Shown: in pieces, positions 1-33,235 of the stretch | Numbering within the stretch: the stretch's first letter is position 1 | Layout: each line of letters opens with the position of its first letter | NCBI GenBank assembly: GCA_001512665.1 | Contig: LFSF01000027.1 | Span: 1 to 33,235 of the forward strand | Length of the DNA: 33,235 bases | Direction of reading: 5' to 3' | From: Clostridiales bacterium DTU073 | GTDB taxonomy: Bacteria; Bacillota; Peptococcia; DRI-13; DTU073 | Program-made: the position numbers and the translations under genes | Notes under the pieces: generated by a model | What the model saw: the letters and a program-made list of their open reading frames with translations, nothing else | Database searches by the model: none | Told to the model about the DNA's origin: nothing

Positions 1-73
1 AGATATATTTCTTAAGGGAAAAAACTTTCATACATGTCTGTTCGGTGTCGGTTAATTTAGCTATATTTTTTGA

Positions 74-1144
74 TCAAAGGGCATCGCCTTTAGATAATGA
101 TATGGTTCGACCAATACTGCGGACGAATTTTTCTACTTCTTGGCGCTCTTGGGCTAAATTTTTTTCTTCTGTAAAGGGATGAGGATAGATATCGTAAAGC
201 TTACGGTATTTGAGAGGCTCTACTTTTCGCATAATTACATTAGCTCCGGTATTAAAAGCATTGGTATTTGTAGCCACTTCTAGGGCTGTTGTTGTAGGAA
301 GATGGGCACGTTTTAAGATAATTCTGGCTAGAGCGACTGCTTTTAAGGTTAAAAGGCTACTGTTAGTAGTTGTAGAAGTAGAAGTAGTTTTACCGAGTGG
401 GGTATGAGGATGGGGAATAAAGGGTCCAATCCCTGCCATATCAACATCTAGTTTTTTCAAAAGCAGAAGGTCTTGGGCGATAGTTTCCAGAGATTGTCCC
501 GGAAGTCCAATTATAAAGCCGCTTCCTGTTTGGTAACCTAAGCTTTTTAGCCAGTGAAGACATTCCAGCCTTTTTTCCAAGTGTGAGTGCGGATGAAGTT
601 GTTGAAACAGATTGTTGTCAGCCGTTTCGTGTTTAAGCAGATACCTGTCCGCACCATCTTTTTTCCACTGAGCGTATTCCTGATATTCTCTTTCCCCAAT
701 ACTTAAGGTAATGGCAATATCGCCCAACTGTTTAATTTTCTTCACAATATAAGAAATTATATCCTTAGTATAGTAGGGGTCTTCACCTGATTGCAGAACT
801 ATGGTTTTATAACCTATTTGATAAGCCTTTTTGGCTGTGGAGACGATTTCATCAGGCTCCATTCTATAACGAGGCAATATTTTATTTTGCCTTTGTATCC
901 CGCAATATAGACAGTCACAGCGGCAATAGTTGGAGAATTCGATAATTCCTCTTATATGAACCTCATCTCCGCAATATTTTTTTCTGATTTCATCTGCTTT
1001 TTGCCAAAGGTAACGGTTTTCGTGTTCAACACAAGCTAAAACTTGGAGAAGTTGGGCGCAGTTTGGCTTGTTTGCTGTGGCAATTTGCTCAAGCAGGGAA
1101 ATTATTTTAGTTTGCATTAGCAATGACCTCTTTACATGATTCAT
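74..1144 (-). CDS. hydE: [FeFe] hydrogenase H-cluster radical SAM maturase HydE
   Basis: Radical SAM CxxxCxxC (CRCDCLYCGIQ), HydE-like motifs LQSGEDPYYT and GFIIGLPGQSLETIAQDL. Confidence 0.9.
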   Translation of the reverse strand: MNHVKRSLLMQTKIISLLEQIATANKPNCAQLLQVLACVEHENRYLWQKADEIRKKYCGDEVHIRGIIEFSNYCRCDCLYCGIQRQNKILPRYRMEPDEIVSTAKKAYQIGYKTIVLQSGEDPYYTKDIISYIVKKIKQLGDIAITLSIGEREYQEYAQWKKDGADRYLLKHETADNNLFQQLHPHSHLEKRLECLHWLKSLGYQTGSGFIIGLPGQSLETIAQDLLLLKKLDVDMAGIGPFIPHPHTPLGKTTSTSTTTNSSLLTLKAVALARIILKRAHLPTTTALEVATNTNAFNTGANVIMRKVEPLKYRKLYDIYPHPFTEEKNLAQERQEVEKFVRSIGRTISLSKGDAL

Positions 1145-1192
1145 TGTGATTATATATGAATTATATTAAGTAGTTTTTTATTTGTCTATCTC

Positions 1193-2554
1193 CTAAGATG
1201 GGTTGTGGTTTTGTTTAATCCAGTTGGCGATATCCTCGATAACTTTTTTCTCTACATAACCGACTAGGCTATATTCCTGGGGTGTGGATTTTCCTTCACC
1301 TTTAACAAAAAGATGATTTAAGTTAGGATAGCTAATAAATTGCACATTTTTCTTGTTTGCCAATTCATTTTTCCACAATTGTAATTCGCGCGGAGGCACT
1401 TGATAATCCCTTTCTCCTTGTAAGAGGAGGAGGGGTTTTTTTATATTTCGGGCCACTTTTGCAGGTTGATAATTTTTTAAGTCCAGCCAATAGGCAGCAG
1501 GTGTACCAAAGAGGTCAGCGGGTTTAGTTTGGGAATTTGGAGTTAACTGTTTGACATTTGTACGCATTTTTTCATATGTCGCTATTGTTTGTTTATCATT
1601 AGCGGAGAGTCCATCTAAGGAACTAATGTATTTGATTTGTTCGACAATTAAATCTTCTAGAGGTGTGACTGCACCGGCCATGATGATAAACCCGACCGCT
1701 TTGTCGGTCTTTTTCGCGATTCTGGGGATTAAAGTTCCGCCTAGACTATGTCCTAAGACAAAAATATTTTGGGGGTCAACTTGTTTGAGAGTAGTTGCAT
1801 AGTCAACGGCAAGTAAAACATCTTCGATAACTTCTTCTTCTACTGTAAAGTCCTCTGGGTCGGCAGTGGCTAGTTTTTTTTGATAAACGAAGGTTCTTTT
1901 GTCATAGCGTAAAGTAGCAATCCCTTTTTGTGCCAGCCCCCAGGCGAGGTCACGAAAAGGTTTAGTTGCTAAGATTGTTTCATCACGATCATTAGGACCG
2001 GAGCCGTGGACGAGAATAACTACCGGATATTTGCCCGTTTTTTCGGGAGTGGTCAGTGTACCGGGGAGTTCCCATTCTTTTTTTCCGAATTTTATTTCGG
2101 TTTCTTTTACACCTGACGGGATATTCTCTGAAATAGCTTCCTGGTCAGGGGTATAGTTAATGCCGGCAATGACTTTGTTTTCATCAAAGACAATATTAAG
2201 GTTTAGCTTTGCTTTTGCAAAATTGGTTTTAACGCTGATGATGTCATACCCTTGGGCTTGGGAAGCAGTTGTACCGGTTATGGCTTGAAATGCACCGTAT
2301 GCGTTGGTTAACGGCTCCCAAATCTGTTCCTGTAGAAATTGTGCCGAGATAACTTTTTTCATTTCGGCAGTATATGAATATTCGTTTGCCGCTTTGTTAA
2401 ATTCACCCTTGCTCATGTCGGTAACCAGATTTACAGCGATATTTTCGATTGCTTCGTTATTTGGGGAAGGTGTATTTTGTTTTTGAGAGCAGCTTGTCAC
2501 TGTCAGGAGACCGAGAAGTAGGAATCCCAGAAGAAACTTTTTCACAGTCGTCAC
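1193..2554 (-). CDS. Lipoprotein alpha/beta hydrolase with N-terminal DUF3887-like domain
   Basis: Signal peptide/lipobox (LLTVTSCS), VHGSGPNDRDET, nucleophile elbow GHSLGG, C-terminal NLNHLF. Confidence 0.88.
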   Translation of the reverse strand: MTTVKKFLLGFLLLGLLTVTSCSQKQNTPSPNNEAIENIAVNLVTDMSKGEFNKAANEYSYTAEMKKVISAQFLQEQIWEPLTNAYGAFQAITGTTASQAQGYDIISVKTNFAKAKLNLNIVFDENKVIAGINYTPDQEAISENIPSGVKETEIKFGKKEWELPGTLTTPEKTGKYPVVILVHGSGPNDRDETILATKPFRDLAWGLAQKGIATLRYDKRTFVYQKKLATADPEDFTVEEEVIEDVLLAVDYATTLKQVDPQNIFVLGHSLGGTLIPRIAKKTDKAVGFIIMAGAVTPLEDLIVEQIKYISSLDGLSANDKQTIATYEKMRTNVKQLTPNSQTKPADLFGTPAAYWLDLKNYQPAKVARNIKKPLLLLQGERDYQVPPRELQLWKNELANKKNVQFISYPNLNHLFVKGEGKSTPQEYSLVGYVEKKVIEDIANWIKQNHNPS

Positions 2555-2691
2555 TCCTTGTTTTTAGTTATTCGGTTTAGTTTTTCCTACAGCATAGTTT
2601 TTTAGTAGAGGAGTTTTTATAAACGAAGTTGGAAGTTGTTTAGTTTTATGCGTAGTGGTAAAATATTTGATATGTAAAGGAGGTAGGGAAG

Positions 2692-3309
2692 TTGGAAGAA
2701 GTAGAATTTACAAAGGATAGTATGGAAAGATTAAAACAACAGATTGAATTTATTGTTGAGGTGGATAAGCTTAAACAGATTTATCGGCAAACATATATAG
2801 CGGATGGAACGAGGAAGGAAAATGATGCAGAACATTCCTGGCATTTGGCTTTAATGGTTTTTCTCTTGGCTGAGCATACCTTTGAGCAAAAGATTGATAT
2901 TTTACGTACCATGAAAATGGTCATCATTCACGATCTGGTGGAGATAGATGCAGGTGATACTTATTGTTATGATGAAGCAGCATTTTTAGATAAAGAGGAG
3001 CGGGAGAGAAAAGCAGCCACAAGGATTTTTAATCTTCTCCCGGCTGATCAAGCTAAGGAAATTTGGGAGTTGTGGGAAGAATTTGAAGAGGTTCGTACTC
3101 CTGAAGCCCGATTTGCTGCAGCCTTAGATAGGCTACAGCCGTTACTTTTAAATTACGCTTCTGAAGGTATCTCGTGGCAGGAGCATGAGGTCAGAAGGAG
3201 TCAAGCTTTGCAAAGAAATAATTATATCGAAAACAGTTCTAAAGTACTATGGGATTATGCTCTGCGTATTTTAGATGAGGCAGTAAAAAAGGGCTATCTT
3301 AAGGACTAA
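2692..3309 (+). CDS. HD-domain hydrolase (YfbR-like 5'-deoxynucleotidase family)
   Basis: ENDAEHSWHLALM and IIHDLVEIDAGD HD motifs; TTG start after AAAGGAGG RBS. Confidence 0.85.
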   Translation: MEEVEFTKDSMERLKQQIEFIVEVDKLKQIYRQTYIADGTRKENDAEHSWHLALMVFLLAEHTFEQKIDILRTMKMVIIHDLVEIDAGDTYCYDEAAFLDKEERERKAATRIFNLLPADQAKEIWELWEEFEEVRTPEARFAAALDRLQPLLLNYASEGISWQEHEVRRSQALQRNNYIENSSKVLWDYALRILDEAVKKGYLKD

Positions 3310-3421
3310 GACTATCATAGGATAGTTTTGGTGATATTTTAAAGTAGATGATGATCAGGTTAGTTATCGTGTAAGTTAATAATTTTTTATGTGAAAAATT
3401 TTTCATCTTATGTAAAAGTGT

Positions 3422-3450
3422 TTGACATACAGTTGAAGGTGCAGTAAAAT
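3422..3450 (+). promoter_or_regulatory. Sigma-A-type promoter P1 upstream of gntR
   Basis: TTGACA (3422-3427), 17-nt spacer, TAAAAT (3445-3450); near copy at 7689-7717. Confidence 0.75.
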
Positions 3451-3511
3451 ACAAGTGAAAAACAATATTAACCATGTTAATATACATAGAGATTTTTGTG
3501 GGGTGTATCTA

Positions 3512-4150
3512 TTGAAAAAAAGTGAAAAGGAAAATGTTTTCCTAGATTTACGAAACAAAATAATGAACTTGACATATAAACCAGGTACGATGTTGAGCGA
3601 AATTAATTTGGCTTCGGAGTATAATGTCAGTCGATCAATAATTAGGGATGTTCTTAGAGAAATAAAAGATTACGGATTTATCGAAACGATACCTAGAGGC
3701 GGAACGTATATCACGGAAATTGCAATGAAGGATTTTAGGGATATCTTCGAAGTAAAGTCAGAATTAGAAGGTTTAGCGGCTGAGTTAGTTGTAGAACGGA
3801 TAACCTTAGAACAAAAAAATGCATTTAAAAAGTTAGTGGATAAAATTCAAAACGGAAATAGTTTTAAAATGTCTCAGGAAGATTACATTGAATATGATGA
3901 GAAGTTTCATCAGCTCATGCGTGATGCCAGCGGCAATAAGGAATTAGCTCGTCTTTTGGAGAATTATCATATCCGCTGCACAAGATTGTGGTATTATATT
4001 TCTACTGATATTCCTGATGATACCTTTAAAGAAGACTATATTAATTTTTATGAACAAGGTGTAGTTCCTCAGAATACGGTAAGGGCAAAAGAGATCATGC
4101 GTGGTCATACTGCTAAATTTGTAAATTTAATAAAAATTAAGATTTTCTAA
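3512..4150 (+). CDS. GntR-family transcriptional regulator with FCD domain
   Basis: wHTH (LASEYNVSRSIIRDVLREIKDYGFIETIPRGGTYI) plus FCD domain. The ORF-track start 3455 lies at the predicted TSS, so TTG 3512 is preferred. Confidence 0.85.
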   Translation: MKKSEKENVFLDLRNKIMNLTYKPGTMLSEINLASEYNVSRSIIRDVLREIKDYGFIETIPRGGTYITEIAMKDFRDIFEVKSELEGLAAELVVERITLEQKNAFKKLVDKIQNGNSFKMSQEDYIEYDEKFHQLMRDASGNKELARLLENYHIRCTRLWYYISTDIPDDTFKEDYINFYEQGVVPQNTVRAKEIMRGHTAKFVNLIKIKIF

Positions 4151-4229
4151 AAACTTTATATTTCGCCGCCAAGCTAAAAGGTATAAAGTTTTTAGCAATA
4201 AAATAAAATTGTTTCCCGGGCAATTGCTC
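4147..4229 (+). ncRNA. Structured leader element copy 1: 14-bp stem with conserved 19-nt loop, then CCCGGGC hairpin
   Basis: CTAAAAACTTTATA (4147-4160)/TATAAAGTTTTTAG (4182-4195) around TTCGCCGCCAAGCTAAAAG; GGGCAATTGCTC at 4218-4229. Confidence 0.6.
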
Positions 4230-4347
4230 TATTTTATACTCTTTTTTAGGGAATTCCTTGTGAAGAAAATTAATATAAAACTTATCTTATAATATAGTAG
4301 GATTTAGGTTTATATGATAATATACCAAATTACCATCATTTTTAAAT

Positions 4348-4459
4348 AAGCTGTCGAAAATTTTTGATGTAAATATTCTGTCAATTAATTACGTTTGTGT
4401 ATTTATGCACATAAATGAAAAAAATTTCCAGAAACATTATAAAAAAATTTCGACAGCTT
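4348..4459. repeat. Inverted-repeat-bounded intergenic segment
   Basis: AAGCTGTCGAAA (4348-4359) vs TTTCGACAGCTT (4448-4459), perfect 12 bp, extended A/T-rich. Confidence 0.6.
4401..4416. promoter_or_regulatory. Dyad ATTTATG-CA-CATAAAT, candidate operator
   Basis: Perfect 7-bp arms with 2-bp centre, upstream of dctP. Confidence 0.35.
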
Positions 4460-4603
4460 TTATTACGTTTATTAAGGAGGTGATTTATAAAAGATAACAG
4501 TTTAAGACATCTTAAGACATCGTAGAAATTTATAAGTAGAAGTAAAGGTGTAATGCAAGTCCGTATTCATTAATCAAAAAAGAGATTAATTGGAGGGAAT
4601 AGG

Positions 4604-5635
4604 ATGAGAAAGAGAAGTAAATTAATAAGTATTTTCTTAATTGCCATAATGTCTTTGACCTTAATCGCCGGTTGTGGAGGCGGAGGCGGTGGCGAAGCTG
4701 AAGATAAAGTTACTATTCGTGTAGCTGCTCAAGACCCCGAAGGTCATCCTAATATTGATGCCTTGAATGAAATCAAAGCCAAGGTCGAAGAAGAAACTAA
4801 TGGCCGTATTGAAATGAAGATCTATCCTGCTAACCAGTTAGGGGATTATTCACAGGTTTATGAAGAAGTTATGAAGGGTTCCATTGAAATGGCTCTAATT
4901 ACTATTCCTACTCAATATGATGCTAGATTTGAAATGATGGCTATGCCCTACTTGGCTACAAACTATGACCAAGCTAAGAAAACTTTCCTGCCGGATTCAG
5001 TTTTCGGACAAGAGTGGGGTAAATTTCATGAAGGTTTAGGAGTTAAATTCTTAGGCTTCTCCATGACCGGAGGAGTTGGAATTACTACGACGAAACCATT
5101 AAAAAATGTGGAGGAACCTCTTAAAGATAAAGGCGTCATGATTAGAATCCCGCAAATGGAAATTTGGAAACATACTATGGCGGATATGGGCTTTAGAAAC
5201 GTGGGTATTCCTTACGCTGAATTATACACCTCTTTACAAACCGGTATTGTTGATGGAAGTATTGGTACTTCTCCATTAGACACATATTCAACAGTTAGAG
5301 ACGTAGTTAAATATTATTATCTCTATAATGTTTTCTATGACAACATGTCCTATATTATGAACAAAGATCTTTTCGATTCTTTGAAGCCTGAAGAACAGCA
5401 ATTATTTGTTGACCTCTGTAGGGAATATAACATTAAGAGTATTGAAAGAGCCGAAGCTACTGATGAAGAATATCTAAAGAAGCTTCATGATGAAAAAGGC
5501 GTTGAGATCGTTGAAATACCACAAGAAGCTTTGGATGCTTTCGCTAAGCAAATTCGTGAAAACACTTGGAACAAAATGGAAGAACGTTTAACTTCTGATT
5601 TGCTGAACAAGTTAAAAGCTTCCGTAGGTTTGTAA
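4604..5635 (+). CDS. dctP: TRAP transporter substrate-binding lipoprotein, DctP family
   Basis: Lipobox LIAGC; DctP motifs NQLGDYSQVYEEVMKGSIEMAL, KGVMIRIPQ, conserved LQTGIVDGSIG. Confidence 0.93.
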   Translation: MRKRSKLISIFLIAIMSLTLIAGCGGGGGGEAEDKVTIRVAAQDPEGHPNIDALNEIKAKVEEETNGRIEMKIYPANQLGDYSQVYEEVMKGSIEMALITIPTQYDARFEMMAMPYLATNYDQAKKTFLPDSVFGQEWGKFHEGLGVKFLGFSMTGGVGITTTKPLKNVEEPLKDKGVMIRIPQMEIWKHTMADMGFRNVGIPYAELYTSLQTGIVDGSIGTSPLDTYSTVRDVVKYYYLYNVFYDNMSYIMNKDLFDSLKPEEQQLFVDLCREYNIKSIERAEATDEEYLKKLHDEKGVEIVEIPQEALDAFAKQIRENTWNKMEERLTSDLLNKLKASVGL

Positions 5636-5680
5636 TAATGATGTCATTACTTGATTAAATAGTAAATGATCAGTCTAAGA

Positions 5681-5714
5681 GTAGAAGATGTATCACTTTT
5701 TGTACATCTTCTAC
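5681..5714 (+). other. Intercistronic hairpin between dctP and dctQ
   Basis: GTAGAAGATGTA/TACATCTTCTAC perfect 12-bp stem. Confidence 0.65.
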
Positions 5715-5749
5715 CTTTGACTTAATCCATTGGAAAAGGAGGGAATAAA

Positions 5750-6295
5750 ATGGGAGAAACAGCTAATAAAATACACATTATTAATAGAGATGGCGTTTTT
5801 TGGAAGGGCTTGCTGCTGTTTCAAAGGGTGATTATGGCAATTACCAGTATTATGGTTGTCGGGCTTATATCTTATGGAGCTGCTATCCGCTATATCTTTG
5901 AGAAGGATTTTTATGGTGTAGAGGATATAGTTTTATTGGTTGCTTTCTGGATGTATTTTATTGGAGGTTCGTACGGTAGCTTTAGAAAAACTCACATTAG
6001 TGCTGAGGTTATCCCTAATTATATTAGGAATAAGAAAGCTAAAAGTTTTGTCAGACTTGTTGTTTCAGTTTGTACAACCCTCTTATGCTTTGCTCTTACT
6101 TTTTGGGGCTTTTTATTAATTTTGTGGAATCTTGAATTAATGCCTACTACTCCGGCATTAGGGATACCTGTTGTCTGTTCACAAGGGGCTATTTTTTTAG
6201 GTCTTTTGCTTATGAGTTTTTACACCGCCGTTTATACCATTGAAGATTTCCGATCATATAAATTGACCGGTGAGCTGTTTTCTTTCGAAGATTAA
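5750..6295 (+). CDS. dctQ: TRAP transporter small permease, DctQ family
   Basis: Four-TM protein between DctP and DctM genes; DctQ-like FWMYFIGGSYGSFRKTHISAEV. Confidence 0.9.
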   Translation: MGETANKIHIINRDGVFWKGLLLFQRVIMAITSIMVVGLISYGAAIRYIFEKDFYGVEDIVLLVAFWMYFIGGSYGSFRKTHISAEVIPNYIRNKKAKSFVRLVVSVCTTLLCFALTFWGFLLILWNLELMPTTPALGIPVVCSQGAIFLGLLLMSFYTAVYTIEDFRSYKLTGELFSFED

Positions 6296-6312
6296 AATTA
6301 TGAATTGAGGAG

Positions 6313-7620
6313 GTGAATGCGGTGTTAGTTGGTATAGCACTAGGTATTTTAATTGTATGTTTGTTATTTGGTATTCCGGTAGCTTTTTCTTTCATGGCTG
6401 CCACAATCTTTATGGTTTTTATGCAAGGATATGACCCCACATTTTTATTGCCGTATGGCTATAGTAAGCTTAATTCGATGACTTTGTTGGCTATTCCCTT
6501 GTTTATTGTTACCGGTAATTTAATGAACAATGGTAATATCGGGGACAAACTGGTTGATTTTGTTGATGCCTTTGTAGGTAGGATCAAAGGTGGACTGGCT
6601 GTTGTCACAACAGTTACTTGTGCAATCTTTGGCTCAATAACCGGGAGTGCTTTTGCAACTGCATCCTGTATTGGTTCTATTATGAAGCCTAAGCTTCTAG
6701 AGGGAGGATATTCCAGGGGGTTTATTGGTGCCCTTTTAGCTAATTCCTCGATTCTGGGTCTATTGATTCCACCCAGTGGAATAATGATTATATACGCCTG
6801 GTTAGGTAGACAGTCTGTTTTAGCTACTTTTTTGGCGATTGTGGCTCCGGGTATTTTAATGACGATTCTCTTGTCGTTAGTCAGTCTCTTCTTATTAAGA
6901 AAAGATAAAAATGTAAAGGTCATGGATAAAATGCCTTTAAATGACGTAGCAGTTATGGCTGCCAAAAGAGGGGTAAAAGCATTCCCAGCTTTACTTTTAC
7001 CGATAATTATCTTAGGCGGTATTTATGGCGGGTTTATGACTCCGACAGAGGCCGCTGCCGTAGGGTCAGTATATGCTATCCCTGTTGGTTTCCTGATTTA
7101 TAAAGGACTGAATTGGAAGAACTTTAAAGAAACTTTAATCGAATCAGCAGAAACAACCGGTGTAATAATGGTAATGTTCTTTTCGGTTATGATTCTTAGC
7201 CGTATTTATGTTATGGAAGATTTACCCGGCAAGATTATGAATATCTTAATGAGTATTTCTGATAATAAATTAGTTATTTTATTAATGCTCAATATCTTTA
7301 TGATTATCTTTGGCATGATCATGGATGATGTCAGTGCTTGTTCGCTGTGTACGCCGATTCTTCTGCCTATAGCCATGGAGATAGGTGTTGATCCGGTACA
7401 TTTTGCTGCGATCTTAGCTGTAAACTTAGGTATGGGTAATATTACACCACCGACAGCACCTTTGTTATATGTAGGAGGGAGTATGGCGGGAGCCTCGCTT
7501 GATGAAATGCTAAAGCCGGCAATGATGTTTATTCTCTTTGCCTGGATCCCGACTTTGATTGTTACAACCTATTTCCCATCTTTTGCCATGTGGCTTCCTA
7601 ATTTAGTTTTAGGTCAGTAG
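6313..7620 (+). CDS. dctM: TRAP transporter large permease, DctM family
   Basis: DctM motifs IPLFIVTGNLMNNG, GSITGSAFATASCIGSIM, NLGMGNITPPTAPLLYV. Confidence 0.95.
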   Translation: MNAVLVGIALGILIVCLLFGIPVAFSFMAATIFMVFMQGYDPTFLLPYGYSKLNSMTLLAIPLFIVTGNLMNNGNIGDKLVDFVDAFVGRIKGGLAVVTTVTCAIFGSITGSAFATASCIGSIMKPKLLEGGYSRGFIGALLANSSILGLLIPPSGIMIIYAWLGRQSVLATFLAIVAPGILMTILLSLVSLFLLRKDKNVKVMDKMPLNDVAVMAAKRGVKAFPALLLPIIILGGIYGGFMTPTEAAAVGSVYAIPVGFLIYKGLNWKNFKETLIESAETTGVIMVMFFSVMILSRIYVMEDLPGKIMNILMSISDNKLVILLMLNIFMIIFGMIMDDVSACSLCTPILLPIAMEIGVDPVHFAAILAVNLGMGNITPPTAPLLYVGGSMAGASLDEMLKPAMMFILFAWIPTLIVTTYFPSFAMWLPNLVLGQ

Positions 7621-7688
7621 TAGAATAAATATAGTTAATAAAGAGTAAATAACATGTAAAAAATTACAACAAAATTACTGTAAGTCTC

Positions 7689-7717
7689 TTGACATACAAG
7701 TGAATGAGCAGTAAAAT
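7689..7717 (+). promoter_or_regulatory. Sigma-A-type promoter P2, near copy of P1
   Basis: TTGACA (7689-7694), 17-nt spacer, TAAAAT (7712-7717). Confidence 0.75.
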
Positions 7718-7853
7718 ACAAGTAACAATAGAATAGGAAAGGAAGATAAGTACTAAGAAAATCTATAAAAATATTTACCTCCCTCTAAGTAAGAAATAAA
7801 TATTATTAATATAAATATAGGTTGATTAGTACTTTATCTTTATTAGACAGTGA

Positions 7854-7886
7854 TTTTTTAAGCAGATAGTGGTTGTGCTTAAAAAA
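7854..7886. other. A/T-rich hairpin in long leader
   Basis: TTTTTTAAGCA/TGCTTAAAAAA perfect 11-bp stem. Confidence 0.5.
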
Positions 7887-7940
7887 ATAAAAACCAGAGA
7901 TAAATATCCCTGCTTTTTATCTAAACGATAACTAAATTTC

Positions 7941-8005
7941 GGCACTTCTTATAATTCGCCGCCAAGCTAAAAGTTATAAGAAGCGCCGCCCGGGCGATAT
8001 TGCCC
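7941..8005 (+). ncRNA. Structured leader element copy 2
   Basis: GGCACTTCTTATAA/TTATAAGAAGCGCC (one A.C mismatch) around TTCGCCGCCAAGCTAAAAG; followed by CCCGGGCGATATTGCCC. Confidence 0.65.
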
Positions 8006-8166
8006 TATTATTTATTATACCTATTATGTATTTTACTGTCAATAGATGAAAGGGGGAATCGGGCTTAAAGCGGGTTACAGTAAAAGGTTATTGAAAAGAG
8101 TCGTTTTTGTAAAAGAGGATGTAAAAACGCTAGGTAAACAAAAAAATTAAATTAGGAGGGTGTTTT

Positions 8167-9195
8167 ATGGATAAGTTAGAGTATCGTGAATGGATTAATT
8201 CAAAATTAAACATTGGTAAAGAGATTTTATATCTTACTATGGATGAATGTATTAACTCTGGTGTAACAGTTGAAGAAGTTATCGATTATACAGAGCTAGC
8301 TTTAATTGCACATGGAAAAAAAGAACTTGATATGCCGGCTAAGATAGGTCTTCATCCGTACAAAGATACCTTCATGCATGCTATGCCTTGCTATATTCCC
8401 AGTGTAAATTCGATGGGAATTAAATGGGGTGGCTGCTGGCCTACAAACAGAGAACGTTATGGCTTAACTCAGTTATCCGGTTTGTACGTTCTCAATGACC
8501 CTGAATCCGGTTGGCCTTTGGCAATTATGGACTGCATCTGGTTGACTGCTCAGAGAACCCCGGCTGTAACTGCTGTAGCAGCAAAATACATGGCCTTCCC
8601 GGAAAAAGTAGAAACCTTCGGGATGATCGGATGTGGCGCACAAGGTTATCAGCATATTAGATATATGCCCAAGACCTTACCTAATTTAAAGAAGATTTAT
8701 ATTTATGATTTGTTTGAACCCGCTATGGATCGTGTTGTTAATGAATTACAGGCTTCTACCGCAGCTCAGATTGTAAAATGTAAGTCGATCGAAGAATTGG
8801 TAAAGAGCAGTGAAGTATTTGCTACAGCAACAGTTATTACTTCTAAACCTGAACCTAAAATTAAAGATGAATGGGTTTCTAAGGGACAAACAATCCTGAT
8901 GTGTGACTGCCATTCCTTATTTGAAGATAAAACTATGAAACGTGCGGACAAATATTATGTTGATAGTATTGACCAACATACTCTTTTAACTGAATATGGC
9001 TATTATCCGGATGGTTTGCCGGAGATCGTTGCTGAAACCGGTGAAGTTGTGGCCGGATTAGCTAAAGGTAGAGATAACGATGAACAACTAATTGTTGATA
9101 ATAATGTTGGTTTAGCAGCAGAAGACGTACCGGTAGCTAAAGCTATCTTTGATAAAGCTCTGGAAAGAGGGATGGGAAGAAAGCTTCCTCTATAA
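8167..9195 (+). CDS. Ornithine cyclodeaminase/mu-crystallin family protein
   Basis: GIKWGG, DPESGWPLAIMDCIWLTAQRTPAVTAVAAKYMA, Rossmann GMIGCGAQGYQH. Confidence 0.88.
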   Translation: MDKLEYREWINSKLNIGKEILYLTMDECINSGVTVEEVIDYTELALIAHGKKELDMPAKIGLHPYKDTFMHAMPCYIPSVNSMGIKWGGCWPTNRERYGLTQLSGLYVLNDPESGWPLAIMDCIWLTAQRTPAVTAVAAKYMAFPEKVETFGMIGCGAQGYQHIRYMPKTLPNLKKIYIYDLFEPAMDRVVNELQASTAAQIVKCKSIEELVKSSEVFATATVITSKPEPKIKDEWVSKGQTILMCDCHSLFEDKTMKRADKYYVDSIDQHTLLTEYGYYPDGLPEIVAETGEVVAGLAKGRDNDEQLIVDNNVGLAAEDVPVAKAIFDKALERGMGRKLPL

Positions 9196-9256
9196 TATCA
9201 ATAAATATTTAATGAGAGAGCTTTTTACGATTGTACTTTGAACTATTTTGCGGTTG

Positions 9257-9303
9257 GTTTCGTAAAAAAAAGGGGAGCTTTTCCCCCTTTTTTTTACCGA
9301 AAC
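9257..9303 (+). terminator. Rho-independent terminator (possibly bidirectional)
   Basis: GTTTCGTAAAAAAAAGGGG-AGCTTTT-CCCCCTTTTTTTTACCGAAAC. Confidence 0.8.
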
Positions 9304-9370
9304 GCTTATACCCCATTTTATTCCTTATGGCAACATTGATTAGAAAATATAAAAAAAAGGGGTGGGATAT

Positions 9371-9577
9371 TTGATACAACTGGACATTGAAAGATGTAAA
9401 GGTTGTGAATTATGCACTATGGCTTGTCCAGTGAACATCTTGGTCTTAAGTCAAGAACAGGCAAATTCTAAAGGAAATGCAATAATTGAGGTAACAGAAC
9501 CGGAAAAATGTACTTCCTGTGCTAGGTGTGCACAAATTTGCCCGGATACTGCCATAACAGTATATAGAAACAAATAA
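9371..9577 (+). CDS. 2-oxoacid:ferredoxin oxidoreductase delta subunit (2x[4Fe-4S] ferredoxin)
   Basis: CKGCELCTMACP and CTSCARCAQICP; first gene of the delta-alpha-beta-gamma set; TTG 9371 preferred over GTG 9362. Confidence 0.88.
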   Translation: MIQLDIERCKGCELCTMACPVNILVLSQEQANSKGNAIIEVTEPEKCTSCARCAQICPDTAITVYRNK

Positions 9578-9598
9578 TAGAACTCGTAATAGGAGGAA

Positions 9599-10675
9599 AT
9601 GATGATGGAGAAAGTTCTGATGAAAGGAACTGAGGCTATCGGCGAAGCCGCCATTAGAGCAGGATGTAGAATCTATTGTGGCTATCCGATTACTCCCCAG
9701 AGTGAATTGTTGGCCTATTTAGCTAAAAAAATGCCACATATAGAAGGTGCATCTTTTTTACAATCCGAAAGTGAAGTTGCTGCAATTAATATGATCTATG
9801 GAGCAGCCGGAGCTGGAGCAAGGGCAATGACTTCTTCGTCCAGTCCCGGGGTTAGTCTAAAACAGGAAGGTATTTCCTATATAGCCGGTGCGGAACTGCC
9901 TTGTGTAATTGTTAATGCTTCTCGTGGAGGCCCAGGGTTGGGTAGTATTCAGCCGGCTCAATCCGACTATTTTCAAGCTACTAAGGGTGGCGGACATGGG
10001 GATTATCGTTTGATAGTTTTAGCACCTAAGTCTGTTCAGGAAATGTATGATTATACTTTTGACGCCTTTGACTTAGCTGATAAATATCGTACTCCGGTCA
10101 TGCTTATGTGTGACGGAGCTTTAAGCCAATTGATGGAACCTGTGGTTTTAAAGGATATTGAAGTTAAAAAATATGAGAAACCATGGGCTACTACCGGAGC
10201 CAAAGGAAGGAAGCCCGTGCTGGTGTCTTCTTTACGGATCGATCCAGCTGATATGGAAAAACAAAATGACCATCTCTTTGAAAAATACGAGAAAATTATC
10301 GCTAATGAAGCTCGTTATGAGTCAACTTGTAATGCTGATACAGAGTATGTAGTAGTAGCATATGGGATTATGGCTCGTATTGCTCAAACGGCAATCAAAA
10401 AGTTGCGTCAGGAAGGAATTGAGGTTGGTTTAATCAGACCGATTACCTTATGGCCGTTCCCAGTGCAGGCGTTTGATGGATTAAGAGATCAGGCCAAATT
10501 ATTTATCTCGTTAGAATTAAACAAAGGACAAATGGTTGAAGATGTCAGACTCGCTGTAAATGGTAAAGCACCGGTAGAATTTTATGGTAGAAGCGGGGGC
10601 ATGATGCCTAAACCTGATGAAATTGTAGAGGTAATAAAAAGAAAGATAAGCGGGGTGGAAAAATGCAACAAGTAA
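9599..10675 (+). CDS. 2-oxoacid:ferredoxin oxidoreductase alpha subunit (VorB/KorA-like)
   Basis: [42 protein letters not shown]. Confidence 0.92.
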
Positions 10676-11403
10676 TTTTTAAGAGACCAGAGATTTTGAC
10701 GGATGCATTTACGCATTATTGCCCCGGTTGTGGACATGGAACCATTCATAGATTAGTAGCCAATGCCATTGATGATTTACAAATTCGTGAAAAGGTTATT
10801 GGTGCTGGTCCTGTTGGCTGTTCGGCGATGATTTATGATTATCTCGATGTAGATTTTCAACAATCTGCACATGGTCGGGCACCTGCTGTAGCTACAGGAA
10901 TTAAAAGAGTCTCACCGGAAAATATTGTTTTTACGTATCAGGGCGATGGTGATTTAGCTTCAATTGGAACAGCGGAAGTAATTCATGCTGCTGCTAGAGG
11001 CGAGAACATTACAGTTATTTTTGTTAATAATGCTATCTTTGGGATGACCGGTGGTCAGATGGCACCTACCACCTTATTAGGACAAAAAACCCAGACGTCT
11101 CCGGAAGGCAGAGATTTAACCACTCAGGGATATCCTTTACGGGTGTGTGAACTTTTGAATACTTTAGATGGAGTTGCTTATTTGGCTAGAGTATCTGTGC
11201 ACGATGTCAGGAATGTCTTACAAGCCAAAAAGGCGATAAAAAGAGCATTTGAAACACAGATTGAGAAGAAAGGCTTTTCGTTAGTAGAGGTGTTATCTAT
11301 CTGCCCGACAAACTGGGGAATGAAACCTAAACAAGCTATTCAATGGCTCGAGGAAAATATGACGGCATATTATCCATTACAAGTGTTCAAGGACTGGAGG
11401 TGA
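10663..11403 (+). CDS. 2-oxoacid:ferredoxin oxidoreductase beta subunit (TPP-binding)
   Basis: [19 protein letters not shown] motif [12 protein letters not shown]...[12 protein letters not shown]. Confidence 0.93.
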
Positions 11404-11407
11404 GAAA

Positions 11408-11953
11408 ATGCATCATGAGTTAATGATTTGTGGAACTGGGGGACAAGGTGTTCTGTTAATTGGTCATTTACTGGCTCATGCTGCCATGCTGGAAAATAAG
11501 TATGTTACTTGGTTACCTTATTATGGACCGGAAAAAAGAGGCGGAGAAGTAAATTGTTCCATAGTTGTGTCTGATGAAGAAGTCGGTTCTCCGATTATTA
11601 CGGCTCCTAATGAAATGATCGCCATGGATTTATCTAAAGGCAAGGTCGAAGAGTTGGCCAGTCCCAATGCCTGTTTCTTTTATAATGAATCAATGAAAAA
11701 CAGAGAATTTACCAGAAATGATCTAGAATTCATCCCGATTGATGCCAATGCAGCTGCTAAAAAAATAGGGAACATCAAGGTGGCCAATTTAGTGATTTTA
11801 GGTGCATTTATCGCTAAAACGGAGATTGTTTATTTGGATTCTGTTATTGCTGCTATGGAGGAAATGTTTAAAGGCAAGAGTGATAAGGTTCTAAATATGA
11901 ATAAAGAGGCTCTTTTGATGGGGCGGGAACTAATGCTTTCACCAAAGGCTTAG
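11408..11953 (+). CDS. 2-oxoacid:ferredoxin oxidoreductase gamma subunit
   Basis: GTGGQGVLLIGHLLA, YGPEKRGGEVNCSIVVSDEEVGSP. Confidence 0.92.
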   Translation: MHHELMICGTGGQGVLLIGHLLAHAAMLENKYVTWLPYYGPEKRGGEVNCSIVVSDEEVGSPIITAPNEMIAMDLSKGKVEELASPNACFFYNESMKNREFTRNDLEFIPIDANAAAKKIGNIKVANLVILGAFIAKTEIVYLDSVIAAMEEMFKGKSDKVLNMNKEALLMGRELMLSPKA

Positions 11954-12002
11954 TAAAAGAACAAAGATAATACAGCAAAATAAAAATCAAGGAGGCGAAG
12001 TA

Positions 12003-13457
12003 ATGAAGACCAGAAATGATTATTTAAGTTCACTTACAGCAATGAAACCAAACATGTATAAGTTTGGAGAACAGATTACCAATGTTGTTACACACCCGGC
12101 AACCAAGCGTACAGTAGAAAGTCACGCTCGTGCTTTTGACGCAGCTAATAATCCGGAATTAGAAGAATTATTTACGACTACTTCATATCTAAGCGGAAAA
12201 AAGATTATGAGATTTAATAGTTTAATGAAGTCTCCTGAAGATCTTTTGAATAATGCTAAGCTAAAAAGAGAGATGTACCGCATGACAGGTACATGTGCAG
12301 GTGGAGTATGTGTTGGTTGGAACGCTATGAACGTAATGTGGGCAGTTACCCACGAAATAGATGCTGAATATGGTACCGATTATCAAGAACGTTTGAAAAA
12401 TTGGATCTTGAAAGCAGAGGAAGAAAGTTTACTTGTTGCTGCAGCTTTAACTGATGCTAAAGGTGACCGCAGTAAAAAACCTAGCCAACAGGATTGTCGC
12501 AATGCCAATGTTCATATTGTAGAAAAGAGAGAAGACGGTATTGTAATCAGCGGGGCAAAAGTGATGATCTGTGGTGTAGCTGCTTCTAATGAAATCTTCT
12601 TGTTGCCCGGTGGCGGATACAAAGAAGATGATGCAGATTTTGCAGTAGCTTGTGTTGTACCCAGAGATATTGAAGGCCTAACGATTGTAGAAACACGTAG
12701 ACCCAGTGATGGCAGAGAATATGAAGAAGGTTTTGATATTCTTGATACCGGGATTACTCAGGCTTATCTGCTCTTTGATAAGGTCTTTGTACCAAAAGAG
12801 AGAGTGTTTATGGCCGGTGAATATAAGTATACCGGTAAAGTTGTTCAATATTTCACTGCCAATTATCGTGCTTGTATCGGCGCATGTGTAGCCGGACAGG
12901 GAGATGTGATGATTGGTGCTGCTGCCTTGATGGCTCGTGCTAATGGTCTTTCTATGAAAAAGTTTAAAGATAAATTTATTGATATGTCTATCAATAACGA
13001 AGTTACTTATGGTGTTGGTATTTCCGCTATGACTTTAGGTAAAGCTCATCCTTCCGGCGTTTGGATTAGCGATGATTTGATGGCTCATACCAATAAAACA
13101 CTCGTCGGAAAACTTCCTTATGAGACGAAACGGATATGTCAAGACATTGGCGGCGGTGTAGTAGAGACAGGCTGTCTGCCTTCAGCTAAGGATTTTGAAC
13201 ATCCGGTTTATGGACAGTATATACAGGATGTATTTAAAGCCGGAAATGTTTCAAGTATCGGCAGGGCTAAAACGGCTCGCTTAATCGAATGGCTTACCTT
13301 AGGTGCCGGCGTACCTGGTTGTATGCACGGTGGTGGCTCACCTGACGGGGCAAGACTAGTTATTAATGCGAAAATCCCTTATGAAAAATACATTGATTAT
13401 GCGAAGAAAATCGCAGGTGTTGACGAAGAGACGGAGGACCCAGGCGCGAAAAAGTAA
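12003..13457 (+). CDS. 4-hydroxyphenylacetate 3-hydroxylase/4-hydroxybutyryl-CoA dehydratase family protein, altered ligand set
   Basis: Full-length similarity to AbfD-type proteins (DYLSSL...YKFGE, GDRSKKPSQQ, IVEKREDGIVISGAK, GDVMIGAAALM, C-terminal MHGGGSPDGARLVI); C98/C103 and C291/C295. Confidence 0.85.
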   Translation: MKTRNDYLSSLTAMKPNMYKFGEQITNVVTHPATKRTVESHARAFDAANNPELEELFTTTSYLSGKKIMRFNSLMKSPEDLLNNAKLKREMYRMTGTCAGGVCVGWNAMNVMWAVTHEIDAEYGTDYQERLKNWILKAEEESLLVAAALTDAKGDRSKKPSQQDCRNANVHIVEKREDGIVISGAKVMICGVAASNEIFLLPGGGYKEDDADFAVACVVPRDIEGLTIVETRRPSDGREYEEGFDILDTGITQAYLLFDKVFVPKERVFMAGEYKYTGKVVQYFTANYRACIGACVAGQGDVMIGAAALMARANGLSMKKFKDKFIDMSINNEVTYGVGISAMTLGKAHPSGVWISDDLMAHTNKTLVGKLPYETKRICQDIGGGVVETGCLPSAKDFEHPVYGQYIQDVFKAGNVSSIGRAKTARLIEWLTLGAGVPGCMHGGGSPDGARLVINAKIPYEKYIDYAKKIAGVDEETEDPGAKK

Positions 13458-13581
13458 TAATATTCCTTCCATGATAAAAGTTTATCACAAGTTCTTAGAA
13501 AAAATGTTTTCAAGATAACCAAATGTATGATAATATTAATTAATAATAACAGAAACATAATAATAAAAAGGAAGTGATATT

Positions 13582-14730
13582 ATGAATTTTAATTTCACGG
13601 ATGAACAAGAAATGCTAAGAAAAGCGGTACGCGAATTTGTGGAAGCAGAAATTGCTCCAAAGGCAGCAGAGTGGGATGAAAAAGATGAATGTCCGGTAGA
13701 ATTATTCCCGAAAATGGGTCAGATGGGTATCACCGGGATCTTTGTTCCCGAGGAATATGGTGGAGCCGGTTTAGGCCATGTGGAAAGAGCTATTTGCTTA
13801 GAAGAGATTTCCCGCCATTCTGCAGGACTAGGTATTGCTCTGATGACTCACCATTTAGGTACAGACCCAATTTTAAAATTTGGTACACCGGAACAAAAAG
13901 AAAAGTATCTGCCTGATATTGCTTCCGGGAAAAAGATTGCCGGACTTTCCGTTACAGAGCCCGGTGGCGGCTCAGATTTTATGGGTCAAAAAGCTACCGG
14001 AGAATTAAAGGATGGTAAATGGGTAATTAATGGCCGGAAATGTTTCATTACTAACTCGGCTGTGGCTGATGTTGATCTTTGGATTGTTAATACCGGCACA
14101 AACGAAAAAGGACGTCCGCTTCTTTCGACCTTTATTATTGATAAAGATACTCCTGGTCATAAGCCTGGTCGGAAGGAAAACAAGCTAGGCTTGAGAGGCT
14201 CTGTTACCGGAGAAATCATTTGTACAGATGTGGAACTAGGTCCGGAACAATTATTGGGTAAAGTCGGTGATGGTGCGAAAGCCGGAATGGGCGCAATCGG
14301 AGAAGTTGGTCGTGCCGGAATGGCCGCAATTAGCGTAGGGGTTCTGGGTGCTTGTTTAGAATTAGCGGTTAAATTCGCTAACGAACGTATCCTCTACGGC
14401 AAACCAATTGCCAAATTACAAGCAATTCAATTTGATGTAGCAGAAACACGTGTAGAATATGAAGCGGCCAGATTATTGCTCTATCGTGCTGCCAGCATGA
14501 AGGATGCCGGTATCCCATGTGCTAATGAATTCTCAATTGCTAAATACTATGCTTCAGAAGCTGCTTGCCGCGCTGCTAAGAGAATCATGGATATGATGGG
14601 CGGTTATGGCGTTATTAATGAATACCCAATCGGACGTTACTTGAGAGATGCTCAAGCGATTATTCCAGCGGGTGGAACTACTCATATTCAGAAAATGATT
14701 ATCGGTGCTAATACTTTAGCGGGTAAATAA
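13582..14730 (+). CDS. Acyl-CoA dehydrogenase family protein, non-canonical active site
   Basis: GLSVTEPGGGSDF, KCFITNS, RILYGKPIAKLQAIQF, MMGGYGVINEYPIGRYLRDA; catalytic-Glu position is Gly. Confidence 0.92.
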   Translation: MNFNFTDEQEMLRKAVREFVEAEIAPKAAEWDEKDECPVELFPKMGQMGITGIFVPEEYGGAGLGHVERAICLEEISRHSAGLGIALMTHHLGTDPILKFGTPEQKEKYLPDIASGKKIAGLSVTEPGGGSDFMGQKATGELKDGKWVINGRKCFITNSAVADVDLWIVNTGTNEKGRPLLSTFIIDKDTPGHKPGRKENKLGLRGSVTGEIICTDVELGPEQLLGKVGDGAKAGMGAIGEVGRAGMAAISVGVLGACLELAVKFANERILYGKPIAKLQAIQFDVAETRVEYEAARLLLYRAASMKDAGIPCANEFSIAKYYASEAACRAAKRIMDMMGGYGVINEYPIGRYLRDAQAIIPAGGTTHIQKMIIGANTLAGK

Positions 14731-14781
14731 AAAATCAGAAAAAGTAGGGAGAATGGCGTAAGCCATTCCCCCTCTGATTTT
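14731..14781 (+). other. Intercistronic hairpin between acyl-CoA dehydrogenase and etfB (attenuator/stabiliser candidate)
   Basis: AAAATCAGA...TCTGATTTT outer arms; inner GAATGGC-GTAA-GCCATTC. Confidence 0.6.
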
Positions 14782-14799
14782 AATGAAGGAGGAAATAAG

Positions 14800-15651
14800 G
14801 TGAGTCTAAAGATTGCCGTATGTATTAAACCGGTGCCGGATCCGGATTATTATGATCAAATTACTATCGATCCTGTGCGGAAAACCATAACTAGAGCGGG
14901 TATTCCTACAATAATTAATCCGGTAGATAAGAACGCTTTGGAAGCTGCCTTACAAATTAAAGAACAGGTGGGGGGAACAGTTACAGTTATTACAATGGCT
15001 CCTCCTAACGGCGAAGAAAGCTTAAGAGAAATGTTGGCTATGGGTGCGGACGAAGCTTGTTTGTTGACAGATAGGGCCTTTGGGGGTGCCGATACTTTAG
15101 CAACATCGTATACTCTAGCGCAAGGTTTGAAAAAACTAGGAAACTTTGATCTCGTTTTTACGGGAACCGAGAGTGCTGACGGGGCTACAAGCCAGGTGCC
15201 TTCACAATTGGCCGAATGGTTGGGTATGGCGCATTTATGGAATGTTTCTGAGATAAAATTGAAAGAAGACCAGGCTGAAGATAAGGTACAAGAGCTTCAG
15301 GCCAAAATGAAAATTGAGAATGGATATATTGAATATGAGGTAAAACTCCCGGCTGTTTTAGCAGTTTCCCGTGATCTTAATACACCGCGTTTTACTTCGA
15401 TTATGGGTGTAATGAAAGCCAAAAAGAAACCTTTAACGGTATTTACGGTTAATGATGTAGATGTAGATAGAACACTAATTGGTTTGGATGGGTCGCCAAC
15501 GAAAGCCGGTGCGGTATTTACTCCCTCTTTAAGCAGAAAAGGCGAAAGACTTACCGGTGATCTGGATGAGGTTGTTGAGCAATTGTTGCAAAAATTACGT
15601 GCTGCAGGTATTAATTTAGAAATTAAGAGCAGCAGTCAGGGAGGGAGGTAA
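14800..15651 (+). CDS. etfB: Electron transfer flavoprotein beta subunit
   Basis: MSLKIAVCIKPVPDPDYYDQITID, NPVDKNALEAALQIKE, GTESADGATSQVPSQLAEWLG. Confidence 0.93.
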   Translation: MSLKIAVCIKPVPDPDYYDQITIDPVRKTITRAGIPTIINPVDKNALEAALQIKEQVGGTVTVITMAPPNGEESLREMLAMGADEACLLTDRAFGGADTLATSYTLAQGLKKLGNFDLVFTGTESADGATSQVPSQLAEWLGMAHLWNVSEIKLKEDQAEDKVQELQAKMKIENGYIEYEVKLPAVLAVSRDLNTPRFTSIMGVMKAKKKPLTVFTVNDVDVDRTLIGLDGSPTKAGAVFTPSLSRKGERLTGDLDEVVEQLLQKLRAAGINLEIKSSSQGGR

Positions 15652-15655
15652 AAGG

Positions 15656-16666
15656 ATGGACATTGGTGCTTGGAAAGGAATTTGGGTTATTGCTGAACAA
15701 ATTGAGGGAACCATCAATTCCGTTAGTTTTGAATTACTAGGTAAGGCTAAGCAACTGAAGGAACAACTTAAAAGCTCTGAACCGGTTACTGCAGTGCTTT
15801 TGGGTAGTGACATTCAAGGTTTAGCTGATGAATTAGGTCAGTATGGTGCGGAAGAAGTCATTGTAATTGAACATGAAAAATTAGCTATTTTTGAAAATGA
15901 CACTTATGCTGCTGTGCTTAACGATTTAATCCAAGAAAGAAAGCCGGAAATTGTTTTAATGGGGGCTACAGCTATTGGGCAAGATTTAGCGCCAATGCTA
16001 GGTGGTATCTTGAAAACAGGGGTAGCAGCTCATTGTGTGGATGTTAATATTAATGAAGAAGGAAAATTTGTGGCAGTAGTACCGGCCTTTGGCGGTAAGG
16101 TGCTCGGAGATATTTTCTGCCCTGACCATAGACCACAGATGGCGACTTTAAAGCCAGGGATATTAGGAGAACCTGTTTTAGATAAAAATGCTGTTTTTAA
16201 GGTGACTGCTTATAATGCGGAAGAATCATTAAAAAAAGTTACAGGCAGAGTAAAAGCTGTAGGTATTTATAAGAATGAGATTCAAGGTATTCCTCTGGAA
16301 AAAGCTGAGGTAGTCGTTGTTGGTGGTTGGGGGATAGGCAGCAAAGAAAATTGGAGTTATATTGAGGAATTGGCGACACTCTTAGGAGGTGCAGTCGGTT
16401 GTACGCGTCCGGCTGTTGACGAAAACTGGGCTGAGGGCGAACATCAAATGATTGGTACCAGTGGAAAATCAGTGCGTCCTAAGGTTTATATCGGTGCCGC
16501 TGTCTCTGGATCTACACATCATCTTTGTGGGATGAAGGATTCAGGTTTAGTAATTAGTATAAATACTGATGAAAATGCTCCTATATTTGACTCTTCTGAT
16601 GTTTGTATAGTAGCTGATGCTGCTAAATTTTTACCCAAGCTGATTGAACGAATTAAGCAGGCTTAA
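15656..16666 (+). CDS. etfA: Electron transfer flavoprotein alpha subunit
   Basis: C-terminal FAD domain VVVGGWGIGSKENW...GTSGKSVRPKVYIGAAVSGSTHHLCGMKDSGLVISINTDENAPIF. Confidence 0.93.
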   Translation: MDIGAWKGIWVIAEQIEGTINSVSFELLGKAKQLKEQLKSSEPVTAVLLGSDIQGLADELGQYGAEEVIVIEHEKLAIFENDTYAAVLNDLIQERKPEIVLMGATAIGQDLAPMLGGILKTGVAAHCVDVNINEEGKFVAVVPAFGGKVLGDIFCPDHRPQMATLKPGILGEPVLDKNAVFKVTAYNAEESLKKVTGRVKAVGIYKNEIQGIPLEKAEVVVVGGWGIGSKENWSYIEELATLLGGAVGCTRPAVDENWAEGEHQMIGTSGKSVRPKVYIGAAVSGSTHHLCGMKDSGLVISINTDENAPIFDSSDVCIVADAAKFLPKLIERIKQA

Positions 16667-16670
16667 TTCC

Positions 16671-16739
16671 CACAATCGTAATTCTTTCGGAGGCACTTGA
16701 TAATTCCTTTCTCCTTGTAAGAGGAGAAGGGGGTTTTTT
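16671..16739 (-). pseudogene. Fragment of an alpha/beta hydrolase paralogue of the 1193-2554 gene
   Basis: Ungapped match to 1374-1442 (62/69 by my count); minus strand reads KNPLLLLQGERNYQVPPKELRLWE vs KKPLLLLQGERDYQVPPRELQLWK in the intact gene. Confidence 0.75.
16706..16739 (+). terminator. Rho-independent terminator of the etfBA operon
   Basis: CCTTTCTCCT-TGTAAG-AGGAGAAGGG-GG-TTTTTT. Confidence 0.8.
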
Positions 16740-16779
16740 GATTCTATGTTAATTGTTGGATAAGACCGGTGTTTGCAGT

Positions 16780-16888
16780 ATGCGGCAGGGGGACGTTTCA
16801 TCTGCCACATTTTTTAAGACAACTTGAAATTAGAAAATGTGGCAGATGAAACGTCCCCCTGCCGCATCGTCCCCCTGCCACATTTTTT
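16780..16888. repeat. REP/BIME-like palindrome with an extra partial arm
   Basis: Perfect 34-bp inverted repeat 16780-16813/16834-16867, plus third partial copy CGTCCCCCTGCCACATTTTTT (16868-16888). Confidence 0.85.
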
Positions 16889-17050
16889 GAATAGAATATT
16901 GAAGCGGTAAAAAAGGTAATATAACCGAACAATTTGCATTATATTTTAGAAGGGATTTATCGGAACAATGTTGAAATTATTATATACAATAAAATAAAAT
17001 AGAGAAAAATTAGAACCAACTATTTGTAATCGCAGGAAAGGAGTCTTTTT

Positions 17051-17599
17051 ATGAGAACCGGTAAAACGGTGTGGTTGATTGATGCAGCTTATTTATTTAA
17101 TGCTCAGCGTTCGTTGGGAGGTGATTATAATTTTGATTATTTAAAATTAAGGAACAAGTTAGAGGAAAATGGAGAAATTAATCGAGTTTATTATTTAAAC
17201 TCGTCGCAAAACCCTCCTAATGATGCGCAAAATGCTTTTCATTCGTGGCTGAAAACAGCTCGACCTAATGGACCGCAATTTTTAGTAAAGCTATATAAAC
17301 TGAAGGAAAGCGAAAACAAGTGTCCTTATTGTCATCATGATTTTACTTATCAAGTACAAAAAGGTGTTGATGTAGGTTTAGCAACGTTAATCGTTAAGCT
17401 TGCCCATCAGAAAAGCTATGATAATTTAATTTTATCTTCCGGAGACGGTGATTTAGAAGATTCTGTGGCTTATGTAAAAGAATATCTTTATAAAAGAATA
17501 GAGCTCTGTGTGTTTAAAGGCGGAGTTTCACCAGATTTGCAGTCATATGCTGATTATATTTACTGGATTAATGATTTTGCTGATTGTGTATCTAAATAG
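17051..17599 (+). CDS. NYN/PIN-like domain protein (putative RNase) with CPYCHH insert
   Basis: WLIDAAYLFNAQ, KGVDVGLATLIVKLA, LILSSGDGDLEDSV. Confidence 0.8.
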   Translation: MRTGKTVWLIDAAYLFNAQRSLGGDYNFDYLKLRNKLEENGEINRVYYLNSSQNPPNDAQNAFHSWLKTARPNGPQFLVKLYKLKESENKCPYCHHDFTYQVQKGVDVGLATLIVKLAHQKSYDNLILSSGDGDLEDSVAYVKEYLYKRIELCVFKGGVSPDLQSYADYIYWINDFADCVSK

Positions 17600-17652
17600 A
17601 ATGTTATAATAAAGTATAAATGATTGTATAGAAAATATGGGAATAACATTTT

Positions 17653-17682
17653 AAGTCCCTTAGTCATGGAGGGACTTTTTTA
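17653..17682 (+). terminator. Rho-independent terminator
   Basis: AAGTCCCT-TAGTCATGG-AGGGACTT then TTTT. Confidence 0.75.
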
Positions 17683-17770
17683 ACGAATTATGTTAAAATA
17701 CAGGGAAAGATTTGTAATAATAAAGTATAATGATGATTTAGGCAAAGTCAGATAGAAAGAGTGATCTTAA

Positions 17771-19243
17771 ATGGTTAATAATACTTCCAAGGTAGTAATT
17801 ATAGCTTATACTCCTGAACCGGAAAAACTTTGTGCCTCGGCAGCAGGTATTTCTACCACTAAGGGTACTGCTTTAGAGCTTTATAATCAAAAAAATGATC
17901 TCGCTAAGGCTCAAAAGTTAATTAAAAATGTTCTGAAACTGGGACATGCTACAACAATTGAACATGCGTGTTTTACTATCGCTTTTGAAAATGTCTCAGC
18001 CTTTGTGGAACAGTTTATGATTGAATTTAGGATTGCTTCTTTTACGGTAAAATCCAGACGTTATGTTGATTTTAGCCAAATGGGTTTTTATCAACCGGAA
18101 TTTAGATTTCAAGAAGAGGTTACTGAGGAGAGACGTAATTATTTTATTAATCTCTATAATACTCAAATGGAAAAGTTGTTTAGGGAATATGAACATTTGG
18201 TGGAAAAGGAGATTCCGCGTGAAGATGCTCGTTTTCTCTTACCCTATTGTTATCGGAGTAATTTTTATTGTACAGTCAATGCTCGGGAATTACAGTTAAT
18301 CATTAATACTGCACTAAAGGGTAGAGGCAGTAAGTATCCGGAGATTCGTGAAATAGGGGCATCATTACTTAAACAAGCTAAGGACATAGCTCCGGGAATA
18401 TTCGAGCATGATGTGCAAGAGTTTAAGGATAACAAAGAGGAGCAGCTACGGGAATTATTAGCAGGAGAAGCTTTTTCATCTTTATCGAAAACGGTTTTTG
18501 CGAAAAGAGAATTGGCGGAGAACCGGAATAATGAGGAAACCGGAAATAGTAAGGAAGCCTTTTGTGAACTTTTAAGTTATACAGAAAATCCGGAAAGTCT
18601 GGTGGCAAGTGCAGTACTAATTAAGCATACACTTTGTGCTACTGATACAGCGTTGAAAGTGGTGGAGGAGAATCACCTTTTAAGAGACAAGCTTTTAACA
18701 ATAGCCTGTCAAGACCAAAGGAAACGTGAGTTAGAGCAAGTTTGTTTTACCTTTAGGATTAATAATCTTACTTTAGCCGGACTTACTCATTTGGCGCGGC
18801 ATCGTATTCAATCACTTAATGTGCCGTCTTTTACGGAATTTGGCTTTAGTCAGAACTTTGTTATTCCTGCTTCGATAGCCGCAAAGCCGGAACTGTTGAC
18901 AAGATATTTGAGCATTTGGGAAGAGCAGCAAAGAATTTTTTCTGAATTTGTTACAGCGGGTGTTGTTAAAGAAGATTTGGTTTATTTATATTTAAGCGGA
19001 AATATGGTAGATGTGGTGACAACGATGAATGGGCGCGAACTCTTCCACTTTTTCCGCTTGCGGACTTGTAACAGAGCACAATGGGAAATTAGAGCAATAG
19101 CGATGGAAATGTTGGATAAATTAAAAGGGATATCACCTAGTTTGTTTAGTAAGTTTGGACCTAGCTGTTATGTTTTGGATAAATGCCCGGAAGGGAAACT
19201 TTCCTGTGGTCAAAAAGAGGAAATGAAAAAAAGGTTTTGTTAG
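17771..19243 (+). CDS. thyX: Tandem double-domain FAD-dependent thymidylate synthase (ThyX-ThyX)
   Basis: Two ThyX domains: degenerate EFRIASFTVKSRRYVDF in the N half, RHRIQSLNVPS and RTCNRAQWEIR in the C half. Confidence 0.88.
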   Translation: MVNNTSKVVIIAYTPEPEKLCASAAGISTTKGTALELYNQKNDLAKAQKLIKNVLKLGHATTIEHACFTIAFENVSAFVEQFMIEFRIASFTVKSRRYVDFSQMGFYQPEFRFQEEVTEERRNYFINLYNTQMEKLFREYEHLVEKEIPREDARFLLPYCYRSNFYCTVNARELQLIINTALKGRGSKYPEIREIGASLLKQAKDIAPGIFEHDVQEFKDNKEEQLRELLAGEAFSSLSKTVFAKRELAENRNNEETGNSKEAFCELLSYTENPESLVASAVLIKHTLCATDTALKVVEENHLLRDKLLTIACQDQRKRELEQVCFTFRINNLTLAGLTHLARHRIQSLNVPSFTEFGFSQNFVIPASIAAKPELLTRYLSIWEEQQRIFSEFVTAGVVKEDLVYLYLSGNMVDVVTTMNGRELFHFFRLRTCNRAQWEIRAIAMEMLDKLKGISPSLFSKFGPSCYVLDKCPEGKLSCGQKEEMKKRFC

Positions 19244-19254
19244 GGAGGAATAGG

Positions 19255-20214
19255 ATGAAGAAGATTGCTGTATTAACCAGTGGCGGAGATGCTCCTGGGA
19301 TGAACGCTGCGATAAGAGCCGTTGTGCGGACAGGTATTTATTATGACTTAAAAGTTGTGGGTGTAAGAAGGGGATATGCCGGCTTAATTGAGCAGGATTT
19401 TATCCCGTTAAAATTAGGTTCTGTCGCGGATATTATACAGCGAGGCGGGACGATTTTGCTTACTGCTCGTTGCGATGAATTTTTCACTGAGGAAGGAAGA
19501 CAAAAAGCCGTTGCTAATTTACAGCAGGAAGGGATCGAGGGTCTTGTCGTTCTAGGCGGAGACGGGTCTTTTCGCGGCGCTTTGGAAATAGATAAACTTG
19601 GCATACCCGTGATCGGTATTCCTTGTACTATTGATAATGACATTCCTTGTACAAGTGCTACGATTGGATTTGATACGGTGGTGAATACTGTTTTAGATGC
19701 CATCAATAAAATAAGAGATACAGCTACCTCACATGAACGTGTCTTTGTGATTGAGGTTATGGGGAGAAGGTCCGGATTTATAGCCTTGAAAGCTGGATTG
19801 GCAGGTGGAGCTGAATCGATAATGATCCCGGAGGCTCCTCTTAAGGTAGATGATATCATTAAAAATATCCAAAGAGGTTTGAAAAGGGGGAAGAAGCATA
19901 GTATTATTGTCATTGCTGAGGGAGCGGCTGATGCTTGTGAAGTTACTAAAGAGATTGAGACAAAAACAGGTTTAGAAACACGTTTGTCCATTTTGGGGTA
20001 TATTCAGAGAGGTGGAACGCCTACGGCTCAGGACCGTATGCTGGCCAGCAGAATGGGGTCTGAAGCAGTACAGCTATTATTGCGCGGACAAAGGAAAAAG
20101 ATGCTTGCTTTGGACGGAGATAAAATTAGAAATTTTGATTTAGATTGGGCTGTTAATCAGTCGAAGACGGTTAGTTTGGAAGACCTTCAGCTTGCAGATA
20201 TGCTCTCAATATGA
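19255..20214 (+). CDS. pfkA: 6-phosphofructokinase (ATP-type by GGDGS)
   Basis: MKKIAVLTSGGDAPGMNAAIRAVVR, GGDGSFRGA, TIDNDI, IVIAEGAA; ATG 19255 after GGGAGGAATAGG. Confidence 0.95.
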   Translation: MKKIAVLTSGGDAPGMNAAIRAVVRTGIYYDLKVVGVRRGYAGLIEQDFIPLKLGSVADIIQRGGTILLTARCDEFFTEEGRQKAVANLQQEGIEGLVVLGGDGSFRGALEIDKLGIPVIGIPCTIDNDIPCTSATIGFDTVVNTVLDAINKIRDTATSHERVFVIEVMGRRSGFIALKAGLAGGAESIMIPEAPLKVDDIIKNIQRGLKRGKKHSIIVIAEGAADACEVTKEIETKTGLETRLSILGYIQRGGTPTAQDRMLASRMGSEAVQLLLRGQRKKMLALDGDKIRNFDLDWAVNQSKTVSLEDLQLADMLSI

Positions 20215-20273
20215 TGTGTTTTCGATATAATTTATATGGTTAAGGTTAATATCAAATAAATGAGGTTGAAATA

Positions 20274-21425
20274 ATGGTTAGTAGTAGCGAATTCAGTTCT
20301 TTGGGAATTTCTCCTGCTTTAGAAAAAAGCTTAAAGAAATTGAGTATAAATGTTCCTACAGAAGTGCAAAGAGAGGTTATTCCTGCTGTTTTAGAAGATA
20401 AAAACCTAATTGTACAATCACCTACGGGAACTGGGAAAACGCTAGCATATCTCTTACCTCTTTTACAAAAACTACATGTCGAAACAAAAGATTTGGAGGT
20501 TCTTGTACTTGTTCCTTCACGAGAATTGGTTTTTCAGGTTGTACAGCTAGTAAGAATGATTGCGCAGGATGTGTCTGTGGCTTCGCTTAGCGGAGGAGCA
20601 AGCAGGAAAAGACAGTTGGAAAATTTGAAAGTAAAACCTAAAATCGTTGTAGGTACTCCGGGTCGTGTGCTTGATCTTTTTCAGAAGAAAAAATTAAACG
20701 GTCAGACTATACGTACAGTTGTAGTTGACGAAGTTGATAAAATGATGAGTGAAGGCTTTATGGGGGATGTATTGTCGATCTTAAGAAAGACCTTAAAGTC
20801 TCGACAGGTACTTTTCTTTTCTGCCACAATCCCTCGGGAGATTTTGCACAAAGCACCCGAGCTGATGGAACAGCCTAATTTTATTTTGCTCAAAGGTGCA
20901 GGAAGGATTCCGGAGCAAATCAAACATTTTTATTTAATGTGTGAGCGGACGAAAAAGTTTGTAACTCTGGAAAGATTGCTAAAGATTATACAACCAAAAC
21001 GTGCCCTGGTTTTCGTTACTCGCCCAGAAGGGGTAGTAGTGATAGTTGAATATTTAAGGAAAAAGGGGTTTTCGGTTGTAGGATTGCACAGTGATCTTTC
21101 TCAAAATGAGAGAAAAAATAGTATAAAGTCTTTTCGAGAGGGTAAAAACTTAGTATTGGTAACTACGGATTTATTAGCCAGAGGGATGGATTTTGCTGAG
21201 GTAGACTATGTCTTTAATTTTGATTTGCCCGTAGATGCTCAGCATTATTTACATCGGGTCGGGAGGACAGGGCGAGCTGGAAAAACTGGCGCAGCCATAA
21301 CTTTGGTTGCTGAAAACCAAAAATTTATCCTTTATAAAATGGCTAGGGATTTAGGCGTGAGCTTAGAAAAGATGGGATTAGACGGTGAAAGAATTTTTTT
21401 AATTAAGAACCGGCGGCGAAAGTAA
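20274..21425 (+). CDS. DEAD-box RNA helicase
   Basis: SPTGTGKT, PSRELVFQ, TPGRVLDL, VVDEVDKM (DEVD variant), FSATIP, HRVGRTGRAG. Confidence 0.95.
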   Translation: MVSSSEFSSLGISPALEKSLKKLSINVPTEVQREVIPAVLEDKNLIVQSPTGTGKTLAYLLPLLQKLHVETKDLEVLVLVPSRELVFQVVQLVRMIAQDVSVASLSGGASRKRQLENLKVKPKIVVGTPGRVLDLFQKKKLNGQTIRTVVVDEVDKMMSEGFMGDVLSILRKTLKSRQVLFFSATIPREILHKAPELMEQPNFILLKGAGRIPEQIKHFYLMCERTKKFVTLERLLKIIQPKRALVFVTRPEGVVVIVEYLRKKGFSVVGLHSDLSQNERKNSIKSFREGKNLVLVTTDLLARGMDFAEVDYVFNFDLPVDAQHYLHRVGRTGRAGKTGAAITLVAENQKFILYKMARDLGVSLEKMGLDGERIFLIKNRRRK

Positions 21426-21461
21426 TTTTTGTTGTAATTAAATTTAGTAAGAGTTGGTGAA

Positions 21462-21788
21462 TTGATGAATAAAGTATATAAAGCTTATAAAGATATAGTA
21501 ATTTTGGCTTTGGGATGGTTGATGCTTATCTTAGGCATAATTGGATGTTTTTTACCTTTCTTACAAGGTATCTTATTTTTGCTGATTGGTTTATATATTC
21601 TTTCTAAAAGAACAATTTGGGCGCAAAGAGTTCTAGGGAAAATCAGAAGAAGACTGCCACGCCTTTCCGGTAAAATGGAACAAGCTCGCTGGAAAGGTGA
21701 AAGATTCATTGCGCGGATAGAAAAAAAGTGGCAAAGAAAAAAGTTTATTAAAAAGATAAAAAAAGATTATAATCAAAAACCTAAGTAG
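21462..21788 (+). CDS. Small membrane protein, basic C-terminus (PGPGW/DUF454-like)
   Basis: WLMLILGIIGCFLPFLQGILFLLIGLYILSKR hydrophobic segments. Confidence 0.6.
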   Translation: MMNKVYKAYKDIVILALGWLMLILGIIGCFLPFLQGILFLLIGLYILSKRTIWAQRVLGKIRRRLPRLSGKMEQARWKGERFIARIEKKWQRKKFIKKIKKDYNQKPK

Positions 21789-21856
21789 TGAGTAGTGTTT
21801 AGATATGATATACTAAAAATGTATTTTTGTTTAGTAGATTAAAAGGAGGAGCAAAG

Positions 21857-24598
21857 GTGGCAGAAATATTTAATTATCCACCTCAAGAGGAGTCAAAATT
21901 TAATAAATTCAAAGGTGAGGGTTCTACACCGACCAAGTGGTTGGTTGTATTAATAATTATATTACTAGCACTTTTTTTGTTTGTGCGTTTTTTTGTTTCT
22001 TTTAAACTTGATTGGACCTGGTTTGGAACTGTAGGGTTTGATCAGGTATTTTGGGATATCTTTACCGGAAAGCTGATGATTGGAGCGGCCCTTTTTATCA
22101 CAGCTTTTTTGTTGACTTATTTGAACATTTTTCTGATCTATAAAATAGCTAAAAAACCGATGCGGCTTCTTCTTTCTTTGGCTCTGGCTTTTGGCGTAGC
22201 AATTTTAGTGACAGGCAATGGAAGCCATTTATGGTTGGAAATCTTAGAATATTTTCATGCCGAATCCTTTGGGATTACAGATCCTCAGTTTAACCTGGAT
22301 GTTGGTTTTTATGCCTTTAAATTGCCTGTTTTTTGGCTTGTTTTTAGATTGCTTAATCTGTTACTATTCCTTAATTTGTTTCTTAGCATACCCTTGTATC
22401 TTTTATTGGTAACCGGAAAGATTGAAATATCTACTCACAATATGACTAAGCGCATTTTTACGGCTGAAGGGGAAAGGGCAATTACCCATATTGGAATTTT
22501 GGCAGCTTTCTATTTTATTTGGCAGGCATTTCGCTATAAATTACTTACTTATGAACTGCTGTTTTCCCAAGAAGGTTCGGTGATTGGCGCAGGTGCTACG
22601 GATATTGGGGCAAGGCTACCAGGCTTTTATGTGATGATGCTTCTTTCTCTTGTCTTAGGTGCTTTAATCTTTGTTTTCTTACGTAAAAATCTGAAAAAAG
22701 TGTTTTTCTCCATAGTAGCTTATTATATTGCTGTTGTCTTAATTACCGGCTTATTCCCGGCGGCTTATCAAAAGTTGTTTGTAGATCCTGATGAACTGCA
22801 GAAAGAAATGCCTTATTTGGAGCGGAATATTGCCTATACACGTCAAGCGTACGGTTTAGAAAATCTTAGTACGGAGGAATATTCGATCGATGAGTTGACT
22901 GTAGCCGAAATCAATGAAAACAGAGAGATTATTGAAAACATTCGACTTCTTGACCATAGAGCAACAAAAAGCACTTATGGACAGGAGCAAGAAATTCGTC
23001 TTTATTATGATTTTGTGGATGTAGATGTGGATAGATATGTGGTTGACGGAAAACTTACTCAGGTTTTGCTTTCCGCTCGTGAACTGAACAGAGAGGCTTT
23101 GTCTGCCCAAGCTAAAACTTTTAATAATTTAATGTTTAAATACACTCATGGTTTCGGTCTGGCGATGAGTCAAGCCAATAGCGTTAGTGCCACAGGCCTT
23201 CCGTTATATTTGGTGCAAGATATTCCACCCTTGTCGGCTGTTGGACCGATTGAACAGCCTCGCATTTATTTTGGAGAATTGACTAATGATAATGTCATTG
23301 TCAATACTACTTTAAAGGAATTTGATTATCCTGTAGGAAATGATAATCAGGAGTATGTTTATGAAGGTAAAAATGGGATACCGATGACCTTCTTTAATAA
23401 GGTACTCTTGGCTATTCGGGATATGCAGTATAAGTATTTGTTTTCCGATTATATTACTCCGGAGAGTCAGTATTTGGAAACGCGAAATATTATGGATAGA
23501 GTACAAAGGATAGCTCCTTTTCTTAGCTATGATCAAGACCCTTATTTGGTTTTGGCTGAGGATGGTCAGCTTTATTATATGCTGGATGCTTATACGGTTA
23601 CCAACAGGTATCCTTATTCGCAAGCCATTGGTGCACAGGGCAGTTTTAATTATATACGTAATAGTGTTAAAATTGTTTTAAATGCCTATTCGGGCGAAAC
23701 TGATTTTTATATTTTCGATGAAGAAGACCCGATCATTAAAGTATATAGTAATATCTTTCCGACTCTTTTTAAGAGTAAAAAGGATTTTCCTGAAGATTTA
23801 CTAGCTCATATTCGTTATCCTGTGGATTTTTTCGATGTACAATCAAGGATTATTAATGATTACCATATGACTAATCCTACGGTCTTTTTTACGCGGGAAG
23901 ACAGATGGCAGTTTGGTCGGGAAGTCTATTGGGGAGAACTCCAAGAACAAGAACCATATTATAGTATCATTCGCCTACCCGGAGAGGAAAAGGAAGAATT
24001 TATTCTCATGAGGGTATTTTCGCCGGCACGTAAACAAAATATGGTTGCTTGGTTAGCTGCCCGTTCAGACGGTGAAAATTACGGTAAACTTCTTTTATAT
24101 ACTTTTCCTAAAGGGGTACAGATACCGGGCACGTCACAGGTAGAGTCCGTTATAGATCAGGATCCTAATATTTCCAGTCAATTGACTTTATGGGGTCAGG
24201 GTGGTAGTAGAGTATTGAGAGGAAATCTGCTAGTTTACCCAATTGGGGGCTCTCTTTTATATGTGGAACCATTATATATAGAGGCGGAGCAGAATCAGTA
24301 TCCTCAGTTGAAGAAGGTTTTTGTTTATTATAATGATACAATAGTCATGGAAGATACTTTAGAGCAGGCTCTGACCAGTATATTCGGTGATGGTGTTGGT
24401 AAAGATGTTGTTTCCCCATCAGGAGATAATACAGACTCAGAGGGTATAAGCAATAATGAAGGAAAGTATAGGCAACTATTTATGCGCCTTGCTGAATTAT
24501 ATGAAGAAGGTCAAGAGAGAATTGCGGCCGGTGATTGGGTAGAATATGGTAAAATTCAGAAGGAAATCGCTGATTTATTAGCAGAAAATAAGATATAG
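21857..24598 (+). CDS. UPF0182 family membrane protein
   Basis: Large N-terminal TM region and soluble domain with TRQAYGLENLS, GLPLYLVQDIPP, NRYPYSQA; GTG 21857 after AGGAGG preferred over 21827. Confidence 0.9.
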   Translation: MAEIFNYPPQEESKFNKFKGEGSTPTKWLVVLIIILLALFLFVRFFVSFKLDWTWFGTVGFDQVFWDIFTGKLMIGAALFITAFLLTYLNIFLIYKIAKKPMRLLLSLALAFGVAILVTGNGSHLWLEILEYFHAESFGITDPQFNLDVGFYAFKLPVFWLVFRLLNLLLFLNLFLSIPLYLLLVTGKIEISTHNMTKRIFTAEGERAITHIGILAAFYFIWQAFRYKLLTYELLFSQEGSVIGAGATDIGARLPGFYVMMLLSLVLGALIFVFLRKNLKKVFFSIVAYYIAVVLITGLFPAAYQKLFVDPDELQKEMPYLERNIAYTRQAYGLENLSTEEYSIDELTVAEINENREIIENIRLLDHRATKSTYGQEQEIRLYYDFVDVDVDRYVVDGKLTQVLLSARELNREALSAQAKTFNNLMFKYTHGFGLAMSQANSVSATGLPLYLVQDIPPLSAVGPIEQPRIYFGELTNDNVIVNTTLKEFDYPVGNDNQEYVYEGKNGIPMTFFNKVLLAIRDMQYKYLFSDYITPESQYLETRNIMDRVQRIAPFLSYDQDPYLVLAEDGQLYYMLDAYTVTNRYPYSQAIGAQGSFNYIRNSVKIVLNAYSGETDFYIFDEEDPIIKVYSNIFPTLFKSKKDFPEDLLAHIRYPVDFFDVQSRIINDYHMTNPTVFFTREDRWQFGREVYWGELQEQEPYYSIIRLPGEEKEEFILMRVFSPARKQNMVAWLAARSDGENYGKLLLYTFPKGVQIPGTSQVESVIDQDPNISSQLTLWGQGGSRVLRGNLLVYPIGGSLLYVEPLYIEAEQNQYPQLKKVFVYYNDTIVMEDTLEQALTSIFGDGVGKDVVSPSGDNTDSEGISNNEGKYRQLFMRLAELYEEGQERIAAGDWVEYGKIQKEIADLLAENKI

Positions 24599-24610
24599 GA
24601 GTTGTATTTT

Positions 24611-25396
24611 ATGAGGGATTACCATACACATACTTTTCGTTGCAAACATGCTCAAGGTGATGTTGAAGATTACGCTAAATATGCTGTAGAATATGGTATT
24701 GATGTTTTAGGAGTATCAGATCACACGGCACTTCCTGATAATTGGATTCCCGAAATAAGAATGGATATAAGTGAGTTGCCTGATTATGTAGAGGCGATAG
24801 AAAAAGCGCAAAAAAAATATCCCCAATTGCGCATTTTAAAGGGAATGGAATGTGAATATGAGAAAAAATATTATAGTTTCTTTCAGGAGGAGCTATTGGG
24901 TAAATGGGGATTTGATTATTTAATTTTGGGTCAACATCTGTTTTATTGTGATGGACAATTAGTGTATTTTTGGAAGGATATCAAGGGAGCTAAGGAATTA
25001 AAGGTCTATACTGATTTATTGGTATCAGGTATGGAATCAGGACTTTTTACCTTTGTTGCTCATCCCGATGCCTTCGGCAGTTTCTATCTACGTTGGGATG
25101 AAGAGGCAAAAGCCTGTTCGCGCTATATTATTGAGGCTGCGGAAGCTTATCATTTACCGTTAGAGATTAATGGGCATGGTTTTCGGAAAGGGGAAATAAA
25201 GACAGCACAAGGAGTACGTTTAAAGTATCCCTTGCCTCCTTTTTGGGAGTTAGCATCCCAATATAATGTACAAGTATTAGTTAATTCAGATGCCCATCAA
25301 CCCCAAGAGGTTGGTGCTTTTCTGACCGAAGGTCAAGAGTTGGTAGAAAGATATGGTTTAGAGATTATTGATCTGTTGGAATTTTTAGAGCTATGA
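24611..25396 (+). CDS. PHP-domain histidinol-phosphatase family protein
   Basis: MRDYHTHTFRCKHAQGDVEDY, GVSDHTA, KGMECEY, FVAHPD, VNSDAH; ATG 24611 preferred over ORF-track start 24602. Confidence 0.88.
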   Translation: MRDYHTHTFRCKHAQGDVEDYAKYAVEYGIDVLGVSDHTALPDNWIPEIRMDISELPDYVEAIEKAQKKYPQLRILKGMECEYEKKYYSFFQEELLGKWGFDYLILGQHLFYCDGQLVYFWKDIKGAKELKVYTDLLVSGMESGLFTFVAHPDAFGSFYLRWDEEAKACSRYIIEAAEAYHLPLEINGHGFRKGEIKTAQGVRLKYPLPPFWELASQYNVQVLVNSDAHQPQEVGAFLTEGQELVERYGLEIIDLLEFLEL

Positions 25397-25436
25397 TTAT
25401 TGTGAATTTATATTAATGTAGGAAAGCGGTGTAAGG

Positions 25437-25958
25437 ATGAGTATTAATAAACAAGAAGTAAAAGAATGGGTTATGACGATACTAACAGCGGTAGTACTGG
25501 TGATTATTATTAGAGCCTTTATTCTTGATAGTAGAATTGTCCCAACTCCTTCCATGGTTCCAACTATTCAGTGTGGGGACAGACTGTTTGTAGAAAAGAT
25601 TACTCATCGTTTTTGGGGATTAGAGAGAGGAGAAGTTATTGTTTTTGTGCCTCCTAAACAGTCTCAATTAACAGATGATTTAATTAAACGTTTAATTGGA
25701 CTTCCCGGTGATATTATTGAGATTAAAGACGGTACGCTGTATATTAATAATGAACCTCAGGAAGAACCGTATCTTGCGGAGTCAATCCAATATGAGTATG
25801 GACCGGTAAAAGTCCCAGAAGGAAAAATCTTTGTTCTAGGGGATAATCGTAATCGCTCTTATGATTCACATGAATGGGGGTTTGCTGATCTCGATAGTGT
25901 TAAGGGTAAGGCTTTGATTACTTATTGGCCTTTAGACAGGTTAAAATATTGGAAATAA
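25437..25958 (+). CDS. lepB: Signal peptidase I
   Basis: PTPSMVPTI (catalytic Ser), DDLIKRLIGLPGD (Lys), GDNRNRSYDSHEWG. Confidence 0.95.
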   Translation: MSINKQEVKEWVMTILTAVVLVIIIRAFILDSRIVPTPSMVPTIQCGDRLFVEKITHRFWGLERGEVIVFVPPKQSQLTDDLIKRLIGLPGDIIEIKDGTLYINNEPQEEPYLAESIQYEYGPVKVPEGKIFVLGDNRNRSYDSHEWGFADLDSVKGKALITYWPLDRLKYWK

Positions 25959-25994
25959 AAGAAAGTGGTAATAATAAAATATGGAGGTGCGGAA

Positions 25995-26111
25995 ATGATG
26001 AAGGAAAATAATATAAAAAAGATTATATCTTATTTGGTTTTACTAATAGCAGCAATGTTTGCTCTGGCTTTTACCGCAACAATGCTTTTAAGATGGTATT
26101 ATAAGTTCTAG
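25995..26111 (+). CDS. 38-aa single-TM microprotein
   Basis: MMKENNIKKIISYLVLLIAAMFALAFTATMLLRWYYKF; RBS ATGGAGGTGCGGAA. Confidence 0.5.
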   Translation: MMKENNIKKIISYLVLLIAAMFALAFTATMLLRWYYKF

Positions 26112-26125
26112 TTTATTGAAAATAA

Positions 26126-26644
26126 CTAGAAGATGATGCCCAAGAATCCAAAGCTTAGAAGCAGTAAGATCGGATGAAGTTTTGTGAAATAAAAGAGACC
26201 TAGAGCGACTATCGTTAACAGGATTTCTGCAACATTTGTGAAGATGTTTGTATTTAAACCGAGGATTATAGCTGCTCCGATGATGAGCGCAACTACGACA
26301 GGACGAAGCCCGCGAAAAACCCCTTGAAAGTAGGGGTTATTTTTATGTTTTAGTACAAGACTTGCTAATGTGGAGATAAGAATAAAAGAGGGTAAAACAA
26401 GGCCTAGTGTGGCAAGAGCCGAACCGCTGAATCCAGAAATTTGATAGCCTACATAGGTGGCAGTATTAATAGAGACGGGACCGGGGGTCATTTCGGCTAT
26501 TGAAAGAATATCGGCAAATTGTGTTGCCGTTAACCAGGAATGATTTTGTACGACCTCTTCTTGGATTAAAGGGAGCATGGCATATCCTCCGCCAAAACTA
26601 AAGGCACCAATAAGAAAAAATGTTTTAAAAAGTGACCAATACAT
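26126..26644 (-). CDS. chrA: Chromate transporter half-protein
   Basis: FGGGYAMLPLIQEEVV, EMTPGPVSINTATYVGY. Confidence 0.92.
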   Translation of the reverse strand: MYWSLFKTFFLIGAFSFGGGYAMLPLIQEEVVQNHSWLTATQFADILSIAEMTPGPVSINTATYVGYQISGFSGSALATLGLVLPSFILISTLASLVLKHKNNPYFQGVFRGLRPVVVALIIGAAIILGLNTNIFTNVAEILLTIVALGLFYFTKLHPILLLLSFGFLGIIF

Positions 26645-27220
26645 TTAGTTATCCTCCTGTGAACTTGATTTTTTGCAATAGCTATAGAGTAGACCGGAGA
26701 GAGCACCCAGAATGATAATTAAAAATGGATGTAGTCCAAGGACTAAAAGCAGGATTAAAGCTAGAACTGCAAGGAAAAAATCAAAGCTGGTATGGATGAT
26801 ATTTTTCCCAGTTTTTAAACCAACTCCTAAAATCAGTCCGACAATGGCGGGTCTGACACCTGCAAAGAATTGAATTAAGTAATAATTATCACTGTAAGAA
26901 GATAAAAAAGTTGCCAAGAGTAAAATTATTGTAAAGGGGGGGAGAACGACTCCGATTAAAGCGGTGACGGCGCCGCTTAGTCTTGCTACTTTATAACCGG
27001 TAAAAATGGAGGTATTAACAGCTACAGGACCGGGTGCCGATTGAGTTACGGCAAGCATGTCTATAAAATCCTTCTCTGAAATCCACTGATGATGATTAAC
27101 AACTTCTCGTTGGATAATGGGAAGCATAGCATAACCTCCACCAAAGACAAACGTACCTATTTTAATAAAGGATATAAATAACTTGCGATGTAACGCAAGT
27201 TTTTGTTTTATGGATATCAT
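26645..27220 (-). CDS. chrA: Chromate transporter half-protein
   Basis: FGGGYAMLPIIQREVV, QSAPGPVAVNTSIFTGY; abuts the second half. Confidence 0.92.
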   Translation of the reverse strand: MISIKQKLALHRKLFISFIKIGTFVFGGGYAMLPIIQREVVNHHQWISEKDFIDMLAVTQSAPGPVAVNTSIFTGYKVARLSGAVTALIGVVLPPFTIILLLATFLSSYSDNYYLIQFFAGVRPAIVGLILGVGLKTGKNIIHTSFDFFLAVLALILLLVLGLHPFLIIILGALSGLLYSYCKKSSSQEDN

Positions 27221-27423
27221 GGGAAGCCTCCTTTAGATTTTAAGCCTACACTCTACTTCATATTCTACTACAAATATTTGGTTATTACTTAAATTAATAG
27301 ATGATAGATTTTAGAATTTTAGAGGAAATTCTTAAGAACATGATTTCACTCTTTTTCTATAAAGTCATATATTATTAGAAAGAAAACCAAACTACGCTCT
27401 TTGAAGGAAAGGTTGCGGTAACT

Positions 27424-27705
27424 ATGAGTGAAAATGTTACTGGTTTTTTTATGTTATCACCCAAACAGTTAACCTTGTTATCTACTCTGCTAGGGCTACT
27501 TTTAATAGATAATTTAGATATAAAACAGCAAAATTCGTTAGGTAATTTTATAGTAAATGTAGGTCAGGCAATTCTGGTTGCTGCTGCTCAAGGAGAGGTA
27601 TTACAGAGTAATAATTCAGGTAATGATGATTATTATCATCGGCAAATAAAAATTTTAAAAGAACAAATCTGGGAACTGGAAAAGAAACTAAATTGTACGT
27701 TTTAG
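27424..27705 (+). CDS. Small uncharacterised protein
   Basis: MLSPKQLTLLSTLLGLLLIDNLDIKQQNSLGNFIVNVGQAILVAAAQG; C-terminal coiled coil. Confidence 0.75.
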   Translation: MSENVTGFFMLSPKQLTLLSTLLGLLLIDNLDIKQQNSLGNFIVNVGQAILVAAAQGEVLQSNNSGNDDYYHRQIKILKEQIWELEKKLNCTF

Positions 27706-27801
27706 TCGTTTTAAAATCCAAACATATTTTTAGTCATGCACTTATATACTTGTGTTTACATAGTTATAAATGAGAAATCTAAAAAAAGGTGGCGACAAAC
27801 T

Positions 27802-28074
27802 ATGAGTTTGCAGCAAATCCTTCAGGCGTTAAATTTTCTCCCGCAAATTATAGAAGGGATTAAGAAAATGAGTGAGCAGGATAAGGAGGAGTTTGTAAAT
27901 AGGTTAGGTTTAAAAGGGGAAGAACGTGAACATGCTTTATGTATTATTACCCGTTTTCAAAAGGGAGAAACTTTAACAAAAGAAGAACAAAACGCTGCAC
28001 AAAATTTATTTTTAAAGGCTTTGGAAATGAATAACTTAGACTTATCCGATTTATTAAAAATACAACAAATTTAA
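27802..28074 (+). CDS. Small uncharacterised helical protein
   Basis: ATG 27802 after AAAGGTGG; MSLQQILQALNFLPQIIEGIKKMSEQDKEEFVNRLG. Confidence 0.7.
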   Translation: MSLQQILQALNFLPQIIEGIKKMSEQDKEEFVNRLGLKGEEREHALCIITRFQKGETLTKEEQNAAQNLFLKALEMNNLDLSDLLKIQQI

Positions 28075-28117
28075 CTAAAAAATTATTAATAAATTTTTTT
28101 AAAGAGAGGTGAACAGA

Positions 28118-28879
28118 GTGGCTTGTTTGCAATTTAGATATGATGGTTATAAAAGATCTAACCGGAATCGCGGGATGTGTTTCTTTCCGCAAAGATTTCC
28201 CTATCAGAATCAATGTTATTGTGTGCCGAGGAATTATCCACAGCCAGTAATACAAACGGAAAGAACAGCTGATGAGAAGGCGAAAGATAAAGAAGTGGAT
28301 AACACAGAAGAATTTATAAAACCAGATGTGATCATGGAATCACAGGATGAAGAGATTCAAACGTCCGATAATACTTTAAATATAGATAACTTCATAGATA
28401 ACTCTTCAACTTTTAGTGAAAAAACAACAATAGTTGGTAATGAAAATGTGTGTCCAATTAAGGAGAGTTCTCCAATAGCAAGTGATCAGTCAAATGAGGA
28501 AGCTTCACAAAAGGAGACAAAGCAAAAAGGGAAGCCTGATTTTTCACGGATTAGCGAAATATTTATTAATAAATTATCAACTACGGAGACTAGTCTTTCA
28601 GAGATTAAGATGATGGTGGAGACAGGTAAACCATTCCTGGACGATTTACTCTATAAGTTAGAAAGCTTTATGCAAATAATTGAAGTTGTAAAAGCCAATG
28701 AAAGGCGTAGATTTGATAAACCTCAAGCACAGGTAACTTCTTTGAAAACAACTAAAGATTCTTGCGATGAATTTTTAGAGTTATTACAAGGTCCCGTTTT
28801 TCAAAATGTTTTACGGCAGTTTCTCATCAGTATAATGGTAAGGGATGATGATGTAACTAAATTTCGTCACTCCTCATAG
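28118..28879 (+). CDS. Uncharacterised protein, Cys/Tyr/Arg-rich N-terminus, C-terminal module shared with 29672-30007
   Basis: MACLQFRYDGYKRSNRNRGMCFFPQRFPYQNQCYC...; C-terminal EFLELLQGPVFQNVLRQFL. Confidence 0.75.
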   Translation: MACLQFRYDGYKRSNRNRGMCFFPQRFPYQNQCYCVPRNYPQPVIQTERTADEKAKDKEVDNTEEFIKPDVIMESQDEEIQTSDNTLNIDNFIDNSSTFSEKTTIVGNENVCPIKESSPIASDQSNEEASQKETKQKGKPDFSRISEIFINKLSTTETSLSEIKMMVETGKPFLDDLLYKLESFMQIIEVVKANERRRFDKPQAQVTSLKTTKDSCDEFLELLQGPVFQNVLRQFLISIMVRDDDVTKFRHSS

Positions 28880-28920
28880 TATAAATGAGAAATAAAATGG
28901 GCGGGGGGAGGCAGCGTTAG

Positions 28921-29244
28921 ATGACCAATTCTTATCATAAGTATTATTTCTATAATGGCCTTTCCGGAGTTTGGGAAAAGAATTATCAGCCAGAGCTGGA
29001 TAAGAAAGAAAGTGAACGAGATCAGGTAGGGCAAAAAAACAAGCATGCTTATAAACAAGAGAATACAATCTCTTTTTTGGGTTTGAAGCTTTCTTATGCC
29101 AAAGCTTTTGGTATTGTCTTTTTAATAATATTCTTACTTTTATTTTTCCCGGGAATAGGGGTATCGAGCTCAGCAGTTAAAAATAAAGCTAAAACTGAAG
29201 GTGTGGACAAAGGTAATGCTAATGGAGAATCCAAGAGCGTTTAA
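28921..29244 (+). CDS. Uncharacterised single-TM protein
   Basis: TM FGIVFLIIFLLLFFPGIG; GGGGGAGG RBS. Confidence 0.7.
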   Translation: MTNSYHKYYFYNGLSGVWEKNYQPELDKKESERDQVGQKNKHAYKQENTISFLGLKLSYAKAFGIVFLIIFLLLFFPGIGVSSSAVKNKAKTEGVDKGNANGESKSV

Positions 29245-29266
29245 GAGGAAAGGGGGTAGCCATATT

Positions 29267-29395
29267 ATGTATGAGGAGCAAGTTAATGTTGATTCGTTCT
29301 TTGGGGGTTCTAACATCATTTGGGTATTTTTTATTATCTTACTTATTCTTTGTATTTTCCCGTTTATTTTCCGCCCATGTGGACCTTGTTTTTAA
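29267..29395 (+). CDS. 42-aa TM microprotein with Cys-rich tail
   Basis: MYEEQVNVDSFFGGSNIIWVFFIILLILCIFPFIFRPCGPCF; RBS AAAGGGGG. Confidence 0.65.
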   Translation: MYEEQVNVDSFFGGSNIIWVFFIILLILCIFPFIFRPCGPCF

Positions 29396-29484
29396 AAAAA
29401 TAACTTAATAGGGTTACCAAGATGAATGATAATTCATAAGATAAAGCAAGCAAGAAAAAAATTAAAAATGAGGAGGTAATATTC

Positions 29485-29601
29485 GTGGCTGAAATTAGTA
29501 ATCCTGGAGGGTGCTTCCCGCATCGTAATAATTTTGGTATTTTCTTTTTGGTGATTTTAATCTTGTTACTCTTCCCTAGTTTCTTTAACAATTGTTGTTA
29601 A
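29485..29601 (+). CDS. 38-aa TM microprotein with Cys-Cys terminus
   Basis: GTG start after GAGGAGGT; (M)AEISNPGGCFPHRNNFGIFFLVILILLLFPSFFNNCC. Confidence 0.65.
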   Translation: MAEISNPGGCFPHRNNFGIFFLVILILLLFPSFFNNCC

Positions 29602-29614
29602 GTCAATGTGAATG

Positions 29615-29636
29615 GAGGCGCAAAGAAATGCGCCTC
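29615..29636 (+). other. GC-rich hairpin upstream of 29672 ORF
   Basis: GAGGCGCA-AAGAAA-TGCGCCTC; no clear T-run. Confidence 0.5.
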
Positions 29637-29671
29637 TAATCTATTTGTTTTGTTACGGAGGTGGAGAAATC

Positions 29672-30007
29672 ATGGCAGGGCGGCAAGGCTTTGCGGTGCA
29701 GCAAGAGTTTTCAATCTTAGAAGATTTGGAGATGCTCTCCAAAGAAATCCAATTTGTTTATAATAGCTGTAATCATTTACGGAGATTATTGGATGAGGGA
29801 ACGTATAAATTAGATTCTATATTAAATATAGTTAATAGTGTAAAAACAAAAGAACAAGAAATATTAACAAGCGGGGGAGATCCGGTTGTTCTTCAGCAGA
29901 TGAACGAAGAACAAATAGATAATTTATTGGAAATGCTGAAGACCCCTTCTTTCCAAAAGCTAGCACGTAAGTTGTTGACTCAATGGGTAAATACCGGTGA
30001 AAATTAA
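29672..30007 (+). CDS. Uncharacterised helical protein, paralogous C-terminal module
   Basis: ATG 29672 after ACGGAGGTGG; YKLDSILNIVNSVKTKE and NLLEMLKTPSFQKLARKLL. Confidence 0.75.
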   Translation: MAGRQGFAVQQEFSILEDLEMLSKEIQFVYNSCNHLRRLLDEGTYKLDSILNIVNSVKTKEQEILTSGGDPVVLQQMNEEQIDNLLEMLKTPSFQKLARKLLTQWVNTGEN

Positions 30008-30038
30008 AAAACGCCCTGAAATAGGGCGTTTTTAATTT
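30001..30038. terminator. Bidirectional rho-independent terminator between convergent genes
   Basis: AAATTAAAAAACGCCCT-GAAAT-AGGGCGTTTTTAATTT. Confidence 0.85.
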
Positions 30039-30046
30039 TATGTATG

Positions 30047-30310
30047 TTATTTACGAAAACAGTCGCGACAATAAATAGGTTTTACACCAGTCGGTTTAAA
30101 AGGGACTTGTGTTTCAGCACCGCAGGCAGCGCAAGTAGCTGTATAGTATTGTCGTTCACCTTTTTGATTTTGTTGTTTGCGTGCTTTACGGCAATCTAGG
30201 CAGCGAGCCGGGTCATTTTGAAAGCCTTTTTCTGCAAAAAACTCTTGTTCTTGTACGCTAAAGATAAAATCTTTCCCACAATCCCTACAATTTAGTACTT
30301 TGTCTTCCAT
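30047..30310 (-). CDS. Zinc-ribbon protein (multiple CxxC)
   Basis: CRDCGKDF, CLDCRKAR, CAACGAETQVPF, YCRDCF. Confidence 0.88.
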   Translation of the reverse strand: MEDKVLNCRDCGKDFIFSVQEQEFFAEKGFQNDPARCLDCRKARKQQNQKGERQYYTATCAACGAETQVPFKPTGVKPIYCRDCFRK

Positions 30311-30488
30311 TTTTAATCATTTCCTCCCCGAGTTAGATTACCTGCCTCCTTGATTGAGATTTACCAAATCTAACTCCAGGAAAGAAGAGGTTATACTGGT
30401 TCTCCTCAAACTTAAAGCAGGTTAAATATATTTTAAGTATATAACTTAATTTTGTATTTTTCAATTAAAACTTACTAAAACTATAGTT

Positions 30489-30893
30489 ATGGCGAAAAGA
30501 TTTGTTATATACGGGATGTTGGGTTGGATAATGGAAATATTTTGGACAGGGATGGGTTCTTTATTAAAGGGGAACTTGATGCTGTCTAGTTTTACCTATT
30601 TGTGGATGTTCCCCATCTATGGTTCTGCCGTATTCTTAGAACCTGTTCATGATCAGATAGAGGATTTTCCTTGGTATGTGCGTGGGGGAATCTGGGTTGT
30701 TATTATCTTATCTATTGAGTATATAACCGGTTGGGCATTAATGAGTTTGTTAGGTAGTTGTCCTTGGGATTATAGTGATGCCACACCATATCATATTCAA
30801 GGATTGATTCGTTTGGATTATATTCCGGCTTGGTTTCTTGCCGGTCTTATCTTTGAAAAAATTCATCACAGCTTAGATAAAATAATAATTTAA
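30489..30893 (+). CDS. Putative ABC-transporter type IV/CmpB-like membrane protein
   Basis: YGMLGWIMEIFWTG, SIEYITGWAL, CPWDYSD. Confidence 0.7.
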   Translation: MAKRFVIYGMLGWIMEIFWTGMGSLLKGNLMLSSFTYLWMFPIYGSAVFLEPVHDQIEDFPWYVRGGIWVVIILSIEYITGWALMSLLGSCPWDYSDATPYHIQGLIRLDYIPAWFLAGLIFEKIHHSLDKIII

Positions 30894-30967
30894 AACTTGC
30901 GGAGGTAGAGAAAAACATTTATCATCTAATTTGTAATGCACTATCATATTGTGGAGAAGGGGTTTTT

Positions 30968-31771
30968 ATGCGCTTAACTTTACCCAGAGGTTTGGTTAGA
31001 CCTTTACAAAGAGCAGTAGTAGAATTTGATTTATTAGCACCGGGAGATAGGGTATTAGTCGGACTTTCCGGAGGAAAAGATAGTACCTTTCTTTTATATG
31101 CTTTAACGGTTTTTGTGAAATATTTGCCTTTTCCTGTGGAAATTGCTGCATTTACAGTAGATTTAGGTTTTAAAAATAGAGATGAAATGGATTGGAGTTC
31201 TTTAGAAAAATTATGTATAGATTTAGATGTTTCTTTTGAGATTCAAAGGGTTGAGCTTGCGGAGAATATCTTAAATCATCCTAAACAGACGCCCTGCTCT
31301 GTTTGTGCATATTTTCGGCGTGCGATTATTCATAATTATGCTAAAAATCATAGGTTTAATAAGGTTGCCTTTGCTCATCATTATGATGATGCTGTGGAAA
31401 CATTTTTAATGAGTATTCTCTATTCTGGACAGGTTTACACCTTTTTGCCTAAAACATATCTTGAGAGGACTGATGTCACGGTAATTAGGCCCTTGGTTTA
31501 TATTCGAGAGAAAGAAATCAAAAGCTTTGTGAAAAAACTAGGTATTCAGCTTATTCCTAGTCCTTGTTCTCTTGACGGTTATACGAAAAGAGCAGAGGTA
31601 AAAGAGCTACTTAAAGAACTGCGGAAAAAGAACAAAAATGTTCTGGAGCATGTTGCGGCAGCTATGCGCGAGGGACGGAGGATTCAATTATGGCCACCCG
31701 AATTGACAAAACTGGAGTTGAGGGAAAAAAGTCATGAGTTTTGGTATGGAGGGAAGGGTCGGACGGATTAA
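30968..31771 (+). CDS. TtcA/TilS-like PP-loop tRNA-thiolation/ATPase family protein
   Basis: PP-loop SGGKDST; CSVC; AHHYDDAVETFLM. Confidence 0.85.
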   Translation: MRLTLPRGLVRPLQRAVVEFDLLAPGDRVLVGLSGGKDSTFLLYALTVFVKYLPFPVEIAAFTVDLGFKNRDEMDWSSLEKLCIDLDVSFEIQRVELAENILNHPKQTPCSVCAYFRRAIIHNYAKNHRFNKVAFAHHYDDAVETFLMSILYSGQVYTFLPKTYLERTDVTVIRPLVYIREKEIKSFVKKLGIQLIPSPCSLDGYTKRAEVKELLKELRKKNKNVLEHVAAAMREGRRIQLWPPELTKLELREKSHEFWYGGKGRTD

Positions 31772-31773
31772 TG

Positions 31774-32103
31774 TTAGGAGGAGTAAACAAAAAATAAAAA
31801 GAGGTTATAGCAATGAAAGATTCCTACCATACAAAGAAGAGCGCATATAATTTGTGTTCCTCGATAGGCAAAGTAAAAGTTTTTTTGTGCTGATTGAGGG
31901 ACGATATATAAATAGAGAACTAAAATCCCAAATTTAAAGAGTAGAACAAGAGCAGGATTTATTTGAAAAAGGAGGCGTAACAAAGGGTTTAATTCGATGC
32001 TAATGCCAAAATTTTGGATTAACCAGCATGTCACTGAGAGATCGAATAAATAGAAGAAACATGAAATAATTAGCAAGAAGTTTAAGTTTATTTTTATTTT
32101 CAT
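31774..32103 (-). CDS. DUF5658-like membrane protein
   Basis: FDLSVTCWLIQNFGISIELNPLLRLLF; start MKIKINLN at 32103 preferred. Confidence 0.65.
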   Translation of the reverse strand: MKIKINLNFLLIISCFFYLFDLSVTCWLIQNFGISIELNPLLRLLFQINPALVLLFKFGILVLYLYIVPQSAQKNFYFAYRGTQIICALLCMVGIFHCYNLFLFFVYSS

Positions 32104-32224
32104 TAATATGTAGCCGCCTATACGATATAATATAAGCGTAGTATGCATTAACCCAGGGCTTTTTTATGCAAAAAGTATACACAGAATAAAAAGCATCACC
32201 GATATTATGAGGGGTTGAGTAATA

Positions 32225-32968
32225 ATGGCTAACTTTCTAAAAACGAATCGCATCTTTACACCTGTCAGAAAATATGGTTGGTTGTTTACCGTATTGGTGG
32301 CTTTTGGCGGATTATACGAACCAAAATTAGGCTTGTCTGTTTTATTAATCATGGTCGGTCTTTTAATTACCTCGTTCTTTAATGGCAGGTATTGGTGTGG
32401 GAATATCTGCCCACATGGTAGTTTATATGATAGAATTTTACTTCCTTTGAGCAGAAACGTGGAGATACCGGCTTTTCTAAAATCGAAAACCTTTATTGTT
32501 TTATTTTTTGTATTATTTATGATTAATTTTGTCAGAAGAGCTTTAGTTGCTTTTCAGGCATGGGGAACTTATGATTTTCTCGATAAATTTGGTTTTATTT
32601 TTGTGACCACGTATTTGGTTGTTTTAGTTATTGGGGGAACTTTAGCATTACTAACTACACCTAGAACATGGTGTCAGTTTTGTCCAATGGGTTCAATGCA
32701 AATAGCAGTTCATTGGCTTGGCAAAGCAATAGGAGTCACTCAGAAAACCGAGAAAAAACTTACTATTTCCGACAAGGCGAAATGTCGTAATTGTGGTAAG
32801 TGTGCGATGGTTTGTCCTTTTCAACTGAAGCCTTATCTGGAATTTTCTGAGAATAATCAATTTGAGAATATCAATTGTATTAAATGTGCTACTTGTGTTA
32901 AGAATTGTCCGGTAGGGATCCTATCAATAACATTATCTACCGCTAAAAGAGGTAGGAAGAATAGTTAA
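32225..32968 (+). CDS. NapH-like polyferredoxin membrane protein (4Fe-4S)
   Basis: GRYWCGNICPHGSLYDR, WCQFCPMGSMQ, CRNCGKCAMVCP, CIKCATCVKNCP. Confidence 0.88.
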   Translation: MANFLKTNRIFTPVRKYGWLFTVLVAFGGLYEPKLGLSVLLIMVGLLITSFFNGRYWCGNICPHGSLYDRILLPLSRNVEIPAFLKSKTFIVLFFVLFMINFVRRALVAFQAWGTYDFLDKFGFIFVTTYLVVLVIGGTLALLTTPRTWCQFCPMGSMQIAVHWLGKAIGVTQKTEKKLTISDKAKCRNCGKCAMVCPFQLKPYLEFSENNQFENINCIKCATCVKNCPVGILSITLSTAKRGRKNS

Positions 32969-33038
32969 AGATATCTCTACAAACCTTCTAACACTGGCGG
33001 TAGGGTATAATACTATGGTTTAAAAATTGATGTAAGGA

Positions 33039-33071
33039 GGCAAGTCCGTTAAACGGACTTGCCTTCTTTTC
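33039..33071 (+). terminator. Rho-independent terminator
   Basis: GGCAAGTCCGT-TAA-ACGGACTTGCC then TTCTTTTC. Confidence 0.8.
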
Positions 33072-33235
33072 TTAAGTTTCATGTTGAATTGGTTGAAAAA
33101 GTCAGAGTCTTGGCGGAAATTGTTCAAACTCCTCTTCTAGTTGGTTTGAAGAGTGTGTTTTCAAGGATTATTTTGTTTGGCATGTTAATTGCATGATTAA
33201 TACATAGGAATAAAAAGTCTTAACGAGGTTATCAA

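Follow-up and report, generated by a model that had tools for sequence, protein, structure and literature searches.

A putative antisense RNA opposite the leader of a catabolic operon, with a candidate second target in the leader of a transporter operon

Described antisense RNAs and the locus

Most of the familiar kissing-loop antisense RNAs belong to plasmids or to toxin-antitoxin loci. The YUNR U-turn motif has been reported to be general in loop-loop antisense systems, in the recognition loop of either partner (PMC6562991; PMC4485353), and a UUGGCG loop motif is named for the ColIb-P9 antisense pair in the title of Asano 1998 (reference 19 of PMC10724649). SprA2AS of Staphylococcus aureus is presented in one account as a type I antitoxin RNA that acts both in cis and in trans (PMC6393315).

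The element compared with them here occurs twice in the window (the whole 33,235-nt stretch of Clostridiales bacterium DTU073 that was analysed), once upstream of TRAP transporter genes and once upstream of an OCD-family gene (Table 1). Like CopA/CopT of R1, Inc RNA/RepZ mRNA of ColIb-P9, RNAI of other I-complex plasmids and the pIP501 antisense RNA, it would place a short RNA with a long hairpin opposite a leader, and it has in common with plasmid copy-control RNAs a UUGGCG/CGCCAA recognition loop with the YUNR motif. It differs from them in belonging to chromosomal catabolic operons with no replicon, and in its proposed second, trans target. Here the antisense strand carries the motif, whereas in ColIb-P9, going by the title of Asano 1998 (PMC10724649), it is in the target loop, so that the roles are swapped. 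Type I antitoxin RNAs such as SprA2AS, as that account has it, resemble the present case in being encoded opposite one locus while a duplicated related locus is a possible target; here, however, a toxin gene is absent and the targets would be metabolic operon leaders. With Firmicutes riboswitches the element shares a conserved loop, a variable covarying stem and a leader position, but it differs from them in its lack of an Rfam match, its narrow range and the promoter and terminator on the opposite strand.

The preliminary description, made from the letters alone, had matched the element to no riboswitch class and proposed an Rfam scan; on neither strand did any family reach its cut-off for either copy. 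Among Rfam models of bacterial RNAs, CopA and MicX come nearest. CopA (RF00042) gives 16.9 bits on the plus strand against a cut-off of 60, and the element is not a member. The MicX model of Vibrio cholerae (RF01808) aligns end to end with window positions 8018-7886 on the minus strand (31.5 bits, cut-off 75), nearly the exact extent of the proposed antisense RNA, the likeness consisting of a 5' hairpin, a long hairpin with a UUGGC loop and a terminator; the gene context differs, and the model has no match in the same-family genome Peptococcaceae bacterium UBA5356 (contig DHPU01000076.1). The MicX resemblance is probably one of shared shape only. On the antisense reading, the element is best called a plasmid-copy-control-like chromosomal antisense RNA with one cis and one trans target.

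Table 1. Features of the locus, in window coordinates
Feature	Coordinates	Strand	Basis or remark
gntR promoter, with block shared with OCD promoter (TTGACATACA...GCAGTAAAATACAAGT), likely GntR operator	3422..3456	+	11/12 promoter match
gntR, GntR/FCD transcription regulator	3455..4150	+	Pfam GntR and FCD
Element copy 1 (TRAP copy), hairpin, 19-nt loop 4162-4180	4147..4195	+	proposed trans target in gntR-TRAP mRNA
Second conserved block of copy 1, CCCGGGC-N4-GCTCT	4215..4230	+	
TRAP transporter genes dctP, dctQ-like, dctM	4604..7620	+	Pfam DctP, DctM; middle gene by position and size
OCD operon promoter, carrying the gntR-promoter block	7689..7723	+	
Proposed antisense RNA, ~125 nt, read from 8007 to about 7881	7881..8007	-	promoter, terminator, fold
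Predicted intrinsic terminator of antisense RNA, CAGGGATATTTATCTCTG then GTTTTTATTTTTTT	7881..7912	-	
Element copy 2 (OCD copy), hairpin, loop 7955-7973	7941..7987	-	minus-strand CUUUUAGCUUGGCGGCGAA with UUGGCG
Second conserved block of copy 2	7989..8006	-	5' hairpin GGGCAATATCGCCC of proposed antisense RNA
Predicted antisense promoter TTGACA-N17-TATAAT	8014..8042	-	12/12 consensus; single in window; ortholog in UBA5356
OCD-family gene, VorB-like 2-oxoacid:ferredoxin oxidoreductase subunits, HpaB/AbfD-type dehydratase, acyl-CoA dehydrogenase, two ETF subunits	8167..16666	+	

A covarying stem around a kept loop

The two window copies carry an identical 19-mer, TTCGCCGCCAAGCTAAAAG (4162-4180 and 7955-7973), which has no other match with up to three mismatches in the whole 1.67-Mb genome; shuffled sequences give 0.03 matches at that tolerance. 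Around this loop, the arms of copy 1 (4147-4160 and 4182-4195) form 14 perfect pairs, with an additional inner U.G pair possible, and those of copy 2 (7941-7954 and 7974-7987) form 13 pairs and one A-C mismatch, which on the minus strand becomes a G-U pair. Both copies give the predicted fold first described. The exactly shared loop, the 14-bp stems with one mismatch in the second, the common downstream CCCGGGC block (4215-4229 and 7989-8005) and the overlap of copy 1 with the gntR stop codon (4148-4150) had all been proposed in the preliminary description, and all were borne out. Copy 1 lies ~400 nt upstream of dctP, and 160 nt separate the end of copy 2 from the OCD gene.

Three further copies occur at orthologous places in UBA5356, one between gntR and dctP and two in tandem upstream of OCD, with the same gene order. 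The OCD identity of the two genomes is 79-84%, so their intergenic DNA is considerably diverged. Across the five copies, changes on both sides are seen in 8 of the 12 stem pairs, giving a covariation score of 0.64 compared to 0.28 in shuffles (none of 500 shuffles reaches 0.64), and slid registers score 0.25 at most. Because of this covariation, the hairpin is, as judged from its sequence, a selected structure and not a chance repeat. Compensatory evolution had already been claimed from the two window copies, which are insufficient for it; the claim holds once the three UBA5356 copies are added. The plus-strand consensus (from an alignment padded with N, one extra T of copy g2 being omitted) consists of a stem of at least 12 pairs, UUCGCCGCCAAGCU(U)RAAAG, the second arm, and then CCCGGRC-N4-6-GCYCU, 2-4 nt after the second arm (about 22 nt in copy 1). 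A pseudoknot between the loop and CCCGGRC, for which three invariant pairs were found by inspection, had no covariation support and was set aside.

A new plus-strand riboswitch would have the loop as its ligand pocket, the GGRC...GCYC hairpin with its U-rich tail as its expression platform and the tandem UBA5356 pair as a cooperative arrangement. A stem that covaries around an almost invariant loop (in two genomes and one regulon) is in keeping with such an element, as is the R-Y covariation seen in the second block across the five copies; one hairpin and a four-pair terminator would nevertheless make a very small switch, and the lack of an Rfam match at cut-off also speaks against it. The distribution of copies bears on the same question. 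A covariance-model search had been suggested as a check, and the model built from the five copies, the three in UBA5356 among them, gave no other convincing match when run on 299 relatives, 46 class members and 399 phylum members (overlapping sets). In these sets there are thus no copies in other genomes or operons beyond the loci of the window genome and UBA5356, which counts against a riboswitch; occurrence in one family only, and beside these operons only, is no less to be expected of a pairing RNA than of a metabolite aptamer.

Several other candidates were discarded. A weak match (21 bits) in one genome (G001) looks like an unrelated intergenic hairpin. Loop-only patterns with three mismatches gave chance-like matches in the relatives except in UBA5356, control patterns being about equally frequent. 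Among the matches listed from a gapped-pattern scan of contigs, only the UBA5356 contig was real and the rest were chance matches in G+C-rich genomes; the scan was poorly designed and may miss distant copies. None of the eight loop matches in viral contigs is flanked by a comparable stem. The OCD homologues of two other genomes (G129 and G150, about 50% identity) have neither the element nor a TRAP neighbourhood. A mobile or repetitive element was ruled out on a count of two copies in the DTU073 genome, both within one regulon.

Signals on the minus strand

The 33-kb window has a single perfect sigma-A promoter (0.03 expected), on the minus strand immediately past copy 2, and the 17.9-kb UBA5356 stretch, L033, has one (0.01 expected), at the same place. 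When the two OCD leaders are aligned, the minus-strand TTGACA and TATAAT hexamers are kept while the spacer has diverged. Transcription from this promoter would pass through the second block first and the hairpin next. In both genomes a minus-strand hairpin is then followed by TTTTATTTTTTT, and neither leader has another T-rich tract; the terminator hairpin is CAGGGATATTTATCTCTG in the window and the second element copy itself in UBA5356. Read on this strand, the loop, CUUUYAGCUUGGCGGCGAA, can close further as UUU-(bulge)-GCU-UGGC-GGC-GAA, with its variable site in the bulge, and all five copies hold UUGG, a YUNR motif, within it. It would seem likely from these signals that a minus-strand RNA exists.

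The preliminary description had read the element as a riboswitch-like leader of the plus strand. That does not stand as stated, since the promoter and terminator signals of the OCD copy indicate the opposite strand. Every copy does lie between a co-regulated plus promoter and genes, the U-rich stretches after GCYC could provide a weak plus-strand terminator, and plus-strand terminator-like signals are predicted at both promoter-proximal OCD copies; a riboswitch would still leave the conserved perfect minus promoter and the minus terminator unexplained, and we regard it as unlikely. These two signals would also remain unexplained if the plus-strand hairpin were bound by an RNA-binding antiterminator or a processing enzyme, with operon-specific attenuation or mRNA processing as the result. 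Such binding would agree with the long variable stem and unchanging loop that both co-regulated leaders carry, but the ten operon genes covered include no candidate for the RNA-binding protein, and this explanation is improbable.

Wobble pairs offer a further indication of strand. In the TRAP copies, U-G pairs are possible on the plus strand only, and copy 2 of the window pairs in full on the minus strand only; of the UBA5356 copies, g2 has one plus-only and one minus-only wobble, and g3 is perfect. Predicted hairpin energies agree with this pattern, since reading the TRAP hairpins on the minus strand makes them less stable. The numbers are small (five mismatches in two genomes), but the pattern is what one would expect if the OCD locus encoded a minus-strand RNA and the TRAP locus its plus-strand target.

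Alternatively, each copy might make a minus-strand RNA of its own that acts in cis only, one lying opposite the OCD leader and the other opposite the 3' end of gntR. A minus-strand TATAAA is indeed kept near the TRAP copies at a similar distance (TATAAAATAGAGC in the window, TATAAAAATAGAGC in UBA5356). However, the minus strand has neither a -35 hexamer nor a T-rich tract at TRAP, and the TRAP hairpins lose stability when read on it. Furthermore, though at a single site, within each genome the loops of the TRAP copy and the promoter-proximal OCD copy agree at the one substituted position, as cross-pairing would have it. Two cis-only RNAs therefore have little probability.

Probable shared regulation and a proposed mechanism

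The plus promoters of gntR and OCD are near-identical, and the block TTGACATACA...GCAGTAAAATACAAGT is found at only these two sites in each of the two genomes. Because the block is unique to them, the TRAP-side and OCD operons are probably both under the neighbouring GntR protein, and the block, likely its operator, is a ready-made prediction. The gntR promoter reads through copy 1 towards TRAP, and the OCD promoter through copy 2 towards OCD. It had been noted at the outset that both copies sit in leaders of the same pathway; put more exactly, they belong to two operons with common promoters, and so probably to one regulon. The element itself was ruled out as a GntR operator, its stem sequence being unconserved.

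We favor, with a probability of roughly 55%, an antisense RNA with two targets, the OCD leader, on which it would act in cis, and the TRAP leader, on which it would act in trans. The predicted strong minus promoter opposite the OCD leader would yield an RNA of ~125 nt with a 5' hairpin, a long hairpin and an intrinsic terminator, and the loop of the long hairpin would expose 5'-UUGGCG-3', a U-turn kissing-loop motif. This RNA would pair in cis with the OCD leader. The TRAP leader could be a trans partner as well, bound first through loop-loop kissing and then by extension, because the same loop and CCCGGRC...GCYC block are present in the gntR-TRAP intergenic region. Complementarity of the RNA to the TRAP leader extends over 32 nt in the window (score 63, compared to 43 for the best of 200 shuffles) and 46 nt in UBA5356 (93 compared to 44), although, as a necessary consequence of duplication, it is no proof of pairing; the predicted hybrid with the TRAP leader in DTU073 does not rank first among 120-nt segments by raw duplex energy. 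It also speaks against this reading that the second block is conserved at TRAP, where a minus promoter is not evident.

The likely effect would be less leaky expression, with the leader either terminated prematurely or cleaved by an RNase; both are likelier than direct blocking of ribosomes, since 160-400 nt lie between the sites and the start codons. The OCD and antisense promoters are convergent. Once induced, the plus promoters, presumably GntR-controlled, would titrate the antisense RNA and, through convergent transcription, interfere with its promoter, and the OCD and TRAP operons would be released jointly. The covarying structure, the conserved promoter and terminator, and the shared plus promoters are read directly from the sequence; from there on, we infer the transcription of the RNA, its pairing, the direction of its effect and the coupling of the operons.

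More tentatively, and with somewhat less than even probability, a chromosomal antisense RNA may have been made a two-operon regulator by the copying of its recognition hairpin into a second leader, a plasmid-style kissing-loop control that would coordinate nutrient uptake and breakdown atop one transcription factor. If true, this shows how simply a cis antisense RNA can acquire another target: its hairpin is duplicated, and the stems then drift around an unchanged loop. A GntR-linked catabolic regulon of uncultivated Firmicutes would, moreover, have an additional layer of RNA control. A covarying leader element need not be a riboswitch, and the opposite strand deserves a promoter check.

From the gene set at 8167-16666, an amino or oxo acid would seem to be imported and fermented via a hydroxyacyl-CoA. 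Outside the family, the nearest OCD relatives (about 50% identity; L221 8796-9830 and L222 8892-9914) are, as judged by eye, near MttB-like genes, and these neighbors, of the trimethylamine-methyltransferase family, are a hint that methylated amines or betaines are the substrates of this OCD branch. A second long inverted repeat is found downstream of the TRAP copy, at about 4346-4462 of the window (AAGCTGTCGAAA...TTTCGACAGCTT). Its UBA5356 counterpart, at about 5541-5616 of L033 (AAGCAGGACACTAAA...TTTAGTGTCCTGCTT), occupies a similar place with a quite different sequence, and these TRAP-side repeats may form another structure in the leader, for instance a terminator.

Follow-up and report, generated by a model that had tools for sequence, protein, structure and literature searches.

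A distinct clade of the 4-hydroxybutyryl-CoA dehydratase fold with an inserted, conserved cysteine and replaced mechanism residues

4-Hydroxybutyryl-CoA dehydratase (4HBD) is the textbook flavin/[4Fe-4S] enzyme, needing neither SAM, B12 nor ATP for its radical chemistry, and the mechanism proposed for it rests on few residues. We take the [4Fe-4S] ligands of AbfD, the C. aminobutyricum 4HBD, to be Cys99, Cys103, His292 and Cys299. Zhang et al. in 2015 are said to have proposed that Glu455 deprotonates Tyr296 and that Tyr296 reduces FAD, with Glu257 helping via Thr190; substitutions at most of these relay positions reportedly abolish or almost abolish the activity of the enzyme. HpaB/HadA monooxygenases (2yyg, 7e8p) share the overall fold. 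In HadA, Thr193 bonds flavin N5 and Asp254 bonds Thr193, while the C-terminal domain of the neighbouring subunit contacts the benzenoid ring and diphosphate of FAD (PMC8342789).

The gene studied here comes from Clostridiales bacterium DTU073 and lies in a stretch of 33,235 nucleotides, called the window below. It is an open reading frame of 484 codons from ATG without internal stop. The encoded protein has both Pfam domains of the HpaB fold, PF11794 (HpaB_N, 1.4e-77) and PF03241 (HpaB, 4.8e-39). An AF2 model made from 75 homologues had a pLDDT of 94.7 and a pTM of 0.91, and Foldseek matched it to the 4HBD structures 6vjr and 1u8v with a TM score of 0.94 and an rmsd of 1.5-1.9 Å. The protein is about 35-37% identical to the solved 4HBDs, with which it also shares length, Arg90 and an acyl-CoA gene context. 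In PDB sequence and profile searches, 1u8v and 6vjr scored far over any monooxygenase, and the structural likeness to 2yyg and 7e8p was lower (TM about 0.8).

The protein and its neighbours are encoded on one strand. The genes of the window that concern us are listed below; L021, one of our loci (numbered with L), is from Peptococcaceae bacterium UBA5356, the nearest relative, whose enzyme is 88% identical.

3455..4150, + strand: GntR-type regulator (type assigned by eye; 66% identical neighbour in L021)
4604..7620, + strand: TRAP transporter with its periplasmic binding protein (4604-5635), small subunit and large subunit (DctM PF06808; DctP homologues)
8167..9195, + strand: NAD(P) amino-acid dehydrogenase of the ornithine cyclodeaminase/mu-crystallin family (OCD; PF02423, 1.1e-54)
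9371..9577, + strand: 2x[4Fe-4S] ferredoxin-like subunit of the 2-oxoacid oxidoreductase (two CxxCxxC...CP motifs; adjoins alpha on its 5' side)
9599..10675, + strand: 2-oxoacid:ferredoxin oxidoreductase alpha, VorB/KorA type (NF005507, 542 bits, over cut-off)
10663..11403, + strand: 2-oxoacid:ferredoxin oxidoreductase beta (PF02775)
11408..11953, + strand: 2-oxoacid:ferredoxin oxidoreductase gamma (PF01558; TIGR02175 over cut-off)
12003..13457, + strand: the 484-aa acyl-CoA enzyme of HpaB/4HBD fold, member of the C391 clade (Pfam, Foldseek, tree)
13582..14730, + strand: acyl-CoA dehydrogenase (ACAD) whose subfamily lacks the customary catalytic Glu, sole ACAD in the genome
14800..15651, + strand: EtfB (PF01012)
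15656..16666, + strand: EtfA (PF01012, PF00766)

The ferredoxin-like gene encodes 68 aa from a TTG start and fell below the length cut-off of the ORF list. The nearest PDB entries to the OCD-type dehydrogenase are the archaeal alanine dehydrogenase 1omo/1vll. Elsewhere in the window, a radical SAM protein at 74-1144 (- strand) looks HydE hydrogenase maturase-like by eye, which fits an H2-forming fermentation, and a 490-aa ORF at 17771-19243 appears by eye to be a head-to-tail fusion of two ThyX-like halves.

These neighbours bear on whether the protein could be an HpaB-type (group D) flavin monooxygenase that depends on O2. HpaB models are indeed its top NCBIfam matches, but both score far under their curated cut-offs (113.6 vs 480.2 bits and 77.4 vs 885.2 bits). 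HpaB/HadA enzymes lack Fe-S cysteines and use O2, whereas the protein retains the cluster cysteines of 4HBD and sits among genes of anaerobic CoA-ester metabolism, with low-potential ferredoxin-linked and Etf enzymes beside it. None of the genes around it looked like a flavin reductase partner. We find a monooxygenase scarcely credible.

The sequence-only reading had placed the protein near AbfD with altered cluster ligands, and sequence check found all the residues it named (C98, C103, Y288, C291, I292, C295, V296) at the positions given. When 1u8v and 6vjr were aligned to the protein by MAFFT, C98 fell opposite Cys99, C103 opposite Cys103, Y288 opposite His292, C291 opposite Ser295, I292 opposite Tyr296, C295 opposite Cys299 and V296 opposite Lys300. 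Its by-eye assignments of His292 to Tyr288, Tyr296 to Ile292, Lys300 to Val296 and Cys299 to C295 were thus borne out. So was the first cysteine pair, where one inserted residue makes CAGGVC (CX4C) of the CFQRC (CX3C) of AbfD. Conservation among the homologues puts most of this pattern well outside what chance would give, C291 being the exception. The residues that distinguish the protein are as follows (clade and outside rows are defined below).

12294..12296, + strand: C98, equivalent of AbfD Cys99 (53/53 clade rows covering the position)
12309..12311, + strand: C103, equivalent of AbfD Cys103, with an extra residue in the loop (53/53 covering rows)
12570..12572, + strand: C190 for AbfD Thr190, the N5-contacting Thr of the fold (Cys 42/55, Ala 13/55; Thr or Ser outside the clade)
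12759..12761, + strand: Q253 for AbfD Glu257 (Gln 52/55 in the clade; Glu 29/31 outside)
12864..12866, + strand: Y288 for the ligand His292 (Tyr 54/56, His 1, Glu 1 in the clade; His 31/31 outside)
12873..12875, + strand: C291, candidate ligand of the sequence-only reading (Cys 39/56)
12876..12878, + strand: I292 for AbfD Tyr296 (Ile 54/56)
12885..12887, + strand: C295, equivalent of AbfD Cys299 (56/56)
12888..12890, + strand: V296 for AbfD Lys300 (Val 56/56 in the clade; Lys 30/31 outside)
13164..13175, + strand: ETGC motif E388-C391 with inserted G390-C391 (four residues each 56/56)
13320..13322, + strand: C440, adjoining the position of AbfD Glu455, which is G439 here (Cys 54/56, Thr 2/56)

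C391, C440 and C190 had escaped the earlier reading. Homologues were collected by a protein scan of GTDB genomes and by whole-genome searches (relatives, genomes of the loci, Desulfobacterota and Bacillota). The clade rows are the 56 that carry the ETGC motif, and the comparison rows are the 31 others, all with His at 288. The C391 column itself delimits the clade, so that its 56/56 holds by construction. Beyond construction, the clade is single and fully supported, the insertion is absent from the other rows, and C98, C103 and C295 are invariant inside it. In a maximum-likelihood tree of 84 rows, the 54 clade rows of adequate length shared one branch with support of 100/100. The gene is a member of this distinct clade of the 4HBD/HpaB fold, having C98-X4-C103, Y288 with C295, the ETGC motif ending in C391, the PG-C440-MHGGG motif and its place on the common branch.

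Among the GTDB genomes sampled, the C391 clade is represented in Bacillota, Desulfobacterota, Zixibacteria and MAGs that carry an archaeal label. At E <= 1e-120, matches occurred in 18 of 396 sampled genomes of the Desulfobacterota-type phylum (4-5%) and in 11 of 398 of the window's own phylum (3%). A full-text literature search found no papers on the clade; PMC13101534, on a benzene-activation cluster, cites 4HBD merely as an analogy. A second unusual HpaB-fold group (L075, L079, L121, L122, L123, L016, L066) has the motifs GTCNYRC and HRMNCGGACK, with Cys at the Tyr296 position and a His-to-Cys spacing of +8 vs +7. It forms a separate clade (support 100/99) and often stands in tandem with a C391-clade gene.

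Three of the four AbfD ligand equivalents (C99, C103, C299) are present and the His is replaced by Tyr288. Since the three cysteines are retained, the cluster is likely kept. The sequence-only reading had depended on there being no His at this ligand position, and the alignment does put Tyr288 there, as in nearly all of the clade. Its ligand set C98/C103/C291/C295 fared less well. C291 lies on the same helix between 288 and 295 and is shared with 39 of the 56 clade rows, but in the other 17, with the remaining clade features intact, the residue is Ala (10), Pro (4), Thr (2) or Tyr (1). We reject C291 as a general fourth ligand on these counts. It is a possible ligand in the 484-aa protein itself, although as an account of the cluster we consider it very unlikely.

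Only C98, C103, C295 and C391 are Cys in every covering clade row. C291 being variable and C391 always present, an all-Cys cluster would be C98/C103/C295/C391. The G390 and C391 columns are empty in all 31 His-type rows, so the two residues form an insertion (ETG-C-P). A near-reciprocal swap results, with His at 288 in 31/31 outside rows and 1/56 clade rows and C391 in 0/31 outside rows; on the tree this swap is a single event, without repeated covariation. One clade member, L004 (G007), has His at 288 alongside C391. If the cluster is kept, C391 would most economically supply its fourth ligand, with Tyr288 as the main alternative, and from the alignment the ETGC motif is the most likely source of that ligand. 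C391 might nevertheless fail to reach the cluster.

Tyr288 stands on the same helix where AbfD has its His ligand, and its sole replacements in the clade, His and Glu, are each a possible iron ligand. Tyr288 could for these reasons be the fourth ligand together with C98, C103 and C295, leaving C391 and C440 as paired thiols close to the flavin with a catalytic or redox role. Ligation of [4Fe-4S] clusters by Tyr is rare, and C391, new and always present, would then need a different strict role. We regard this arrangement as rather unlikely. The new cysteines could also serve the flavin, C391 through a covalent thioether to FAD or a redox-active disulfide with C440, while the open iron of a three-Cys cluster binds the substrate directly. 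Both cysteines are nearly always present, and the C-terminal domain of the neighbouring subunit reaches FAD in HadA. The adjacent subunit's Arg'387 and Ile'391 contact the flavin there (PMC8342789), their match to the C391 loop being approximate; hence the loop that bears C391 could have its role at the flavin of a different subunit and not at the cluster. On the other hand, C440 is Thr in 2/56 rows although C391 stays, and we saw no direct sign of covalent flavin. This makes a flavin role for the cysteines rather unlikely in our judgement.

The relay residues of 4HBD were lost as well. Across the clade, Thr190, Glu257, Tyr296 and Glu455 have become Cys or Ala, Gln, Ile and Gly, and the 484-aa protein has Cys190, Gln253, Ile292 and Gly439, with Val296 for Lys300. 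The contacts of HadA Thr193 and Asp254, at the C190 and Q253 positions, imply that at least two of the clade changes should sit at the flavin. Because the relay residues are all replaced, the C391 clade would be unable to use the published 4HBD mechanism, and the 484-aa protein, as judged from its sequence, does not act as a 4HBD in the way proposed for AbfD. His-type paralogues accompany the C391-clade gene in several genomes.

The sequence-only reading had suggested that the reaction is probably other than 4-hydroxybutyryl-CoA dehydration. The replaced relay and the paralogues agree with it, and the doubt is now stronger than it was then, since Glu257, Thr190 and Glu455 are lost too and His-type paralogues exist. 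The 4HBD fold, the identity to solved 4HBDs and the acyl-CoA context would suit an ordinary 4-hydroxybutyryl-CoA dehydratase/vinylacetyl-CoA isomerase in which the differences are neutral. The His ligand and all relay residues are, however, replaced clade-wide, single changes at most of such residues reportedly kill or nearly kill 4HBD activity, and some genomes hold both types. An ordinary 4HBD is therefore highly improbable.

The ACAD downstream of the gene is unusual in a comparable way. It has AGGT at 14668-14679 in place of the usual YEGT, and in 23 aligned copies of this operon-linked type the motif is [AS][GA]GT. The catalytic acid of isovaleryl-CoA dehydrogenase is located on helix G, and in the 23 aligned copies helix G has no conserved acid at that position; the operon-linked type thus lacks the catalytic Glu at either site. 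The Glu-less ACADs (L023-L026, L028-L032, L108, L109, L118-L120, L125-L128, L133-L135) have a one-residue insertion in helix G. YEGT is retained by ordinary ACADs in the same alignment, two of which (L107, L132) adjoin a C391-clade gene. By our own comparison, Glu455, lost in the HpaB-fold partner, is at a C-terminal position comparable to that of the ACAD Glu. The ACAD and its HpaB-fold partner may use a CoA ester needing no removal of an alpha proton, or an electrons-first route. The AcrCAB acryloyl-CoA reductase of Anaerotignum (Clostridium) propionicum is the top NCBIfam match for the ACAD and EtfA and shares the ACAD-Etf operon, but all scores are well under the curated cut-offs and the ACAD of the window is without the YEGT glutamate.

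The regulator, TRAP, OCD and 2-oxoacid oxidoreductase genes lie upstream of the C391-clade gene and ACAD, EtfB and EtfA downstream, and L021 has the same arrangement, GntR-type regulator included. The OCD and 2-oxoacid oxidoreductase neighbours, and the set they form with TRAP, were among the loci sampled found in the window and L021 only; L106 has another 2-oxoacid oxidoreductase beside its clade gene. There, at about 4566-12789, the subunits of this oxidoreductase and the clade gene are grouped with an ordinary 4HBD and with genes for a thiolase, an SDR and a carbon-nitrogen hydrolase. In 16 of the 45 loci with adequate flanks, ACAD and EtfA share the strand of the clade gene and lie no more than 6 kb from it. 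Other genes nearby were a CoA ligase or CoA-transferase (13 loci), a tungsten-type aldehyde oxidoreductase (10), an SLC23-like permease (8) and a sigma-54 activator (8), and about one third of the loci had none of these. Where the neighbours are informative, the context of the clade is acyl-CoA metabolism.

The genome of the window (96% complete) has a single ACAD and a single HpaB-family gene, and family searches of it gave no match for crotonase or thiolase. With one ACAD and no such match, the product there is probably reduced and not beta-oxidised. Excretion of the reduced product is probable, as happens when amino acids or organic acids are fermented.

Our best explanation, held with about even confidence, is that the 484-aa protein is an acyl-CoA enzyme, probably oxygen-sensitive, which binds FAD and a [4Fe-4S] cluster at C98/C103/C295/C391 and works in the acid pathway of the operon. 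The His ligand of 4HBD would have been lost and C391 of the inserted loop would have taken over as cluster ligand. An all-Cys-ligated cluster would transfer electrons and not act as a Lewis acid. In place of the Tyr296/Glu455/Glu257/Thr190 relay, the cluster or an electron from outside would generate the flavin radical, and the thiol of C440 and/or C190 would work beside the flavin as acid/base or donate hydrogen there.

We infer an order and direction for the pathway from the gene families of the operon. The TRAP transporter would import the substrate, the OCD-type dehydrogenase would oxidise it to a 2-oxo acid, and the four-subunit 2-oxoacid oxidoreductase would turn this into an acyl-CoA. 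The C391-clade enzyme would then convert the acyl-CoA by elimination, isomerisation or reductive elimination to an unsaturated acyl-CoA, and ACAD/EtfBA would reduce the latter. An analogous type of reaction is the redox-neutral C4 elimination by BbuA, gamma-butyrobetainyl-CoA:TMA lyase, which is a flavoenzyme of the ACAD superfamily, a different family whose identity to 4HBD is about 10% at most (PMC8364193). On the best reading, the operon pathway handles an acid or amino acid anaerobically.

The neighbour sets vary between loci, and for this reason no single substrate follows. Other loci have a PaaK-like ligase with an SLC23-like permease, an ADP-forming CoA ligase with an S-methyltransferase, or a CoA-transferase with an aldehyde oxidoreductase and a thiolase. 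A gene of the homocysteine S-methyltransferase family stands near the clade gene in L024, L023, L027, L028 and L031, all Desulfobacterota MAGs, one of which is an Olavius-associated bacterium. This neighbour hints at methylated sulfur or nitrogen compounds. Conceivable substrates, each faintly suggested at most, are 3-methylthiopropionyl-CoA derived from methionine or DMSP, beta-hydroxy amino acids via 2-hydroxyacyl-CoA, aromatic or heterocyclic acids, and gamma-substituted acids from ornithine or arginine.

A bolder reading, which we think unlikely, is that the clade consists of cross-phylum radical flavoenzymes in which an inserted-loop Cys has replaced the helix His, the cluster transfers electrons, a ketyl is formed reduction-first, and the enzyme is paired with the base-less ACAD. 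If true, a non-redox Lewis-acid cluster would have become an electron-transfer cluster, and reduction-first ketyl formation would replace the oxidation-first (enolate to ketyl) generation of the radical. The ACAD partner would lack the alpha-proton base, and the alpha carbon of the CoA ester would need no deprotonation.

The C391 clade is a widespread and coherent new variant within this flavin and iron-sulfur family of anaerobes, of the 4HBD type, and most likely catalyses a different reaction on CoA-linked acids. Annotation of its members as 4-hydroxybutyryl-CoA dehydratase or 4-hydroxyphenylacetate hydroxylase is unsafe. The clade is a large natural set with the 4HBD fold and three cluster cysteines in which the mechanism residues are all replaced, and this combination makes the 4HBD mechanism directly testable by comparison. 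It also points to an unassigned anaerobic pathway for acids or amino acids.
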